The translations under genes were made by a program, and so were the position numbers. The notes under the pieces were generated by a model. That model had not been told where the DNA came from. It searched no databases and saw only the letters and a list, made by a program, of their open reading frames with translations. Shown one piece after another: positions 1 to 64,000 of a stretch of 64,000 nt of DNA (position 1 is the first letter of the stretch; each line of letters opens with the position of its first letter). The DNA comes from Bacillus sp. SB49 (GTDB lineage Bacteria > Bacillota > Bacilli > Bacillales > Halobacillaceae). The stretch lies in assembly GCF_000469135.2 (NCBI RefSeq), contig NZ_CP048117.1, positions 1,959,501 through 2,023,500 of the forward strand, read 5' to 3'.

Positions 1-126
1 ATAAACAAAAGCTGAAAAGTGATGGGCCGGGTTAACGTGTTCGGGTACTTCATGGTCGGCAATGTCTCTCCACAACGGGGTTACATCAACACGCTCGTCC
101 ACCCAATCATAAATTTTCTGCAGCAT
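1..126 (-). CDS. qcrB: QcrB, menaquinol:cytochrome c reductase cytochrome b subunit (N-terminal part)
   Basis: Only the first 42 codons lie in the window; the gene runs off the left edge. The peptide begins MLQKIYDWVDERVDVTPLWR and continues to the DHEVPEHVNPAHHFSAFVY segment, the conserved N-terminus of the Bacillus b6-type cytochrome b subunit that precedes its first membrane helix. QcrB carries the haems of the bc complex and oxidises menaquinol in the membrane. The ATG sits 2 nt after the qcrA stop, so the two are co-transcribed and probably translationally coupled. The haem-binding helices lie outside the window. Confidence 0.93.
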   Translation of the reverse strand, partial: MLQKIYDWVDERVDVTPLWRDIADHEVPEHVNPAHHFSAFVY

Positions 127-128
127 GA

Positions 129-635
129 TTATGAACCCCCTCTGTCTTTTGCTTCGCCCAAGTAGAGCATGCCCTCTTCCACTTTGTGTTCAAACATTGG
201 GAGTGGAGCAGTTGGTGGTGTGCCGGGCACATTGACGCCATCCTTTGTATATCGTCCACCGTGGCACGGACAATAAAATTCTTTCGGATATTGTTCGTTG
301 GAAGCCCAATCCACCGTACAGCCAAGGTGCGTACAAATTGGAGAAAGCGCTATTATTTCATCGTTTCCGTCTCTGTACACCCATGCGGTTTTTTGTACTT
401 CTGATTCATACCAGGCGTCCACTTGGTCAATAGACCATTCGAAACGCTGCGGTTCATTCGTGATATCATCGACGGAAGCAACGGAGATGAAGTCGCCGCT
501 TTCTTTCGTCTTCAGCACAGGATCGATGGCGAACCGCACCATCGGTGCCAGCATTCCTGCCGCCATGAAACCGCCTACACCTGTCAATGTATAGTTGAGA
601 AACTGACGACGGGATACCCGTTTCTTATCACTCAT
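129..635 (-). CDS. qcrA: QcrA, Rieske iron-sulfur subunit of menaquinol:cytochrome c reductase
   Basis: 168-residue Rieske protein passing electrons from menaquinol to the cytochrome c part of the bc complex on the outer face of the membrane. The [2Fe-2S] ligand motifs are CTHLGC (residues 101-106) and CPCHGG (122-127), followed by the PGTPP loop. The N-terminus has a twin-arginine-like stretch, SRRQFL, and one hydrophobic segment (about 17-36), consistent with export of a folded protein that stays anchored. I chose the ATG at 635 (MSDKKRV) because it follows a purine-rich GAGGGGGGAAAGGA box and gives the family length; the frame stays open 15 codons further upstream. First gene of qcrABC. 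A sigma-A-type promoter lies at 700-728. Confidence 0.95.
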   Translation of the reverse strand: MSDKKRVSRRQFLNYTLTGVGGFMAAGMLAPMVRFAIDPVLKTKESGDFISVASVDDITNEPQRFEWSIDQVDAWYESEVQKTAWVYRDGNDEIIALSPICTHLGCTVDWASNEQYPKEFYCPCHGGRYTKDGVNVPGTPPTAPLPMFEHKVEEGMLYLGEAKDRGGS

Positions 636-699
636 TCCTTTCCCCCCTCTTTTCATCCATGCAACATGGATTTTCCACACCGTTTTACTGACATTTCCA

Positions 700-728
700 A
701 TGATAGCGCAATCTTATAGCCCGGTCAA
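700..728 (-). promoter_or_regulatory. Predicted sigma-A promoter of qcrABC
   Basis: On the minus strand TTGACC (complement of 723-728) and TATCAT (complement of 700-705) are separated by exactly 17 nt, close to the consensus TTGACA-N17-TATAAT, about 65 nt upstream of the qcrA start. No other good promoter is seen in the qcrA-ypiF gap. Confidence 0.55.
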
Positions 729-754
729 TAAAATATCCAGTCTAGTCAAACTTT

Positions 755-1219
755 TCATAATTGCCAGTCATATTGGATTAATTCATTGATCTGACGGGCT
801 TGTTCCTTAACAAAGGACTGCGTTTCTTTCGATTGGATGTCGCCCTCTTTCATTCCAGGAATCCAGAGCAGCTTTCCATTAAGCTTCGCCTCATATTTTC
901 TCCATTTACTATCAAATGTAAACAGGAAAACATGTTGGAATGGCTGTGTATTAAAATGACTTATCCATTGATTCAGGCGCTCCCACTCGGTTTCATGGGT
1001 ATTGCTTAAGTAATGATAGTCGGGAGCAAGAAAGATCCGCCCGTGGTATTCTTTCTCTATGAAGTTTGTAAACAGTTGGGTAAGCTCCCTGCGAAAAGCC
1101 TGCTCCGTCATCGATCCGTCCGAAGACGGGTCAAATGGAATCAATGGAATAAGGACGGTGTCGATGTACTGCTTTTCCGGTAAGTACTGTGTAGTATCTG
1201 CTTTTGTCCAGCGCATCAT
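755..1219 (-). CDS. ypiF: YpiF, DUF2487 family protein
   Basis: 154-residue soluble protein resembling B. subtilis YpiF (DUF2487), which also sits upstream of qcrA. The N-terminus has the family-typical EKQYIDTVLIPLIPFDP stretch. No signal peptide or membrane segment and no catalytic motif is visible, and the biochemical role is unknown. The ATG is preceded by AGGAAAGGG; the second codon is also ATG, so the start could be one codon later. Conserved position beside the bc complex operon suggests a housekeeping role, but nothing in the sequence ties it to respiration. Confidence 0.85.
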   Translation of the reverse strand: MMRWTKADTTQYLPEKQYIDTVLIPLIPFDPSSDGSMTEQAFRRELTQLFTNFIEKEYHGRIFLAPDYHYLSNTHETEWERLNQWISHFNTQPFQHVFLFTFDSKWRKYEAKLNGKLLWIPGMKEGDIQSKETQSFVKEQARQINELIQYDWQL

Positions 1220-1325
1220 TCATTCCCTTTCCTAATACTATGTATCTTTTCCTCTATTTTACTATACATCCTGGAAAGCGCAAGCGCATTCATTTTTCAG
1301 AATCATATGGAAGTTCCGATCCAAG

Positions 1326-1363
1326 CAAAAAAAGAGGGGCAGCCGGTGCAGCTCCCCCTCTTT
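1326..1363 (-). terminator. Rho-independent terminator downstream of ypiB
   Basis: Minus-strand hairpin with arms around 1333-1344 and 1350-1361 (AGAGGGG-type arm, short CACC loop) followed by a run of seven T. It lies just after the ypiB stop and ends the ypiA-ypiB transcript. Confidence 0.8.
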
Positions 1364-1366
1364 CCT

Positions 1367-1927
1367 TCATATAAATGTATTTAAATCCTGCTTCACCTGT
1401 TCCAGTTTTACACACAATTCCTGAAAGGTTTCTCTCTCCCCTGCGATCAACGCCTGGTCAATGCGATGCTCAATACTTTTTCTGCGGTAGTTGAGCAGGC
1501 TCAAGGACAGCAGCTGTTCCGCTTCGTTCTTATCACGGTCGTTTAAATAGTAATCTTTCGGAAGGTACGGATTCTCTTCTAGAACCAACGCATACTTAGA
1601 GCATTGCTGAGCATTCTCGAAATTCATTTGAATGTAGACAGGCTCTCCCTGATTCATCCTGAGGTCATGAAAAGATTTCTCGGCATCGTTCGTCATCACC
1701 TGACCTTTATAAAAACGGAAAGGCGGGTCCGACACACCTTGAGCACTGATCTCCATCCCACGGGGGCAAAACTTCACTTCCTGGACGAAATGGACACTGG
1801 ATAAAAGAGACTCATGGTTCATCAAATAATTCAGAATCCAGACGCTTTCTCTCTTTTTTAATTGAAAGTGGTTCAAAAACCAGCGGACAAAATCTTTTTT
1901 CTCATCCACAGAAATCGGTGTTTGCAT
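1367..1927 (-). CDS. ypiB: YpiB, UPF0302 family protein
   Basis: 186-residue cytoplasmic protein of the UPF0302/YpiB family, with N-terminal VDEKKDFVRWFLNHFQLKKR and the central RGMEISAQG and PPFRFYKGQVM segments seen in B. subtilis YpiB. The C-terminal third (ESI-type IDEALIAGERE and a heptad-like tail) is helical and probably makes oligomer contacts. Function is not established. The start follows AGGAGGGG at 7 nt. It is downstream of ypiA (34 nt gap) in the same direction and ends at a strong terminator, so ypiA-ypiB form one transcript. Confidence 0.85.
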   Translation of the reverse strand: MQTPISVDEKKDFVRWFLNHFQLKKRESVWILNYLMNHESLLSSVHFVQEVKFCPRGMEISAQGVSDPPFRFYKGQVMTNDAEKSFHDLRMNQGEPVYIQMNFENAQQCSKYALVLEENPYLPKDYYLNDRDKNEAEQLLSLSLLNYRRKSIEHRIDQALIAGERETFQELCVKLEQVKQDLNTFI

Positions 1928-1961
1928 AGGCGCCCCTCCTGCGCTTTATTAATCCATCTTG

Positions 1962-3215
1962 TTATCGTTCCTTTAACCGCTCCACGAAATCTTCCATCTC
2001 TGTATCAGCAGGATCGTGCTTGAGGTATTCTTCCAATACGTTCTTTCCTTCTTCCATTTTCCCGTCTTCCACAAGAAAGTATCCATAAGCCTTCAAAAAG
2101 TCCGTGTCTTCTTTAAGGGAAGGATAGGCTTGGTTGTATTGTTCATAGGCATCTTCAAACCGTTCTTCCTCTTCATATGCTTGTGCCAATTCCCATAGAT
2201 AGTTCGGGTCTTCTTCTCCGAGCGCAATCAATTCATTGATTAAATCAATAATATTTTCATAATCACCGTCGGCTTTATAGTTCTCGATTAAGAATAAAAC
2301 CGCTTCTTTATATCCTGGGTCGAGAGCGACGGCCTCTCTCATCCATTTATAGCCCTCTGCCTTATTTCCCAGACGATGGGACAATGTGCCTGCCAAGTGG
2401 TAGAGTTCCTTGTTGAATTCATCCTTAGCCAGACCTTTTTTAGCCATTTCCAGTGCCTCAGCAGGCATTCCTTCTGCTTCGTAGGCTTGGGCGAGCAGCG
2501 GATAGACCGACTGGAAATAAGCGTCTTTTTCAATCAATTCTTCCCAGACGTGGATCGCAATGTCGTTTCGGTTCGCCTGAAAGGCTACAAACCCGTAGCG
2601 GAACATTACATCAGGGTTGTCTTCTTCCACCTGTTGGAAAAATTCCAGAGACTGTTCAAATTCGCCGTTCGCTGCATAGGCTTCTGCCAATCTTGTGGCG
2701 ACTTCAATGTCCCCTATGACAGGCTGATGATGCATGGCATTTTCGTAATAGGGAATACACTTGGAGTATTCACCGTTTGAAAAGGCCAATTCACCAAGAG
2801 CAAAATCAATGATTGCCGAGTTGGGTTCCACTTGTTTGGCAGCCAGAAGCTTCTGCTCGGCTACTTCAAAGAGTCCCTGTGCCTGATAAAGATCCGCCAG
2901 CTGTACTAACGCTTGTAAATAGTCTTCATCTTCCGGACCGAATTGATTCAGAATTTCTATTGCCTCATCGTCTTCCTCGAGGTCGATATGGATCTCCGCC
3001 ATCATCACTTTCAGTTCTAGTTCTTTCGGATAGCGCTGAATGAGTTCATGAAGGACCAGTTTGGCCTCTTCAAGCATTCCCCACTGCATGTAAAGCTCTG
3101 CAATGGTGAAGCGTTCCTCCTCATCCGCTTCCGGCAGGTAGTTGGTCAGTGTCTTTATCGCGTCTTCCGTCTTATGCGCTTCCATTTGACGGATTGCTTT
3201 TTGTATTTCCTCCAT
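1962..3215 (-). CDS. ypiA: YpiA, tetratricopeptide-repeat protein
   Basis: 417-residue acidic protein made almost entirely of tandem TPR units, seen as repeated motifs such as AELYMQWGMLEEAKLVLHEL, LADLYQAQGLFEVAEQKL, LAEAYAANGEFEQSLEFF and LAQAYEEEERFEDAYEQY. TPR solenoids bind partner proteins; no enzymatic domain, signal peptide or membrane helix is present. Its ATG is preceded by AAAGGATG. It shares position and orientation with ypiB as in B. subtilis. The partner is unknown; the surface is rich in Glu and Asp. Confidence 0.88.
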   Translation of the reverse strand: MEEIQKAIRQMEAHKTEDAIKTLTNYLPEADEEERFTIAELYMQWGMLEEAKLVLHELIQRYPKELELKVMMAEIHIDLEEDDEAIEILNQFGPEDEDYLQALVQLADLYQAQGLFEVAEQKLLAAKQVEPNSAIIDFALGELAFSNGEYSKCIPYYENAMHHQPVIGDIEVATRLAEAYAANGEFEQSLEFFQQVEEDNPDVMFRYGFVAFQANRNDIAIHVWEELIEKDAYFQSVYPLLAQAYEAEGMPAEALEMAKKGLAKDEFNKELYHLAGTLSHRLGNKAEGYKWMREAVALDPGYKEAVLFLIENYKADGDYENIIDLINELIALGEEDPNYLWELAQAYEEEERFEDAYEQYNQAYPSLKEDTDFLKAYGYFLVEDGKMEEGKNVLEEYLKHDPADTEMEDFVERLKER

Positions 3216-3233
3216 GATGACATCCTTTCCATC

Positions 3234-4109
3234 TCAAACAAAATGCTTGTGAATCTTCACTTTTATATGGGTACCGGGCGTGTGGGGTACAATGTTCTGC
3301 TGCACCTGCACCACACTTCCGTTCATAACTGTAACATCCGGAACAGAATCATGATATCGGAAATCATCGTCATCATCAAACGTTTGGACTGATTTCCTAT
3401 AATAAAGATTGTAATCTGCGCTTCCTCCGGACAATAGATCCCCCCTGAGCGGGTAAATACCGCTGTCTCTAAGGTTTTGTACGGAAACTTCTTCTCCATC
3501 CGAGATATCTGTTAATTTAATCATACCATATTGTCTTGTAAGTGAAGACCACAATTCCTCATAGAAATTCGACGCATCTCGGCCTTCTTCGACCATTAAT
3601 GATAGCGGCATCCGTCTGTAACTCTGCGCTTGCACAATCCATTCCCAACACACGTCAAGCAACTCTTCTCTCGACTTGATTCTGATACATAAAAAGGGGC
3701 TGCCTTTTCTTGAGAAAAAGCGGATGACCTCTGGACGCAAAAGCTTTACCGGAACGACCGGGAGCACCATGAAATTTACAGGAAGCTTCCTTAGTTTCTT
3801 TAAAAACTGTTCATATTGTACTTTGTAGTGACGTAAGCTAGTCACTAGGTGCTGTGTGAGTAAAAGCGTGCAGCCTCTTTTTATGTAAGATTCTGCGGTG
3901 GCATAAGGACTGCTGGACGTCTCGATTCGTTCTTCCCTGTCGATCCGTACACGGCCGGGGGTGATAAGAAAGTCCTTTACATCCAATTGTCGATAAGATA
4001 GGGGACCTGTACGGTTCTTTGTGAACTTCGCTTGATTCACTGCCCACTCCTCTTGTTCAGGCGGACCTTTCGCCCTTTTTACGTATCCGCTAAACCAATA
4101 AGCTCCCAT
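3234..4109 (-). CDS. Unrecognised protein resembling a degenerate amidohydrolase
   Basis: 291 residues, no signal peptide and no membrane helix. I do not recognise a named family. The order of elements recalls a dihydropyrimidinase or dihydroorotase: a short N-terminal beta part, then FLITPGRVRID where amidohydrolases have TPGFID-x-HxH, then an AESYIKRGCTLLLT stretch like the AAxxGGVTT helix, and near the C-terminus GIYPLRGDLLSGGSADYNLY and PDVTVMNGSVV, like the KGSI-GxDADLxx / GxVV tail. The metal-binding HxH is absent (replaced by RID), as are other obvious metal ligands, so if related it is probably not catalytic. A DDDDD run lies near residue 245. The ATG at 4109 is chosen over a TTG three codons upstream because GGAGG is 10 nt away from it and abuts the TTG. 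Placed between aroA and ypiA. Confidence 0.6.
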   Translation of the reverse strand: MGAYWFSGYVKRAKGPPEQEEWAVNQAKFTKNRTGPLSYRQLDVKDFLITPGRVRIDREERIETSSSPYATAESYIKRGCTLLLTQHLVTSLRHYKVQYEQFLKKLRKLPVNFMVLPVVPVKLLRPEVIRFFSRKGSPFLCIRIKSREELLDVCWEWIVQAQSYRRMPLSLMVEEGRDASNFYEELWSSLTRQYGMIKLTDISDGEEVSVQNLRDSGIYPLRGDLLSGGSADYNLYYRKSVQTFDDDDDFRYHDSVPDVTVMNGSVVQVQQNIVPHTPGTHIKVKIHKHFV

Positions 4110-4175
4110 ACGATTCAAACCTCCAACTAGGCTTTTTATATCGTATGAGAGCTATATCAAAACTATGAAGTTAAT

Positions 4176-5465
4176 TTACTTAAGCGACTGATTTAAATGG
4201 TCAAAGAAATTCGGGTATGATATATTGATGCAGTCTTTATCCTGAATAGTGACCGCCTGTTCACTTACAAGAGATGCGACAGCCCCCATCATTCCAATTC
4301 TGTGGTCCCCGTAAGAATGAATCACTCCCCCGGATAATTTCCCTTTTCCATGGATGATCAATCCGTCTTCCGTCGTCTCAACATCAGCCCCCAGAGTATT
4401 CAACGTATCAGCAACGGCTGATATTCTGTCCGTCTCCTTAAAGCGAAGCTCTTCTGCATCCTTAATGATGGTTGTACCCTCCGCCTGTGTAGCCGCGAGT
4501 GCAATAATCGGAATCTCGTCAATAACATTAGGGATAAGCTGTCCACCGAGTTCTATACCCTTCAGCGAACCTCCTTTGATGTAGACATCACCAACAGGCT
4601 CTTTACCGATATGCGTGTGGACATCCGCCCGAATGTCCGCCCCCATTTGCTGCATGGTTTGAACAATGCCGTTTCTAGTATTGTTTAAGCCTACATTCTT
4701 TATGACAAGATCACTGCCGGGCAGAAGGGCAGCTGCTACAATGAAGAATGCAGCAGAAGAGATGTCCCCGGGCACCTTAACATCAGCAGCTGTTGGCTGC
4801 TGGTTTCCAGTAATGCTGATTGTACGGCCATCCACCTCTACATCGACACCAAACTCCGGAAGCAGCATTTCCGTATGATTCCTTGTTTCGCCAATTTCCG
4901 TCACCGTAGTCTTCCCATCTGCAAGCATGCCGGCAAGCAGGAGGGCGGATTTAACCTGTGCACTCTTAACGGTGAGCTTATGATCATATCCTTGCAGGGA
5001 CGTTCCATCAAAAGCAAGTGGGAGAAGGCCTCCCTTATTTCTTCCGCTGATCCTGGCTCCCATTTTGCGCAGAGGAACAGCGACACGATCCATCGGACGT
5101 TTGGAAAGAGACTCATCTCCAAACGCCGTCGTGAAGAACGAAAGTCCTGCAAGAACGCCGCTCATCAATCTTGCAGTTGTGCCGGAATTGCCAAAGTTGA
5201 TCGGAACGACCGGCTCCTGCAACGCTGCGATTCCTTTTCCATGGATCGTCAAAGAATCATCGTCCTGCTCAATCTCTACTCCCATATCACGAAATGCCTG
5301 CACCGTGCGCAGACAGTCCTCCCCTGTCAGGAAATTAGTGATTTTCGATGTGCCCTCGGCGAGCGAAGCAAATATAACAGAACGGTGGGAAATGGACTTA
5401 TCGCCGGGGACATTTAATTCTCCGATAATTTTCTTATCCGTCGGTTGTAATTGGATGTCAGACAT
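4176..5465 (-). CDS. aroA: AroA, 3-phosphoshikimate 1-carboxyvinyltransferase (EPSP synthase)
   Basis: 429 residues. Joins shikimate-3-phosphate and phosphoenolpyruvate to EPSP in the shikimate pathway (called aroE in B. subtilis). The N-terminal substrate loop VPGDKSISHRS, the GNSGTTARLMSG loop, the LSKRPMDR segment, FKETDRI and the C-terminal YGDHRIGMM are all intact. The GNSGTT and SLSKRPM forms are those of the class II Firmicute enzymes rather than the class I GNAGT type. The start follows AAGGAGG. It is the last gene of the aroC-aroB-aroH-hisC-tyrA-aroA cluster, 12 nt after tyrA. Confidence 0.97.
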   Translation of the reverse strand: MSDIQLQPTDKKIIGELNVPGDKSISHRSVIFASLAEGTSKITNFLTGEDCLRTVQAFRDMGVEIEQDDDSLTIHGKGIAALQEPVVPINFGNSGTTARLMSGVLAGLSFFTTAFGDESLSKRPMDRVAVPLRKMGARISGRNKGGLLPLAFDGTSLQGYDHKLTVKSAQVKSALLLAGMLADGKTTVTEIGETRNHTEMLLPEFGVDVEVDGRTISITGNQQPTAADVKVPGDISSAAFFIVAAALLPGSDLVIKNVGLNNTRNGIVQTMQQMGADIRADVHTHIGKEPVGDVYIKGGSLKGIELGGQLIPNVIDEIPIIALAATQAEGTTIIKDAEELRFKETDRISAVADTLNTLGADVETTEDGLIIHGKGKLSGGVIHSYGDHRIGMMGAVASLVSEQAVTIQDKDCINISYPNFFDHLNQSLK

Positions 5466-5477
5466 TGATTTCCTCCT

Positions 5478-6575
5478 TCACTGCTGAATCATGACTTCAT
5501 ACTGCTTATCTAATATTTCTTTACTTTCAAGCTGCTCCCGGCTTGTAGCGAAACTTATCCGCAAAACACCGGTGATACCTTCTCTAATTTCAAGAATTTG
5601 AATGTTCTTGATGCTGATCGCATGCTGGGCAAGCAGACCGATCACATGATAGATAGCTCCAGGACGGTCATGGATATCGACATAGATATCGTAAAAGGAC
5701 GGAATTGCTCCTTTTTCACGCACAGGCAGACCATCCCGAAACTGCTTAGCATCAAATAGATAGCGGTATGTTTCTTCTTTCTCTTCGTCTGCTAAGTAGT
5801 TCCGAACCTTTTTCATCTCCTGAATCCAATCGTCAAGCATCGCGAGCAGCAGGGTTCGGTTTTGAAAGAAAATATCCTGCCAAAGCTTCGGGTTGCTGGA
5901 AGCGATCCGCGTAATGTCTTTGAAGCCCCCAGCAGCCAGCTGCTCAAGAAATGGGTGTTTCTCCTGCCAATTTCTCGCCTGATGTACGAGCGAAGAAGCG
6001 ATCAGGTGGGGGAAATGAGAAATGACTGCGGTCATTTCATCATGTTCCTCTGTTGAAAATGTTAAAAAGCGCGCCTGTGTCTCAGAGAATAAATCGATTA
6101 AACGCTCCGCTTCTTCCTCCGTAGCGTGAACGGAAGGCGTAAGGACGTATATCGCATTTTCAAATAAGTGCGGTTTAGCGGCTGTGTACCCCTGCTTGTG
6201 GGAGCCCGCCATCGGATGCCCTCCAACAAAAGAGAGGAGCGGATGGTTCAGCTCATTTGCCGCTGCCAGCACTTGATTCTTTACGGAAGAGACGTCTGTC
6301 ACTAACAGCCTTTTTTTCAGTTGTATATCATTCAATTGTTGAAGGTAATTTATTGTCACGGAAATAGGGGTCGCGAGCACACATACATCCGCCTCTATGG
6401 CTGCTTTCTTAAAATCGGAAGAAGCTTGATGGATGACCCCTTGTTTCAGAGCCATATTTAAGGTGGCTTCATCCCCGTCCACTCCTATTAAGAAGACATC
6501 GTCTTTCTTCGAAATATTCATGGCGAGGGATCCACCGATCAGGCCCAGGCCGACAATCAGTACTTTCTGTTTCAT
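5478..6575 (-). CDS. tyrA: TyrA, prephenate dehydrogenase with ACT domain
   Basis: 365 residues. NAD-dependent oxidative decarboxylation of prephenate to 4-hydroxyphenylpyruvate for tyrosine synthesis. The Rossmann motif GLGLIGGSLA lies near residue 9, the active-site GGHPMAGSHKQGY motif about residue 118, and the helical SHFPHLIASSLV segment follows. The last 70 residues (VDIHDRPGAIYHVIGLLAQH onward) form an ACT domain, consistent with tyrosine feedback control. The gene starts 1 nt after hisC ends and uses GGGGAAG as ribosome site, so hisC-tyrA are coupled. Confidence 0.96.
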   Translation of the reverse strand: MKQKVLIVGLGLIGGSLAMNISKKDDVFLIGVDGDEATLNMALKQGVIHQASSDFKKAAIEADVCVLATPISVTINYLQQLNDIQLKKRLLVTDVSSVKNQVLAAANELNHPLLSFVGGHPMAGSHKQGYTAAKPHLFENAIYVLTPSVHATEEEAERLIDLFSETQARFLTFSTEEHDEMTAVISHFPHLIASSLVHQARNWQEKHPFLEQLAAGGFKDITRIASSNPKLWQDIFFQNRTLLLAMLDDWIQEMKKVRNYLADEEKEETYRYLFDAKQFRDGLPVREKGAIPSFYDIYVDIHDRPGAIYHVIGLLAQHAISIKNIQILEIREGITGVLRISFATSREQLESKEILDKQYEVMIQQ

Positions 6576-6576
6576 A

Positions 6577-7671
6577 TCAAACTTCCCCGGCGGTCAGTTT
6601 CTCTTTGATCGCTTTCTGAACTTCTTCCATATCTTCTTCTTTACCAATGGTCAGACGGATGGTATTAGGAAGACCAAGCGCTTCTCCGGACCGGACTATG
6701 AACCCTTTCGTCAGCAGATGTTCGAACATTTCATCACCACTGCAAGGAAGGTGGATCAACAGGAAGTTTGCCTGAGTATCATAATAGGACAGCCCGACTT
6801 CCTCACAGAATTCTTTTAGAATTTGTTTGTTCTTCCTGTTCTCCTCAACCGTTTCCTGAATGAACTTCTGATCATCCAGAGCGATGATTGCAGCCGCCTG
6901 GGCCACGGTGGAGGTATTAAACGGTTCCCTTGCCGGTTCCAGACTGCGGATAATGTCCGGGTGTGCCACACCGTACCCGATCCTTAAGCCGGCCAGGCCG
7001 TATGCTTTAGAGAAAGTACGTAATATTATAGTGTTGGGGAAACAATCGAGCGCGCTAATAGAGTCGAACGCATCTGCAGCATCCATATATTCAAAGTAGG
7101 CTTCATCAATGACGACCAAAACATGATCCGGACATTTTTCAAGAAGGGCTTCCATCTGATCTTTTACAATATGTACACCTGTAGGGTTGTTCGGAGTACA
7201 GATCCATAATACTCTCGTTTGTTCATCCACCTCTTCAAGCATGCGATCCAGGTCATGATGACCGTCTACAAGAGGAACTTCTCTTACTTCGGCTCCTTCT
7301 ATTAAAGCATTATGACGGTACTGAGGGAACGTAGGAGCCGCCATGACCGTATTCGCTCCGGATTCAAGGAATGTACGGCAGATGATTTGGACAATCTCAT
7401 CCGAACCATTCCCGAAAATCAGTTGTTCCTCATTGACCGCGAGAAACGAAGCAAGTTTTCGACGGATTTCCGCCCCGTAACCATCCGGATAAATCTCCAA
7501 ACCGGAGATAAGCTTCGGGAGCTCTTTTTCCACTTTTGGAGAAAATCCAAATGGATTCTCATTGGAAGCGAGCTTTACGATTCGTTCGAGTCCGTACTCT
7601 TTCTTTACTTCTTCAATCCCTTTTCCCGGTGTATATGGTTTCATGGTTTTCAATATTTCTTTTGCCTTCAT
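6577..7671 (-). CDS. hisC: HisC, histidinol-phosphate / aromatic aminotransferase
   Basis: 364-residue fold-type I PLP aminotransferase. SNENPFG (36-42), CTPNNPTG (158-165), the aspartate in VIDEAYFEY and the PLP lysine K222 in RTFSKAYGLAGLR are present. In Bacillus this enzyme converts imidazole-acetol phosphate for histidine and also aminates phenylpyruvate and 4-hydroxyphenylpyruvate, which explains its place between aroH and tyrA. The ATG lies 4 nt after the aroH stop with its GGAGGAG box inside aroH. In B. subtilis trpEDCFBA lies between aroH and hisC; here nothing does. Confidence 0.95.
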   Translation of the reverse strand: MKAKEILKTMKPYTPGKGIEEVKKEYGLERIVKLASNENPFGFSPKVEKELPKLISGLEIYPDGYGAEIRRKLASFLAVNEEQLIFGNGSDEIVQIICRTFLESGANTVMAAPTFPQYRHNALIEGAEVREVPLVDGHHDLDRMLEEVDEQTRVLWICTPNNPTGVHIVKDQMEALLEKCPDHVLVVIDEAYFEYMDAADAFDSISALDCFPNTIILRTFSKAYGLAGLRIGYGVAHPDIIRSLEPAREPFNTSTVAQAAAIIALDDQKFIQETVEENRKNKQILKEFCEEVGLSYYDTQANFLLIHLPCSGDEMFEHLLTKGFIVRSGEALGLPNTIRLTIGKEEDMEEVQKAIKEKLTAGEV

Positions 7672-7675
7672 ACAA

Positions 7676-8047
7676 TCACTCCTCCGTACTCTTCAAATCA
7701 GGTCTCAGCTGCTTTGCTTCATAGTGGTAGATATGCCGGATCTCCTGCTGGGTCCGCTCCGTCTCCACCGTCACCATCACACGAATGCACTTCTCAAGAC
7801 TTCCCGGCACGGGAATCTCTCTCATGCACATGACAGGAACGTACGTCCATCCGTCCAAACGTCGAAGAGCCTTTGCCGGAAATACGGCGTCAATATCATC
7901 TGTTACGGTGAAATAGACGGAAGTGACATCCTCTGGTGCTATATCGTTTGAAGATACGATGTCTATCATTAATTCCGCTGCTCGCTCAATAATTTCTCCC
8001 GATTCGTTTTTCAACACGGTCGTCGCGCCGCGAACTCCTCTATTCAT
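7676..8047 (-). CDS. aroH: AroH-class chorismate mutase
   Basis: 123 residues. Rearranges chorismate to prephenate at the head of the tyrosine and phenylalanine branch. RGVRGATTV near the start (with the catalytic Arg), DIDAVFPAKALR, GWTYVPVMCM and KCIRVMVTV (second catalytic Arg) identify the monofunctional trimeric AroH family rather than the AroQ helical type. I chose ATG 8047: GAGGTGA lies 6 nt upstream, while the TTG two codons earlier touches that box. The ATG lies inside the end of aroB (ATGAATAG overlap of 8 nt), so translation is coupled. Confidence 0.95.
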   Translation of the reverse strand: MNRGVRGATTVLKNESGEIIERAAELMIDIVSSNDIAPEDVTSVYFTVTDDIDAVFPAKALRRLDGWTYVPVMCMREIPVPGSLEKCIRVMVTVETERTQQEIRHIYHYEAKQLRPDLKSTEE

Positions 8048-9122
8048 TTCCAATCACCTCATTCATCCAACATCTCAAAGCATCCATGATTACCTCGTCA
8101 TCCACTTGTTGAACTACCGGTTGACCGATGGAATCAAGAAGCACAAAATTAATGTGCTGGTGTACTGTCTTTTTATCCCATTTCATGCGATGGACAAGCC
8201 TGTCACTATTCAGCGTTTTCAGGATAGAAAGGGGGTAACCATTTGCGTTGAGCCAGTTTACATATTCTTTTTCCGGTAAATCAGAACCAAGTACCTTGCT
8301 GCTTAATCGAAAAGCGAAGGATAATCCTATCGCTACCGCCTCACCGTGTGTCACTTCTCCATAACCAAGTTCCGATTCCACTGCATGAGCCAAGGTGTGA
8401 CCCAAGTTGAGATATTTCCGAACGCCGGCTTCTTTTTCATCCTGCTCAACGATGGACGCTTTGACGCGTATGCCTTTTTTTAAATCTGTTTGAAGCTGAG
8501 CTGAAGAGAGGCGGGACACATTTGTTTCAAGCACTTCCTCCACCCATGCTGCATCGCTGAGAAAAGCGTGTTTAATTACTTCTCCATACCCGGAGCGGAT
8601 CTCTTTCTCCGGCAGTGTTGTAAGAGTTTCCAGATCATAAATGACGTGTACGGGGCTGTAAAAGCTGCCGATCAAATTCTTTCCCTGCGGGTGATTGATC
8701 GCGACTTTACCACCGACGCTGCTGTCATGGGCGAGAATGGTTGTCGGCATCTGTACATAAGGAACTCCCCTTAGGTAGGTAGAGGCAACAAAGCCCGCCA
8801 GATCACCAATCATCCCCCCGCCGAGAGCAATGATAAGAGCACGGCGGTCCAGTTTCGCTTCCACGCATCTATCAAGGAGATAGCTGTACTGATCCATGCT
8901 TTTCGAGCCCTCACCTGCGGGTACAACAGCAGTGTGTACGGATCCGATCGAACCCACCGCTCTTTTAACCTCCTCTAGATACCTCCCGGCGACGGTTTCA
9001 TCCGTGATGATTAAAACTTGGGAATAATCACCCTCCAGGAGAGTCGTCATCCGATGTCGTATGCCTTCTTCTATCGTTACATCATAGACATGTGTACTGG
9101 AATGGATGCGTATGGTGGCCAT
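8040..9122 (-). CDS. aroB: AroB, 3-dehydroquinate synthase
   Basis: 360 residues. Converts DAHP to 3-dehydroquinate with bound NAD and a divalent metal. NAD-binding GGGMIGDLAGFVAS (about 100-113), GGKVAINHP, NLIGSFYSP, YGEVIKHAF (metal-ligand Glu), LNLGHTLAHAVE (metal-ligand His) and THGEAVAIGL (metal-ligand His) are all present. The start follows AAGGAG. It begins 1 nt after aroC and overlaps aroH by 8 nt, inside the aro operon. Confidence 0.97.
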   Translation of the reverse strand: MATIRIHSSTHVYDVTIEEGIRHRMTTLLEGDYSQVLIITDETVAGRYLEEVKRAVGSIGSVHTAVVPAGEGSKSMDQYSYLLDRCVEAKLDRRALIIALGGGMIGDLAGFVASTYLRGVPYVQMPTTILAHDSSVGGKVAINHPQGKNLIGSFYSPVHVIYDLETLTTLPEKEIRSGYGEVIKHAFLSDAAWVEEVLETNVSRLSSAQLQTDLKKGIRVKASIVEQDEKEAGVRKYLNLGHTLAHAVESELGYGEVTHGEAVAIGLSFAFRLSSKVLGSDLPEKEYVNWLNANGYPLSILKTLNSDRLVHRMKWDKKTVHQHINFVLLDSIGQPVVQQVDDEVIMDALRCWMNEVIGNE

Positions 9123-9123
9123 A

Positions 9124-10293
9124 TCAGAAACTCCTTACTTCTTTACGATAGTCATCGACTGCCCGCTTCAATCGTGGGAAATAGTCGGACGGGAATTCCT
9201 CCGTAATTGCTTTTGCCAGTTCGAATGCAACCACATGCTCCATGACCACGGACGCAGCCGGTACCGCACAGGAGTCCGATCGTTCAATGCTCGCGCTGAA
9301 CGGTTCTTTTGTTTCAATGTCCACACTTTGAAGCGGTTTATATAAAGTAGGGATCGGTTTCATGACACCTTTTACTACAATCGGCATTCCGGTCGTCATG
9401 CCGCCTTCAAAACCTCCGAGACGGTTGGTTCTACGTGTGTACCCTTCTTCCTTACTCCAGAGTATTTCATCGTGGACCTGGCTTCCAGGACGGCGTGCAG
9501 CCTCAAAACCGATTCCGAATTCCACCCCTTTATAGGCATTGATACTCATGACGCTTCCAGCAATCTTCGCATCAAGTTTACGGTCATATTGAACGTAAGA
9601 GCCGATTCCAGCAGGCATCCCTTCTACATACACTTCCGTCACTCCGCCGATGGAGTCCCCTTCCTTCTTCGCTTCATCGATCGCCTGCATCATCTTTTCA
9701 GCCGCTTCTTTATCAAAAGTTCTGACAGGGGACGCTTCGGATATATCGCGACGCTCAGCAAGGGTCATCGTTTCATCCACTTCACTTACGATTCCAGCGA
9801 TTTCACGGACATAACCCGTCACCTCAATACCAAGTTCTTTCAGCAGCACCTTAGCTACAGCACCTGCAGCAACGCGCGCTGCTGTTTCACGGGCTGAAGA
9901 TCTCTCCAGGACGTTTCGCATATCCCTGTGTCCATATTTCATGCCTCCGTTCAAATCGGCATGACCCGGACGGGGTTTAGTAACGGTGCGGCGGATGTTA
10001 CCCGTGTCTTCAGGAAGAGGGTCCTCGCCCATGATATCCGTCCAATGCTTGAAGTCATCATTATGTACGACGAGCGTGATTGGTGAACCGAGCGTGTATC
10101 CATGACGCACACCGCTTGTTACTTCTACCAGATCTTTCTCAATCTGCATTCGTTTTCCGCGGCCGTACCCGCCCTGCCTGCGAATCAAGGATTCGTCTAT
10201 TTGTTCTCTTAATAATGGTAAGTGGGATGGAACTCCTTCTATGATTGTCGTCAACTGTTTTCCGTGTGATTCACCTGCTGTTAAGTAGCGCAT
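9124..10293 (-). CDS. aroC: AroC, chorismate synthase
   Basis: 389 residues. Makes chorismate from EPSP with reduced FMN. Signature stretches are GESHGKQL near residue 7, [32 protein letters not shown] and the [16 protein letters not shown] signature, all intact. It is first in the aro operon (aroF in B. subtilis). The GGAGG box is 11 nt from the ATG, longer than the neighbours use, but no nearer start exists and the [12 protein letters not shown]-terminus is that of the family. Confidence 0.97.
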
Positions 10294-10457
10294 ATATTTA
10301 TGAACCTCCTGTTATTCACTTTCGCACGTTAAACCGTGTAAGTGTTATGAATTTTAGATACTACTATATCATATGGTCCTGCGTTTGTGGCGAATAAAAT
10401 GCTTATTTTTTGAAAAAATTCGTAAAACAAGGAGGAAGAACGGTTATTCTGTCGGGA

Positions 10458-11231
10458 TCACTGCTGTTTCTGATAGAAAAACGTATCGTACACCTGAAAT
10501 CCGTACGATTGTGGAGAGAAGATCTGTTCTGTGCTGCCCACAAAAAAGATTCCATCTGAGTTTAGTGATCTGCTGAAACGATGATATACCTTTTCCTTCG
10601 CTTCCTCGGTAAAATATATAAGGACATTCCGGCACACAATCAAGTCAAACCCTTCCTCATACGAATCCGACAGCAAATTATGACTACGAAAAGTCACACA
10701 TTTTTTTATCGCCTGATCAACAAGGTACTCCGAACCTACCTTCGTGAAGTACTTTTCTTTTATATCCGGCTCTACTTCTTTGAGGGATCGTTCATGATAC
10801 TTTCCATCCCTCGCCTTAGCAAGAGCGTTGCGGTCCAGATCTGTCGCCAGAATCGAAACATTAGAAAGCGATGTATGCCTGTCTAAAATCATAGCAAGTG
10901 TGTAAGGTTCTTCCCCCGTGGAGCAGGCCGCACTCCATATTTTAAGCTTTTTTTTCTTTTTCAACAAAAACGGAATAACTTTTCTCTCCAATACTTCAAA
11001 CCGTGTCCGGTTACGATAAAATTCAGACACGTTAATGGTCATTCGATCCAGGAATTCATCAAGGAGAGCCGCGTCCTTCTCGAGACTGGAAAAATACGCA
11101 CGAAACGATGAATGGCCCCGTTTGTCCCTTAGTGAAGTAAGGCGCCTTTTCATCTGCGCTTCCTTATATAATGATAAATCAATGCCGGTCTTGTGATTGA
11201 TCTGTTGAATAAACTGTTCGTAATCGGTCAT
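10458..11231 (-). CDS. cheR: CheR, chemotaxis receptor glutamate methyltransferase
   Basis: 257 residues. Transfers methyl from SAM to receptor glutamates during chemotactic adaptation. An N-terminal helical domain (about 1-75, with [12 protein letters not shown]) precedes a Rossmann methyltransferase domain with the SAM motif [18 protein letters not shown] (about 110-127), an acidic strand ILATDLD and the VCRNVLIYF motif. The start follows GAGGAGATTGG. It lies between ndk and aroC as in B. subtilis, away from the main chemotaxis operon. Confidence 0.94.
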
Positions 11232-11356
11232 TCTTCCAATCTCCTCGCCAATAGGTTCTTCCTAAGGGTACTCTACATAAAAGGGATTGTAAATGTTCAA
11301 GAATTCAGAACTTTCCACTTGTTTAATAACACTGGTATCGTTCTCAGATTAAATAT

Positions 11357-11390
11357 AAAAAAAGCCGACCTCTGTATAGGACGGCTTCTT
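11357..11390 (-). terminator. Rho-independent terminator downstream of ndk
   Basis: Minus-strand hairpin with arms AAGCCG and CGGCTT (11382-11387 and 11362-11367, extended by an inner CC/GG pair) followed by seven T, placed 6 nt after the ndk stop. Confidence 0.75.
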
Positions 11391-11395
11391 TGTAT

Positions 11396-11845
11396 TCATT
11401 CATATACCCAATTTGAGATGTCTTTGTCATAGGAGAGGATTTCCTCTTCCTTGAAGAACAAGCCGATTTCCCGCTGTGCGCTTTCCGGTGAATCAGAACC
11501 GTGGATAATATTTTTCCCTACTATCACACCGTAATCTCCTCTTATCGTTCCAGGAGCTGCTTCTGAAGGCTTCGTCGAACCCATCATCTGACGTGCCGTC
11601 AAGATAATGTCCTCCCCTTCCCATACCATTGCAAATACAGGACCTGAGGTGATGAAATCAACCAATTCGCCGAAGAATGGTTTTTCCTTATGTTCTCCGT
11701 AATGTTCTTCTGCCAATTCAGCGGGGATCTTCATCAGCTTTGCCCCTGCCAATTTAAAGCCTTTTCTTTCGAACCTTGCCGTAATGTCACCGATCAAATT
11801 TCGTTGTACACCGTCTGGTTTTACCATCAAAAAAGTCTTCTGCAT
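11396..11845 (-). CDS. ndk: Ndk, nucleoside diphosphate kinase
   Basis: 149 residues. Transfers gamma-phosphate between nucleoside triphosphates and diphosphates through a phosphohistidine. The [14 protein letters not shown]-terminus, the central [11 protein letters not shown] segment and the catalytic H115 in [12 protein letters not shown] identify it. I chose ATG 11845: AGAGGTG is 6 nt upstream, whereas the GTG three codons earlier is part of that box. It stands between hepT and cheR with its own terminator, and a cre-like palindrome lies upstream at 11871-11884. Confidence 0.97.
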
Positions 11846-11870
11846 GACATACACCTCTTTATGTATTATG

Positions 11871-11884
11871 TGAAAGCGCTTTTA
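11871..11884. promoter_or_regulatory. Possible catabolite-responsive element upstream of ndk
   Basis: TGAAAGCGCTTTTA is a near-perfect palindrome agreeing with the Bacillus cre pattern (TGWAARCGNTNWCW type), 26 nt upstream of the ndk start in the ndk-hepT gap. Position just before the gene would fit CcpA repression of ndk. The match is by eye only and single cre-like sites occur by chance. Confidence 0.35.
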
Positions 11885-11933
11885 ATAAGTGCCATAAAAA
11901 AGTCTAACAAACAATGAAGGGAAAGGCAATAGA

Positions 11934-12905
11934 TCATGCCCTTCTTTTTCCAATATACTTGGCGATCCCCTTCAATGTTTGTTTCGCTCTTCCTGCAGGC
12001 AGTTTTGCCAAGGATTCATAGGCTTTCTTTAAATAGCGATCACTTATTTCCAATGACTGCTCAATGGAACCGTTTGTCTGGACTGTTTGAACGATTGGAC
12101 GAAGTTCCTCTTCATTTACATCTTCTTTTTGAAGAAAGGCTTTAGTCAGCTGATCCTTGAAGGTTGGATCCTGCATGGAAAACAGTACGGGCAATGTGAT
12201 ATTTCCCTGAAGCAGATCACTGCCGGCAGGTTTTCCAAGTTCCTCTTCGGAAGCTGTAAAATCAAGAACATCATCTATAATCTGATAAGACATCCCAACA
12301 TTATATCCATATTCATAAAGAGCTTTTTCCTGTTCGGGCTTTACATCCGAAGCAATGGCTCCAAGCCGACAGCTTGCTGCGATTAATAGGGCTGTCTTCC
12401 TTTTGATACGCCGCAGATAAACCCTTGTATTCTGCTCTACGTTATATTTATCCTTGATTTGTTCAATTTCACCAAGGCACAGCTCCACCATTGTCTTGGC
12501 GAGAATTTGATGTGCTCTAGGATTGTTCAATTTGGACAAATTCTCCAAAGACCGCGCAAAAATGTAATCACCGGTGTACATTGCGATGCGGTTATCCCAT
12601 CGCGCTTTGATGGTTGGTTCCCCACGCCTCAACTCCGCTTCATCAATGACGTCATCATGGACGAGGGAGGCAGTATGTATGAGTTCCAAGGATACCGCAA
12701 CTGCTTTCATCCGCTCGATATCATAGTGGCCGAACTTACCACCTAGAAGAACGAAAACAGGGCGGATCCTTTTGCCTCCCGCCTTCAGGAGTTGGCTTGA
12801 AGCCTGTCTTAACACGTCATTGTCTGACTGGATCGTATCATTGACGGCCTCTTCCATGATTGCTAGATCATTTTTTAGAAACGAGTAAATCATTGCTAGT
12901 TTCAT
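11934..12905 (-). CDS. hepT: HepT, heptaprenyl diphosphate synthase component II
   Basis: 323 residues. Catalytic subunit of the two-component long-chain prenyltransferase making the C35 side chain of menaquinone-7. It has GGKRIRPVFVL (about 43-53), the first aspartate-rich motif DDVID (84-88) in HTASLVHDDVIDEAELRRG and the second, QIIDDVLD (about 213-220), that bind magnesium diphosphates. It needs HepS, encoded two genes upstream. The start is preceded by AAGGATG. hepS-menG-hepT run in one direction with tiny gaps, forming a menaquinone tail operon. Confidence 0.95.
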   Translation of the reverse strand: MKLAMIYSFLKNDLAIMEEAVNDTIQSDNDVLRQASSQLLKAGGKRIRPVFVLLGGKFGHYDIERMKAVAVSLELIHTASLVHDDVIDEAELRRGEPTIKARWDNRIAMYTGDYIFARSLENLSKLNNPRAHQILAKTMVELCLGEIEQIKDKYNVEQNTRVYLRRIKRKTALLIAASCRLGAIASDVKPEQEKALYEYGYNVGMSYQIIDDVLDFTASEEELGKPAGSDLLQGNITLPVLFSMQDPTFKDQLTKAFLQKEDVNEEELRPIVQTVQTNGSIEQSLEISDRYLKKAYESLAKLPAGRAKQTLKGIAKYIGKRRA

Positions 12906-12917
12906 TGCGCTTCATCC

Positions 12918-13628
12918 TTAAGTTTGCTTTTGACCCATATGCATGGCAGCGACGCCGCCGGTATAGGATTTTACGTTGACGTTATGAAATCCGACTTCTT
13001 TAAACATTGCCTTTAATTCTGCTTTACCAGGAAAATCTTTCGCCGATTCGTGAAGCCAGCTGTACTCCTGATAGCTTTTAGCAAACAGCTTACCGAAAAT
13101 CGGCATGATGTTACCAAAGTAAAAATAATAAAGTCTTTTGAACACAGGATTGGTCGGCTGTGATGTCTCCAAGCAGACGACCTTTCCACCAGGCTTAACG
13201 ACCCGGTACATTTCTTTTAACACCTGTCGGTAATCGGGAACGTTCCGAAGACCGAAGCCGATGGTCACGAAGTCAAAAGAATCGTTCTCATAAGGAAGTT
13301 CCATTGCATTACCATGCTGAAATTCCACCTGTTTGACCCGGCGCGCAAGCTTCTTCTTAATACCGACCGAAAGCATATTTTCGCTGAAGTCAAGACCGAT
13401 CACTTTCCCGTCCTTACCAACCGCATCCGCAAGTGTCATTGTCCAATCGCCCGTGCCGCAGCACAGGTCCAACACACAGTCTCCCCGACGCACGTTCATT
13501 CTTCGCATGACATCTTTCCGCCATAGCCGGTGCTGCTGGAAAGAAATGATGGAATTCATGCTGTCATATTGATTGTAAATTTTTTCAAAAACGTTGTGTA
13601 CACGCTCTTCCTTCGTTTGTGGCTGCAT
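12918..13628 (-). CDS. menG: MenG (UbiE), demethylmenaquinone methyltransferase
   Basis: 236 residues. SAM-dependent C-methylation of demethylmenaquinone, the last step of menaquinone synthesis. The UbiE/COQ5 signature [19 protein letters not shown] (about 21-39), SAM motif [12 protein letters not shown] (52-63), a [13 protein letters not shown] segment and the [22 protein letters not shown] tail are present. It lies 3 nt after hepS; GAAGAGGG precedes the ATG. Called menH, gerCB or ubiE in older Bacillus nomenclature. Confidence 0.95.
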
Positions 13629-13631
13629 GTT

Positions 13632-14435
13632 CTAACCCTCTTCCGCTGTCTTTCGATGATTAAATTGATGATGAATTGCTGTGTGTACATAATCCTTCAA
13701 CCAGTTAAAATGAATCGGCAACTGGGAAACAGCCGATTCCAAGCGCAGGACATGACTTTGCAGCATTTGTTCTAAATTGAGGAGTACCTGGCTGTTGCTT
13801 CCAAACAACCCGGGCCGCTTCGTAAGTACGTCCATGAGCGGTGAAAAATTCCCTGCCTGGTAACTCCGCTTCTCCTCCATAAGCTTCTTGGCTAAGAGCC
13901 AGTCGCCGGCCATATCATTGATTGCCGTCTTCTGCACATACGAGGCAACCCTTTGAATAAGCAGGGACTCTATCTTCTTCACACTTTCAAGGAATTCTTG
14001 GAAAGAATCCACGTCTTTGTAATATAGCTCCATCTTCCACTCATTGATTTCCTTTATTGCTCCTGCAAGCGTGTGGATCATCGGGATATCATCGAGTTGG
14101 GACAACAAGTAGTAATACAGGCCGCTGTAATAATCTCCCGCAAGCACGGTGAGCTGCCTCGTTCTGACAGTTTCCCTGTCATCATCCTCTTCCGATAATG
14201 TGACGAGATCGTGCGTATCAAGGGCGATCTGCACGAGCATGGTCGTTATAATATACTGTTCTTTTTTTACTTCAGAAAGGTTTGTGTGATCCATGATTGA
14301 CGAAAGAATGACAAGTTTGTCTTCATCGATGGTAGGTTCAGGTATAAAGCGGACCAAATAAGGATGCCGAACCTTTGATGCGATTTTCTGTTTGAGTTCC
14401 TTTATATTGTTATCTGCAGAATTCAACGTGATCAC
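13632..14435 (-). CDS. hepS: HepS, heptaprenyl diphosphate synthase component I
   Basis: 267 residues with the chosen start. Non-catalytic regulatory subunit that sets product length of HepT. ELKQKIASKVRHPYLVRF, PTIDEDKLVILSS, DTHDLVTL and LAGDYYSGLYYYLLSQL match the Bacillus HepS/HEPPP component I pattern. The frame is open 16 codons further upstream without ribosome site; I chose GTG 14435 because AGGAAGGG ends 5 nt before it. A TTG three codons later (14426) with AGGTGA is an alternative. It sits 88 nt after mtrB and is translationally close to menG. Confidence 0.88.
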   Translation of the reverse strand: MITLNSADNNIKELKQKIASKVRHPYLVRFIPEPTIDEDKLVILSSIMDHTNLSEVKKEQYIITTMLVQIALDTHDLVTLSEEDDDRETVRTRQLTVLAGDYYSGLYYYLLSQLDDIPMIHTLAGAIKEINEWKMELYYKDVDSFQEFLESVKKIESLLIQRVASYVQKTAINDMAGDWLLAKKLMEEKRSYQAGNFSPLMDVLTKRPGLFGSNSQVLLNLEQMLQSHVLRLESAVSQLPIHFNWLKDYVHTAIHHQFNHRKTAEEG

Positions 14436-14523
14436 CTGATCCCTTCCTGAAACGATGTTGACCCGAATCTGATTATAGCACAAATTCGTCCGTCATCTGT
14501 ATGTATAGTATGCCGCAAGTGGG

Positions 14524-14748
14524 TCAATCCGCTTCGTTTGTCATCTCTCCGTGACTTGTCTGAATGACAGCTTTCCCTCTCACTTTCACTGCTGATGTAT
14601 GTTCTGTAAACTGGGCAATCATAACTTCGCCCTTATCCAGTTTTTCCGAGTGATGGAACCGTGTGTCCGTACCGCGTGTTAAACCGATGACGTTGACACC
14701 GTCCTCCAACGCTTTAATAACGAAAAAATCATTGTTTGGTGCTGACAT
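14524..14748 (-). CDS. mtrB: MtrB (TRAP), trp RNA-binding attenuation protein
   Basis: 74 residues; forms an 11-subunit ring that binds GAG/UAG repeats in leader RNA when loaded with tryptophan, terminating or blocking trp genes. [34 protein letters not shown] and [10 protein letters not shown] match B. subtilis TRAP, with the RNA-contact residues at K36, K55 and R57 (K37, K56, R58 there). ATG 14748 lies 7 nt after AAGGAGGC; a GTG two codons earlier is within the spacer. In B. subtilis mtrB follows folE (mtrA); here it follows hup directly, and the trp operon is also absent from this aro cluster. Confidence 0.95.
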
Positions 14749-14880
14749 GTTCACGCCTCCTTCTTTATCAATACTATCTCTTACAAGGGGGGCTTTGTCA
14801 AAACATCCACCTTGTGGGCGATGAGACCAGATGCCTTTCTTATCTCCATTATGGACAGCCTTTTCTTTTTCTAACGGAAT

Positions 14881-14911
14881 AAAAAGAAAAAAGGGTGCTT
14901 ATGCACCCTTT
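14881..14911 (-). terminator. Rho-independent terminator downstream of hup
   Basis: Minus-strand hairpin: arms AAGGGTGC (complement of 14903-14910) and GCACCCTT (complement of 14891-14898) with a 4-nt loop, then TTTTCTTTTT. It separates hup from the mtrB-hepS-menG-hepT genes, which therefore need their own promoter. Confidence 0.88.
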
Positions 14912-14932
14912 CTTCAAGCCCTATGTAGCTGT

Positions 14933-15205
14933 TTATTTAACTGCATCTTTAAGGGCTTTACCAGGTTTGAAAGCTGGTACTTTGCTAGCAGAGATTTCAA
15001 TCTCTTCTCCAGTTTGCGGGTTACGGCCTTTACGTGCCGCGCGCTCACGAACTTCAAAGTTACCAAATCCGATAAGCTGGACTTTGTCACCATCTTTAAG
15101 TGAATCCATGATAGATTCGAATACAGAATCTACAGCTTGTGTTGCGTCTTTCTTAGAAAGATCTGCTTTTTCAGATACTGCGTTGATAAGATCTGTTTTA
15201 TTCAT
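14933..15205 (-). CDS. hup: HU family DNA-binding protein
   Basis: 90 residues. Nucleoid-associated HU dimer that bends DNA (hbs in B. subtilis). [20 protein letters not shown], the [21 protein letters not shown] signature (about 43-63, including the RNP tip of the DNA-binding arm) and the [15 protein letters not shown] tail are canonical. ATG 15205 has GGAGGTGAA ending 5 nt upstream. Expressed alone: strong promoter and structured leader upstream (15206-15331), strong terminator downstream. Confidence 0.97.
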
Positions 15206-15240
15206 GATATTCACCTCCTCCCAAGAAGGTTAAACTCATT

Positions 15241-15331
15241 AAAGCGACGGAATGCCGCTTCAAATGTTTATTTTAGCGGTCATCTCTTTGATGACATGCC
15301 TTATAATAAACGAGTTTTCTCTGAAATTCAA
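15241..15331 (-). promoter_or_regulatory. hup promoter and structured 5-prime leader
   Basis: The 15206-15567 gap without a gene holds the hup upstream region and the end-of-spoIVA terminator. On the minus strand TTGAAT (complement of 15326-15331) and TATTAT (complement of 15303-15308) are 17 nt apart, a good sigma-A promoter. Downstream of it the leader can form two hairpins: GTCATC/GATGAC (15279-15295) and AAGCGGC/GTCGCTT (15241-15260), ending just before the ribosome site. Confidence 0.55.
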
Positions 15332-15537
15332 TAGACAACCCTTTTAAAATCGCGTAACAATGCGATTTCAGAGCTGAATCACCCCTCACTTAAAGGACGG
15401 ATTACCATAAATGGATTTTACTAGCAACAACCTCTAAACACTGTCACATCAAGGTTTTCAGCCATTTTTCTATTGTTACATTGCTAAATACGACGCCGAT
15501 GGAAGAAACTCCTTCCTATCAAAGATTTTTTTCCGAA

Positions 15538-15570
15538 AAAAAATTAAAAACGGCCCCATCGGAGCCGTTA
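15538..15570 (-). terminator. Rho-independent terminator overlapping the spoIVA stop codon
   Basis: Minus-strand hairpin AACGGCTCC-GAT-GGGGCCGTT (15551-15569) followed by a T-rich tract. The first arm begins at the spoIVA TAA codon. Confidence 0.8.
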
Positions 15571-17046
15571 AAGTATGATCGCTATCATGCCGCCGGAGCC
15601 TTCATTAATGATTCTTTCCAGCGTTTCCTGCAGTTTATATCTTGCATTTTCAGGCATCAATGCGAGCTTAGCCTGAATACCTTCCCTCACAATAGAGCTC
15701 AGGGAACGACCGAAAATATCTGAATTCCAAATCGAAAGCGGGTCCTCTTCGAAATCCTGCATTAAATACCTTACAAGTTCTTCGCTTTGTTTTTCGGTTC
15801 CGATAATCGGGGAAAATTCGGACTGGACATCAACTTTAACCATATGAATCGACGGAGCGACTGCTTTGAGACGAACGCCGAACCTTGATCCTTGACGGAT
15901 GATTTCAGGCTCATCAAGCCTCATATCCTCCAAGGTTGGCGCAGCGATGCCATAGCCTGTCTGTTTGACCATCTGTAGAGCATCCGCGACCTGGTCATAC
16001 TCTCTCTTCGCATGAGAAAAGTCCTGCATGATCTCAAGGAGATGATCTTTCCCGCGGATTTCCTCTCCGACGATTTCCTTCAGCACCTGATCGTATAACT
16101 GTTCCGGGGCCTGCAGGTCGATTTCTGCGACTCCTTCTCCAAGATCCATACCGGATATATGTGCTCCTGTAATATATTCATACTGATCGAAGTTACCTAC
16201 GACGGTATCGACATCACGGAGTCGCTTAATATCTTTAACCGTCTCTTCAATCGCTTCCTGAAGGTTGTTTCTCAGCCAGTGCCTATTGTCCAGTACCATG
16301 ACCCAGCTTGGAAGGTTTACATTTACTTCAAGCACAGGAAACTCAAATAACGCTTCACGAAGGACGCTTTGGACATCCTGTTCCCTCATACTCTCTACAG
16401 ATAATGCAAGAACAGGAATATCATATTTCTCAGAAAGGTTTGCCCTCAGCTTCTCCGTGTTCGGATGATGAGGCTGCGCCGAGTTGACGACCATGATAAA
16501 CGGTTTGCCTACTTCTCTTAGTTCATCGACAATTTTTTCTTCTGCTTCTACGTAATCCTGCCTGCTGATCTCACCGATGGTCCCATCCGTGGTCACAACA
16601 ATTCCGATGGTTGAATGCTCCTGTATAACCTTCTGCGTCCCAATTTCCGCAGCTTCATGGAAAGGAATGGCTTCTTCATACCATGGCGTGTGGATCATAC
16701 GTGGTCCATGTTCATCTTCATAACCGATCGCACCGTTCACAGCATAGCCGACACAGTCGACCATACGGACACGAATATCAAGGTGGTCATCGATGTTAAT
16801 CGTTGCCGCCTGATTTGGTACGAACTTCGGCTCTGTAGTCATAATCGTTTTCCCGGCAGCACTCTGCGGAAGCTCATCCAAAGCGCGTTCACGCTCCGCT
16901 TCATCTTCCATATTCGGAAGCACTACAAGCTCCATGAATTTCTTTATAAATGTTGATTTACCCGTACGCACTGCCCCAACGACCCCTAAATAAATGTCTC
17001 CATTCGTCCGTTTGGAAATATCACTGAAGATATCAACCTTTTCCAA
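15568..17046 (-). CDS. spoIVA: SpoIVA, spore coat morphogenetic ATPase
   Basis: 492 residues. ATP-driven protein that polymerises on the forespore surface as the basement layer of the coat and is also needed for cortex formation. Walker A GAVRTGKS lies at 24-31 and the Walker B-like MVDCVGY about 100; the long C-terminal part follows. The start is TTG at 17046: GGGAGGGG lies 5 nt upstream and the protein then begins EKVDIF as in B. subtilis SpoIVA, with the same length of 492. The frame is open 11 codons upstream with no ribosome site. A sigma-E-like promoter lies at 17098-17127. Confidence 0.96.
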   Translation of the reverse strand: MEKVDIFSDISKRTNGDIYLGVVGAVRTGKSTFIKKFMELVVLPNMEDEAERERALDELPQSAAGKTIMTTEPKFVPNQAATINIDDHLDIRVRMVDCVGYAVNGAIGYEDEHGPRMIHTPWYEEAIPFHEAAEIGTQKVIQEHSTIGIVVTTDGTIGEISRQDYVEAEEKIVDELREVGKPFIMVVNSAQPHHPNTEKLRANLSEKYDIPVLALSVESMREQDVQSVLREALFEFPVLEVNVNLPSWVMVLDNRHWLRNNLQEAIEETVKDIKRLRDVDTVVGNFDQYEYITGAHISGMDLGEGVAEIDLQAPEQLYDQVLKEIVGEEIRGKDHLLEIMQDFSHAKREYDQVADALQMVKQTGYGIAAPTLEDMRLDEPEIIRQGSRFGVRLKAVAPSIHMVKVDVQSEFSPIIGTEKQSEELVRYLMQDFEEDPLSIWNSDIFGRSLSSIVREGIQAKLALMPENARYKLQETLERIINEGSGGMIAIIL

Positions 17047-17097
17047 AGGATCCCCTCCCAAATAAAATTTCACCATCATACAAGCCTAGACAATCTA

Positions 17098-17127
17098 ATT
17101 CTATGACGTCGCCCTACCGTAATATGC
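17098..17127 (-). promoter_or_regulatory. Predicted sigma-E promoter of spoIVA
   Basis: On the minus strand GCATATT (complement of 17121-17127) and CATAGAAT (complement of 17098-17105) are 15 nt apart. This agrees with the mother-cell sigma-E pattern (KMATATT and CATACAMT) and with sigma-E control of spoIVA known from B. subtilis. Confidence 0.6.
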
Positions 17128-17227
17128 ACAAATTCGAGAAGTAAAATGAGAAGCGTTTGGTAAATCATAGATTGATAACTTCGTCGGACCGTTACATATC
17201 ATTAAGGATGATTTCGTTTAATCATAT

Positions 17228-17259
17228 GAAAAAACCGCTCCCTTATGCAGGAAGCGGTA
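17228..17259 (-). terminator. Rho-independent terminator downstream of yphF
   Basis: Minus-strand hairpin with ACCGCTTCC and GGGAGCGGT arms (17234-17258) followed by six T, ending 6 nt before the yphF stop region. It separates yphF from spoIVA. Confidence 0.8.
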
Positions 17260-17264
17260 AGAAT

Positions 17265-17993
17265 TTATGACGGCTGTTCATTCATGAAGACAGGTTCACC
17301 GTCTTCAACGGTATATGGTTTGGAGTAGGCGGGCACGAAAGGAGCGTGGTCTGTAAGAAGGTAACGAATGTCATCGCCCGGCTTATAATCCGCTCCTTCG
17401 TCCCGCATGAAGCTGTATATGTCTTTACGATAGTCTATAAACACCTTCCCCTGCTCATCTATATAAAGAGGAAGTGTATGTTCCGAATAGGGGCTGTCCA
17501 CACTCGGCGGCTCCTTTAAACCGAGTTTCTCATGATCGATCTCATATACTCCTTTGGCCACAAAATCACCAAAAGGAGGATACCGGTGACTTTCCTGATA
17601 GAACGTCACCTTCACCTGAACGGAACGTACGGTTTCCGTTGTCCTGAGGTCAAGCACCTTCACCGTAGGATCCGTCTCCGGATGAATCAGCACGTACTGA
17701 TAATGCCCCCCATTCTCAAAAGACGTCCCCGGAAGTTCTCCGATCAGATTCTGTTCCTTCAGCTTCTGGAACTCAATCGGATATTTCTGAAAGACCGGTG
17801 TTTCCTGATCTTTTGTTTTAATCGGGAGAAGACCGCTGCTTTGCTCCTGAAAGCTGTCCACTGCCGTCTGGACCATTTGCAGCTGGGCATCGTTCGGAAT
17901 TTTGTTCTTCTCTAAACGGGATTCCGGATAAAGACAACCGGAAAGGACAAGCAGAACCAAAACGGATAGTGCACCAATAGCTTTCTGTTTCAT
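17265..17993 (-). CDS. yphF: YphF, putative lipoprotein
   Basis: 242 residues. Residues 1-20 form a lipoprotein signal peptide with the lipobox LSGC (cleavage before C20), so the mature protein is probably tethered to the outer face of the membrane. The rest is a soluble domain resembling B. subtilis YphF; no catalytic motif or known fold is evident. AAGGAGGGG precedes the ATG. It lies between spoIVA and yphE as in B. subtilis, 13 nt from yphE, so yphE-yphF are probably one transcript. Function unknown. Confidence 0.85.
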   Translation of the reverse strand: MKQKAIGALSVLVLLVLSGCLYPESRLEKNKIPNDAQLQMVQTAVDSFQEQSSGLLPIKTKDQETPVFQKYPIEFQKLKEQNLIGELPGTSFENGGHYQYVLIHPETDPTVKVLDLRTTETVRSVQVKVTFYQESHRYPPFGDFVAKGVYEIDHEKLGLKEPPSVDSPYSEHTLPLYIDEQGKVFIDYRKDIYSFMRDEGADYKPGDDIRYLLTDHAPFVPAYSKPYTVEDGEPVFMNEQPS

Positions 17994-18006
17994 TACAGCC
18001 CCTCCT

Positions 18007-18204
18007 TCACGCCGTCGGCCCGCTCAGAACAATATAGAAGATGATCAGTCCGCCAAGGATCATAAAAAAGTATGCGAATATGGCAACGATGACGGATACT
18101 ACACCCTTTAATTTATGTCGGCTCAAATAAATCAAACCTACGGCAAGGAATAGGGAAATAATCCCACCGAATGATATGTACATTTTTAACATGGATAAAG
18201 ACAT
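18007..18204 (-). CDS. yphE: YphE, small membrane protein (DUF2768)
   Basis: 65 residues, mostly two hydrophobic helices (about 7-24 and 35-57) joined by a basic SRHKLKG loop, resembling B. subtilis YphE of the DUF2768 family. The ATG at 18204 has AGGAGG 7 nt upstream; the frame extends 7 codons further without a site. It is located between spoVIF and yphF. Role unknown. Confidence 0.82.
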   Translation of the reverse strand: MSLSMLKMYISFGGIISLFLAVGLIYLSRHKLKGVVSVIVAIFAYFFMILGGLIIFYIVLSGPTA

Positions 18205-18306
18205 AGGCGCGCCTCCTAGCGACAATTGTAACTTTTGGTATTATACCATAATCAGGACACTTCTCCTACATCCTTACAGGTAGCGCTTCCAAACATCTTC
18301 ATTCCT

Positions 18307-18337
18307 AAAAAAAACCGGAGCGGTTTATCCGCTCCGG
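18307..18337 (-). terminator. Rho-independent terminator downstream of spoVIF
   Basis: Minus-strand hairpin with perfect 9-bp arms CCGGAGCGG/CCGCTCCGG (18315-18323 and 18329-18337) followed by eight T. It separates spoVIF from yphE. Confidence 0.88.
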
Positions 18338-18440
18338 GTGACTAAATAATTCCCTAACCAGCTCATGTGTAATGATTGCTGCGTGTTATCTTATGCATAC
18401 GATCGAAGGACCGCCTCCTCAGGCGCCCACGGGTTCGTAA

Positions 18441-18698
18441 TTATTTCATAAATTTCCCTAACGTGTTCATATCGAGAGGCATATTCTGCTTCGTGATCGC
18501 TTCTACAATCTTATCTTCTTTCTGCTTGGAGATGTTCTTGTTCGCGACCTTCGCCAACTGTCGTACGAGGCGACGGACGGTCTTCTCATCACTGAAGTCC
18601 GCATTTTGCACAGAATTTGCAACTTTAAACACATCTTCCGGGTCGATGTTTGCCTTCTTCTTTAAATGGTCGAAAATATTCTTCTGAAAATCACTCAT
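18441..18698 (-). CDS. spoVIF: SpoVIF family, stage VI sporulation protein F
   Basis: 85-residue soluble, charged protein beginning MSDFQKNIFDHLKKKANI and containing DPEDVFKVANSVQNADFSDE and VRRLVRQLAKVANK, which match the stage VI sporulation protein F family (YjcC of B. subtilis), a mother-cell protein linked to coat assembly and resistance. The start is preceded by GGAGGTCAAGGA. In B. subtilis the homologue is elsewhere on the chromosome; here it sits between yphE and gpsA with a strong terminator after it. Confidence 0.82.
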   Translation of the reverse strand: MSDFQKNIFDHLKKKANIDPEDVFKVANSVQNADFSDEKTVRRLVRQLAKVANKNISKQKEDKIVEAITKQNMPLDMNTLGKFMK

Positions 18699-18759
18699 CT
18701 ATCCTTGACCTCCTCGTGCATTAGGTTCTGTGTAGTATATGCACGGGGGCGGGGATGTG

Positions 18760-19803
18760 TCAGTGATTCATCTTATCATCAAGAATATTCGTTAAGTCTT
18801 CCATCTCGTGGCGGCGGATCCTCGTCATCAATTGGTCAACGACGTCTCCCGGAGCAGCATCTTCAAAGAGCACTTGATGAATTCCAGTCGTGATCGGCAT
18901 GTCCACCTTTTGGTCAAGCGCCAGCTGATAGGCCGCTTTCGTTGTGCGGACTCCTTCTACGACCATGCCCATCTGCTCAAGCACTTCTTCAAGCGCATAC
19001 CCTTTGCCGAGCTTATAACCTGCACGCCAGTTTCTGCTGTGAGAACTTGTACATGTGACGATCAAATCACCGACACCGGTCAATCCGGAAAAGGTCAGCG
19101 GGTTCGCTCCCATGGATGTACCAAGCCGGGCTATTTCGGCCAGGCCCCGGGTAATGAGAGCTGCTTTAGCATTATCCCCATAACCGAGTCCATCGGAAAT
19201 ACCTGCTCCAAGGGCTATGATGTTCTTCAAAGCACCTCCAAGCTCGACACCAACAAGGTCAGGTGATGTATAGACACGGAACTGCTTATTAATAAATAAA
19301 TCCTGTACCTTTTCGGCAATTTCCAACTTCTCACCCGAAACGGTAACCGTTGTCGGTTGTCTCAAGCTTACTTCTTCGGCATGGCTTGGACCTGACAGGA
19401 CTACGACATCTTCATATAAGTGTGCAGGAATCTCTTCCTTGATCACTTCTGAAACACGCTTGTACGTATCCGGTTCTATCCCTTTGGAAGCATGCGTGAG
19501 TACGGCTCCCGGTTCCATCACATCTTTCAATTGACGGCACACGTCCCTCATTGCTTTTGTCGGCACGACTAACACAATGTGTCCGGCACCTTTCACGACA
19601 TCCTGTAAACAGTCGCTGGCTGTGATTGTATCCGGAAGTTCTACTCCTTCCAGGTATCTGTTGTTCGTATGGGATTCGTTGATTTCATCAGCGAGCTCTT
19701 TCCTGTGGGCCCAGATATGAACATCCAGGTCGTTATCTGCCAGAACAAGAGCCAGGGCTGTCCCCCAGCTTCCTGCTCCCAATACTGCAACTTTTTCCAT
19801 CAT
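18760..19803 (-). CDS. gpsA: GpsA, glycerol-3-phosphate dehydrogenase [NAD(P)+]
   Basis: 347 residues. Reduces dihydroxyacetone phosphate to sn-glycerol-3-phosphate for phospholipid synthesis. The nucleotide motif GAGSWGTALA is at about 9-18, SKGIEPDTYKRVSEVI and the VLSGPSHAEEV segment are mid-domain, and the catalytic lysine is in ELGGALKNIIALGAGISDG. It begins ATG ATG with AAGGAGG 5 and 8 nt upstream, so either Met may be used. It follows der by about 20 nt, as in B. subtilis. Confidence 0.96.
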   Translation of the reverse strand: MMEKVAVLGAGSWGTALALVLADNDLDVHIWAHRKELADEINESHTNNRYLEGVELPDTITASDCLQDVVKGAGHIVLVVPTKAMRDVCRQLKDVMEPGAVLTHASKGIEPDTYKRVSEVIKEEIPAHLYEDVVVLSGPSHAEEVSLRQPTTVTVSGEKLEIAEKVQDLFINKQFRVYTSPDLVGVELGGALKNIIALGAGISDGLGYGDNAKAALITRGLAEIARLGTSMGANPLTFSGLTGVGDLIVTCTSSHSRNWRAGYKLGKGYALEEVLEQMGMVVEGVRTTKAAYQLALDQKVDMPITTGIHQVLFEDAAPGDVVDQLMTRIRRHEMEDLTNILDDKMNH

Positions 19804-19823
19804 ACCTGCCTCCTTATGGACGA

Positions 19824-21134
19824 TTAGCTACGTTTCCTTGCATAAATTTTAATTGGAGTACCTTCGAATCCGAACGCATCACGAATTCTATTCTCGAGAA
19901 AGCGCTCGTATGTGAAGTGCATCAATTCCGGATCGTTCACGAAAACGACGAACGTCGGCGGCTTGACGGATACTTGAGCAGCATAGAAGATCTTAAGTTT
20001 CTGCCCTTTCACAGAAGGTGTAGGATTCATCGCCAGCGCATCCACGATGACTTCGTTCAGGATATTCGTCTGAACACGCTTCGAATGATTTTCGCTCGCT
20101 TCCAGCACCTTCGGCAGAAGCGTATGAATCCGCTTTTTCGTTTTAGCGGATAAGAATACAATCGGCGCATAGTCGAGGAAACGGAATTGATCCCGCACTT
20201 TATCCTCAAATTCCTTCATCGTTTTCTCTTCTGTCTCTACAGTGTCCCACTTATTGACAACAATGACGACAGCTTTTCCGGCTTCGTGCGCATAACCGGC
20301 AATTTTCTTATCTTGTTCATGAATACCAGTATCCGCATCAATCAGTGTAAGGACGACATCGGATCGTTCGATTGCTTTCAAGGCGCGCATGATACTGTAG
20401 CGTTCTGTTGATTCGTAAACTTTTCCACGCTTTCTCATACCTGCTGTATCAATGATAACAAAATCCTGGTCATCTTTGGTAAAAGGCGTGTCAATAGCAT
20501 CGCGGGTCGTTCCTGCTATATTACTGACGATAACCCGCTCCTGACCAAGAAGGCTGTTAACAAGAGAAGACTTCCCGACATTCGGACGGCCGATCAAGCT
20601 GAAGCGGATTGTTTCATCGTCCACCTCTTCCATCACTTTCTCTGGGAAATGGCTGACGACTTCATCGAGCATGTCTCCGAGTCCAAGGCCGTGTGTCCCT
20701 GAAATCGGGAATGGCTCTCCAAAACCGAGGGAATAGAATTCGTAGATGTTTTCACGCATCTCGGGGTTGTCTACTTTATTAACAGCCAGCACGACCGGTT
20801 TATTGGATTTAAAAAGGAGCTTCGCCACTTCTTCATCCGCACCTGTAATGCCGTCACGTCCGTTCACCATGAAGACGATCACGTCCGCTTCATCGATGGC
20901 CACCTGGGCCTGGGCACGCATTTGAACGAGGAGAGGCTCGTCCCCAAGTTCAATTCCTCCTGTATCAATGACGTTAAAGCGTGTAGTAAGCCACTCGGCT
21001 TCTGCATAGATACGGTCCCTCGTTACACCGGGCGTATCTTCTACAATAGATATTCTTTCTCCTACCAATCGGTTGAAGATGGTCGACTTCCCGACATTCG
21101 GGCGGCCGACGATCGCAATTACTGATTTTCTCAT
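19824..21134 (-). CDS. der: Der (EngA), double-domain ribosome assembly GTPase
   Basis: 436 residues. Two tandem Era-type G domains followed by a KH-like domain; needed for 50S subunit maturation. G domain 1 has GRPNVGKST (10-18), a DTGG switch and NKVD; G domain 2 has GRPNVGKSS (about 182-190), [10 protein letters not shown] and NKWD. The C-terminal KH-like part ends with [19 protein letters not shown] precedes the ATG. It heads the der-gpsA unit. Confidence 0.97.
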
Positions 21135-21191
21135 GAAAGGATCATCCTTTCTCTATTTCTTTTTCAATTATTTCATGTGTACTCAGTAGTA

Positions 21192-21253
21192 AAAAGCAAA
21201 AAATGCCGTTCTTCAACGGGATGGTGTAACAGCCCATCTTCCGAAGAACAGCA
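21192..21253 (-). terminator. Rho-independent terminator after the YIEGIA cassette
   Basis: Minus-strand hairpin with 11-bp arms TGCTGTTCTTC and GAAGAACGGCA (21243-21253 and 21204-21214, one G-U pair). A smaller GATGG/CCATC hairpin lies in its 28-nt loop. The arm is followed by six T. Confidence 0.72.
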
Positions 21254-21316
21254 GGATGCCATTAACTTTATTATCTTAGCAAACTTTGTGAAAAGAAACA
21301 ATTCTTTATCCAACCC

Positions 21317-21502
21317 TTAATGTTTGACAATAATATAGAGATGATCACTCAGTGCATGAGCAATTCCGTCAAGAATTGCTTCCAGGTTGGCAGCGACCGC
21401 TTCCATCTCTTCTTTTGTCTCGCATTTGAATACGGCAGCACTTCCCTGCACTTTATCTTCGGATGTGGTAACAGCTGCCAATATCGCTTTCTCTATTTTC
21501 AT
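21317..21502 (-). CDS. Small capping-type subunit associated with YIEGIA protein
   Basis: 61-residue soluble protein, MKIEKAILAAVTTSEDKVQG to the LSDHLYIIVKH end. It resembles the small proteins annotated as capping complex subunit for YIEGIA and is encoded directly after a YIEGIA protein (12-nt gap), which supports a common complex. I chose ATG 21502, with AGGGAG 8 nt upstream; the GTG three codons earlier overlaps that box. No catalytic motif is visible. Confidence 0.72.
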   Translation of the reverse strand: MKIEKAILAAVTTSEDKVQGSAAVFKCETKEEMEAVAANLEAILDGIAHALSDHLYIIVKH

Positions 21503-21514
21503 GAGTAACACTCC

Positions 21515-22384
21515 CTATCTCCGCTTCGTCGGCATTTGTATCGCATTCTCAAGTACCGGTACGGCTGAAATAATTTCTTTCGCCCTTACCGGGTCCTGCT
21601 CCTGAGGAAGGATGAAGACACCGATCCTTCCATCATTTAAGTCTCTCTTAATCAACGGTACAAGCGCAGGCGTACCGGAATCGCGGAAAACCCCCAGCGA
21701 CACGGAAACGTCATGTAAAATCGCCTGACGCTGGCCGAGGTTCGCAATCGTCGACCGGAAGTTAAATGATTTTGGAGTAAGAATAAAACCCATTCCGTAT
21801 TTTAATATCTCTCTTTGACGCTCTTTGAGTCCGATGTTCATGATATAAATGTTGTCTACATATAAACCGGCACCGTCAAAGGACACCTCTGCCTGTTCAA
21901 CAGTGACGATATCAGACAACTGGGATCCGCTCATCAACACACTCGACAGGATGAAAACCACCACCGCCGCACCTATCGCGACCCAAACATTAAAAGCGAG
22001 GTATCCTAGCGTAACGAGGAAAGACGAGAAGATAACCAGGTAGTTTCTGCTTTCAAACGCAACGGCTATCCCCTCAATATAAGTATTCCCCCTCGGTACA
22101 AGTTCATAGGAATCCATTTCAGATAGAGTATTTCTCTCCATATTACGCACTTCCCGAAACTGAGAGGCGGCAAGAGTGAGAAATGTCACAGCAGTAAATT
22201 CTTTCTCCATTATGGAAGGTACCGCTATCGTACCAAGAGAAGCGGCGATGAAGCCTAACGACAAATGAATGATTTTTCCATGAAGATAGGTTGGATACTG
22301 TCTATAATCTGTTCGCAACATAAAAACACGAAGAGCGGTACCGACGATGATCCCAAAAAGGATGGGATATGTAAATTCGTTCAT
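21515..22384 (-). CDS. yphB: YphB-like YIEGIA family membrane protein
   Basis: 289 residues. Hydrophobic helices about 5-22, 37-57, 62-75 and 113-150 are followed by a soluble C-terminal domain. The family signature YIEGIA lies at 102-107. Resembles B. subtilis YphB, encoded beside yphA in the same order. It overlaps the yphA stop by ATGA, so the two are coupled, and the small capping-type gene follows. yphA (seaA) is reported as a spore envelope gene in B. subtilis, which hints at sporulation; the molecular role is unknown. Confidence 0.78.
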   Translation of the reverse strand: MNEFTYPILFGIIVGTALRVFMLRTDYRQYPTYLHGKIIHLSLGFIAASLGTIAVPSIMEKEFTAVTFLTLAASQFREVRNMERNTLSEMDSYELVPRGNTYIEGIAVAFESRNYLVIFSSFLVTLGYLAFNVWVAIGAAVVVFILSSVLMSGSQLSDIVTVEQAEVSFDGAGLYVDNIYIMNIGLKERQREILKYGMGFILTPKSFNFRSTIANLGQRQAILHDVSVSLGVFRDSGTPALVPLIKRDLNDGRIGVFILPQEQDPVRAKEIISAVPVLENAIQMPTKRR

Positions 22385-22974
22385 ACAAATGCAGATCCTT
22401 TCTTTCGCAGGCTGCGTTTCTTTTTGTTAATCGATTGTTTCATACGCTCCACGCCGTAGATGATAAATAGGATGAATAACCCCTTCATCGTCAGCGTCAT
22501 CATATTTCCGCTTTCCACCAATCCTTCTTCTGTGTAAAGAGAGAAGACATAGTAACTGAGGAGCGATCCTCCTGCATTCATAAAAATCCACAATCCTATA
22601 CGCCCTTCTAAATCTCGTATAACAAGACGCAGACTGAAGACCACTCCCGCCAAAAGCAGGGATATCCCCGGAAACACCGCCCAAACCGGGTGTATGATAT
22701 GAATGATCCACACGGCCGAATAACCAATGCTTGATAGGAGCAGCCAAGCATGCTCCCACTTCTTACGTCTTGTCCGATTCCAAAAATATATTCCAAACAG
22801 CAAAAAAAAGCCGGTTTGGACAAAAATATAATCCGTTTCCTGTATAAAAGGAACATTGTAGAGACACATAGAAAGGCACAAAAAAATGTACAGCCTTGGT
22901 CTGATGTACGTATTCGCAAAAAAACATGCGATAATTACAACCATCCAGGTTATCCAATAAAACGTTGCCGGCAT
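22381..22974 (-). CDS. yphA: YphA (SeaA)-like polytopic membrane protein
   Basis: 197 residues with about six hydrophobic helices (for example 4-20, 24-40, 45-60, 71-90, 95-115, 150-175) and a basic C-terminal tail, KKKRSLRKKG. It matches B. subtilis YphA/SeaA in length, topology and position. ATG 22974 follows GGGGGGATCC; the frame is open 12 codons further upstream without a site. It starts the yphA-yphB-capping subunit transcript. No enzymatic motif. Confidence 0.75.
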   Translation of the reverse strand: MPATFYWITWMVVIIACFFANTYIRPRLYIFLCLSMCLYNVPFIQETDYIFVQTGFFLLFGIYFWNRTRRKKWEHAWLLLSSIGYSAVWIIHIIHPVWAVFPGISLLLAGVVFSLRLVIRDLEGRIGLWIFMNAGGSLLSYYVFSLYTEEGLVESGNMMTLTMKGLFILFIIYGVERMKQSINKKKRSLRKKGSAFV

Positions 22975-23038
22975 ATGGATCCCCCCTTTATCCCCTTTAT
23001 TATGGAACAAAATTTATCAGTTTAAACATCAGCCATAA

Positions 23039-23070
23039 CAAAAAAACCCATGACATTGTCATGGGTTTCT
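23039..23070 (-). terminator. Rho-independent terminator at the end of fni
   Basis: Minus-strand hairpin with 10-bp arms AACCCATGAC/GTCATGGGTT (23046-23068) and a T tract. The first arm is within the last codons of fni and includes the TGA. Confidence 0.82.
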
Positions 23071-24084
23071 CTGATCGTACCAATCTTTTGTTTGACCGTA
23101 CAAAACGTATGGTTTCCCCTTCAGTTCCTGCGTTTTCGTGCAGTTTAAAAGCATCATTGCCATTTTCACTTCTTGATGAATATGGTCGACAGCTGATAGG
23201 AGGTTATCCGGCCCTTCTTCGACTAGAACTTTCAAGAGAGCTCCTGCCATACCGAAAGCTTGGGCGCCGAGAACCAAGGCTTTCGAACCGTCAAGTCCGT
23301 TTCTGATACCGCCTGATGCAAACAGATGAAGATCACTGTATCGGGCCGCATTTTCGAGGATGGAAGAAGGTGTGGGAATGCCCCAGTTATTGAAGGAAGC
23401 AAACGGCCGTTCTCTGCGCATGTTCTCTACTTTAGAGAAATTCGTTCCACCTCTTCCGCCGACATCGATGTACCGCACTCCCATGTCATAAAGTTTGTCC
23501 ACCGTTTCTTTGGACATACCATACCCTACTTCTTTCACAATAACAGGAACAGGTGAACGCTCCAGGATTCGTTTAATGTTCACAGAACGCTTAGTGAAGT
23601 TGCGGTCTCCTTCGGGCATGATTAATTCCTGTAGGGTGTTAATATGAATTTGAAGTGCATTTGCTCCGAGCATACGGACGGCCTCCACTGCCTGATCGGG
23701 AGTCGCTTCACTTCCGACATTAGCAAAGAGAATTCCTTCCGGGTTTTCTTCTCGAACCACTTCATACGTCCGGCGTTCTTCGGGGTTTTTTAAGGCAGAC
23801 ATTTGCGAACCTACAGCCATGCTGATTCCGGCCTGCTTAGCTACGACAGCCAATTCCCTATTAATGCGTTCCGTTTCCCGACCACCGCCGCCTGTCATCG
23901 CATTGACAAAAAGAGGGGAACTTAAATTAAGTTCCCCCACTTGTGAAGCTATGCTTATTTGATGAAAGTCCAGCTCAGCCAGACTTTGATGAACGATCTG
24001 TACATCATCGAAATGATTGTGAAATTCCCGTTCATGCCCCAAGGCGTGGCGGATATGGTCGATTTTTCTTTCCGATCTACTCAT
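23059..24084 (-). CDS. fni: Type 2 isopentenyl-diphosphate delta-isomerase
   Basis: 341 residues. FMN- and NADPH-dependent isomerase converting IPP to DMAPP, unrelated to type 1 enzymes. RKIDHIRHAL near the N-terminus, VNAMTGGGGRETERIN, VGSQMSALKNPEERRTYEV, IHINTLQELIMPEGDR and DVGGRGGTNFSKVENMRR (flavin and phosphate contacts) identify it (ypgA in B. subtilis). The start follows GGTGAGG. It is 16 nt downstream of the ypfD S1 gene. It feeds the prenyl pool used by HepS/HepT. Confidence 0.95.
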   Translation of the reverse strand: MSRSERKIDHIRHALGHEREFHNHFDDVQIVHQSLAELDFHQISIASQVGELNLSSPLFVNAMTGGGGRETERINRELAVVAKQAGISMAVGSQMSALKNPEERRTYEVVREENPEGILFANVGSEATPDQAVEAVRMLGANALQIHINTLQELIMPEGDRNFTKRSVNIKRILERSPVPVIVKEVGYGMSKETVDKLYDMGVRYIDVGGRGGTNFSKVENMRRERPFASFNNWGIPTPSSILENAARYSDLHLFASGGIRNGLDGSKALVLGAQAFGMAGALLKVLVEEGPDNLLSAVDHIHQEVKMAMMLLNCTKTQELKGKPYVLYGQTKDWYDQRNP

Positions 24085-24100
24085 ATCCTCACCTGCTTCA

Positions 24101-25243
24101 TTACTTCTTATATTTATCTAGTTTATCACCGATCATATCACTCAGAGAGAAGCCGGAGTTATCGTCCTCTTTCTCATACTGTTGAATATCGGCGCGTTCT
24201 TCATCACGCTCAAGCTCTTTCATGCTAAGGGAGAGACGTTTTGCATTTTCGTCAACGTCAAGAACTTTCACTTCGACCTGCTGTCCTTCATCAAGGACTT
24301 CATCAGGTGTCCCGATATGACGGTTGGAAATTTGAGAAATATGGACGAGACCTTCCACTCCAGGGAAAACTTCCACAAACGCTCCGAAACTAACGAGACG
24401 TCGCACAGTGCCCTCCAATACATCCCCGGAACTAACTTTGGATTGGATATCGTGCCAAGGTCCCGGCTGTGTAGCTTTCAAAGATAGAGAAATCCTTTCG
24501 TTATCGCGGTCGACTGAGAGGACCTTCACTTTCACAGCTTGTCCTTCTTCCACAACATCAGAAGCCTTCTCTACATGTTGGTGGGAGAGCTGTGAAATAT
24601 GTACAAGCCCGTCGATCCCTCCAAGATTAACAAAGGCACCAAAATCTGTAAGCCTTTGAACAGTACCCTCGATCACTTGACCTTCTTCGAGTGACTGAAG
24701 GACCTCTTGTTTCTTAACGGATTCTTCTTCTTCAACTACAGCACGGTGGGAGAGGATGACACGGTTTTGTTCACGATCCAATTCCACGACTTTCAAAGAT
24801 AATGTTCTTCCTTTGTAGTCTTCAAAATCTTCAACGTAATACGTTTCAACCAATGAAGCCGGAATAAATCCACGGAGGCCGATATCCACGACAAGTCCGC
24901 CTTTAACGACGTCTTTGACTTCCGCTTCAAAAATCTCTCCGCTTTCGAATTTGGCTTCCAGATCCTGCCATGCTTTATCGGCATCCACAGCTCGCTTCGA
25001 AAGGACGATTTCATCATCTTCCACTTTCTTAACCTGCAAAGTCAGCTCGTCTCCTTCGCTGACAGCATCTGAAGCTTTTTCTACATGAAGGCTGGATAGT
25101 TCACTGATAGGTACAATACCCTCGACTTTATATCCAACATCTACGAGGACTTGCTTATCTTCAATTTTCACGACTTTACCAGTCACGATGTCCCCTGCAG
25201 AGAATTCTTTCATTCCTGATACTTCCTGATTCATTTCATCCAT
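24101..25243 (-). CDS. ypfD: YpfD, S1 RNA-binding domain protein (RpsA homologue)
   Basis: 380 residues with four S1 OB-fold domains (about 17-84, 103-168, 189-258 and 274-344), seen as repeated DxGxxxEGxVPxSELS or [21 protein letters not shown] motifs, and an acidic tail. Homologue of ribosomal protein S1 with four domains instead of the six of E. coli. Low-GC Firmicute versions are not tightly ribosome-bound, so the exact role in translation or RNA binding is unsettled. AAGGAGG is 9 nt before the ATG. It lies between plsC and fni as in B. subtilis. Confidence 0.93.
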
Positions 25244-25345
25244 ACCAAGCTACCTCCTTCAATTTCCGACACAACCTAAAATACAGAAATGCCCTTTTGT
25301 CTAACTTCTAATATTTAGAGCATTTTGTCAAGTGATTACGCCTCA

Positions 25346-25927
25346 TCATTGATGAATTTTATGCAATTGTCTGATTTCTTCCATAATTCGATCCGTAACG
25401 ACCTGGGCAGAAGCTTTCTTTTCCCGATATTCTGTCATATCAATCGGCTTACCATAAACAACTTTCAGAGGCTTAAATTTCCGGTAAGGACCGATGATGG
25501 CACAGGGCACAATGGCCGCCTCTGATCGAAGCGCGAAGAAGCCTGCCCCGGCAAGCCCCTGACCGATTTCACCGTTTTTCTGCCTTGTACCTTCAGGAAA
25601 CAGACCGAGTGCATTTCCCTCTTTAAGAATATCAAGACCTTTTCTCAAAGCGTTCCGGTCCCTCATGCCGCGCTTAATAGGGAAAGCATGGACTCTTTTC
25701 AATATTCCCCCAATGAAACGTTTTTCAAACAATTCTTCTTTAGCCATAAAGTAAATGTTCCTGCTGCTTGTAATCCCAACTACGGGAGGGTCGTAATTGG
25801 AAATGTGATTGGCACTGATGATGACAGGACCGTCAGCAGGTATATTTTCCTTACCAATGACTTTAATCCGAAACATCGGATAAAAAATGGCACTGCAGAC
25901 AGCCTTACCTACTTTATAAAGATCCAT
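25346..25927 (-). CDS. plsC: PlsC, 1-acyl-sn-glycerol-3-phosphate acyltransferase
   Basis: 193 residues. Acylates lysophosphatidic acid to phosphatidic acid at the membrane. The catalytic HX4D motif NHISNYD lies at 40-46 and the substrate-binding FPEGTR motif at about 115; a hydrophobic N-terminus probably associates with the membrane. ATG 25927 is used in place of the GTG one codon upstream because GAGG ends 5 nt before it. It starts 7 nt after cmk, as in B. subtilis. Confidence 0.94.
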   Translation of the reverse strand: MDLYKVGKAVCSAIFYPMFRIKVIGKENIPADGPVIISANHISNYDPPVVGITSSRNIYFMAKEELFEKRFIGGILKRVHAFPIKRGMRDRNALRKGLDILKEGNALGLFPEGTRQKNGEIGQGLAGAGFFALRSEAAIVPCAIIGPYRKFKPLKVVYGKPIDMTEYREKKASAQVVTDRIMEEIRQLHKIHQ

Positions 25928-25934
25928 CACTGCC

Positions 25935-26615
25935 TCATTCCCCCTTAGCCGCTTTCTCTTTGACTATATCAAGGATACGGTTCACAACCTCTTCGATATC
26001 CATGGATGTCGTGTCCACCTCGACAGCGTCCGCTGCTTTCACCAGAGGGGCGATTTCCCGGTTGGAGTCGATCTCATCACGTTTTCTAATATCCTCTTTC
26101 AACTGCTGAAGATCGGATTGGAATCCTTTTTTCAGGTTTTCCTTATGACGGCGTTCTGCACGTTCTTCGACCGAAGCAATCATAAATACTTTTACTTCCG
26201 CTTGAGGAAGTACGTGGGTACCGATATCACGGCCATCCATGACGACCCCTCTATCTTTGACAAGCTCCTGCTGTCTTCTTACCATCTCTTCTCGAACAAG
26301 ACGATGTTTTGCAGCGATAGACACCTGATTGGTGACTTCGTCGGTACGAATATCATCGGAAACATCTTTACCATCAAGGATGACCCTTTGTCCATCCGGG
26401 CTCTGAATAAGATTCAGTTCCGTTTCTTTCAGAAGCGCGGTCAAAGCTTCCTCATCCTCAAGGGATACCTTGTGCTTTAACGCTTTCCATGTAAGGGCAC
26501 GGTACATGGCACCCGTGTCCACATAAATAAAGGACAGCTCTTCCGCCACCTTCTTCGCTACTGTGCTTTTGCCGGCTGCGGCCGGTCCGTCAATCGCAAT
26601 TGTCATAGTGTTCAT
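25935..26615 (-). CDS. cmk: Cmk, cytidylate kinase
   Basis: 226 residues. Phosphorylates CMP and dCMP. The P-loop GPAAAGKST is at 10-18, followed by [27 protein letters not shown] and the ERAERRHKE lid. ATG 26615 gives [10 protein letters not shown], matching family length; GGAGG is 10 nt upstream. The frame runs 15 codons further without a site, and Met4 is an alternative start. First gene of cmk-plsC. Confidence 0.95.
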
Positions 26616-26758
26616 ACATCCATATCCTCCATCTACCATACTACAATAAAAAACGCACAAGGACCGTGCGTCTTTCTCCAGTTGAGTAAGCGTTCATTCG
26701 ATTTATTTACAATTAAAAGAATAACATAACGGTTGTAAAAAAATCCATGAATTCTCCA

Positions 26759-27412
26759 TCAAACTCTCTTATCTGTACGAAGTTTCATCTGTTGTTCAAA
26801 ACAATAACGGATGATCGTCTGACGATCCTGTTCTTCAATATCCGAAAATTCCAATGAAGCCCTTTCCGGGCGTTGATCCGTACCCTCTATTTCCCTTACC
26901 AATTCACCCACAGCACGGACGTAATGATAGGATCCCGACTTCATCGGCAGCACGATAGTCATCTCTACAGGACTGTCACTAGGAAATATTTTAGTGGAGG
27001 GTTTCACTATAAGAACGCCTCCCCCGCTGATATCATGCGTAACCGTCGTAAACGGGACACCATCCACCTCCACCGCTATATCAACGTTCGCAGGGACGCG
27101 GACATACTGTCTACGTTGTACTCTTTTCCACTCCTGTTTATCCGGCAATTCCAAAAGAATGACCGGGATCGTTCTTTTTTCCCTCCCGACTACTGTTGCT
27201 TCGAATGAATACACAGCTTGTTGGTTGTCGACAAAGCTTACCTTAAACACAGCTCCCTCCAGGAAAAAACCAGGTCTTCCAGTTACAGAGTGGATGGGGT
27301 AGTCAATACAGACGAAGGCTTCTTCTACGTCCACTATTTTGCATTTGAATGTTTCTCCACCGTTGTTTTCCGTTTCAAGGGAAAGCGGAATACCAATGTG
27401 TAAAGGATTCAT
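26759..27412 (-). CDS. motI: MotI (YpfA/DgrA), c-di-GMP-binding PilZ flagellar brake
   Basis: 217 residues. A YcgR-type N-terminal domain (about 1-95) precedes a PilZ domain carrying the c-di-GMP motifs RRQYVR (100-105) and DISGGG (127-132). The B. subtilis homologue, when loaded with c-di-GMP, binds MotA and disengages the flagellar stator. The start follows GGAGGG. It lies between ypeB and cmk as in B. subtilis, away from motility operons. Both nucleotide motifs are intact, so this strain probably uses c-di-GMP. Confidence 0.92.
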   Translation of the reverse strand: MNPLHIGIPLSLETENNGGETFKCKIVDVEEAFVCIDYPIHSVTGRPGFFLEGAVFKVSFVDNQQAVYSFEATVVGREKRTIPVILLELPDKQEWKRVQRRQYVRVPANVDIAVEVDGVPFTTVTHDISGGGVLIVKPSTKIFPSDSPVEMTIVLPMKSGSYHYVRAVGELVREIEGTDQRPERASLEFSDIEEQDRQTIIRYCFEQQMKLRTDKRV

Positions 27413-27548
27413 GGATTGCCCTCCGTTTCATGGGTCTTAAGCATTAACTAATTATCCCACGACCATTATAAAAAGGAAAGCATTTAGGTATAAAGATTCA
27501 TTAAAACCCGATTCGAATAACGGGTTTCACTACTATTATTCTGCGATG

Positions 27549-27583
27549 TAAAAAAGGACTGCATCTCTGCAGTCCTTTTTTAT
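27549..27583 (-). terminator. Rho-independent terminator downstream of ypeB
   Basis: Hairpin AAGGACTGCA-TCTC-TGCAGTCCTT (27555-27578) flanked by A and T tracts. On the minus strand it ends the sleB-ypeB transcript. Confidence 0.85.
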
Positions 27584-27590
27584 ATGGAAC

Positions 27591-28931
27591 TTATACATCT
27601 TGGTTGAATTTCATCTCGGCTTTCTTCAACGTCTCCACTTTTTCTTCCTCTCCGTTGGAAGCGTTAATGAAAATTCGGTACGTCGTCTGGTCCATAGTGG
27701 TTAGAAATTCGTAAGTCAGCACTTGTTCTTTTACATCATTTTCAATAACCGCCATATGCTCTTCTTGAATTTCAAGGTTTGGATTTATCTTATCCCTGGC
27801 TTCCTCCACCGTAATTTCCGGTTTGTTTACCTCCATATCGGTGTGGTAGTTGAAGTAATCCCTTGCTGACATACCAAGAACTTCTCCATTATCAAGGGCA
27901 ACTTTGACAACAATAGCATCGGAATGGTACCGGATGTCGTCTTGCGTATAAACAAAGCGGAAGACACCCATTTTGTCGTATTGGCTGCTCTCAATAAGAG
28001 TCAGTTCATCAATATCTAATCCTTGCACGTACTTTTTAGCTTTTTCGGAAGCATCATACAAGCTGATTTCTGCTTCTCCTACGGGACGGTTGATCATGAT
28101 CGTCAGCGGATGCCCGCCTTTCTCTGTTAAATCGATATACCCGTTTTTATTCCCTTTTTGGAAGGAAGCGGTGTAGGTAGGTACTTCTGCCCCCTCTCCG
28201 GATTTAGTTACTGTCAGCGCTTGAGGGTCTACCTTTTCCAACCATTTACTTGCCGTGTTTCTCGCTTCTTTTTCGGATATTTCTTCTCCTGAAAGATCAG
28301 CAAACGGCTTGTCCCTTGTCGCTTCCCCGAAGCCGACCTGCGTGGTGTCTCCTTCGTAGCTCTCTACCGATTTCTCCACCGTCTTGAAACCGTTCACAAT
28401 GGTATTGTCACCAACTTCATCATTGGTTGCTAACGCAAGTTGAACGTCCATCCACCTTAAATTATCATTTAAAACAACATTCTGGACTTTTCTCAACTCT
28501 TTTTCAATTTCACCTGATTGTGTATGAAGCTGCTCCAACTTGCCGATTTCCTCTTCGCTGAGCGGTTTTTTCTCCAAGTCCCGAACAGCTGTCCGATAGG
28601 CAAAATCACCGATATTGTATAAAAATTCTTCGGTTTTATTGAATGGGAGCAGGGTCAAAGGAAGCTGTCCTACGTCTGTATTAGCCTCCGACGAAATCTT
28701 CCATATTTCTGCTAATTGCGGAGAAAGCTGTTCCCTGGAATTCATTGCTAAACTGGAGCCGATTTTATCATGTAGTAGGTCTATATTATAGGTCAGATCA
28801 TGAAAGGCTCTCTGATAACTGTTTTCCGCCTGTAGAAGGACTGCGTTTTTATCCTGGTTTTCTTTATATCCCCATACCCCTACTCCGACTAAGACAATAC
28901 TCAAAACAATAATAGTTATCCAACGTACCAT
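27591..28931 (-). CDS. ypeB: YpeB, spore germination protein
   Basis: 446 residues. One N-terminal membrane helix (about 5-22) and a long exported part ending in PepSY-type repeats (for example around 245-310 and 320-385). YpeB is needed for stable deposition of the cortex-lytic enzyme SleB in spores, and the two are mutually dependent. It lies 11 nt after sleB in the conserved order. GGAGGTGG precedes the ATG. Confidence 0.94.
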   Translation of the reverse strand: MVRWITIIVLSIVLVGVGVWGYKENQDKNAVLLQAENSYQRAFHDLTYNIDLLHDKIGSSLAMNSREQLSPQLAEIWKISSEANTDVGQLPLTLLPFNKTEEFLYNIGDFAYRTAVRDLEKKPLSEEEIGKLEQLHTQSGEIEKELRKVQNVVLNDNLRWMDVQLALATNDEVGDNTIVNGFKTVEKSVESYEGDTTQVGFGEATRDKPFADLSGEEISEKEARNTASKWLEKVDPQALTVTKSGEGAEVPTYTASFQKGNKNGYIDLTEKGGHPLTIMINRPVGEAEISLYDASEKAKKYVQGLDIDELTLIESSQYDKMGVFRFVYTQDDIRYHSDAIVVKVALDNGEVLGMSARDYFNYHTDMEVNKPEITVEEARDKINPNLEIQEEHMAVIENDVKEQVLTYEFLTTMDQTTYRIFINASNGEEEKVETLKKAEMKFNQDV

Positions 28932-28942
28932 ACTTCCACCTC

Positions 28943-29779
28943 CTATTTACAGAATATGTGTTTACCAATTTGTTTAATTTGCGGTCTGGACCATATCCAG
29001 CTCGAAGTCGCTGTATTAGGGTTGAAATAATACATCGCTTCTCCAGAAGGGTCCCAGCCATTAATGGCATCAAGTACCGCTTCTTTAGCTGTGTCATTAG
29101 GTTCCAGCCATATTTGACCATCACTGACCGCAGTAAAAGCGCGGGGTTCGAAAATAACACCGGACACAGAGTTAGGAAACGAAGCACTCTCGACTCGGTT
29201 CAATATAACGGAAGCTACGGCAACCTGACCGACATAAGGCTCTCCACGCGCCTCTCCGTACACTGCATTTGCCATCAGTTGAATATCATTCTGTGAATAT
29301 CCGCTTGGAACGTTGACGGCTGTCTGCTCTGTTTTTTTAGGTTTCGATTGTTCCGGAGCCTGATTACCGTTTGAATCATTTCCGGCTGGTTTCTTTGTCT
29401 GTTGAGACTTAGGCGTTCCGCCGTAATGGGTGAATTTATTTCCCTGGCGGATCTGTTCTTTAACAAAACCCTCATCAAAATTACTCGCCTTCACTAATTT
29501 ATTTTTTACTTCAGGTCCCGCCAACCCGTCGATTTCCATACCGAATTCATACTGAAAATTACGGAGAGCCCAATACGTACCCCAACCGAACACTCCGTCA
29601 ATTTCTCCATTATAAAAGCCGAGATACTGGAGACGGGACTGCAGTTCAATTACGTCATCCCCTGTCGCTCCCTGCTGTATCACTTGATTAGAGAATGCTT
29701 CCACTTGATTTCCTGAGTACACAGGTATCATCAAAAGCGTCATCCCAATCATGATGACCGCTGCTTTCTTCCATACCAT
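28943..29779 (-). CDS. sleB: SleB, spore cortex-lytic enzyme
   Basis: 278 residues. A signal peptide (about 1-30) is followed by a PG_binding_1 domain (about 40-100, GDDVIELQSRLQYLGFYNG), a low-complexity Lys/Gln/Asn linker (about 120-150) and a C-terminal hydrolase domain with ANAVYGEARGEPYVGQVAVA, which contains the catalytic Glu region of this lytic transglycosylase family. It cuts muramic-lactam cortex during germination. ATG 29779 follows GGGGTG at 8 nt; the open frame extends 22 codons upstream, including a GTG, without a better site. Confidence 0.94.
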   Translation of the reverse strand: MVWKKAAVIMIGMTLLMIPVYSGNQVEAFSNQVIQQGATGDDVIELQSRLQYLGFYNGEIDGVFGWGTYWALRNFQYEFGMEIDGLAGPEVKNKLVKASNFDEGFVKEQIRQGNKFTHYGGTPKSQQTKKPAGNDSNGNQAPEQSKPKKTEQTAVNVPSGYSQNDIQLMANAVYGEARGEPYVGQVAVASVILNRVESASFPNSVSGVIFEPRAFTAVSDGQIWLEPNDTAKEAVLDAINGWDPSGEAMYYFNPNTATSSWIWSRPQIKQIGKHIFCK

Positions 29780-29857
29780 TTCATACACACCCCTGTCCCA
29801 ATAATTTATAGGGGTAGTTTTTGACAGATGTTGAACTTTATACACAGCCTGTGCGAT

Positions 29858-29887
29858 AAAAAAAGAGCTGCCAGGGGCAGCTCAATG
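29858..29887 (-). terminator. Rho-independent terminator at the end of prsW
   Basis: Minus-strand hairpin with arms GAGCTGCC/GGCAGCTC (29868-29884) and then seven T. The first arm includes the prsW stop codon region. Confidence 0.85.
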
Positions 29888-30547
29888 ATCGATTTCCGGG
29901 TATGAAGTATGATGTTGGTTGGCAACTCGGATATGGCGGAAACTGATTATCCATAAGATCACGATGAACGGGGTGATCCAATACATCCATGAATCTCCCT
30001 TGATTGTGATGATATAATCATATATGGTATGAAGCATAACTGGAATAAAGAGAGCGATGTACATATATCTGTTTGAATACTCTCCTGCAAATTTGGCTTT
30101 TCCCATATAAAAGCCCATCATGATTCCGAAAAGACCATGGGAGGATACCGGAAAGACCGCACGGAGCACCGCAATTTCTATTCCGTTTGCAAACAAATAA
30201 ATGACGTTTTCGATTGTTGCAAACCCCAGACTGATTGCTACTCCATAGATGATTCCATCATAATGGTGGTCGAAGTCGGAATGCCTGTATGCCACGAACA
30301 GAAGGAAGAACCATTTGAAGAATTCCTCAAGCAGACCCGCAAGGAAGAAGGACTTTAGAAAAGGCTCTTGAAACACCCCTTCTGCTTGAAAGGCATACTG
30401 GATGAACATCAAAGGGAACACCATAATGACACCGATAACGAACATGCGGAAAATCAGCGGTAACGGTTCCAACTCGATCCGTTTGCTTAAGTATATGAAT
30501 GTCATGATGGCCACAGCAGGAGATATGGCAGCAGTGAGTATGGCCAT
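29882..30547 (-). CDS. prsW: PrsW, intramembrane site-1 protease
   Basis: 221 residues with about seven hydrophobic helices. The PrsW/CAAX-like motif LLEEFFKW (E74, E75, K78) and conserved His-containing helices (SSHGLFGIMMGFYMG and LHTIYDY) form the catalytic site. In B. subtilis PrsW makes the first cut in anti-sigma factor RsiW in response to antimicrobial peptides and envelope stress. No sigW/rsiW pair is in this window; sigX/rsiX lies 14 kb away. The ATG follows GAGAGGTTG. It is divergent from ansA. Confidence 0.9.
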   Translation of the reverse strand: MAILTAAISPAVAIMTFIYLSKRIELEPLPLIFRMFVIGVIMVFPLMFIQYAFQAEGVFQEPFLKSFFLAGLLEEFFKWFFLLFVAYRHSDFDHHYDGIIYGVAISLGFATIENVIYLFANGIEIAVLRAVFPVSSHGLFGIMMGFYMGKAKFAGEYSNRYMYIALFIPVMLHTIYDYIITIKGDSWMYWITPFIVILWIISFRHIRVANQHHTSYPEIDH

Positions 30548-30635
30548 TTTATCAACCTCTCTCTTTCTTTCACCTACATTTCATCGTATCATGAAGAAGA
30601 TGGAAAAGGAATAATTGAATGGAAGTTGGTGTGCT

Positions 30636-31604
30636 ATGAAAAGAATTTTGATCATTCATACAGGTGGGACAATCTCGATGAAAGAGGATAAAGAAACAGG
30701 AGAAGTGAATACAGCTTCCAACCACCCTTTACAGGAGATTTCCGAGCTGCTTAAAGATCACGTAGAAATTGAGGATGACATCCTATTTTACCTTCCCTCC
30801 CCCCACATTCGACCGGACCACATGTTGAAACTCGGCCGGTCCATCCATGAAAAGATGGCCCGTAAGAATTATGACGGCATCGTGATTACGCACGGCACGG
30901 ATACACTGGAAGAAACAGCGTTTTTCCTGGACCTTTTCCTGCAGACGAGAAAGCCTGTCGTTGTGACCGGCGCAATGCGATCAAGCAATGAAATTGGCTC
31001 CGATGGTTTATACAACCTTTTAAGTGCGATAAGAGTAGCAAGCTGTGACGAAGCACAGGACAAAGGTGTCCTTGTCGTGATGAATGATGAAATACACACG
31101 GCGAGAAACGTTACAAAGACATCGACCAGTAATGTGGCGACATTCCAAAGCCCCCAATATGGACCAATTGGAATCACCACCAAACAAGCTGTCTTCTTCC
31201 ACCATAAAATGACCAAACATGAATCCTATCCGATCCAGAAAATTGACAAGAAAGTCTCCTTGATCAAAGCATTTGCTGGTATGGACGGTTCTCTAATTGA
31301 TGCCGTTAAGGAAAGCGGAGCTGATGGTCTCGTCATCGAAGCGCTCGGCCAAGGAAACCTTCCGCCCGAAACGGTAGATGCCATTGCCAGGACACTGGAT
31401 GCAGATATCCCGATTGTCCTCGTTTCCCGGTGTTACCAAGGTATCGTACAGGATACATACGGATATGCAGGCGGTGGAAGGGAACTGCGTCAGCTCGGTA
31501 CCATATTTGCGAACGGTTTGACCGGACCGAAAGCCCGCATTAAACTGATGGTTGCATTGGAATTGACTAATAACCGGACAGAGCTTGAGCACATGTTCAG
31601 CTGA
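30636..31604 (+). CDS. ansA: AnsA, type I L-asparaginase
   Basis: 322 residues. Hydrolyses asparagine to aspartate and ammonia in the cytoplasm. Both active-site threonine motifs are present: HTGGTISM (about 8-15) and THGTDTLEETAF (about 88-99); GAMRSSNEIGSDG follows. ATG 30636 is chosen to give MKRILIIHTGG; the frame opens 7 codons earlier without a site, and the ribosome box is weak (GGTG). One of the few plus-strand genes, standing alone between prsW and ypdA. Confidence 0.93.
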   Translation: MKRILIIHTGGTISMKEDKETGEVNTASNHPLQEISELLKDHVEIEDDILFYLPSPHIRPDHMLKLGRSIHEKMARKNYDGIVITHGTDTLEETAFFLDLFLQTRKPVVVTGAMRSSNEIGSDGLYNLLSAIRVASCDEAQDKGVLVVMNDEIHTARNVTKTSTSNVATFQSPQYGPIGITTKQAVFFHHKMTKHESYPIQKIDKKVSLIKAFAGMDGSLIDAVKESGADGLVIEALGQGNLPPETVDAIARTLDADIPIVLVSRCYQGIVQDTYGYAGGGRELRQLGTIFANGLTGPKARIKLMVALELTNNRTELEHMFS

Positions 31605-31608
31605 AATC

Positions 31609-31637
31609 GAAAAAGGAGCCCTGAGGCTCCTTTTTTA
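31609..31637. terminator. Bidirectional terminator between ansA and ypdA
   Basis: Hairpin AAGGAGCC-CTGA-GGCTCCTT (31613-31632), A-rich on the left and T6 on the right, ends ansA on the plus strand and ypdA on the minus strand. Confidence 0.85.
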
Positions 31638-32618
31638 TTTCTTATTAATGATGGATGAAGCGATGCGACCGCCATGGTGGCGACCGTTCTCAATAAAAAT
31701 CTCGTTGTTGTTATAACCGGCAGCAATAACACCTGCAATGTATATTCCAGACACATTTGTCTCCATTGTGTCTTCTTGGAAGGCCGGACGCCCTGTTTCT
31801 TCATCCATCTCCACGCCCATTCTTTGAAGGAATCCGTGATCAGGACGGTACCCGGTCATAGCAAAGACGAAATCGTTGGCTATGCGTTTCTCTTCCCCGC
31901 GGCACTCATAGACGACTTGATCCTCCGTGATTTCTTTTACGTCGGCACAGAATTCCATATCGACGATCCCTTTCCTTACAAGGGCTTCAAATTGTGGTAA
32001 AATCCAAGGTTTAATACTTTTTGAATATTCTTCTCCTCTATAAAGGACTGTTACCTCCGCACCGCATTTCTCCAGTTCAAGCGCTGCATCTGCAGCTGAG
32101 TTCTTTCCACCGATGACAACGACCTTTTTCTTGAAATAAGGATGTCCTTCCTTGAAATAATGCATGACTTTAGGTAGCTCTTCCCCTTTGACACCCATGA
32201 AATTCGGCTGATCATAATATCCGGTAGCAACGATGATGTTATTCGTTTGGTAGACGTTGTTTTCCCCTGTGTTTGTTTCCGCGTTTACAACGAAGCCCGT
32301 GCCTGACTGTTCAACCGTCAACACTTTTTCGAAGGTGTTTACGCGCAGATCCTCTCTGTCTGCAACGGCGCGGTAATAAGCAAGCGCTTCGTTACGTACA
32401 GGTTTCTGCCTTTCGCTGATGAACGGAATATTTCCTATCTCCAGTTTCTCGCTGGAGCTGAAAAACGTCTGATGCGTCGGATAATGATAAATGGAATTAA
32501 CGACATTTCCTTTTTCAATAATTAGTGGATCGATTCCATGTTTTTTTAATTCGATGGCTGCGCTCATTCCGCACGGCCCACCGCCTATTATAATTACATC
32601 TTCATTCGGTTGTTGCAC
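31635..32618 (-). CDS. ypdA: YpdA, bacillithiol disulfide reductase
   Basis: 327 residues. FAD- and NADPH-dependent reductase that recycles oxidised bacillithiol. The FAD motif VIIIGGGPCGMSAA (8-21) contains the YpdA-type cysteine (C16); the NADPH motif VVVIGGKNSAADAALEL is in the middle. GTG 32618 follows AGAGGAG at 9 nt; the frame is open 16 codons upstream with no site. Between ansA and gudB as in B. subtilis. It implies that the organism makes bacillithiol. Confidence 0.92.
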   Translation of the reverse strand: MQQPNEDVIIIGGGPCGMSAAIELKKHGIDPLIIEKGNVVNSIYHYPTHQTFFSSSEKLEIGNIPFISERQKPVRNEALAYYRAVADREDLRVNTFEKVLTVEQSGTGFVVNAETNTGENNVYQTNNIIVATGYYDQPNFMGVKGEELPKVMHYFKEGHPYFKKKVVVIGGKNSAADAALELEKCGAEVTVLYRGEEYSKSIKPWILPQFEALVRKGIVDMEFCADVKEITEDQVVYECRGEEKRIANDFVFAMTGYRPDHGFLQRMGVEMDEETGRPAFQEDTMETNVSGIYIAGVIAAGYNNNEIFIENGRHHGGRIASSIINKK

Positions 32619-32667
32619 AATGAAACACTCCTCTTCCAATAACCTGGACCTGATGACACTTAACATA

Positions 32668-32702
32668 ATAAAAAATCTCCTACCATATTATGATAGGAGA
32701 TT
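32668..32702 (-). terminator. Rho-independent terminator downstream of gudB
   Basis: Minus-strand hairpin with arms ATCTCCTATCA and TGGTAGGAGAT (32691-32701 and 32675-32685) followed by six T. Confidence 0.85.
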
Positions 32703-32719
32703 GTTCGATTAGAATCAAC

Positions 32720-34000
32720 CTATATCCATCCTCTGAACCTTGATGCTTCGGCCATTTTACGCACGCCGACCATATAAGCAGCCAGTCTCATATCCACACG
32801 TCTCGTCTCGGCTGTACCGTAAACATTGTCAAAGGCCTTCACGATAACCTTATGGAGTTTCTCTTCCACTTCCTCTTCCGTCCAATAATACCCCTGGTTA
32901 TTCTGTACCCATTCAAAGTAGGATACGGTTACACCACCTGAGGATGCAAGGACATCGGGAACGAGAAGGATGCCGCGTTCAGATAAAATTCTCGTAGCAT
33001 CGAGCGTCGTAGGGCCATTGGCAGCTTCTACTACGATAGAAGCCTTAACATTATGTGCATTATCTTCTGTAATCTGATTCTCAATCGCTGCAGGAACCAG
33101 AATGTCGCAGTCAAGCTCCAGGAGCTGTTCATTGGTAATGGTATTCTTAAACAGGTTCGTTACCGTACCGAAGCTGTCCCGGCGGTCAAGCAGATAATCA
33201 ATATCCAGCCCATCCGGATCGTGCAATCCGCCATAAGCATCAGAAATACCAATCACTTTTGCGCCACGATCGTGCATGAATTTGGCAAGGAAACTTCCCG
33301 CATTACCAAAGCCCTGAACGACTACGCGTGCGCCTTCTACACTGATACCCTTTTTCTTGGCTGCCTCTTCTATACAGATGGTTACTCCCTTGGCCGTTGC
33401 GGTTTCTCTGCCGTGTGAGCCGCCTAGCACCAACGGCTTTCCTGTGATGAACCCTGGATTATTGAATTCGTCAATACGACTGTATTCATCCATCATCCAT
33501 GCCATGATTTGAGAGTTAGTAAATACATCCGGTGCAGGAATATCTTTTGTCGGACCTACAATTTGACTGATGGCACGTACATAACCGCGACTGACTCCCT
33601 CGAGCTCCCGGAAGGACATTTCACGTGGATCGCAGATGATGCCGCCTTTACCTCCACCATATGGCAAGTCGACGATGCCTGCCTTAAGACTCATCCATAT
33701 AGATAAGGCTTTCACTTCTTTTTCGGTGACATTCGGGTGAAAACGGACTCCGCCTTTCGTTGGTCCGACAGCATCATTGTGCTGCGCTCGATAGCCTGTG
33801 AAAATTTTGATCTGATCATTATCCATACGAACGGGGATACGGACCGTCATCATTCGTACAGGTTCTTTCATCAATTCGTAAACTTCATTTGGATATCCTA
33901 ATTTATCAAGTGCTTTCTTGACCACCTTTTGTGTGGACTTCAACACGTCTAGTTTATCATTAGTTTCATTTGCAGAATCTGCTGGCTTATCGGCTACCAT
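32720..34000 (-). CDS. gudB: GudB-type NAD-dependent glutamate dehydrogenase
   Basis: 426 residues. Oxidative deamination of glutamate to 2-oxoglutarate. The catalytic lysine is K118 in LPYGGGKGG; GPTKDIPAPDVFTNSQIM, the NAD motif VVVQGFGNAGSFLAKF and the MRLAAYMVGVRKMAEASRFRGWI tail are conserved. In laboratory B. subtilis 168, gudB is inactive through a 9-bp duplication (VKA twice); here EKEVKALSIW (94-103) has a single VKA, so the enzyme should be active. ATG 34000 follows AGGAGGT at 6 nt. Position beside ypdA supports gudB over rocG. Confidence 0.94.
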   Translation of the reverse strand: MVADKPADSANETNDKLDVLKSTQKVVKKALDKLGYPNEVYELMKEPVRMMTVRIPVRMDNDQIKIFTGYRAQHNDAVGPTKGGVRFHPNVTEKEVKALSIWMSLKAGIVDLPYGGGKGGIICDPREMSFRELEGVSRGYVRAISQIVGPTKDIPAPDVFTNSQIMAWMMDEYSRIDEFNNPGFITGKPLVLGGSHGRETATAKGVTICIEEAAKKKGISVEGARVVVQGFGNAGSFLAKFMHDRGAKVIGISDAYGGLHDPDGLDIDYLLDRRDSFGTVTNLFKNTITNEQLLELDCDILVPAAIENQITEDNAHNVKASIVVEAANGPTTLDATRILSERGILLVPDVLASSGGVTVSYFEWVQNNQGYYWTEEEVEEKLHKVIVKAFDNVYGTAETRRVDMRLAAYMVGVRKMAEASRFRGWI

Positions 34001-34129
34001 CCATTTACCTCCTATATCCATCCATTCGATTAGGGCTCATCTTTCAGTGATTAGTATACACCTTCCACCTGGTTAAGAAAAGATGGAAATACAGCTTTTC
34101 TCCTAATTAACCAAATAAAAAGAAAGCGA

Positions 34130-35074
34130 TTACACCTTTTTCTTCTCCGTGGCTCCGGAAAGGTCTACGAACTTCTGAATCAAATCATCATAACTCCAGC
34201 CCACCGCCTGGGCAGAATCAGGGAAAAGGCTCGTCGGTGTCATTCCAGGAAGTGTATTAACTTCGAGTATTACCGGCTCATTCCTTTCATTAATAATGAA
34301 ATCGACCCGGGAGTAGACATCGCACCCCAACAGCTGATGTGCAAGAACCGCATGCTGCTGAAGCTTTTCTGTCAAAGCATCTTCCACTTTGGCAGGAACA
34401 ATATGCTCACTTCCACCTGGCTTATATTTTGAATCAAAATCATAATAATCATTCTTAGGTATAATCTCAATGACAGGGAGCGCCTGTTCCTTCCCTTTCT
34501 TTCCGATAACCGGAACCGTAACTTCCCTTCCACTGATGAAATCTTCCACCAATATATCAGTATCTGACTTTGCAGCCGTTTCAATAGCGCCTTTTATCTG
34601 TTTTTCTTCTTTTACAATCGTCAACCCAAGGGTAGAACCTTCCTGATTCGGCTTAATGACGAAAGGAAGTTGGAATTCCTTCTTAATCTCCTCTTCAATC
34701 TTATGAAAAAGGGTTGAATCCCTCACGTCATACGCCACACTCTTCGCTGTGTGAAGTCCGTTCAACGAAAACAACTGCTTTGATTTTGCTTTATCCATGG
34801 CAAGAGCGGAGGCTAGGACTCCTGAACCTACATAAGGAAGTTCCATCATGTCGAGCACGCCCTGAATTTTCCCATCCTCTCCGAAACGTCCGTGAAGCCC
34901 TATGAACACAAGATCTACATCCAGATCAAGGACCTCGTTTATTCTATCAGGAGAAAAATCCACGGAAACCACTTCGTGCCCTTTGTTCTTCAGGGCGTTA
35001 ATGATTCCTTTACCTGTCGATAAGGACACTTCCCGTTCTCCGGAAGTTCCACCATATAAAACCGCTATCTTCAT
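34130..35074 (-). CDS. ddl: D-alanine--D-alanine ligase
   Basis: 314 residues, an ATP-grasp enzyme joining two D-Ala for peptidoglycan precursors. GGTSGEREVSLSTG (8-21), FIGLHGRFGEDGKIQG, a MDKAKSKQLF lid segment, PFVIKPNQEGSTLGL and the VLEVNTLPGMTPTSLFP end are present. The omega loop reads DSKYKPGG, with the Tyr of D-Ala:D-Ala ligases, not the Phe of D-lactate types. It is shorter than the usual Bacillus Ddl (about 350), like the DdlB group. In B. subtilis no ddl lies here; it stands alone between gudB and mecB. Confidence 0.92.
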   Translation of the reverse strand: MKIAVLYGGTSGEREVSLSTGKGIINALKNKGHEVVSVDFSPDRINEVLDLDVDLVFIGLHGRFGEDGKIQGVLDMMELPYVGSGVLASALAMDKAKSKQLFSLNGLHTAKSVAYDVRDSTLFHKIEEEIKKEFQLPFVIKPNQEGSTLGLTIVKEEKQIKGAIETAAKSDTDILVEDFISGREVTVPVIGKKGKEQALPVIEIIPKNDYYDFDSKYKPGGSEHIVPAKVEDALTEKLQQHAVLAHQLLGCDVYSRVDFIINERNEPVILEVNTLPGMTPTSLFPDSAQAVGWSYDDLIQKFVDLSGATEKKKV

Positions 35075-35156
35075 GCTTTACACTCCATTTCCAACTACAA
35101 TAATAATAGTTTGATACCGTTTTAATCTTAACACGTCCAACGTGTCTGCTTCTATT

Positions 35157-35194
35157 AAAAATAAAAAGAACGAAGCTTTTAATAAGCATCGTTC
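35157..35194 (-). terminator. Rho-independent terminator downstream of mecB
   Basis: Minus-strand hairpin with arms GAACGATGCTT and AAGCTTCGTTC (35184-35194 and 35168-35178, one mismatch) then TTTTTATTTTT. Confidence 0.75.
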
Positions 35195-35201
35195 CGACAA
35201 A

Positions 35202-35783
35202 TCAGGAAAAATGTATGAATAATGTTTCACACGCCTGACCGTCCATAACCAGCTTCCCGTATTCCATCAGCCGATGGGAAGTAGCTGCAGAAGCAGACGC
35301 AAACTCTGACAACAGTGCAATTACCTGGTCCTGATCCAGATGTAAAATATCTTCATCCTGAAGCAGCATATAGTAATTTTCATTATAATAATAAACGCTA
35401 CCGCCTGTCACGCCCAGCTGATAGAGTTGTATACCGGCCTGGATCACATCCTCGAAATCATCGAAAGAAAACATCATTTCTTTACTTTCGTCCAATGTAA
35501 CTTTCATTTCAAAGTAATCTTCGTCCTCTTCCAAGTCCAGGGATTCTGTTCTGGTCACGACCACAAGCATTCCCTGCGCCTGTAATAGGTACACCTGAAC
35601 AAGCAGCACTCCGGTAAGTTCCAAACCGAGCTCGATCCCCGCATCATACATCATGTCACTAAATATTCTGTGTACCCTCGGGAGGTCGTTCCACAGCTCT
35701 TCACGTGACAAACCTCTATCCATTAAATCATCAAACGTCAAAAATATCTTAAACTTCTCATTCGTCATTCTTTCCACTCGCAC
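35202..35783 (-). CDS. mecB: MecB (YpbH), ClpC adaptor protein
   Basis: 193 residues. MecA family adaptor: an N-terminal domain (RVERMTNEKFKIFLTFDDL, about 2-20) binds substrates and a C-terminal domain (about 110-193) binds and assembles ClpC. The MRLERxxxxKIKIFLTFDDL pattern is that of YpbH/MecB rather than MecA. GTG 35783 has AGGGGGG 7 nt upstream and gives the family N-terminus. The acidic LDLEEDEDYFE linker lies mid-protein. Ends at its own terminator. Confidence 0.9.
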   Translation of the reverse strand: MRVERMTNEKFKIFLTFDDLMDRGLSREELWNDLPRVHRIFSDMMYDAGIELGLELTGVLLVQVYLLQAQGMLVVVTRTESLDLEEDEDYFEMKVTLDESKEMMFSFDDFEDVIQAGIQLYQLGVTGGSVYYYNENYYMLLQDEDILHLDQDQVIALLSEFASASAATSHRLMEYGKLVMDGQACETLFIHFS

Positions 35784-35917
35784 ATGATCGCCCCCCTGCC
35801 ACAATGTGTGTTATCTATATATTATGATGTACGTTCCGATTATGGCACCTTTTTTCAAATTATATCCGGCACAGCAGGAAGGGCCGGCCGCTTTCTCCAG
35901 AGAATTCATATCTCTGT

Positions 35918-36817
35918 TCAATTATCTTTCAGCCAAACCTCCCATGCTTTCTTTGAATTCCCAACAATGAACGGCTCTATCCGCTTCTTATCCAATTCAG
36001 AAAGGCGATCATAAGCATACCCGCCGAGGCCGATGACAAGATCAGGGTACTGTTTCTGAAGAGATTCCGCCAAGCGGACGGTTATTGGTATGTTCTTCTT
36101 AAGCGTACAGGACATGAACATATATTTAGGCTTAATTTCATCAATCACGATATCAATATCTCCGCCGGCTATACTTTGTCCAAGGAATACAACATCATAG
36201 CCTTTACGCTTCAGAAATAAAGCAAAGATAAGCAGCCCTAATTCGTGACGCTCATTTGGTCCGCACACAAGCAGCGCCTTAGGCAGCATGCTGTCCGTCG
36301 GTATAGATAAAAGCATCATGCCGATTCTGGACCGGATAAACTGACTCGCAAAGTGTTCGTGCGCACTTGTTATTTTGTTGGCTTCCCACAAATCCCCAAT
36401 GTTAATGAGGATCGGGCCGATAATATCAATAGCGACTGTTTCCGGAGTAAAAAGACTAAAAGCATGATCGAGATGTTTTTGTGCATCATTCTCACTAAAG
36501 GAAAGCAGGGCGTCAAGCAGATCATCTCCGAGCTTTACCAACTGTTTGCTATGATCTCTGTTATCTGTATCCACCACTACTTCCTGATTGCTCTCAAGAA
36601 GCGAGACAGCCTGGGAAATGGTAAAACCTCTATCCACTTTCTCCATCAGCCATTTTAATATCCTGATATGCTCTTCTGTGTACAGCCTGTGTCCTGCTTC
36701 ATTCCGTGAGGGGCGGATCATTTGATAACGACGCTCCCATGCACGCAGCGTACCCGGTTGAATGCCGAGCCGCTGGGAAACTGCTTTTATATTATATTTA
36801 GGTCTCGCCGTATCCAT
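35918..36817 (-). CDS. CarH/LitR-like MerR-type regulator with cobalamin-binding domain
   Basis: 299 residues. A MerR winged-helix domain (about 7-75, KAVSQRLGIQPGTLRAWERRY) is followed by a four-helix bundle (about 95-170) and a Rossmann B12-binding domain (about 180-299, NERHELGLLIFALFLKRKG). In Thermus CarH, a light-sensing repressor, AdoCbl is held by H177, with W131, E141 and H142 around the 5-prime-deoxyadenosyl group. The aligned positions here are H191, W144, E154 and H155 in LWEANKITSAHEH, all conserved. The second light-state ligand H132 is E145 here. It probably binds AdoCbl and may respond to light; targets are unknown. No carotenoid or photolyase gene is adjacent. ACAGGTGGGG precedes the ATG. 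Confidence 0.85.
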   Translation of the reverse strand: MDTARPKYNIKAVSQRLGIQPGTLRAWERRYQMIRPSRNEAGHRLYTEEHIRILKWLMEKVDRGFTISQAVSLLESNQEVVVDTDNRDHSKQLVKLGDDLLDALLSFSENDAQKHLDHAFSLFTPETVAIDIIGPILINIGDLWEANKITSAHEHFASQFIRSRIGMMLLSIPTDSMLPKALLVCGPNERHELGLLIFALFLKRKGYDVVFLGQSIAGGDIDIVIDEIKPKYMFMSCTLKKNIPITVRLAESLQKQYPDLVIGLGGYAYDRLSELDKKRIEPFIVGNSKKAWEVWLKDN

Positions 36818-36885
36818 CTCGCCCCACCTGTCCTTTTTCTCTATTATATAAGAAGGAAGAATAACGTGTAAAATTTGTCTATTCT

Positions 36886-37674
36886 CTATATCTTTTCCCT
36901 GTAACCCTTCGCAGCAGGAAGAATTTGAATGGAATGCAGCTCCGCTCTCGTTCCGAGTCTCAACGGTAAAGCGGAGGTCCCGTATCCTTCACTGACCAGG
37001 TTCATCTGTTCTGCCGAACCTGCCCATCCACCTCTCTTGTATGGACCAAGTCCGAATAGACGAACCTGCCCGCCATGGGTATGTCCGCTGAGGACGAGGG
37101 AAAAGCGTGCTTTATTTTCTTCGTGCATCCGATGATACACATATGGATCGTGGATGCAGAGGATAGAGAACACGTCTCCTGGATTCTGTCGAAACGAGCG
37201 TGGCCCTGTACCAAGGTAATAAGGATCAAGTCCTCTCAGCAAAATACGTCTCTCATCATTTATTTTTATGACTGCATCCTCATTCGACAATGTTTGGACG
37301 CCGAGGGCAGCCAGTTCTGCAATGATTTTTTGACCATGATATTCATGATCGTTGTTACCAGGAATGAAATAAACAGGAGCCCCTGCCTTTTGCAGAGTCT
37401 GAACATTCTGGACTAATTTCTCCCTTGATGTTCTCTCATCGACGAAGTCCCCTCCTATAATAATCAGCTCCGGCTGAGGATACTTTAGAAGAGATCGTTC
37501 AAGGATTCGTCGATTATGTACATCGGAAAGAAATAAGAGTTCCAAAGGCTTCTCATATGGATAAGCAGCTAACTTCACTTCTTTTCTCTCCAACCGGTCG
37601 TTAAAGGCACTGTGAACCATGAAGAGGAGAATGACGACCATTCCTAATACTGCTATAGATAATATCCACCACAT
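36886..37674 (-). CDS. ypbG: YpbG-like membrane-anchored metallophosphoesterase
   Basis: 262 residues. An N-terminal membrane helix (about 2-20) precedes a calcineurin-like phosphoesterase domain with metal motifs LFLSDVHNR, GGDFVDE, PGNNDHEYHG and LSGHTHGGQVRLFG. Substrate is unknown; relatives act on lipid-linked or nucleotide phosphates. It resembles B. subtilis YpbG in position. GAGGAGGGG precedes the ATG. Upstream lies the divergent cotJ operon, downstream the CarH-like gene in the same direction. Confidence 0.85.
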   Translation of the reverse strand: MWWILSIAVLGMVVILLFMVHSAFNDRLERKEVKLAAYPYEKPLELLFLSDVHNRRILERSLLKYPQPELIIIGGDFVDERTSREKLVQNVQTLQKAGAPVYFIPGNNDHEYHGQKIIAELAALGVQTLSNEDAVIKINDERRILLRGLDPYYLGTGPRSFRQNPGDVFSILCIHDPYVYHRMHEENKARFSLVLSGHTHGGQVRLFGLGPYKRGGWAGSAEQMNLVSEGYGTSALPLRLGTRAELHSIQILPAAKGYREKI

Positions 37675-37766
37675 CTTGGGTCCCCTCCTCGAATTATGGA
37701 AGTTAATCGTATCACAAATCGCTCAAGGATAACATGAAATGGTTTATAAACTTCTCCATGAATCTT

Positions 37767-37797
37767 CATAGGACAAGTATCCCTGGACATATCTATG
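37767..37797 (+). promoter_or_regulatory. Possible sigma-E promoter of cotJ operon
   Basis: TTCATAGG and CATATCTAT are 15 nt apart, a partial match to the sigma-E elements, about 20 nt before cotJA. B. subtilis cotJABC is sigma-E dependent. The -35 match is poor, so this is tentative. Confidence 0.3.
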
Positions 37798-37813
37798 AGA
37801 GGTAAAGGATGTG

Positions 37814-38044
37814 ATGAGTGGAATGTACACCCCGATTAAATGTTACCAACCGTACCACAGTCCGAATGACCCCTGCCCCCCGAGAGGGTATGCATGTTAT
37901 CAAACCCCTCCTAATTTGTATTTAGGTTTTCAGCCGCCCAACCTACCGCAGTTCTCTCTGCAGGAGGCACTGTACAAAGGGACCTTATGGCCTGTTCTCT
38001 TCGATCCTTACCCTACGCCTCTGCCGCAAGGAGGGAAACAATGA
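37814..38044 (+). CDS. cotJA: CotJA, spore coat-associated protein
   Basis: 76 residues, rich in Pro, Tyr and Cys (CYQPYHSPNDPCPPRGYACY), with NLPQFSLQEALYKGTLWPVLFDPY near the C-terminus as in B. subtilis CotJA. It is part of the three-protein CotJ assembly of the inner coat. Start is ATG 37814 or the GTG immediately upstream (37811); the GAGAGGT and AAAGGA boxes allow either. The stop overlaps the cotJB start (ATGA). Confidence 0.9.
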   Translation: MSGMYTPIKCYQPYHSPNDPCPPRGYACYQTPPNLYLGFQPPNLPQFSLQEALYKGTLWPVLFDPYPTPLPQGGKQ

Positions 38045-38307
38045 ATCAGGCACCTCAAACGGATCCACGTGCCCAAATGATGGAACAGATTCAAATGGTC
38101 GATTTCGCCCTCGTCGAACTGACGCTTTACCTGGATACGCATCCGAACGATACCCAGGCGATCCAACAATTCAATCAGCTTGCTGTCCAAAGCAGAGATT
38201 TAAAAGCCGCTTATGAACAACACTTCGGACCACTGCGTCAATTCGGCGGCAGCTTCTCCGGATACCCTTGGAATTGGAAAGACAGCCCCTGGCCGTGGCA
38301 GGTATGA
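38041..38307 (+). CDS. cotJB: CotJB, spore coat protein
   Basis: 88 residues. MEQIQMVDFALVELTLYLDTHPNDTQAIQQFN and a Trp/Pro-rich YPWNWKDSPWPWQV tail match CotJB. The start lies in the ATGA overlap with cotJA and has AAGGAGGG upstream. It is part of the cotJABC operon; assembly needs CotJA and CotJC. Confidence 0.92.
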   Translation: MNQAPQTDPRAQMMEQIQMVDFALVELTLYLDTHPNDTQAIQQFNQLAVQSRDLKAAYEQHFGPLRQFGGSFSGYPWNWKDSPWPWQV

Positions 38308-38382
38308 AGAATAACCACAGTTGGAAGGGTGGGTGGGTCATCCCTCTCCTTTCCAGCGACTTAACCTAAAAGGAGTGGTGGT

Positions 38383-38952
38383 ATGTGGTATTACGAAAAA
38401 AAACTCCAATATCCAGTGAAAGTTTCCGAATGTAATCCGAGACTTGCCAAGTATTTGATCGAGCAGTATGGAGGCGCCGACGGGGAATTGTCTGCTGCTC
38501 TTCGTTACTTAAATCAGCGGTACACCATCCCGGATAAAGTTATCGGTCTGCTGACGGATATCGGAACGGAGGAATTTGCACACTTGGAAATGATTGCAAC
38601 TATGGTCTATAAATTGACAAAGGATGCGACTCCCGAGCAGATGAAGGAAGCCGGTCTCGGTGCCCACTACGCCAATCATGACCATGCGCTTTATTATAAT
38701 GATGCGTCCGGCAACCCATGGACTGCTACATATATAGCAGCAAAGGGGGACCCGATTGCTGACTTATACGAGGACATCGCTGCAGAAGAAAAAGCACGGG
38801 CGACTTATCAGTGGATCATTAATATGTCTGATGATCCTTGCCTTAATGACAGCTTGAAGTTCCTGAGGGAAAGGGAAATCATTCACTCTCAACGGTTCCG
38901 GGAAGCAGTTGAAATACTGAAGGATGAACGCGACCGTAAGAAGATTTTTTGA
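38383..38952 (+). CDS. cotJC: CotJC, manganese-catalase-like coat protein
   Basis: 189 residues of the Mn-catalase fold. The di-metal ligands are carried by the helices TDIGTEEFAHLEMIATM and DIAAEEKARATYQWI and by the late helix REREIIHSQRFREA. MWYYEKKLQYPVKV at the start is typical of CotJC. Probably protects the spore against peroxide or crosslinks coat; catalase activity of CotJC itself is inferred from fold. AAGGAGTGG precedes the ATG, 75 nt after cotJB. Confidence 0.93.
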   Translation: MWYYEKKLQYPVKVSECNPRLAKYLIEQYGGADGELSAALRYLNQRYTIPDKVIGLLTDIGTEEFAHLEMIATMVYKLTKDATPEQMKEAGLGAHYANHDHALYYNDASGNPWTATYIAAKGDPIADLYEDIAAEEKARATYQWIINMSDDPCLNDSLKFLREREIIHSQRFREAVEILKDERDRKKIF

Positions 38953-38973
38953 GGAGCGACTTAGTCACACAGC

Positions 38974-39032
38974 AAAAAATCCGGATCACCTCCAAGTCTT
39001 CGAGCGAAGACTATCATAAGGTGGTCCGGATT
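38974..39032 (-). terminator. Large nested hairpin, terminator for the minus-strand ypbE-like gene
   Basis: A 14-bp outer stem (38978-38991 with 39019-39032, one G-U pair) encloses an inner AGTCTTCG/CGAAGACT stem (38995-39012), making a two-storey hairpin. T6 follows on the minus strand (complement of 38974-38979). On the plus strand only an AT-rich TTAAATTATT follows, so termination of cotJC here is less certain. Confidence 0.7.
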
Positions 39033-39053
39033 AAATTATTGCAACCCTCTTAC

Positions 39054-39374
39054 TTAAGGTGCTCTGTCCACAGTGACTTTTTGATGCTGGTACTCCGGTT
39101 GAGAGGGGTCCAGGATGGAGTGTTCAAACCACTGGTCCCAATACGGATAAGACAGCCATACACAGATGAGTATTATAAATACGAGCAGAAGGAAGCGGAT
39201 CCATAGGGTACCCACTTTCCACTTTGTTTTGGACTGTTTGGAATCATGGGTATCTCTTCTCGGTGGGAGGTTCAGTACGTCAGGTTCTGTCTCCTGGAAC
39301 TGTTCCTTTTCCGCATAACTTCTCAATTGCTCCGCTTGATCCTTTTCTTTCAATTTATCACTCACTTCCTCCAC
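39054..39374 (-). CDS. Short YpbE-position protein with one membrane helix
   Basis: 106 residues. A charged cytoplasmic N-terminus (about 1-52, Lys/Glu/Gln rich) is followed by one strongly hydrophobic helix (about 57-78, LWIRFLLLVFIILICVWLSY) and a short outer tail. It sits where B. subtilis has YpbE, a larger protein with an N-terminal charged region, one helix and a C-terminal LysM domain; no LysM is present here. GTG 39374 is uncertain: the ribosome signal is poor and the gene overlaps the end of the CPBP gene by 17 nt; a TTG at 39353 is another possible start. Confidence 0.6.
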   Translation of the reverse strand: MEEVSDKLKEKDQAEQLRSYAEKEQFQETEPDVLNLPPRRDTHDSKQSKTKWKVGTLWIRFLLLVFIILICVWLSYPYWDQWFEHSILDPSQPEYQHQKVTVDRAP

Positions 39375-39954
39375 CCCATTTGCCGAAACGGATCGATAAT
39401 GCCAATATTAGATCAATAATAAAATGGGCGGTAATCGTAACCGTGATGCTCCCTGTCCATTCGAACATATAGCCAAGCAGAAAGCTTACGAATAACACAG
39501 ACAGGAGCAGCACTATTTTATTCCAATAACGAATATGCATCAGCGCAAAGAGAACGCTCGCAATAATATAACCGAACTGGGTATGCAGTACGCCGCGAAA
39601 CAAAAGCTCTTCACTAATGGCTATAAGCAGGGTCAAAGCCACAATACCTGCTACGGACCTTGTTTGGAATACCTTTACATTAATACCGCCATCATCGTAC
39701 ATCTTTTCAGGTAAACTATACATGAGAATAAAATCGATGAGAAGTATCAGAAGTCCCGGGATGATCCCGAAATAGACCCATGTATGTAATTCTACATAAA
39801 ACAGCTTCCTCCACTCCGCTTGAAAGGAATCGAAAAGAAAGAAGCTTCCTGCCAACGCGAGAAGGAGAAGGACGAGCTGAGTAAATACTAATTGAACCGT
39901 AACTTCCCGATCACTCATTTCATGAATGATTTCCGCCTGGCTTTTACGATTCAT
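39358..39954 (-). CDS. ypbD: CPBP (Abi/CAAX) family intramembrane metalloprotease, YpbD-like
   Basis: 198 residues with about six hydrophobic helices. Motif 1 SEELLFRGVL (E115, E116, R120), motif 2 FALMHIRYWN (H140) and motif 3 TAHFIIDLI (H177) are the glutamate/histidine residues of the CPBP protease family. Substrate unknown. It overlaps the end of recS by 11 nt and the next gene downstream by 17 nt, so recS-ypbD-ypbE are coupled as in B. subtilis. AGAGG is 6 nt before the ATG. Confidence 0.88.
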   Translation of the reverse strand: MNRKSQAEIIHEMSDREVTVQLVFTQLVLLLLALAGSFFLFDSFQAEWRKLFYVELHTWVYFGIIPGLLILLIDFILMYSLPEKMYDDGGINVKVFQTRSVAGIVALTLLIAISEELLFRGVLHTQFGYIIASVLFALMHIRYWNKIVLLLSVLFVSFLLGYMFEWTGSITVTITAHFIIDLILALSIRFGKWGGGSE

Positions 39955-41455
39955 GAGACGCCTCTATTTGAAACACGCTTTTCAAACGATCCAACCAGCT
40001 GCCGGCACCCAATACACGACTATTCACATTAAATCTAACACTATCTATGTGAAACCCACAGTTATCACAACAGGGCACATTTGGTTCCCGGTACCCTGAT
40101 TGGAACGGACGGTAAAGACTTTCACGCCGGCAGCCAGTGACGTGCAGCCAGCTCAACATTTCCTTAAGTTTATAGTGCTTATACTCCAGGCGTTGACGTA
40201 ATATCCGCTTCAACTCGAGGTGAAAGGAAGACGGTACATCGCTGATTCTTTGATTGTTCATCCACCCGTTTTCCTCTAAGTGATACTTTATGAAATTCCA
40301 TTGTGATTCCGAGAGCTGATAGGCTTCCATCATCAAAGTATCCTCCACAGAAACAGGACGATTCGATGAATGGAGGACACGCTCAATATCCGCTTCTGTC
40401 GGGAGCTCACCTTGTATAAGCAGCTGTGGAAGGTGGTGATCACGAGGAGTATGCAGGACAAGACTTACAGAAGCTTCCCCGTCACGGCCGGCCCGACCGA
40501 TTTCCTGTATGAACGATTCCAGTTGGGAAGGGAGGTGAAAGTGAATGACAAGGCGGATGTTTCCTTTATCCACCCCCATGCCGAATGCACTTGTACAGCA
40601 TATGACATCCAGCTGATCATTCATGAACTGCTGCTGAACAAGCATCCGGTCCGTTTGATCCATACCACCGTGATAGAAAGCCACCCGCTTGTCAACCCTC
40701 TGCCTAAGCTCAACGGAAACTCTTTCCGCCCATTGCCGGCTCGAAAAATAGATCATGGTTGGAGCATGATTACTATTTAATAGACCTACGATCCTGTCCA
40801 CCTTATCATCCGGTTTCTCATAGGACTCCACTGCCAGACTTATATTCTGTTTATCCATAGGAAAGATTCGTTTTTTCATGTTTGGAAGATTCAGCTTATC
40901 CATAATATCCTGCTGTACCTCCGGGGTTGCCGTTGCACTGAGGGCGAGAACGGGTGGATTTCCGATCTCCTCGATCGTCCGGTGCAGTTTCATATAATCG
41001 GTCCGAAACTCATGGCCCCATTGAGAAATACAATGAGCTTCGTCAATGACGAACAACGTCACATTCGTGCTGTCCAACCGCTCTTTAAGCCGTTCATTCT
41101 GCAACATTTCCGGCGAGATATATACGAGTGAAAAGTCAGAAAGGCGTTCCAATGTTCTTATTTTTTCCTGACGATCCATGAAACTGTTCAGGGCTGTCAC
41201 ATCTTTATAACCGGCTGCCTTCAACTGTTTAACCTGGTCAATCATAAGGGAAATAAGCGGAGAAACAACGATCGCTGTTCCACCTAGCAGCTTGGCAGGG
41301 AGTTGATAGCACAAAGACTTACCTGTACCCGTCGGGAGAATCCCAAGAACATTTTCGCCGGCAAGAATATCCCTGATCACTTCTTCCTGCCCCTCCCGGA
41401 ACTGCCGGAAACCGAAGTAATGTTCCAAAGCTTTAGTCAAATCCAGTGTCGTCAT
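39944..41455 (-). CDS. recS: RecS, short RecQ-family DNA helicase
   Basis: 503 residues. Superfamily 2 helicase: Walker A PTGTGKS (41-47), DEAHCISQWGHEFR motif, SATATPEV, and QEIGRAGRDG motif VI are all intact. A Cys-rich RecQ zinc-binding region follows (CRRESLYRP with PCCDNCGF). It stops there, lacking the winged-helix and HRDC domains of full RecQ, as B. subtilis RecS/YpbC does. Roles in fork repair and recombination are known for the family. It starts in an ATGA overlap with the ypbB stop. Confidence 0.92.
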   Translation of the reverse strand: MTTLDLTKALEHYFGFRQFREGQEEVIRDILAGENVLGILPTGTGKSLCYQLPAKLLGGTAIVVSPLISLMIDQVKQLKAAGYKDVTALNSFMDRQEKIRTLERLSDFSLVYISPEMLQNERLKERLDSTNVTLFVIDEAHCISQWGHEFRTDYMKLHRTIEEIGNPPVLALSATATPEVQQDIMDKLNLPNMKKRIFPMDKQNISLAVESYEKPDDKVDRIVGLLNSNHAPTMIYFSSRQWAERVSVELRQRVDKRVAFYHGGMDQTDRMLVQQQFMNDQLDVICCTSAFGMGVDKGNIRLVIHFHLPSQLESFIQEIGRAGRDGEASVSLVLHTPRDHHLPQLLIQGELPTEADIERVLHSSNRPVSVEDTLMMEAYQLSESQWNFIKYHLEENGWMNNQRISDVPSSFHLELKRILRQRLEYKHYKLKEMLSWLHVTGCRRESLYRPFQSGYREPNVPCCDNCGFHIDSVRFNVNSRVLGAGSWLDRLKSVFQIEASHES

Positions 41456-42504
41456 AAAAGCTTCCTTTCTTTATAAAAATGCTGGGCCACTGCCAGAGCA
41501 AGCCGCAATTGAAAGTAGTCGTACCTTCCGTCTAACGCTTCCTTTATGCGCTTAAGCCGTTTTGTATCCAAACGTTGTGCGACCATGATAATCTCCTCTA
41601 CCTCTGCTTTTCTCATGAATGGCTCAAAGCGGAAGGAAGAATCCACCAATGCCGCTTCCACGACATGATCCTGGATGGTGCTCTTCTTCAAACGCCGCAA
41701 AGAGACGATGTCGTCCAAACTGTATCCCTGCTCTAAATAATGGTACGTCCATTTTGCTGATTCTGTCACCAAACTTGTGCCGCCGAGCCCTGTTTTACAG
41801 GAGGAAAGGATGGGAAAGCGTTCTTCGCTCACCTGATAGAGACGATAGTACATATGCTCAAGACAAATCCTTACGTCCATTTCCGTAATCTTGAACTCCC
41901 TGGCAAGCTGTTCCACTGTCAGTCCAATCACTCCACCGCCTGTCATGCGGTATGTGAATATACCAGCTTCCAGACTATGGCAGGTATTCAGTATCACCTG
42001 CAGTTCATCGAAGAGGTCATGAGTTGTCCTGGTGAGCTTCCCCTTTTGACCTGCATACATACGCTTCACCCACTGTTGTACCTCAGGATCGTCCACAATC
42101 GGCACAAAGGATGAAATAGAAGCGTTTATATTCGTCCACGTCTGTATCAATAAATTCAGTCGCTGACGGAATACATGGATAATGGTGTGTTTTGCCATCC
42201 CATCAAATGCAGTAAGAGCAGGGCCGGCATACTCTTCCAACGCTTTCTTCCCATGCACTGTCAAAACGGGATAAGCATCGTTTTCCATCCGGATACAGCC
42301 GCCACGCTCCAGATTCCCTATTTCATTATCCAGCGACTCTCTTTCTAAATCTGTATATACGGCAAAATAATTGTCCAGACGATACCCTTTCGCATCCTGC
42401 ATCGTTTGGGAAGATCGCTTCCCGGTCAGCAGGTGAAAGATCCCGGAAACCGTCCGCTCGCCTCTAAGTTTCTCTATACATGTCAACAGTAAGTATTGAA
42501 ACAC
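41452..42504 (-). CDS. ypbB: YpbB, helix-turn-helix domain protein
   Basis: 350 residues. Begins with MFQYLLLTCIEKLRGERTVSG; a C-terminal HTH_40-like helical domain (LEQGYSLDDIVSLRRLKKSTIQDHVVEAAL, about 255-285) is typical of YpbB and of RecQ-associated HTH regions. It may act as partner to the truncated RecS, with which it overlaps by 4 nt. The start is GTG with AAGGAGGGG. It is divergent from fer. Function not known. Confidence 0.87.
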   Translation of the reverse strand: MFQYLLLTCIEKLRGERTVSGIFHLLTGKRSSQTMQDAKGYRLDNYFAVYTDLERESLDNEIGNLERGGCIRMENDAYPVLTVHGKKALEEYAGPALTAFDGMAKHTIIHVFRQRLNLLIQTWTNINASISSFVPIVDDPEVQQWVKRMYAGQKGKLTRTTHDLFDELQVILNTCHSLEAGIFTYRMTGGGVIGLTVEQLAREFKITEMDVRICLEHMYYRLYQVSEERFPILSSCKTGLGGTSLVTESAKWTYHYLEQGYSLDDIVSLRRLKKSTIQDHVVEAALVDSSFRFEPFMRKAEVEEIIMVAQRLDTKRLKRIKEALDGRYDYFQLRLALAVAQHFYKERKLL

Positions 42505-42543
42505 GATTTCCCCTCCTTCCTGTATCCGGTCAGGTGCTTCCTA

Positions 42544-42572
42544 TTGAAAAGTATATAAGCTGGATTTACAAT
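42544..42572 (+). promoter_or_regulatory. Predicted sigma-A promoter of fer
   Basis: TTGAAA (42544-42549) and TACAAT (42567-42572) with exactly 17 nt between, 62 nt before the fer start, in the fer-ypbB divergent gap. Confidence 0.65.
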
Positions 42573-42574
42573 GA

Positions 42575-42883
<309 letters not shown>

Positions 42884-42887
42884 TTTG

Positions 42888-42922
42888 CAGCCCCTCCCGA
42901 TATCGGCAGGGGCTTTTTTTTT
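42888..42922 (+). terminator. Rho-independent terminator downstream of fer
   Basis: Plus-strand hairpin AGCCCC...GGGGCT (42889-42914) with an inner CCGATATCGG pairing, followed by eight T. Confidence 0.85.
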
Positions 42923-42926
42923 ACAG

Positions 42927-43367
42927 TTAAGTCCAACGGTCGAGAGTCATTTCTGCTTCTGTACGATCCACACTGGTGAAACGTCTTCCTGTATTATAGT
43001 CACTAATCCGGTAATGGCCGCTTACAGCGTGCTGCTCCATGACAACACTGCCTTTCTCCTCCAAAGGCTTCCAGTACCATTCCTCTTGGCGAGAAGCTTC
43101 CCACTCGTACCGTTGATGCGCAATAGTCAATGCCGTTTCCAGCGGGGAATCACCGCAGGCTGCTTTTAACACACTACTTCCCGGAAATAGTGCGATGACG
43201 GCCACTACGGTCGTCCATCCCGCTAAAATACGCCCTTTTTCAATCTGCACGAGCGTTTTTTTCGAGACACCGATGATCACCGCCATTCGATCTTGTGTGT
43301 AGCCCTGTTCCACACGTATCAGTTTTATCTTATCGGAGATGATTGCTATCAACTGTTCTTTGTCCAT
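42927..43367 (-). CDS. XRE-family HTH regulator
   Basis: 146 residues. An N-terminal Cro/C1-type HTH (about 8-50: IKLIRVEQGYTQDRMAVIIG, then VSKKTLVQIEKGR) is followed by a segment unlike common XRE partners (about 60-146, with PGSSVLKAACGDSPLE and a Trp-rich ASRQEEWYW stretch). I do not recognise its target. ATG 43367 has GGGGAAG 9 nt upstream; an ATG two codons earlier is possible. It lies between fer (convergent) and rsiX in the same direction as sigX-rsiX. Confidence 0.75.
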   Translation of the reverse strand: MDKEQLIAIISDKIKLIRVEQGYTQDRMAVIIGVSKKTLVQIEKGRILAGWTTVVAVIALFPGSSVLKAACGDSPLETALTIAHQRYEWEASRQEEWYWKPLEEKGSVVMEQHAVSGHYRISDYNTGRRFTSVDRTEAEMTLDRWT

Positions 43368-43448
43368 TCCCATCTTCCCCTTTTTGATACTTCCATTTTA
43401 ACATGATTCATCGCTGTCCACTATCTGCAGGGCTTTGACTATTGACCA

Positions 43449-44537
43449 TCAATTCGGAGCGAGAAGATTAATAACCTCAGGAGTAGGTATAGGGTGACGA
43501 AAATCGTAGGCACCTTTCTCTCGTTCCAGGCCGCTGAACTTCACTTCCCGATAACCGGCTGAAAATGCCGTTGCAAGCAAAGCATCCACCATTTCCCTTC
43601 TTTCCCTTTCATCCTTAAAGGCATGGTGGTCTACATCAAGATACAAACGCTCTTTATCTTCCTTAATGACGGACAAACGAACATGATCTGGAATTGGAGA
43701 CTCAAGCTGTGGAAAAGGAGCATTCTTTCCCATCTCTGTAAGGAGATCCGAAAAGTCTGCATCATCATCTGCTTGTACGGGAGTGAGCAGCGATTTTGTG
43801 GAAGCATCATAGTGATAAATAAGAAAATAATACGTTTCTTCTGAAACTACAGGCAGTTTATCGGTCATACCATAATTACCGATGGCAACCTGTTTCCCGT
43901 CAGAAGTCTTCACATCAACGGAATCTGAGGCATATCCGGATAATTCCCACCTCACACTTTCCACGACAGACCTAGCCCATGAACTCCCGCTGACTTGATA
44001 GTTCTCAGGAAATACCGCTCTCGCTTTCCCATTCTCTTCATCTATCTCGTAATCCACTTCAGGAACGGTACGCGGAGAAAGTCCGAAAGTGTCTGGGTCC
44101 ACTCTCGTTTCTTCGGAAGCGAGTGTGATTGGAATGACGAACTCTCCATTCCTGTCCGGGAAGGCCTGCACCCTCATCCCGGATTTGCGGGTATCTGCAA
44201 CCAGTGACAGTGTATGTGTCGGCATATCCAATCCAGCTCTTTCCAAAACGGGTGGTAATGGGACAAATTCCCCTTCCCTCGTGTCTGTTTGCTGTGCCCC
44301 TTGTTCAGGAAGGGGCTGCAGGCTTTCCTGAACAAACGGGAGAGAGACTGCAAGGAGAGAGAGAACGGTAAGAATAGATAATAGAGGAACAATCCGGTGC
44401 CGCTTCTTCCTCACACCACGATTTATCCTTCTTTCAACAGCGCGGTACACCTCCCCCTGCTCCCTTTTGTCTTCCAAAGAAGGTAACTGAGAAAGCCACT
44501 GCTTCACATCCTGGTCTGATATTTTTTTCTTACTCAA
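43449..44537 (-). CDS. rsiX: RsiX, anti-sigma-X factor
   Basis: 362 residues. A cytoplasmic N-terminal region (about 1-47) that would bind SigX, one membrane helix (about 48-67, VPLLSILTVLSLLAVSLPFV) and a long exported domain. It matches RsiX by position, length and topology. The start is TTG 44537, whose GGAGGAGGAG box is inside the end of sigX; the overlap of 8 nt ties its synthesis to that of SigX. B. subtilis RsiX holds SigX until envelope stress. Confidence 0.87.
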   Translation of the reverse strand: MSKKKISDQDVKQWLSQLPSLEDKREQGEVYRAVERRINRGVRKKRHRIVPLLSILTVLSLLAVSLPFVQESLQPLPEQGAQQTDTREGEFVPLPPVLERAGLDMPTHTLSLVADTRKSGMRVQAFPDRNGEFVIPITLASEETRVDPDTFGLSPRTVPEVDYEIDEENGKARAVFPENYQVSGSSWARSVVESVRWELSGYASDSVDVKTSDGKQVAIGNYGMTDKLPVVSEETYYFLIYHYDASTKSLLTPVQADDDADFSDLLTEMGKNAPFPQLESPIPDHVRLSVIKEDKERLYLDVDHHAFKDERERREMVDALLATAFSAGYREVKFSGLEREKGAYDFRHPIPTPEVINLLAPN

Positions 44538-45066
44538 TGTCTCCTCCTCCTTCCCTCGCTTTTTCTATATGGGTTCTCAAGGCTTTCATACCACGATGCT
44601 GCGTCGTTTTCACTTTGCTTTCACTGAAAGAAAGAGCCTCTGCTGTTTCCTGAATGGACATTCCCTGCATATAGCGGAGTATGAGCACACTCCTCTGATT
44701 AAAAGAACACTTATCCAAAGCTCTGTACATTTCCTTCACCTCTTCGTTCATTACAGCTACTTCCTCAGGCAGAGGGAGACCATCGCGTAAGCTCTCCTTA
44801 TTCTTCGTCCAATCAAATGTTTCTATAATACGATCCCTTTTTCTCTTCTGCTTCCGAAAATAGTCGATGGCCACGTGACGGGCAATGGAAAGCAGCCACG
44901 TCTTTTCTGAGCTTTGCTTTCGAAAGGAATGATAGGATTTTATGACACGTATGTACACTTCCTGCACGAGATCTTCTGCAACAGCACGGTCCTTGACCAT
45001 ATAGATAAGAAATTGAAATAAATCCCGGTGATGTTGCTTATACAGTTCATCAAAGAACGATTTCAA
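44530..45066 (-). CDS. sigX: SigX, ECF RNA polymerase sigma factor
   Basis: 178 residues. Region 2 (FDELYKQHHRDLFQFLIYMV, DLVQEVYIRV, FRKQSSEKTWLLSIARHVAIDYFRK) and region 4 (LDKCSFNQRSVLILRYMQGMS, ETAEALSFSESKVKTTQHRGM) are complete, with no region 1.1 or 3, as in ECF factors. Matches SigX by position beside res genes and rsiX. Start is TTG 45066 with AGGGGG upstream. A sequence typical of a SigX-dependent promoter lies at 45098-45123, so it is probably autoregulated. In B. subtilis SigX controls surface charge genes such as dlt. Confidence 0.92.
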   Translation of the reverse strand: MKSFFDELYKQHHRDLFQFLIYMVKDRAVAEDLVQEVYIRVIKSYHSFRKQSSEKTWLLSIARHVAIDYFRKQKRKRDRIIETFDWTKNKESLRDGLPLPEEVAVMNEEVKEMYRALDKCSFNQRSVLILRYMQGMSIQETAEALSFSESKVKTTQHRGMKALRTHIEKAREGGGDIE

Positions 45067-45097
45067 AACAGTACCCCCTGAATCACCTATGTATATA

Positions 45098-45123
45098 GTC
45101 GTAACAAATAGATAATCGTTACA
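45098..45123 (-). promoter_or_regulatory. Predicted SigX autoregulatory promoter
   Basis: On the minus strand TGTAAC (complement of 45118-45123) and CGAC (complement of 45098-45101) are 16 nt apart, an excellent match to the ECF/SigX promoter (TGTAAC and CGAC elements), about 30 nt before the sigX TTG. Confidence 0.68.
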
Positions 45124-45140
45124 CTACCTATACTAATACG

Positions 45141-45180
45141 AAAAAAAAAGAAAAAGCTACCCTGTTCTAGGGCAGCTTTC
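45141..45180 (-). terminator. Rho-independent terminator of the cobalamin cassette
   Basis: Minus-strand hairpin AAAGCTGCCCT-loop-AGGGTAGCTTT (45153-45179, one mismatch) then a T-rich run. It separates the ECF S-component gene from sigX. Confidence 0.78.
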
Positions 45181-45691
45181 CTGCTGGGTCCAATCTATGG
45201 TTTGTTAATGGGTAACGTCTGAACAACCGTCCTAATACAGGAGCCATAACAATCAGAAAAACAGTGTTTGAAACCGCATGATTGATGTCCATAGGAATCC
45301 CTGCCAGATAATAGGCCCAGAAGGGCTGTCCTGCGACATGCATCGTGAGAGACAGGACAAAGCCATAGAAGATACCACTCAAAAAACCATATACAGATAA
45401 CAACCATACCGGAAGCTTAGGAAGAATCTTACCTAAGATACCTGCTCCGACACCGATTAAACCCCAGGCTGTTATCTGCCATACGGTCCACATACCCATG
45501 CCGAGGAGGAGGTTGGAAGTCAGTGTCGTTACGAAAGCAACCAGTACACCTCCAACTGGACCCAGCCAAAATCCGGCGATGATAATAATCGCCGTTACAG
45601 GCTGAACATTAGGAATATTGGCAAGAGCCATTCGGCCCGCAACAGCTAATGCTGACAGCATGGCAATCAACGTCAGTTTATATGTGTTCAT
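45167..45691 (-). CDS. ECF transporter S component, predicted cobalamin-type substrate
   Basis: 174 residues, six hydrophobic helices, beginning MNTYKLTLIAMLSALAVAGRMALANIP, typical of ECF S components, with VQPVTAIIIIAGFWLGPVGG and a WTVWQITAWGLIG segment. S components capture a vitamin and share an EcfAAT energising module encoded elsewhere. Substrate is inferred from context: it follows a DUF4430 lipoprotein by 6 nt under a cobalamin riboswitch. Ribosome signal is weak (GGGAATGACC), so its translation is probably coupled to the lipoprotein gene. It is located between resE and sigX, where B. subtilis has nothing. Confidence 0.85.
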   Translation of the reverse strand: MNTYKLTLIAMLSALAVAGRMALANIPNVQPVTAIIIIAGFWLGPVGGVLVAFVTTLTSNLLLGMGMWTVWQITAWGLIGVGAGILGKILPKLPVWLLSVYGFLSGIFYGFVLSLTMHVAGQPFWAYYLAGIPMDINHAVSNTVFLIVMAPVLGRLFRRYPLTNHRLDPAGKLP

Positions 45692-45697
45692 AGTTGG

Positions 45698-46099
45698 TCA
45701 TTCCCACGCATGATAATCGAAGGTAACCTGATCTCCATCTTTCAATTCATAATCTTCTGCGCCGACTTGACCTTCTTCTCCATTGACAGTGTACATCCAT
45801 GCTTTCTTTTCATCGCCTCCAACACCTTCAATGGTGTTGATGAATCCTCCGGACTGTTCCACTTTGAAATTGTCCTCCATCACCTGCATCAGATTCGTAC
45901 CTTCTTCGGCAGTAATCGATTCAGAAGCAATTTCTTCGGCACCATTATCTTGTGAAAGCTCCACCTCTACGGTAATTTCCTGTTCCTGCTGTTCGGTCGT
46001 TTCTGCACTCTTTTCTTCATCTTCCTGCGCGCCGCATCCTGCCAAAACACCGACGGCAAGGAAGGCCGCCATCATCAGGCGATACCATTTCTGTAACAT
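45698..46099 (-). CDS. DUF4430 (transcobalamin-like) lipoprotein
   Basis: 133 residues. Lipoprotein signal peptide with lipobox LAGC (about residues 18-21), then an acidic linker (about 25-45, EDEEKSAETTEQQEQE) and a DUF4430 domain (about 46-133: ITVEVELSQDNG, ITAEEGTNLMQVMEDN, and YTVNGEEGQVGAEDYELKDGDQVTFDYHAWE). DUF4430 resembles the C-terminal beta domain of intrinsic factor and transcobalamin. A cell-surface cobalamin-binding role is inferred from riboswitch and S-component context. ATG 46099 follows AAGGGGAG; the frame opens 38 codons further up into the leader. Confidence 0.83.
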   Translation of the reverse strand: MLQKWYRLMMAAFLAVGVLAGCGAQEDEEKSAETTEQQEQEITVEVELSQDNGAEEIASESITAEEGTNLMQVMEDNFKVEQSGGFINTIEGVGGDEKKAWMYTVNGEEGQVGAEDYELKDGDQVTFDYHAWE

Positions 46100-46147
46100 T
46101 TTTTTCTCCCCTTCTGTCTTTTTGAGGGTTTTGAGTAGCCACAAATA

Positions 46148-46175
46148 AGAGCCTGCCCCTGTTGGGACAAGCTCT
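46148..46175 (-). promoter_or_regulatory. Hairpin between cobalamin riboswitch and lipoprotein gene (candidate attenuator)
   Basis: Perfect 12-bp stem (with two G-U pairs) AGAGCTTGTCCC-AACA-GGGGCAGGCTCT on the minus strand, followed by TATTTG only, a weak T tract. Its GGCAGG is complementary to the CCTGCC of the riboswitch B12 box, so alternative pairing is possible. It could be an attenuator; weak T tract leaves this open. Confidence 0.5.
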
Positions 46176-46255
46176 AAGACGAACCAATAGAAGCGGGACT
46201 GGCCGCCATTCACCGATCGGTTGCCTCAAATACTCAATCCTCGAAGTATTGAAAC

Positions 46256-46414
46256 GCGAGATCAGGCAGGTCTACTGACTCGTGCGTCATCCTTCCAAGG
46301 CTCCTTCCCGTTATCCACAGTGGATCCACCTTTTCGTCGGCACTCACAGTTGCGAGGACAGTTCCGGTTTCCTTACCGGATTCCCATTTTAAGTCTTTCA
46401 GACACCTGAATTCT
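46256..46414 (-). ncRNA. Cobalamin (B12) riboswitch
   Basis: On the minus strand the leader holds the B12 box AGTCAGTAGACCTGCC (complement of 46265-46280) preceded by GATGACGCACG. The upstream core TGGGAATCC, GGAAACCGG, ACTGTCCTCGCAACTGTGAG and CCGACG (about 46335-46390) is that of the AdoCbl/cobalamin aptamer. It starts after the resE stop with a TATAAA -10-like element at about 46418. It would switch off the lipoprotein and S-component genes when cobalamin is bound. Class (AdoCbl or other cobalamin) is not decided. Confidence 0.9.
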
Positions 46415-46473
46415 CATTTTATACAGTTCCTTTTTAAGCGTACACGAAACCGTCACAATTGGCAATAAGGGGA

Positions 46474-48252
46474 TTACCCATGAATGAAAGGGATGCGGAA
46501 GGTAAAGGTCGTCCCTTCCCCAAGCCTGCTGTGGACGCTGATCTCCCCGTCGTGCCCCTCGACGATGTTCTTTGCAATGGCGAGACCGAGACCGGTTCCT
46601 TTCTTATAATCCTTCGTTTTTCGCTTCCTGGATTTGTCCGCCTTATAGAAGCGTTCAAATACAAATGGCAGGTCTTCTTCAGCAATGCCCATACCGCTGT
46701 CGTTTACCGAAGCGACCCAGTCATTCCCGTCTGGAACGACCGTCACATTTACTTCTCCGCCTTCTTCCGTGTGGCGGATGGCATTATCAATCAAGTTCGT
46801 GAACACTTGTTCAATACGATCCGGATCAAAGGTAAGCCTGCCGAGTTCAGGAGCAAGATCAAGCGTAAGGTTCACCTGTTTATCACCTGCCAGACCACTG
46901 AACTTCCGGATAATCTTCTGCATATACGGTCCCATTTCGATCGTATCATGAGCGAGCTGAATATGCCCCGCTTCCATACGGGCCAAATCCAGCAGCTCGT
47001 TGACCAATCTGCCGATCCTGAGGGATTCATCATGAATGATCTGAGCCAGCTCGTTTTTGTCTTCTTTAGTTTCTGCAATATCATCCACAATTGCCTCGCT
47101 GTATCCCTGAAGCATAGAAATTGGAGTGCGTAGTTCGTGCGAAACATTGGCTATAAAATCTTTACGAAGCTTATTTAGTCTCCGTTCTTCCGTCATATCA
47201 CGCAGAACCGCGACGGCGCCACGAACCTTTTCCCTGTCATAGAGAGGGGTCATAATGATCACCCATGAGCGACCTTGTACGGATACTTCCACCATGGATT
47301 CATGTTCCTCTGTTATAACACTTTGAAAGAGCTCTTTTAAAGGCTCCGGCAGACGAAGCTCCTCTTCCTTATCCCGGGACGGATCCCGTTCGAAATCAGC
47401 GGCTTTCAAATACTGCTGGGCTGGAGGGTTCGTTATGAGCACATCTCCTTGACGATTGATGGTTATGACACCGTCCGCCATGGAACGCAGGATCCCTGAG
47501 AGTTGTTCTTTCTCTTGATTCAAAGCATTAATATGAAATTTCAACTCTCTTCCCATCCGATTAAAAGCCATGGCAAGCTCGCCGATTTCATCATGCGTTC
47601 GGATCGGGATTTTCGTATGAAACTCTCCCTTAGCGAGTTCCATAGCTCCCTTTCTCATTTTAATAAGTGGAGCTGTTATTCTCGTAGACAGGAAAAAGGC
47701 AAAAATTGTAGTTAAAATAATCGCGATCCCTGCTCCAAGAAATATGATTTTCGTCGTTTGCTCCGAGGTCTCTTCTACGGTGTCGAGCGATTGATAGACA
47801 AAGACCGCTCCAGAGCTATTCTCAAGAGGTGTTCCAACTACCATCACACCGGAGGCATGCTCCTGCATATCTGCAATCTTTTTGACGTCTTTACCATTTT
47901 CCATAACGGCCCGAAGTTCAGGGTCCTTCCGAAACCACGCATCATCAAGCTGCGGCATCGCTTCGGATTCACTTTCAGCGAAAAGACTGTCGCCGGGTCC
48001 CCAGACAATGACTGCGCTGCTCGCTGGATCTTTAACTAAAATAGTCGATGAAAGCAGAAGGTCTTCATCAGATTCATAGCGGTCGACAACTTGAGAGATC
48101 TTGTCGGCTGTCTGAAGCAGATCGCTTTCCGCTTCGAGTATGTGATAGTTTTGGAAGAACTCAAGCAGCAGAATGGTAAGGATAAAAAGGACGAAGCATA
48201 CAAGCAGGAGGATGGTGAACCAGAGTTTCCCGACAACACTCCGCCAGAACAT
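46474..48252 (-). CDS. resE: ResE, sensor histidine kinase
   Basis: 592 residues. Helix 1 (about 10-31), an extracytoplasmic domain (32-167), helix 2 (168-188), HAMP (about 189-242), a PAS-like domain (about 250-355), then HisKA with phosphorylated H372 in NVSHELRTPISM and a HATPase_c domain with its N, G1 (DSGMGIAEEDLPFVFERFYK) and G2 (GTGLGLAIAKNIV) boxes. With ResD it controls anaerobic and aerobic respiration genes. The ATG overlaps the resD stop (TGATG). It is followed by the cobalamin riboswitch rather than sigX. Confidence 0.94.
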   Translation of the reverse strand: MFWRSVVGKLWFTILLLVCFVLFILTILLLEFFQNYHILEAESDLLQTADKISQVVDRYESDEDLLLSSTILVKDPASSAVIVWGPGDSLFAESESEAMPQLDDAWFRKDPELRAVMENGKDVKKIADMQEHASGVMVVGTPLENSSGAVFVYQSLDTVEETSEQTTKIIFLGAGIAIILTTIFAFFLSTRITAPLIKMRKGAMELAKGEFHTKIPIRTHDEIGELAMAFNRMGRELKFHINALNQEKEQLSGILRSMADGVITINRQGDVLITNPPAQQYLKAADFERDPSRDKEEELRLPEPLKELFQSVITEEHESMVEVSVQGRSWVIIMTPLYDREKVRGAVAVLRDMTEERRLNKLRKDFIANVSHELRTPISMLQGYSEAIVDDIAETKEDKNELAQIIHDESLRIGRLVNELLDLARMEAGHIQLAHDTIEMGPYMQKIIRKFSGLAGDKQVNLTLDLAPELGRLTFDPDRIEQVFTNLIDNAIRHTEEGGEVNVTVVPDGNDWVASVNDSGMGIAEEDLPFVFERFYKADKSRKRKTKDYKKGTGLGLAIAKNIVEGHDGEISVHSRLGEGTTFTFRIPFIHG

Positions 48253-48968
48253 CAGTCTCCGCTGACCTCGAACTTATATCCGATTCCCCAAACAGTCACA
48301 ATCATACCGGCAGCTTCCTGAGAGACTTTACTCAGCTTCTCCCTCAGGCGTTTGACATGGGTATCCACCGTTCTTAAGTCACCAAAAAATTCATACTGCC
48401 ATACTTCCTTCAACAACTGCTCGCGGTCGAAAACCTTGTCTGGTGACTGCGCCATAAAATGCAACAGCTCGTACTCTTTCGGAGTCAGGGAAACTTCCTC
48501 CCCTTCCGCAGTCACCCGGTGGGCATCATTGTCGATAGTCATATGCGGAAACACCAATACATTTCTCGCCTGCGTATCTGTTTCCAGGAATTTGGTCGAG
48601 GATGCTCTCCGCAACAATGCCTTCACACGCAAAACTACTTCCCTCGGACTGAACGGCTTGACTATATAATCGTCTGTACCGACCTCGAATCCTTGAACCC
48701 GGTTGGCTTCTTCACCTTTTGCGGTAAGCATGATTACTGGAGTAGCTTTTTTCTCTCTTAATTCCCGACATACATCTATCCCGTCTTTTCCGGGCAGCAT
48801 TAAATCGAGTAAAATGACGTCATAATCATTGTTCAGCGCTTTTTGCAGAGCTTCTTCTCCATCCTCTGCTTCATCGATCTCGTAGTGCTCTCTTTCCAAA
48901 TACATGCGGATCAACCGACGGATACGCTCTTCATCATCAACGACCAGTATTCTTGCTTCTTGTTCCAT
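48252..48968 (-). CDS. resD: ResD, response regulator
   Basis: 238 residues, OmpR/PhoB type. Receiver domain with D11, D12 and the phosphoacceptor D55 (ILLDLMLPGKDG), Thr in MLTAKG, Lys in DDYIVKPFSPRE; then a winged-helix DNA-binding domain (about 135-236). Master regulator of respiration in Bacillus, controlling resABC, ctaA and qcrABC. GGAGGTAGG precedes the ATG. It is 78 nt after resC, with a hairpin in the gap, so it can be uncoupled from resABC. Confidence 0.95.
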   Translation of the reverse strand: MEQEARILVVDDEERIRRLIRMYLEREHYEIDEAEDGEEALQKALNNDYDVILLDLMLPGKDGIDVCRELREKKATPVIMLTAKGEEANRVQGFEVGTDDYIVKPFSPREVVLRVKALLRRASSTKFLETDTQARNVLVFPHMTIDNDAHRVTAEGEEVSLTPKEYELLHFMAQSPDKVFDREQLLKEVWQYEFFGDLRTVDTHVKRLREKLSKVSQEAAGMIVTVWGIGYKFEVSGD

Positions 48969-49007
48969 GTTACCTACCTCCGACTGTATATTCTAAGTTA
49001 GACAAAG

Positions 49008-49035
49008 GGCAGGCGGGACATTTCGTCCCCCTGCC
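49008..49035 (-). promoter_or_regulatory. Hairpin between resC and resD
   Basis: Minus-strand stem GGCAGGGGGAC/GTCCCGCCTGCC (11 bp, one bulge) with a GAAAT loop, followed only by CTTTGTC. It could be a weak terminator or an mRNA-stabilising or processing site that lets resDE be expressed differently from resABC, as known for internal resD promoters in B. subtilis. Confidence 0.42.
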
Positions 49036-49046
49036 GGGCTTCTCGT

Positions 49047-50234
49047 TTACGCATACGAATGTAAACCGGATATAATTAAATTCACAGCAATGAGATTAAA
49101 CATAATAATACCAAATCCTCCGACAGCAAGCCAAGCGGATTTCATTCCCTGCCATCCCCGTGACAAGCGAAGATGCAGATAGGCTGCATAAAAGAAGAAG
49201 GTGATTAAGGCCCACACTTCTTTTGGATCCCAGCCCCAAAAGCGATCCCACGCCTGCTGTGCCCAAATCATGGCGAAAATAAGCGCCCCGAGTGTGAAAA
49301 CCGGAAATCCAATCGCTACGGCCCGGTAGGAAACTTCGTCCACGACCTCAGGATTCACCTTGTTTAACAAAGGCTGAATACTTGCTGCAATCCGTTTTCT
49401 CAGAATGATCCGTGCCGCCCAATACACAACAAGACCTCCGAGAACTGCCCAGATAAACGTATTTAATTTCTTCGCAGCGTCTTCTCCTCGCATCCACTCC
49501 GGTACTTCAAAGAGCGGCCCGAAATTGTCACCGGATACTTTTTCTCCACCGGAAGGACCAGCGATCGCCGGCATGTAGTAGACAATTTCCTTCACCTGAC
49601 CCTCAACCGGGGCTTCAAACGTCGTTTCGTGCCCTATAGCATTGAAGGTAGAGGAAAGGACAATAAAAGCGATGGTGGTTGCGATAATATAAATAACAAA
49701 TTCCAGCCATGTGGTATGTTTCGATCGCCTTGATTGATCGACCTGCCTTATAAGAAATATTAAACCGGCAACAAAGCTGACGGATAAAATCCCCTGTCCA
49801 AGCGAAGCCGTCGTCACATGGATGTATAACCAATGTGACTGAAGGGAAGGAACCAGTGGTGATATCTCCGTGGGAAACATACTGGCGAACGCAATCAGAA
49901 GCAGCGCGATCGGCAGTGCGAACAATCCCAGCAGATCCAACCGATAGATGAAATATAAAACAATAAACGCAAAGACGAGCATCATCCCGAAGAAGGTGGT
50001 GTACTCGAACAAGTTACTTACCGGTGCATGTCCGCTTACCATCCATCGTGTAATGAAATACCCGACCTGAGTCAGAAAACCGATTACTGCGAGGGTGATA
50101 CCAATATTCCCCGCTAGTTTACTCCGCCCTTTCTTCTTGTCTCTAATCGTTCCTGCAAAGAAAAAAGTTGCGATCAAATAGATAAAAAAAGCTGCATACA
50201 GCAAATTGCCGCTAATCGTCGTCAAGTCCCCCAT
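49047..50234 (-). CDS. resC: ResC, cytochrome c biogenesis protein (CcsA/CcsB type)
   Basis: 395 residues, about eight membrane helices. The tryptophan-rich haem-handling motif [15 protein letters not shown] lies in the C-terminal half, with conserved His residues near it. With ResB it forms the System II haem-lyase exporting haem and attaching it to apocytochrome c. ATG 50234 has AGGAGG 6 nt upstream; the ATG two codons before abuts that box. Follows resB by 18 nt. Confidence 0.94.
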
Positions 50235-50252
50235 ATCCATCCTCCTGACTAT

Positions 50253-51884
50253 CTATGATTTCATTTCATATTGGTCTTTCGGTGATTCTATGTTGGTTCC
50301 GTCGATGGCTTTATCGATCTCCATTCTCAAAGCGTACCAGTTTTTGTTTGTATGTCCGGAAACCCATACCCCGTCTTCACGCGGTTGCAGCCAAATACGG
50401 CGGTGGTTCCAATACATACCCTGGATGACACCAATCATGAAGATGGCACCGCCGAGGGCAATGAGCCAAAGCGTGTGGTCTTTCTTTACCGTTAATCCGG
50501 TGACGTCCCGAACATCGAAAGCTGTAAGACCAAGTTTATACTGATTGTCCCCTCCGGCGTCAATGTTTGCACCGATCCCGAGGAAACTCGTCTCCGGTTC
50601 CGCCTCGCCGGGAGGATAAACATGAAAGACAAAAGCAGGGTTTCGTGGATATTTAGAGGCGGACACCGGCTCCCCGTTCTCCATCTCATAATCCGGGAAG
50701 TAGTTGGCAATCTCCACACGATAGTCTCCAACTTTGTATTCCGAAGCAGGTGCTGTCAAATCCACAGTGAACTCCCCGTAATTGGTTTCGTCATCGTCTT
50801 TATCATGAATCTTAAAGCTCATCTCTTTAAACTCATCCAGTTGATAACTTGCCTGATAAAGCGCATAATCATCGAATTTCAGCGGATTGTTCATCGTAGC
50901 GGCGCCTTCTTTCAACTCTTTCAGCTCCGGTTCCGCACCGGTAACACCCTGATTCGTCCGCTCATAGATGACAGCATCTGTACGGAAGGTCTTTGGAATG
51001 GCACCTTCCTGATTCTCCAGCGCTTCTTTAAACCTGGCATCTTCCGGATTATCTTTATCATAAGTTTCCAAGGTAAACGCTTCATTTTTAATGTAAAACT
51101 GACCATCCGTCCCGTTGATCAGTGCCGTTTCCCCTTCCCGTACCCATATGAAATCATCGACATACAAAGCAGGTACGAAGCGTAAAAGCGCTCCCAGCAA
51201 GAAAACGATTAAGCCGATATGGTTGACATAAGGTCCCCATCTGGCAAAGCGGTTTTTTTCAGCGAGCAGATGACCGTTTTCCTCCGTAACCTTATACCGG
51301 CGTTTCTTTAAATTCTGCTTGAATAATTCCGTGTCGATATCATCCCGAACCGTCTCTCCGAAAATACGCTGTTTCTTCATGAATAGTTCATGACGTTTCG
51401 GTTTCTGTCTCTTCAAGGTTTTATACAATGGGAAGAAGCGGTCGATACTCGCGATAATGATCGATATGCCGATCATGGCAATCAGAAGCATGTACCACCA
51501 GGACGAAAATAAATCGTGGAATCCCAGCTGGTAATAAATCTGACCGAACATTCCATATTGGTCACGGTAGTGTGTACTTGGATCTACGTTTTGCGGTATG
51601 TACATTTCTTGAGGGAGTATCGTGCCAACGGCAGATGCAATAACAGTAAGGAAGATCAGCCAGACTCCGACTTTTACAGAAGAAAAGAAATTCCAAATCT
51701 TATCAATGATCGTCCTGTTGTAGGTCTTCGAACGACGGGCGCTCCCGTCATACCTCATGTTGAGCAGCTCTTTCTGATCATTGCCATCAATATGTTGATT
51801 CTTCTCGACAGGTTTTCCGCAGGACTCACATAACACAGTCCCTTCCGGATTCACATGCCCACACTCACAGGTAATTTCGTTCAT
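50253..51884 (-). CDS. resB: ResB, cytochrome c biogenesis protein
   Basis: 543 residues. Starts with a small zinc-ribbon-like part CECGHVNPEGTVLCESCG (about 5-22), then helices about 80-100, 135-155, 225-245 and 490-510, with a large extracytoplasmic domain between the third and fourth. Partner of ResC in cytochrome c maturation. ATG 51884 has GAGG 8 nt upstream; the frame starts two codons earlier at a TTG. It lies between resA and resC in the usual order. Confidence 0.94.
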   Translation of the reverse strand: MNEITCECGHVNPEGTVLCESCGKPVEKNQHIDGNDQKELLNMRYDGSARRSKTYNRTIIDKIWNFFSSVKVGVWLIFLTVIASAVGTILPQEMYIPQNVDPSTHYRDQYGMFGQIYYQLGFHDLFSSWWYMLLIAMIGISIIIASIDRFFPLYKTLKRQKPKRHELFMKKQRIFGETVRDDIDTELFKQNLKKRRYKVTEENGHLLAEKNRFARWGPYVNHIGLIVFLLGALLRFVPALYVDDFIWVREGETALINGTDGQFYIKNEAFTLETYDKDNPEDARFKEALENQEGAIPKTFRTDAVIYERTNQGVTGAEPELKELKEGAATMNNPLKFDDYALYQASYQLDEFKEMSFKIHDKDDDETNYGEFTVDLTAPASEYKVGDYRVEIANYFPDYEMENGEPVSASKYPRNPAFVFHVYPPGEAEPETSFLGIGANIDAGGDNQYKLGLTAFDVRDVTGLTVKKDHTLWLIALGGAIFMIGVIQGMYWNHRRIWLQPREDGVWVSGHTNKNWYALRMEIDKAIDGTNIESPKDQYEMKS

Positions 51885-51913
51885 TAACAAAACCTCACAA
51901 TATCGTGTAAAAT

Positions 51914-52465
51914 CTACTCCTCCGGCGTAATCCTCTTCAGGTAACCTTCCAATTTATCCAACGTCAATGGACCAATTACCTGTTCTTCAATATCCCCGTC
52001 TGGTGTGATGAATAAAGTGGAAGGAAGGGGGTTTATATTATACAATTCCATAACCTGCCCATCCTTATCTCTAAGAATCGGGAAAGTAAGATTATATTGG
52101 TTGATAAACTTATCTACTACGAGATCGGTGGAATCGAGATTGATCGCCAATATCTCCACACCTTTTTCCTTATATTCCGGATACAGTTCCTGCATATAAG
52201 GCATTTCCTCTTTACAAGGACCACAAAAGGTAGCCCAGAAGTTTATCATAACGCCTTTACCTTCCAGTTCGCTTAACCGGACGGTTTCCTCTGTTCCAAA
52301 TTTTTTCAATTGAAAATCAGGCGCCTCTTCCCCCTTGGCGATAACTTCCTTATCTTCCTTCCCATTTGCAAAGATGGCAAAGACGACAAGACCAGCCATG
52401 ACCAACAGCATAAACGAACGAAAGAGTAAGCGCTTTTTTTTCTTGGCCAATGTCTTTTCCTTCAC
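51914..52465 (-). CDS. resA: ResA, thiol-disulfide oxidoreductase
   Basis: 183 residues. An N-terminal membrane anchor (about 12-33) and a thioredoxin fold with the active-site motif CGPC (C81, C84) in NFWATFCGPCKEEMPY. ResA reduces apocytochrome c CXXCH on the outer face for haem attachment. GTG 52465 follows GGGGGTGG at about 5 nt; another GTG three codons upstream lies within that box. First gene of resABC. Confidence 0.93.
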   Translation of the reverse strand: MKEKTLAKKKKRLLFRSFMLLVMAGLVVFAIFANGKEDKEVIAKGEEAPDFQLKKFGTEETVRLSELEGKGVMINFWATFCGPCKEEMPYMQELYPEYKEKGVEILAINLDSTDLVVDKFINQYNLTFPILRDKDGQVMELYNINPLPSTLFITPDGDIEEQVIGPLTLDKLEGYLKRITPEE

Positions 52466-52518
52466 TTTATCCACCCCCAGATTATTATACCATTGAATGG
52501 AAATTTTAAATTTGAACG

Positions 52519-53256
52519 TTATTCAACATTTTTTTCCGCCAGCTGTCTCAGCTGTTTCACTTCATGAGGCTTCAGCGGCCGGTAATCCCCTGCATTCATT
52601 CCACGCAAGTCGAGCGAGCCGTATCTTTCTCTCTTCAACTTGTCCACAGGAAAACCAATGGCTTCGAACATCCGGCGCACTTGGCGGTTCTTCCCTTCGT
52701 GAAGGATGATTTGGACAATTGCCGTGTTCTTTCTGGAGTCCGTGGATTGAACTTTGGCGTGTACGGCCTTCAAGTAATCGCCGTCTACCTTCATTCCTCT
52801 TTTCAACTGCTGGAGCTGTTCTCTTGTCGGAACGCCCTTCGTCTTTGCGATATACACTTTGTCCACTTCATGTTTCGGGTGCATAAGCAAATTTGCAAAA
52901 TCACCATCGTTCGTAAGTAGAATCAATCCGGATGTATCATAGTCCAGGCGGCCGATAGGAAAAATACGTTCCGTCACTTCCGGCAGGTAATCCGTTACGA
53001 CCTTTCTCCCTTTATCGTCACTTACACTGGAGATGACACCCCTCGGTTTATATAGGAGATAATAAACAGGCTCTTCTTTGTCAATCGGTACACCGTTCAC
53101 CTCGACATCATCATTCCTGCTTACCTTTGTGCCGAGTTCTGTCACCACTTCACCATTGACCGTTACTTTTCCATCGGCGATCAATTTCTCAGCTTTCCTT
53201 CTTGATGCAATCCCTGCGTGAGCGATCACTTTCTGTAGTCGTTCCATTTCTGCCAT
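52519..53256 (-). CDS. rluB: RluB, 23S rRNA pseudouridine synthase
   Basis: 245 residues. An N-terminal S4 RNA-binding domain (MERLQKVIAHAGIASRRKAEKLI to about 65) and a pseudouridine synthase domain with the catalytic Asp in IGRLDYDTSGLILLTNDG, then EGKNRQVRRMFEAIGFPV. It modifies 23S rRNA. I chose ATG 53256 (MAEMERLQ), with TTGGTGA 6-7 nt upstream; Met4 is also possible. The frame is open 41 codons upstream with no site. It lies between spmB and resA, as in B. subtilis. Confidence 0.94.
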   Translation of the reverse strand: MAEMERLQKVIAHAGIASRRKAEKLIADGKVTVNGEVVTELGTKVSRNDDVEVNGVPIDKEEPVYYLLYKPRGVISSVSDDKGRKVVTDYLPEVTERIFPIGRLDYDTSGLILLTNDGDFANLLMHPKHEVDKVYIAKTKGVPTREQLQQLKRGMKVDGDYLKAVHAKVQSTDSRKNTAIVQIILHEGKNRQVRRMFEAIGFPVDKLKRERYGSLDLRGMNAGDYRPLKPHEVKQLRQLAEKNVE

Positions 53257-53390
53257 ACGACCGTCACCAACTTTCTTATACTCGTTTTTCTTTAAAATCC
53301 ATAGCACGAAGCCACGCTTTTCTAAAGCGAGGCTCGATGATTCCTCTTCATTATACACATTATTGGTATATTTGAACAAAAAAAATCATC

Positions 53391-53906
53391 CTATCCTTGA
53401 AATAGAATGATTACGATAACAATGGAAGCCGCAATACCTACAAGATCTGCCAGAAGACCGACTTTCAAAGCGTCCCCCATCTTCCTGATTCCTACAGCTC
53501 CGAAGTAGACGGTAAGGATATAAAGAGTCGTATCCGTACTTCCCTGCATGACAGAAGCAAGGTAGCCGATAAAGGAATCCGGACCGTGCGTCCGAATCAA
53601 CTCTGTCGTCATGCTTAAGGCAGCGGTTCCGGATATCGGACGGATCAAAGCTAATGGTAATATTTCCTCCGGGGCTCCGATTGCGGAAAGGAGCGGTTCA
53701 AACAGGCTGCCGATCGCCCCCATTGCCCCTGATGCCTGGAAAATGGCTATGGAAACCATCATTCCCAACAAAAACGGAAGGAGGGAAATGGCAATGTGAA
53801 TCCCTTCCTTACTGCCTTCTACAAATACTTCGTAGGATGGAACTTTCTTTATCGTTGCTGTCACCAATACAATAAGAATGATTGCCGGAATCAGCCAGAT
53901 ACTCAT
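53391..53906 (-). CDS. spmB: SpmB, spore maturation protein B
   Basis: 171 residues, about five hydrophobic helices, nucleoside-recognition (Gate) domain type with GSKEGIHIAISLLPFLLGM and SALSMTTELIRTHGPDSFIG. Acts with SpmA in spore core dehydration and heat resistance; a transport role is suspected. It overlaps spmA by ATGA. Conserved dacB-spmA-spmB order. Confidence 0.94.
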   Translation of the reverse strand: MSIWLIPAIILIVLVTATIKKVPSYEVFVEGSKEGIHIAISLLPFLLGMMVSIAIFQASGAMGAIGSLFEPLLSAIGAPEEILPLALIRPISGTAALSMTTELIRTHGPDSFIGYLASVMQGSTDTTLYILTVYFGAVGIRKMGDALKVGLLADLVGIAASIVIVIILFQG

Positions 53907-54493
53907 AATCGGACCGATCTCTTCCTACGGTAATGGAAATACCGATCGATGACTAAAGCGGCGCAGGTGGATACAAGCGTCGCTAATATTGTAGCTCCTA
54001 TAATGGCAGTTGGATCAACGGAACCGTATTTCATCCGAATCGCGATCACTGTCGTCGGTACAAGTGTCAAAGAGGACGTGTTGATGGCAAGGAAAGTGAT
54101 CATCGATCTGCTGGCTTCATCGGAACCGGATAGTTCCTTCAATTCTTTCATCGCTTTCAGCCCCATCGGTGTTGCAGCATTACCCAGTCCGAACATGTTC
54201 GCTGTCATATTCGAGAGGATGTATCCGAATGCGGGATGACCGTCCGGAATGTCAGGAAATAACCGTCGTACTATCGGTCGGAACAGCTTCGAGAGCCCTG
54301 CCAACAGCCCGGCTGTCTCCGCTATCTTCATCAATCCAAGCCAAAAGACCAGCACACCGGTAAGGCTGAGCGTAATCATCACTGCTTCATCAAGCGTTGC
54401 GAAAATTGCCTGATTCACCTGATCCATCGTACCAGCAAAAGCAGCATAGATGATACCTGTAACGGCAAGCATGGCCCAGATTACGTTGACCAT
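53903..54493 (-). CDS. spmA: SpmA, spore maturation protein A
   Basis: 196 residues with about five helices, nucleoside-recognition domain: VLVFWLGLMKIAETAGL, NMTANMFGLGNAATPMGLKAM and RSMITFLAINTSSLTLVPTT. Needed with SpmB and DacB for normal spore core dehydration. It overlaps the end of dacB by 13 nt, so dacB-spmA-spmB are translated together. Confidence 0.95.
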   Translation of the reverse strand: MVNVIWAMLAVTGIIYAAFAGTMDQVNQAIFATLDEAVMITLSLTGVLVFWLGLMKIAETAGLLAGLSKLFRPIVRRLFPDIPDGHPAFGYILSNMTANMFGLGNAATPMGLKAMKELKELSGSDEASRSMITFLAINTSSLTLVPTTVIAIRMKYGSVDPTAIIGATILATLVSTCAALVIDRYFHYRRKRSVRL

Positions 54494-55575
54494 GGCGCCA
54501 CCCCCATCATACGGTCCATGAAACCTTTCAGCTCCTTGAAAAAGCCCTCCTTTGGCTTTTCCTTGTAAACAGGAATGTCTGCTACTGGTTCGTTTCCTAC
54601 TTTAAATGTTGTCACACCTGCCATATTAGACGATGCATCCTCATTCTGATATCGGTAAAAGACAGCTTTCACGTCTTCTTTTTCATTCAACGTCAGAGGA
54701 ACAACAAGATCACGGGGTATGTAAAAAGATGTCCCGCCAACTTCAACCGTCCCTTCTTTCTGAAGAGTGACAGATTCAAAGTTTTCAAATCCCCATTCAT
54801 ACATCCGTTCATGATCATTCCAGTCATCCGAGGCTTGAAGGGTGACAGCGATCAGCTGCATGCCGTCCTTTTCGGCACTGGAAACCAACGTCCGACCCGC
54901 CTTTTTTGTATATCCGGTCTTCCCTCCGTTTGTCGGGTCATAATACTGGGTTAACAACTTATTTTTATTCATCCACGCATAATCTCTGTTCTTCGACCGA
55001 TACATCTCACTACCTGTCACCTCTTTGAACGTTTCATTCTTCATGGCGTAAGACATTAAAAGAGCAAGATCATAGGCGGTGGAATAATGCGTCTCCCCAT
55101 CCAATCCATGGGGGTTCTCGAAGTGACTGTCATTCATACCCAACCACAGCGCCTTTTCGTTCATCATTTGCACAAAACCCTCAACACTGCCACCAACGTG
55201 TTCCGCAATAGCAACGGCAGAATCATTCCCCGAACGGAGCATAAGACCGTAAATAAGGTCCTTCAACGGGATTTTCTCTTTCTCTGTTAGATAGATGGAA
55301 GATCCTTCGGTATAAACAGCTCTTTTACTTACCGTAACTTTTTCTTCGATGTCTGCCGCTTCAATAGCAATAATCGCTGTTAAAATTTTTGTCGTACTTG
55401 CAATCAACGTCGGGTCGTATGCATTTTTTTCATAAAGGACACGTCCAGAATCAGCATCCATCAACACCGCACGCTCTGCGGATACGGAAATGTTCGCTTC
55501 TGCATGAACACTGCCTGCCTGATTCATGGATACTATTAAAAAAAGGATAATGAAGAACCATAAGCACCTCTTCAA
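54481..55575 (-). CDS. dacB: DacB, sporulation D-alanyl-D-alanine carboxypeptidase (PBP5*)
   Basis: 364 residues. Signal peptide (about 1-27), then a transpeptidase-fold domain with SxxK at S60-TT-K63, SGN at 115-117 and GGKTGYT later, plus a C-terminal beta domain and amphipathic tail. It trims cortex peptide side chains and so sets cortex cross-linking. I chose TTG 55575 because GGGAGG lies 8 nt upstream and the signal peptide begins right there; the frame is open 54 codons further, hydrophobic but without a site. A sigma-E-like promoter is at 55609-55637. Confidence 0.93.
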   Translation of the reverse strand: MKRCLWFFIILFLIVSMNQAGSVHAEANISVSAERAVLMDADSGRVLYEKNAYDPTLIASTTKILTAIIAIEAADIEEKVTVSKRAVYTEGSSIYLTEKEKIPLKDLIYGLMLRSGNDSAVAIAEHVGGSVEGFVQMMNEKALWLGMNDSHFENPHGLDGETHYSTAYDLALLMSYAMKNETFKEVTGSEMYRSKNRDYAWMNKNKLLTQYYDPTNGGKTGYTKKAGRTLVSSAEKDGMQLIAVTLQASDDWNDHERMYEWGFENFESVTLQKEGTVEVGGTSFYIPRDLVVPLTLNEKEDVKAVFYRYQNEDASSNMAGVTTFKVGNEPVADIPVYKEKPKEGFFKELKGFMDRMMGVAPWST

Positions 55576-55608
55576 AAAAAGTTCCTCCCATTCAACGTCG
55601 TTTGCTTC

Positions 55609-55637
55609 ACCATATGCGAAAAAGTACAAGCATATTC
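55609..55637 (-). promoter_or_regulatory. Possible sigma-E promoter of dacB-spmA-spmB
   Basis: On the minus strand GAATATG (complement of 55631-55637) and CATATGGT (complement of 55609-55616) are 14 nt apart, a fair match to sigma-E elements, 33 nt before the dacB start. The operon is sigma-E controlled in B. subtilis. Confidence 0.42.
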
Positions 55638-55670
55638 TTCTATGCAGTAGTAAGAGAGAAGGAAAACCAT

Positions 55671-55699
55671 AAAAAAAGACCACCCAAAATGGTGGTCGG
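55671..55699 (-). terminator. Rho-independent terminator downstream of scpB
   Basis: Minus-strand hairpin GACCACC...GGTGGTC (55678-55698) followed by seven T. It separates scpAB from dacB. Confidence 0.82.
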
Positions 55700-55702
55700 T
55701 AA

Positions 55703-56290
55703 TTAATCATCAAAGGGGTTCTCCGGAAATTCATCAAAAAAGAGGTCTCCGCTGCCTGCGGCTTCTCCGGGTTGCTTCAATTCAGCTAAAGGCGGAAGCT
55801 GTTCCATGGACGTCAATCCGAAATAAATCAGGAAATCCTTGGTTGTTCCAAAAAGGACAGGACGACCGATCGCATCTTTACGCCCCTTCTCCTCAATAAG
55901 GCCTCTATTGACGAGCGTTTGAATAGCCCTATCACTTTTCACACCGCGCAGGTCATCAATTTCGATTCTTGTAATCGGCTGCTCGTATGCGATGATAGCC
56001 AGGGTTTCCAGCGCAGCTTGGGAAAGCCTTGTTGAGCCTGGTGTATCCAACAGTTTCTTATAATAGGAGGCATGCTCCGGCTTGGTTGTCAAGTGCAAAG
56101 TCCCTTGGGAATCCATAATGGTAAGGCCCCTGTGTTTTCCATTATAATCTTTTTTCATTTCTTCCAATATCCCGTTGACCGTCTTCGTGTCCACTTCCAG
56201 CAGTACGGACAGTTTTTTCTTTGTCACACCTTCGTCTCCTGCTGCGAACAAAAGACCTTCGATAATTGCTTTTGTTTCTTCTAACTCCAT
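55703..56290 (-). CDS. scpB: ScpB, segregation and condensation protein B
   Basis: 195 residues. Two winged-helix domains (about 5-80 and 90-170: SQAALETLAIIAYEQPITRIEID, RGVKSDRAIQTLVNRGLIEEKGR) and an acidic flexible tail. With ScpA it bridges SMC dimers in chromosome condensation. It overlaps the scpA stop by 10 nt, so translation is coupled. Confidence 0.95.
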   Translation of the reverse strand: MELEETKAIIEGLLFAAGDEGVTKKKLSVLLEVDTKTVNGILEEMKKDYNGKHRGLTIMDSQGTLHLTTKPEHASYYKKLLDTPGSTRLSQAALETLAIIAYEQPITRIEIDDLRGVKSDRAIQTLVNRGLIEEKGRKDAIGRPVLFGTTKDFLIYFGLTSMEQLPPLAELKQPGEAAGSGDLFFDEFPENPFDD

Positions 56291-57039
56291 GGTGCATCCT
56301 CCATCTTAAACACAATCAGTTCTTCGAAATGTTGTTGCTGAACACAAACAATATCATTATTTTTCATCAATTCAAGAAGCGCGATAAAGGTAACGACAAT
56401 GTGCGGTCTGGTTCTCCTCTCGAACAATTGGTCAAAAGGGGTTCCTCCAGAATGCGTTTCGATCTTCGTCAGAATCTCATCCATCCGCATCTGAATGGGG
56501 ATTTCATCCCGCCTCACTTTTGCTTCCTGGGATGACGGTTGTTTACTCCTGTTCAAAAGACGCCCCATCGCCTGGATCATATCATAAATGGAAGCTTCCC
56601 CAGGCTTCACCGTTTCTACTTTCTCTTCCGAAAGATCCTCTGTACGGAGCGGAGGACGTGTATAAATACGGTTTGCATCCAATTCTTTGTCTTTCAGATC
56701 TTCAGCTGCCTGCTTATATTTTCGATATTCTATTAAACGTCTCATAAGATCCTCACGCGGATCTTCTTCCATCTCACTCTCTTCGAAATCATCGACAACA
56801 GCGGTGTTAGGCAGCAGCATTTGACTTTTAATCGCGAGAAGGGTGGCTGCCATCACCAAGTATTCACTCGCAAGATCAAGCTCCAACACCTGCATCGTGT
56901 GAATATAATGCATATACTGGTCTGTGATCTGCGACACTGGTATGTCATAAATATCAATTTCATAGCGGTTGATCAAATGCAGAAGGAGATCCAGTGGACC
57001 TTCGAATCCTTCCACTTTTACTTGATAGCTTTTCATCAT
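56281..57039 (-). CDS. scpA: ScpA, segregation and condensation protein A (kleisin)
   Basis: 252 residues. The kleisin subunit of SMC-ScpAB: N-terminal FEGPLDLLLHLINRYEIDIYDIPVSQITDQY (about 12-42) binds the SMC neck, and a C-terminal winged helix (about 180-250) binds the SMC head; a charged linker lies between. ATG ATG start with AAGGAAG; either Met may be used. It is divergent from ypuF and forms scpA-scpB. Confidence 0.95.
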   Translation of the reverse strand: MMKSYQVKVEGFEGPLDLLLHLINRYEIDIYDIPVSQITDQYMHYIHTMQVLELDLASEYLVMAATLLAIKSQMLLPNTAVVDDFEESEMEEDPREDLMRRLIEYRKYKQAAEDLKDKELDANRIYTRPPLRTEDLSEEKVETVKPGEASIYDMIQAMGRLLNRSKQPSSQEAKVRRDEIPIQMRMDEILTKIETHSGGTPFDQLFERRTRPHIVVTFIALLELMKNNDIVCVQQQHFEELIVFKMEDAPWS

Positions 57040-57120
57040 AGCATTCTTCCTTCACGTTTGTACTTCTTTCCTATCGTATCAAAAAAACCTCCGAATCAAC
57101 AGACGGAGACAGGGGGATAG

Positions 57121-57150
57121 TTGCATAACAGATCTCTGTTTCTATACAAT
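57121..57150 (+). promoter_or_regulatory. Predicted sigma-A promoter of ypuF with an inverted repeat in its spacer
   Basis: TTGCAT (57121-57126) and TACAAT (57145-57150) are 18 nt apart. The spacer holds AACAGA-TC-TCTGTT (57127-57140), a perfect 6-bp inverted repeat that could be an operator. Confidence 0.5.
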
Positions 57151-57176
57151 GGAATGGAGAATCGGAGGTTTCCACT

Positions 57177-57650
57177 ATGTATCCAACACCTTATGTAAAA
57201 TTTCTTGCTCATTTTCACGGTACCCGTGACTACTTCGAATGCCACGAAGTACTGGAAGAATATTGGAAAGAGGTCGACCCGAAAAACCGCTCTTCTATAT
57301 GGGTCCTCTTCATACAGACAGCTGTTTGTATGTATCATTATCGAAGAGACAATAAGAAAGGTGCAGACACCTTAATTAAAAGATGTATTCTTCGAGCAGA
57401 ATCCGGCCTTTCAGAGATAGAAGAATTAGGCGTGGATGCAGAATCCTACCTGGAGCATCTAAACAGAATCAAATCGGATCTGCAGGAAGATCTGCCCTAT
57501 CACAGCTGGAATATTCCATTGACGGATCTCTACTTAAGACAGGAAGTGCAGCAGATGTGCCTGGATTGGGGCGTCGCGTACGGATCGCCCAGTGACTTGG
57601 ATAATGCCCAACTCGTCTATAAACATAAGCTCCGCAACAAACAAGCCTAA
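57177..57650 (+). CDS. ypuF: YpuF, DUF309 family protein
   Basis: 157 residues, helical, with the DUF309 motif FHGTRDYFECHEVLEEYWKE (about 13-32) and a second conserved helix WVLFIQTAVCMYHYRRDN. The family contains a conserved HExxE-like stretch (HEVLEE) but no proven enzyme activity. The start has GGAGGT 7 nt upstream. It is divergent from scpA and convergent with ribT, as in B. subtilis. Confidence 0.87.
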   Translation: MYPTPYVKFLAHFHGTRDYFECHEVLEEYWKEVDPKNRSSIWVLFIQTAVCMYHYRRDNKKGADTLIKRCILRAESGLSEIEELGVDAESYLEHLNRIKSDLQEDLPYHSWNIPLTDLYLRQEVQQMCLDWGVAYGSPSDLDNAQLVYKHKLRNKQA

Positions 57651-57662
57651 GGAATCCAAACG

Positions 57663-57695
57663 GAAAGGAGGTGCCGTCAGCGGACACCTCCTTTC
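57663..57695. terminator. Bidirectional terminator between ypuF and ribT
   Basis: Hairpin GAAAGGAGGTG...CACCTCCTTTC with perfect 11-bp arms (57663-57673 and 57685-57695). It is convergent between ypuF and ribT and overlaps the last codon of ribT. T tracts are short on both sides. Confidence 0.65.
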
Positions 57696-58059
57696 AAATT
57701 TGGGAAGAAGCACTCTCTTCGTCACATTTATCTACAAAAGATTCCGTAGAAGCATCTGCACAAACACGCACCTGCTCTCCGTAATGTGCACGAACGCGCC
57801 GGATCATCTGCTTTCCAATACCCATATTTCGATGGGAAGGGTTGACAGATACGTGCTGTATGACAGCCTCATCGTTCTCCAGACGTACGCCGACAGCACC
57901 GAGAATGTCCTCTTCTTTCCACAAGAACAAATTCCAATCAGGATTAGAATCGTACTCTTTAATGATTTCCTGAAGAGTTTTCACATCGGATACTTCCGGC
58001 ATGAAAGAAAGTAAACCCATGGCAATCTTTTCAAATGATTTTTTATATCGAATTAGCAT
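57694..58059 (-). CDS. ribT: RibT-like GNAT acetyltransferase
   Basis: 121 residues. GNAT fold with LFLWKEEDILGAVGVRLEND, HVSVNPSHRNMGIGKQMIRRV (acetyl-CoA loop about 72-88). It begins MLIRYKKSFEKIAMGLLSFMP, as RibT of B. subtilis does, where it is the last gene of the ribDEAHT riboflavin operon. Here no riboflavin gene is next to it. Substrate unknown. GAGGGG precedes the ATG. Confidence 0.88.
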   Translation of the reverse strand: MLIRYKKSFEKIAMGLLSFMPEVSDVKTLQEIIKEYDSNPDWNLFLWKEEDILGAVGVRLENDEAVIQHVSVNPSHRNMGIGKQMIRRVRAHYGEQVRVCADASTESFVDKCDEESASSQI

Positions 58060-58132
58060 ATTAACCCCTCAATTATGAAAATAACTTCCAATTTTGCCGT
58101 AGAGGCACAAAAGGTCCTGGAACTACCGTACT

Positions 58133-58342
58133 TTATAACGGCTGAAATCCGTGTGTTACTTTCAAGCGATAGCCTAACTTTGCCCCCTGAATGATGGCGC
58201 CCCAGAAACAGGTGATTACCAGCATCCCTGACCAAAGAAGACAGATAACATAACAAATGCCCTTTATCCCGGTCCATTTTAAGAAGCAGGAAGCTTACAA
58301 GCTCATACTCTTGTAATAGGATATAGGATTCTCCATCGATAT
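58133..58342 (-). other. Possible out-of-frame continuation of the M50 peptidase gene
   Basis: Between the M50 stop and ribT the minus strand still looks coding, but in two different frames. From about 58346 to 58280 the neighbouring frame reads LNIDGESYILLQEYELVSFLLLK. From 58294 to 58133 the original M50 frame is open for 53 residues and encodes a clear hydrophobic helix (GICYVICLLWSGMLVITCFW) with a basic tail, without its own start codon. One extra base near the five-G run (58347-58351) and one fewer in the AAAA run (58277-58280) would join all three into one protein of about 218 residues. Confidence 0.5.
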
Positions 58343-58789
58343 TCAACCCCCATGCCTGCGGAAGCTGGACCACACATGGCAGCCGTCTGATTTTCTGCCA
58401 TTTACGGTAAAGGGGATCATATTCGCAACAGCAAGATAAAGGTTGAACCAGAACAGTAAGGACCAGAAAATATGTATACCAAGGAGCGGCCAGACGAGGC
58501 CGGCCGCCCCTATGTTGAAGAGAGGTCCACCGAAACTGATCCATCCCTGTTCCTGCCTTGTGAAGGAGGGTTCCCTTTCATTTATAGAGAATGCTCCTTG
58601 AAAAAAGAACAGACAAATGACCAGACGAAATTTCCTGCTGCGGACATCTATAATCCGATACCCCCGTCCTAATTGCAAGGTACTGCATTCGGAGCGAAAG
58701 GCTAAACCAAAAAAGACATGCCCCAATTCATGAATAAACAAACTTAATGGAGCGACAAGGAGAACCAACAGGAATACGGCAGTGATCAT
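58343..58789 (-). CDS. M50 family membrane metallopeptidase, possibly truncated
   Basis: 148 residues. HELGH zinc motif at 20-24 in the first membrane helix, helices about 55-68 and 90-125, and the third-ligand motif NMIPF...KSDG with P126 and D135. It resembles SpoIVFB/YydH-like site-2 proteases of the M50 family. The reading frame stops 12 residues after the motif, which may be complete or caused by a frameshift (see the downstream region). ATG 58789 has no clear ribosome box, starting 20 nt after the ppiB stop, so translation may be coupled. Substrate unknown. Confidence 0.75.
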   Translation of the reverse strand: MITAVFLLVLLVAPLSLFIHELGHVFFGLAFRSECSTLQLGRGYRIIDVRSRKFRLVICLFFFQGAFSINEREPSFTRQEQGWISFGGPLFNIGAAGLVWPLLGIHIFWSLLFWFNLYLAVANMIPFTVNGRKSDGCHVWSSFRRHGG

Positions 58790-58811
58790 CAATTCATATC
58801 AGGTTCTGCAA

Positions 58812-59246
58812 TTATTTCTCTTCGACTCTTACCTTCTGCATTACATCTCCGACGCGGACACGGTCGACGATGTCTACACCATCAATCACTTTACCAAAGA
58901 CTGTATGACGACCGTCCAGGTGAGGCTGCGAGGAATGACAAACGAAGAATTGGCTTCCTCCCGTATCTTTTCCAGCATGGGCCATTGAAAGAGATCCGCG
59001 TTCGTGTTTGTGTGGATTACCTTCTGTTTCACATTTGATCGTGTAGCCTGGGCCGCCTGTACCTGTCCCGTTCGGACATCCGCCCTGAATAACGAAGTCA
59101 GGAATAACACGGTGGAATGTCAAACCGTCATAAAACTCATCATTTGCAAGTTTTTCGAAGTTCGCTACCGTTCCTGGAGCCGCCTCTTCATATAGGTCAA
59201 TCACCATTTTTTCTCCATTTTCAAATTGAATTGTTGCTTTTTTCAT
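58812..59246 (-). CDS. ppiB: PpiB, cyclophilin-type peptidyl-prolyl cis-trans isomerase
   Basis: 144 residues. A cyclophilin fold with [25 protein letters not shown] (about 40-64, catalytic Arg), [22 protein letters not shown] and [13 protein letters not shown]. Cytoplasmic proline isomerase. AAAGGGG precedes the ATG. It follows lysA by 5 nt and lies between lysA and the M50 gene. Confidence 0.96.
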
Positions 59247-59251
59247 TTTCT

Positions 59252-60556
59252 CTACCCCTTTCCATTTTCGTAAGACAAATCAAGCCGTGTCATCTCTTGG
59301 TATGTTTCTCTCCGCACGACCAGCTGATGCTTTCCGTCTTCGACAAACACGACAGCCGCCTTTTGAAAGCGGTTGTAATTGTTTGCCATAGCATAACCAT
59401 ACGCTCCTGTGCTGAAAACTGCAAGCCTATCCCCATGCTCAACTTCCGGCAACGCCACATCCCATATTAGCATATCTCCAGACTCACAGCACTTCCCAGC
59501 AATTGAATATTCTTTGACAGGGTCTTCTGTCATGCGTTCTGCCAAAGCAGCTTCGTATTTCGCCTGATAGAGAGCAGGACGGATATTGTCCGTCATTCCA
59601 CCATCTACCGAGACATACGTCCGTACTCCAGGGACTTCTTTAAGAGAGCCGAGCGTATATATAGTCGTCCCTGCTTCTCCAACAATCGCGCGACCAGGTT
59701 CGATCCAGATTTCCGGCATAGGATATTGGTACTGCTTCGATAAATGTTTGACTTCCTTGATCAAAGAATGGGCATATTGATCCAAATCCAGCGGACGGTC
59801 CTCCTTCGTGTACTGAATCCCAAAGCCTCCGCCTAAATTAAGGACACTCGCTTCGTAACCGTGCTTCTCTCTCCATTCTTCCAATGTTTCAAAAAGCTTC
59901 CTTGTTGCCATTTCAAAACCATTCGTTTCAAATATTTGAGAACCGATATGACAATGCAGACCGATGACATGTATCTTCCGGTGATCCTTCAGCTTTTCGA
60001 AGGCAAGTTCTGCCTGCCCGCTGCCAAGATCGAAACCGAACTTCGAATCTTCCTGCCCGGTCAATATGTAATCATGCGTATGAGCTTCAATACCCGGCGT
60101 CACGCGAAGAAGTACGTCAATTTCCGTATTCTTCTCTGTCAATATCGCATCAAGAAGCTCCATTTCATAGAAATTGTCCACTACGATGCAGCCGATGCCG
60201 TAATCAACAGCCATCTCCAACTCCCTTATGCTTTTGTTGTTCCCATGCATATGGATTTTCCCCACAGGGAACCCGGCTTCAAGCGCCGTATGAAGTTCTC
60301 CTTCAGAAACGACGTCCAGGCTCAACCCTTCCTGTCCTGCCACCTGCAGCATCGCCACACTGGAAAAAGCTTTGCTTGCATAGGCCACTTGAGCCGGTAC
60401 ATCATACTCACGAAACGTTTCTACAAATGCTCGTGCATTCGATCTGATTTTCCCTACGTCATAAACGTACAGAGGTGTTCCGTATTGATCTGCCAACTCT
60501 TTGACCGACACGCCGCCGATCATGAGATGTCCTCTATTATTCACTTCGTGATTCAT
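59252..60556 (-). CDS. lysA: LysA, diaminopimelate decarboxylase
   Basis: 434 residues. PLP enzyme converting meso-diaminopimelate to L-lysine. The PLP lysine is K62 in AYASKAFSS, followed by [45 protein letters not shown] and the [11 protein letters not shown] motif. Start follows GGCGGG. It sits between ppiB and the spoVA genes, as in B. subtilis. Confidence 0.97.
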
Positions 60557-60594
60557 CGTATCCCGCCTTTATGTCCGATACCGGATGTGTTTGT

Positions 60595-60631
60595 TAAAAA
60601 TAAAATGTCCTTTGACATCAAAGGACATTTT
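60595..60631 (-). terminator. Rho-independent terminator of the spoVA operon
   Basis: Minus-strand hairpin AAAATGTCCTTTGA/TCAAAGGACATTTT (60602-60631) then ATTTTT. It lies between spoVAF and lysA. Confidence 0.85.
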
Positions 60632-60677
60632 CAGATTTATTTTAATTTATCACATTGCTAAAGAACCGGCAATACGA

Positions 60678-62144
60678 TTATTTTTGTCGCTGGTTGTTTT
60701 GCGGGTGAACGACGCTCGGACGTACTTTGAGAGTCGGCATGCTCATACGGAAAACAATCTGCATGGCGGCTTTTAAGTTGAAAGGAAGAAACGGCCATAG
60801 GTACGGCGTGTTCAGCGATTTCGTATGGGCCAGCAATAGGATATAGGCCATAAAACCAATCAATAATCCTTTTATTCCGAAGACGGAAACAAGTATGACC
60901 AGCGTGATCCTCGCCATTTTATTCGCAACCGACAACTCATAACTCGGTGTCGCATACGAGCCAATAGCGGCGACCGCAACGTACAAGATAACCTCCGGCA
61001 CGAACATCCCAACGTCGATCGCTATCTGTCCAATCAATACGGCAGCGATCAGCCCCATGGCCGTCGATAACGGGGTCGGAGTATGAATAGCCGCAATCCT
61101 CAGCATCTCCAAACCTAAGTCGGCGAGTAAAATTTGAAAAATGATTGGAATGGCGCTTTCTTCATTCGGCCCTATGAATGATAAAGGCTCTGGTAATAAA
61201 TCAGGCTGCATAACGAACAGCATCCATAATGGAAGTAAAAAAACGGAAGAGAAAATACCGAAGAACCTTACCCATCGCACAAATGTACCAACAGCGGGTG
61301 ATTGTCTAAATTCCTCTGCATGCTGGACATGGTGAAAGTAAGTCGTCGGCGTGATAATCATACTCGGGGATGTGTCGACCATGATCAATACATGCCCTTC
61401 AAACAAATGAGCAGAAGCGACATCCGGACGCTCGGTATAACGCACAAGAGGAAACGGGTTCCTTCCCTGATTAACCAGGTATTCTTCCAATGTCTTGTCC
61501 GCCATTGTCAGCCCGTCGATATCAATATTTTGAATTTCTTTCTTTATCAATTGAACGAGACCCGGGTCGGCTACATCTTGTAAATAAGAGAGGCAGATAT
61601 CCGTTTTGCTTCGTTCTCCGACCTGCATGATTTCATGACGGAGCCGCTCATCCCGGATTCTCCTTCTCGTCAGTGCTGTATTTTCTATGATATTTTCTGT
61701 GTATCCGTCACGAGAACCGCGTATGACTTTCTCCGTATCCGGCTCTTCCGGTGTCCGTCCAGGATAAGAACGAACATCCACAATAAACGCTTTCGGCTCT
61801 CCTTCGATAAAAATGACGATCAGACCGGATAAAAGCTGCGTAATACACTTTTCCATATCATCGGCTTCTTCCACCTGCTGGTGTGGAATATCGCTTTTAA
61901 TCCTTTCAAAAATGGACATTTTCTTGTCTGCTGTCTCATTTATTTCAAACAACTGCCGCATCAATTCCACGATAATTGGTGTTTCACACAAACCTGTCAC
62001 GTAATAGATATTTACTTCATGATCGAAAACGTGAAGGGTGCGGAACCCGATATCAAAGGACTGCTCCACCCCGACACGCTCATTCATAATCCTGCGATTC
62101 TGCTCCAGCTTCATGACAATCGGCGTCTTTTGTTGTTCAGGCAT
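60678..62144 (-). CDS. spoVAF: SpoVAF, GerA-family spore germination protein
   Basis: 488 residues. An N-terminal soluble domain (about 1-280) and about five helices in the C-terminal half (for example 285-310, 340-365, 385-420), the layout of GerAA-type receptor subunits. SpoVAF resembles germinant-receptor A subunits and is thought to help in germination. ATG 62144 lies 8 nt after AAGGAG; the GTG one codon earlier is possible. It follows spoVAE directly, with no spoVAEa between. Confidence 0.93.
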   Translation of the reverse strand: MPEQQKTPIVMKLEQNRRIMNERVGVEQSFDIGFRTLHVFDHEVNIYYVTGLCETPIIVELMRQLFEINETADKKMSIFERIKSDIPHQQVEEADDMEKCITQLLSGLIVIFIEGEPKAFIVDVRSYPGRTPEEPDTEKVIRGSRDGYTENIIENTALTRRRIRDERLRHEIMQVGERSKTDICLSYLQDVADPGLVQLIKKEIQNIDIDGLTMADKTLEEYLVNQGRNPFPLVRYTERPDVASAHLFEGHVLIMVDTSPSMIITPTTYFHHVQHAEEFRQSPAVGTFVRWVRFFGIFSSVFLLPLWMLFVMQPDLLPEPLSFIGPNEESAIPIIFQILLADLGLEMLRIAAIHTPTPLSTAMGLIAAVLIGQIAIDVGMFVPEVILYVAVAAIGSYATPSYELSVANKMARITLVILVSVFGIKGLLIGFMAYILLLAHTKSLNTPYLWPFLPFNLKAAMQIVFRMSMPTLKVRPSVVHPQNNQRQK

Positions 62145-62167
62145 CACTTCATCTCCTTGCTATAGCA

Positions 62168-62518
62168 TTATCCTTTCGGCTTAAAAAACACAGCGACAAT
62201 GAATCCGAACAGGATGGCAGAAGCGATCCCGGCAGATGTCAATTCAAAGATTCCTATGGCAATTCCGATCAGTCCGTGATCCTCCGTCTGCTCCATTGCC
62301 CCGTGCAGGAGGGAGTGCCCGAAGCTCGTAATCGGTACGGTCGCCCCTGCGCCGGCAAATTCAATTAAGTTATCATAAAGATCGAAGGCATCGAGGACCG
62401 CCCCTGCTACAACAAAAGAGGACATAACGTGTGCGGGCGTCAGTTTAAATACATCAAACAGAATTTGTCCAATGACACAAATGCCTCCGCCCACCAGGAA
62501 AGCCCACAAAAAAGTCAT
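62168..62518 (-). CDS. spoVAE: SpoVAE (SpoVAEb), dipicolinate channel membrane protein
   Basis: 116 residues, four hydrophobic helices with [23 protein letters not shown], similar to the C-terminal half of SpoVAC. Part of the SpoVA channel moving Ca-dipicolinate in sporulation and germination. It starts in an ATGA overlap with spoVAD. Confidence 0.94.
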
Positions 62519-63528
62519 GACGGTTCCCCCTTTCCTAATACGACGGCATGTGCGATGCCAGGTATCGATTCTTTCTGCTGAATCATCATCGGGTTCATGA
62601 GGGCACCCGTTGCTACAATAAGGACACGCTTATACTTACCTGCTTTTAAATCCTGAACAATTTTTCCGTAGGTAACGACCGCGGAACAAGCGCACCCGCT
62701 TCCCCCGGCAAAAACCGGCTGGTCACTGTGATAAACGAGATTACCGCAGTCCTTATGAACATCTGATATGTCGTACCCGTCCTGCTTCATTAAATCACGA
62801 AGGATCGGAGTACCGACAGACGAGAGGTCTCCTGTTGCAATCAAGTCGTAATCCGAAGGCATCCTCCCCATATCTTCTAGATGTGTCTTAATCGTATCCC
62901 AGGCCGCAGGAGCCATCGCTGAGCCCATATCGAACGGATCCTTGATGCTGTAATCCATGACTTTCCCGATAGTGGCCGCTTCCACCTTCACCTCCGAAGG
63001 GACTCTGGAAAGAATGGCCGCGCCGCTGCCTGTCACAGTGAACGTCGCGGTTTTCGGCTTCTGTCCTCCGTATTCTGTCGGATACCTGAACTGCCTTTCT
63101 GCTGTACAGTTGTGGGAACTGACGGCCGCCAGCACTTGGTTCGCATAACCGGATTCCACAAGAGCTGCTCCGGTTGCCAGCGTCTCCATACTTGTCGAGC
63201 AAGCTCCAAACATTCCGATGAGCGGAATCCCAAGCTGTCTCGCCACATAGTTTCCTGTCACGTTTTGGTTCAACAGATCCCCAGCCAGGAAGAGGTCGAT
63301 AGCGGATTGATCGACACCAGCTTTCTGAAAGGCTGTATGAACAGCTTCCATCATCAGTTTTCGTTCTGCGAGTTCCCAGTTAGCTTCTCCGCAGTGCAGC
63401 TCTTCATGAATAATATCGAATGTTTCTTTCAGGGGGCCTTCCCCTTCCATCGGTCCTACAGATGTTCCGGTCGACTGGAGGTAGACGGCATCATTGAAAG
63501 ACCACGATTGCTTTCCTGTTTTTCCCAT
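62515..63528 (-). CDS. spoVAD: SpoVAD, dipicolinate-binding SpoVA protein
   Basis: 337 residues. A thiolase/ketosynthase-like fold ([47 protein letters not shown]) that binds dipicolinic acid on the spore inner membrane. In the family it is no longer a thiolase. AGGAGGTAA precedes the ATG. It lies between spoVAC and spoVAE, coupled to the latter. Confidence 0.95.
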
Positions 63529-63540
63529 AATGTTTACCTC

Positions 63541-63999
63541 CTAAAATATAATCGACCACAAATAACGAATGATTCCCAGCACGTAAGCAGAAACGACACC
63601 GAAGACGATGACGGAACCCGCAAGCTTAAATAAGTTCGTAGCAACGCCGAGCACCAGTCCTTCCGATTTATGTTCCAAGGCTGCGGAAGTGATGGAGTTG
63701 GCGAAACCCGTAATCGGCACGGCAGAACCCGCTCCTGCGAATTGTCCGAGTTTATCATAGACACCAAAACCCGTCGCCAGCGCAGCGAGTAGAATAAGCG
63801 TCGCCGCGGTGGGATTCATTGCATTCTCTTCTTTAAAGTCAAACCAATGCACATACATCTGGCTGATCAGCTCACCAAAGACACAAATGAGCCCTCCTAC
63901 GATGAAAGCTTTGAGGCAATTCATGACGATGGGCGGTTTGGGCTGATACGTTTTACTTACCTTTTCAAAGTTCTTCTCGTTCATCGTTTGCTTTTCCAT
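63541..63999 (-). CDS. spoVAC: SpoVAC, SpoVA channel membrane protein
   Basis: 152 residues, about four helices, with TYQPKPPIVMNCLKAFIVGGLICV and AGAGSAVPITGFANSITSAALEHKSEG. SpoVAC acts as a mechanosensitive part of the dipicolinate channel. ATG 63999 lies one base from the window edge so its ribosome site cannot be seen; Met6 (MNEKNFEKV) is another possible start. The upstream genes spoVAA and spoVAB, if present, lie outside. Confidence 0.92.
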   Translation of the reverse strand: MEKQTMNEKNFEKVSKTYQPKPPIVMNCLKAFIVGGLICVFGELISQMYVHWFDFKEENAMNPTAATLILLAALATGFGVYDKLGQFAGAGSAVPITGFANSITSAALEHKSEGLVLGVATNLFKLAGSVIVFGVVSAYVLGIIRYLWSIIF

Positions 64000-64000
64000 G

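Follow-up and report, generated by a model that had tools for sequence, protein, structure and literature searches.

A cobalamin riboswitch-controlled gene pair for a transcobalamin-like lipoprotein and a CbrT-family ECF S component between resE and sigX of Bacillus sp. SB49

We describe a two-gene unit behind a cobalamin riboswitch in Bacillus sp. SB49 that is very probably a cobalamin-regulated uptake unit for cobalamin, and probably also for cobinamide, in which a lipoprotein with a DUF4430 domain (CbrS type) supplies a CbrT-family S component. For this reading we computed the riboswitch match, the protein families, the predicted fold of the lipoprotein, the presence of a shared energising module and the co-occurrence of the two proteins in other genomes. 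The cassette is a clear case of a kind already predicted, and its interesting part is the putative receptor role of the lipoprotein.

Results

A two-gene unit lies between resE and sigX

The window, by which we mean the whole stretch of DNA that was analysed, covers 64 kb of the SB49 genome, which is one contig of 3.77 Mb. An earlier note on this DNA had described a cobalamin riboswitch, a lipobox protein with a DUF4430 domain, an S component and a terminator, and all of them were found where it had placed them (Table 1). The riboswitch in particular was confirmed as a complete aptamer on the same strand as the pair and upstream of it, and across the 64 kb window no other Rfam match reached its gathering score. 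The S gene starts 6 nt past the lipoprotein stop codon by the coordinates of the open reading frames. The terminator (-18.2 kcal/mol, z -3.57) begins within the S coding sequence and overlaps its final codons. The hairpin in the leader forms part of the computed leader fold (z -2.19) and is a candidate expression platform, a function assigned from its position and form. The name resE for the upstream kinase follows gene position and the earlier note; gene names used without a family call (rpoA, truA, cobU, cobS, ykoE, eutV/W, transposase) were read by eye.

Table 1 Features of the two-gene unit and its flanks, and the other cobalamin riboswitch loci of the genome
Feature	Location	Strand	Evidence
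Cobalamin riboswitch aptamer RF00174	46248..46424	(-)	cmscan 98.1 bits (gathering score 31.5), E 2.8e-23, model 1-189 of 189
Terminator-like leader hairpin, candidate expression platform	46148..46175	(-)	pattern scan; 12 pairs, weak U tail
Lipoprotein with DUF4430, CbrS type, 133 aa	45698..46099	(-)	PF14478 and lipobox
ECF S component, CbrT (cobalamin) family, 174 aa	45167..45691	(-)	PF12822, 6fnp_A match, tree
Intrinsic terminator of the two-gene unit	45151..45181	(-)	13-pair stem, then CTTTTTTTTT
resE-type histidine kinase, upstream flank	46474..48252	(-)	HisKA, HATPase_c, HAMP and PAS domains
sigX, downstream flank	44530..45066	(-)	NCBIfam SigX, 259.8 bits against a cut-off of 239
metE	L006		behind cobalamin riboswitch
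Citrate synthase, PrpD and PrpB-like operon	L007		behind cobalamin riboswitch
BtuF, BtuC, BtuD/CbiZ, CbiB	L008		behind cobalamin riboswitch
nrdEF	L009		behind cobalamin riboswitch

The membrane protein belongs to the CbrT family

The S component matched PF12822 (E 3.2e-10), and a phmmer search against the PDB chain sequences returned 6fnp_A, the ECF-CbrT structure, at E 4.3e-20 as the sole match up to E 10. With a profile built from 60 relatives, 6fnp scored E 8.4e-57, while the runner-up, RibU, reached 0.14. A tree of 57 rows grouped the window protein with four rows of its own bacterial family (support 98/98), on the same side as a 99% copy of the solved CbrT, and left five ThiW rows, one RibU-like and one BioY-like row outside this side (support 96/97). 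The very long-branched outgroup rows L174 and L176 fell inside the CbrT side, where their placement is unsure. Match, profile and tree thus bear out the cobalamin assignment proposed before and place the protein with CbrT and not with the biotin or thiamine families; a biotin, thiamine or riboflavin S component was ruled out on the same grounds.

Six helices are expected from the homology to CbrT. An AxxxA motif in the first helix of S components contacts EcfT, and the window protein carries one (A10-M-L-S-A14, read from the sequence). H138 (window 45278-45280) is invariant in 60 of 60 CbrT-type rows and may contact the corrinoid.

The lipoprotein carries a transcobalamin-like domain

The 133-aa protein matched the DUF4430 model PF14478 at E 4.3e-19 and 69.2 bits, against a curated cut-off of 23.8, and its N-terminal signal ends in VLAGC, a lipobox as read by eye. 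Its predicted fold superposed on the beta domains of transcobalamin, haptocorrin and intrinsic factor at an rmsd of 1.5-2.3 over 91-96 residues and 14-21% identity, bovine and rat entries included. Thus, the likeness of DUF4430 to the C-terminal domain of transcobalamin and intrinsic factor, claimed earlier, holds both in the sequence alignment and in the predicted fold. The hairpin residue F86 is large in all 59 rows aligned (F in 49, otherwise M (5), Y (4) or L (1)), and in our own reading of the alignment, set beside the accessible part of PMC4350170, it would match the ligand-contact residue Tyr362 of haptocorrin.

The animal carriers combine this beta domain with an alpha/alpha toroid, whereas the window protein has the beta domain only and no toroid; by its lipobox it is also a lipoprotein, unlike human transcobalamin, haptocorrin and intrinsic factor. 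Full transcobalamin uses both domains for sub-picomolar binding (PMC5599065), and the isolated beta domain of the human protein binds cobalamin according to the literature. A BtuF-type binding protein was considered and ruled out, because PF01497 gave no match to the window lipoprotein at E up to 1 and the predicted model is a beta-grasp.

The two proteins co-occur near-obligately

Within the bacterial family of SB49, both proteins were present in 42 of 44 genomes and both absent in the other 2; in all 42 the S match lies 14-27 nt from the DUF4430 domain. The order sample comprised 299 genomes, 115 of them with DUF4430, 118 with an S match and 114 with both. The four S-only genomes (G060, G061, G176, G202) are no exceptions, their proteins being ThiW (PF09512, E 4e-45 to 2e-51), and one genome, G094, had DUF4430 only (E 2.9e-9). 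The class sample, again of 299 genomes, gave 104, 104 and 103; here the S-only genome G366 was discounted as a riboflavin-type S component (PF07155, E 2e-37), and G435 alone had DUF4430 only (E 4.1e-4). In the phylum sample (299 genomes, S called by profile at E up to 1e-8), DUF4430 occurred in 91, S in 92 and both in 87, leaving 4 genomes with DUF4430 only and 5 of the 92 with S only: G684, G769, G793 (weak, E 7e-10), G854 (63% complete) and G867, which by eye has transposase-like genes just upstream of its S match; three of these five S matches were inspected in their sequence context. The Fisher values for co-occurrence, 1e-84 to 1e-63, overstate the evidence, because the samples share genomes (9 positives are common to order and class) and the genomes are related. 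Across genomes, the two proteins co-occur near-obligately.

Adjacency was counted in the family and order samples. The order sample held 117 strong S matches, spread over 114 genomes. Of these matches, 67 had DUF4430 within 120 nt upstream and 37 had it at another place on their contig, no more than 5.4 kb away; the remaining 13 had no DUF4430 on that contig among the matches listed. G077, G270 and G239 carry the two on separate contigs.

The arrangement between resE and sigX looks old

We examined 51 S-centred stretches, taken from the best-scoring matches. The family search supplied 30, the one in the window included, and the order search the other 21, of which three also belong to the family. 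The order resE, DUF4430, S was present in 51 of 51. SigX was found in 37, the stretches extending only about 1.5 kb from S. The full order including SigX also occurs in other families of the order (L121, L128, L132, L187, L188), so the arrangement looks old; the recent insertion suggested by the word 'inserted' in the earlier note is not supported and was rejected on this observation. In G009 and G012, congeners without the pair, sigX follows resE at 149 and 145 nt, which is most simply read as the loss of an old cassette in their line. In L188, a cobalamin adenosyltransferase gene (6217-6795) lies between the S component and sigX.

Cobalamin riboswitches are common in related stretches

A cobalamin or AdoCbl riboswitch was found in 42 of 55 related stretches searched; by set, these were 20 of 20 (picked from 30 family DUF4430 loci), 8 of 10, 7 of 11 and 7 of 14. 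No riboswitch match was obtained in the other 13 (L124, L125, L133, L134, L135, L161, L179, L180, L181, L184, L195, L196, L197), of which L124 and L125 are adenosyltransferase clusters and L133 and L134 belong to one genome in which the two genes lie apart from each other. Two dedicated DUF4430-ECF operons have complete cobalamin aptamers in tandem at their 5' side, three in L122 (108-1140, plus strand) and two in L131 (661-1224, plus strand), which suggests a steeper or multi-ligand response.

A shared ECF module and BtuFCD lie elsewhere in the genome

Genes for A and T components are absent beside the cassette and a shared EcfA1A2T is encoded elsewhere, as expected for a group II CbrT. Genome-wide there are only two EcfT matches, neither adjoining the cassette. 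One lies with EcfA1 (409 bits) and EcfA2 (441 bits), both above their cut-offs in the genome profile search, downstream of a gene that looks like rpoA by eye; this EcfT scored 189.8 against the Pfam cut-off of 25, and 95.8, below the cut-off of 111.8, for NCBIfam CbiQ. The second EcfT adjoins a double ATPase of its own. The genome search thus upheld the prediction of a shared module, and the S component of the window has a module it can use.

The genome holds four further cobalamin riboswitches (Table 1). One of them precedes btuF-btuC-btuD/cbiZ, so the host owns a second B12 importer. The earlier view of the cassette as an alternative in place of BtuFCD is therefore not supported, and replacement of BtuFCD was rejected. 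The two systems are alike in cobalamin import, in the cobalamin riboswitch and in combining an outside binding protein with an inner transporter, but the cassette lacks both a binding protein of the PF01497 family, to which BtuF belongs, and a FecCD permease such as BtuC.

Discussion

Relation to known systems

The closest studied system is ECF-CbrT of Lactobacillus delbrueckii (PDB 6FNP), whose S component is of the same family as that of the window. According to the accessible part of its description (PMC5997447, where Rodionov et al. 2009 is cited for CbrT), the gene order is nrdJ-cbrS-cbrT-pduO, and the transporter accepts cobalamin and cobinamide, moves B12 as a purified complex and allows an E. 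coli mutant to grow. The lipoprotein is thus not strictly required by that complex. In the same part of the paper cbrS is named once, and the ECF-CbrT work described there makes no use of it. A contig labelled Faecalicatena absiana (L160) carries nrdJ, a DUF4430 protein, cbrT and pduO, and its CbrT shares 99% identity with the 6FNP stretch; since this is the gene order given in the paper, cbrS of L. delbrueckii is most likely a DUF4430 gene. The SB49 pair differs from that cluster in being a riboswitch unit between resE and sigX, with no adjoining nrdJ or pduO and with BtuFCD also present.

The domain was placed earlier by Burroughs et al. 2007 (PMC1796856). In its accessible part, this study puts transcobalamin-like SLBB domains in one clade with transcobalamin, the clade to which the window lipoprotein also belongs, proposes B12 scavenging in low-GC Gram-positives, reports that the operons also encode a CbiO-like ATPase and CbiQ-like membrane proteins, and lists a prokaryotic member from an Oceanobacillus-type genome. 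That part describes such bacteria as usually without key B12 synthesis enzymes, whereas SB49 has at least CbiB and CbiZ, and it does not name the S component, the riboswitch or the shared-module form. Our literature search, mainly of open-access papers and partly of their text, found nothing joining lipoprotein, S component and riboswitch or testing the lipoprotein. By titles and abstract starts, it found no paper on a transcobalamin-type lipoprotein with an ECF transporter or on an ECF lipoprotein partner; it found none linking transcobalamin, prenyltransferase, bacteria and S-layer; and by title none of the DUF4430 papers retrieved concerned bacterial B12 uptake.

Proposed function and alternatives

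Our model suggests that at low cellular cobalamin the riboswitch would permit expression of both genes. CbrT in the membrane would bind the corrinoid, energised by the shared EcfA1A2T, and the CbrS-type lipoprotein, tethered outside the membrane, would capture corrinoid via its transcobalamin beta-type domain and raise the supply to CbrT. We infer that both proteins act so in SB49, touch, and pass cobalamin between them.

A division of the corrinoid pool, in which the cassette imports a corrinoid other than complete cobalamin (cobinamide, say, or another cobamide) and cobalamin itself enters through BtuFCD-CbiZ, seems unlikely to us, though not negligible. It would fit the retention of BtuFCD-CbiZ and CbiB under a separate riboswitch, together with more cob-type genes recognised by eye, and the binding of cobinamide by L. 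delbrueckii CbrT at 36 nM, but the accessible part of PMC5997447 also reports that this protein binds cobalamin about fourfold tighter, and in relatives the pair stands beside nrdJ and adenosyltransferase genes, which are cobalamin users. Slightly less probable still is that the lipoprotein binds B12 and stores or holds corrinoid at the surface against competitors with no hand-over, CbrT working alone. The function of ECF-CbrT in vitro without the lipoprotein and the large multi-DUF4430 surface proteins of related operons, two of the four annotated ones with S-layer domains, speak for such storage; the near-exclusive occurrence of DUF4430 in CbrT genomes and the two-gene layout with a 6-nt gap speak instead for two proteins that work together. 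Transport of a different vitamin (riboflavin, for example, or a precursor of thiamine), with the riboswitch only co-regulating the S component, we regard as very improbable: general models do match (PF12822 at E 3e-10, the riboflavin model PF07155 at E 4e-9), but the only solved match is the B12 S component, RibU lies at 0.14 against 8e-57 for CbrT in the profile search, and the ThiW and RibU-like rows fall outside in the tree.

Within the preferred reading of a cobalamin uptake unit, we propose more tentatively, as a possibility with rather less than even prospects, that DUF4430 lipoproteins of the CbrS type function as outer subunits of ECF-CbrT and pass captured corrinoid to the S component. 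If this were true, a large ECF branch would depend on an extracytoplasmic binding protein, in conflict with the way the class is normally defined. The compact pair would then be the smallest version of the system, and larger versions would add a surface alpha/alpha toroid, giving the same two halves as in animals. The near-exclusive co-occurrence points to a receptor in the B12 branch that was absent from the reconstituted transporter. The cassette links the B12 carriers of animals with a bacterial setting, and the window offers a simple pair of genes under a B12 riboswitch that is suited to testing the receptor question.

Larger and rearranged relatives

The pair also occurs in other operon forms, and the longer-S and nrdJ forms are located at a different genomic place. 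In many genomes with a longer S, the order is riboswitch, large surface protein, DUF4430 protein, EcfT, double EcfA and S. We annotated four large proteins, with 5 DUF4430 stretches in L117, 3 in L118, and 1 each in L120 and L122; three of the four matched the Prenyltrans toroid, and in L120 the transporter genes were annotated as well. Proteins of very large size, 1320-2063 aa, are encoded at L117:4702-9363, L118:8370-12332, L119:9394-15585 and L182:8098-13209. The one in L119 has many DUF4430 matches, and those in L117 and L118 unite DUF4430 stretches, a prenyltransferase-like alpha/alpha toroid and S-layer domains in one protein, in domain content resembling a putative wall-bound transcobalamin. 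Elsewhere a separate toroid-like protein stands beside the DUF4430 protein and CbrT (L126:1314-2660, L127:6546-8027, L192-L194), possibly a split two-domain B12 clamp. The toroid model, with a mean pLDDT of 66, did not distinguish transcobalamin from terpene cyclases.

A third form, in L124, has nrdJ, S, DUF4430 and an adenosyltransferase, and in L189 the pair lies near a eutP/pduV-type gene. The L160 contig, given its Faecalicatena label and its L. delbrueckii-like CbrT, is probably a contaminating contig or a recent transfer. Upstream of cbrT in L. delbrueckii DSM 20074 (L161:5200-5970), inspection by eye shows nothing but fragments in different frames, so that cbrS and nrdJ look degraded in this strain. 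The CbrT cluster is also carried by plasmids of Lactiplantibacillus, Enterococcus, Lactobacillus and Lactococcus (L156, L157, L158, L159); in the 4 inspected of 48 plasmids with an S match, DUF4430, B12-dependent reductase and adenosyltransferase genes all lay within about 5 kb, in 4 of 4.
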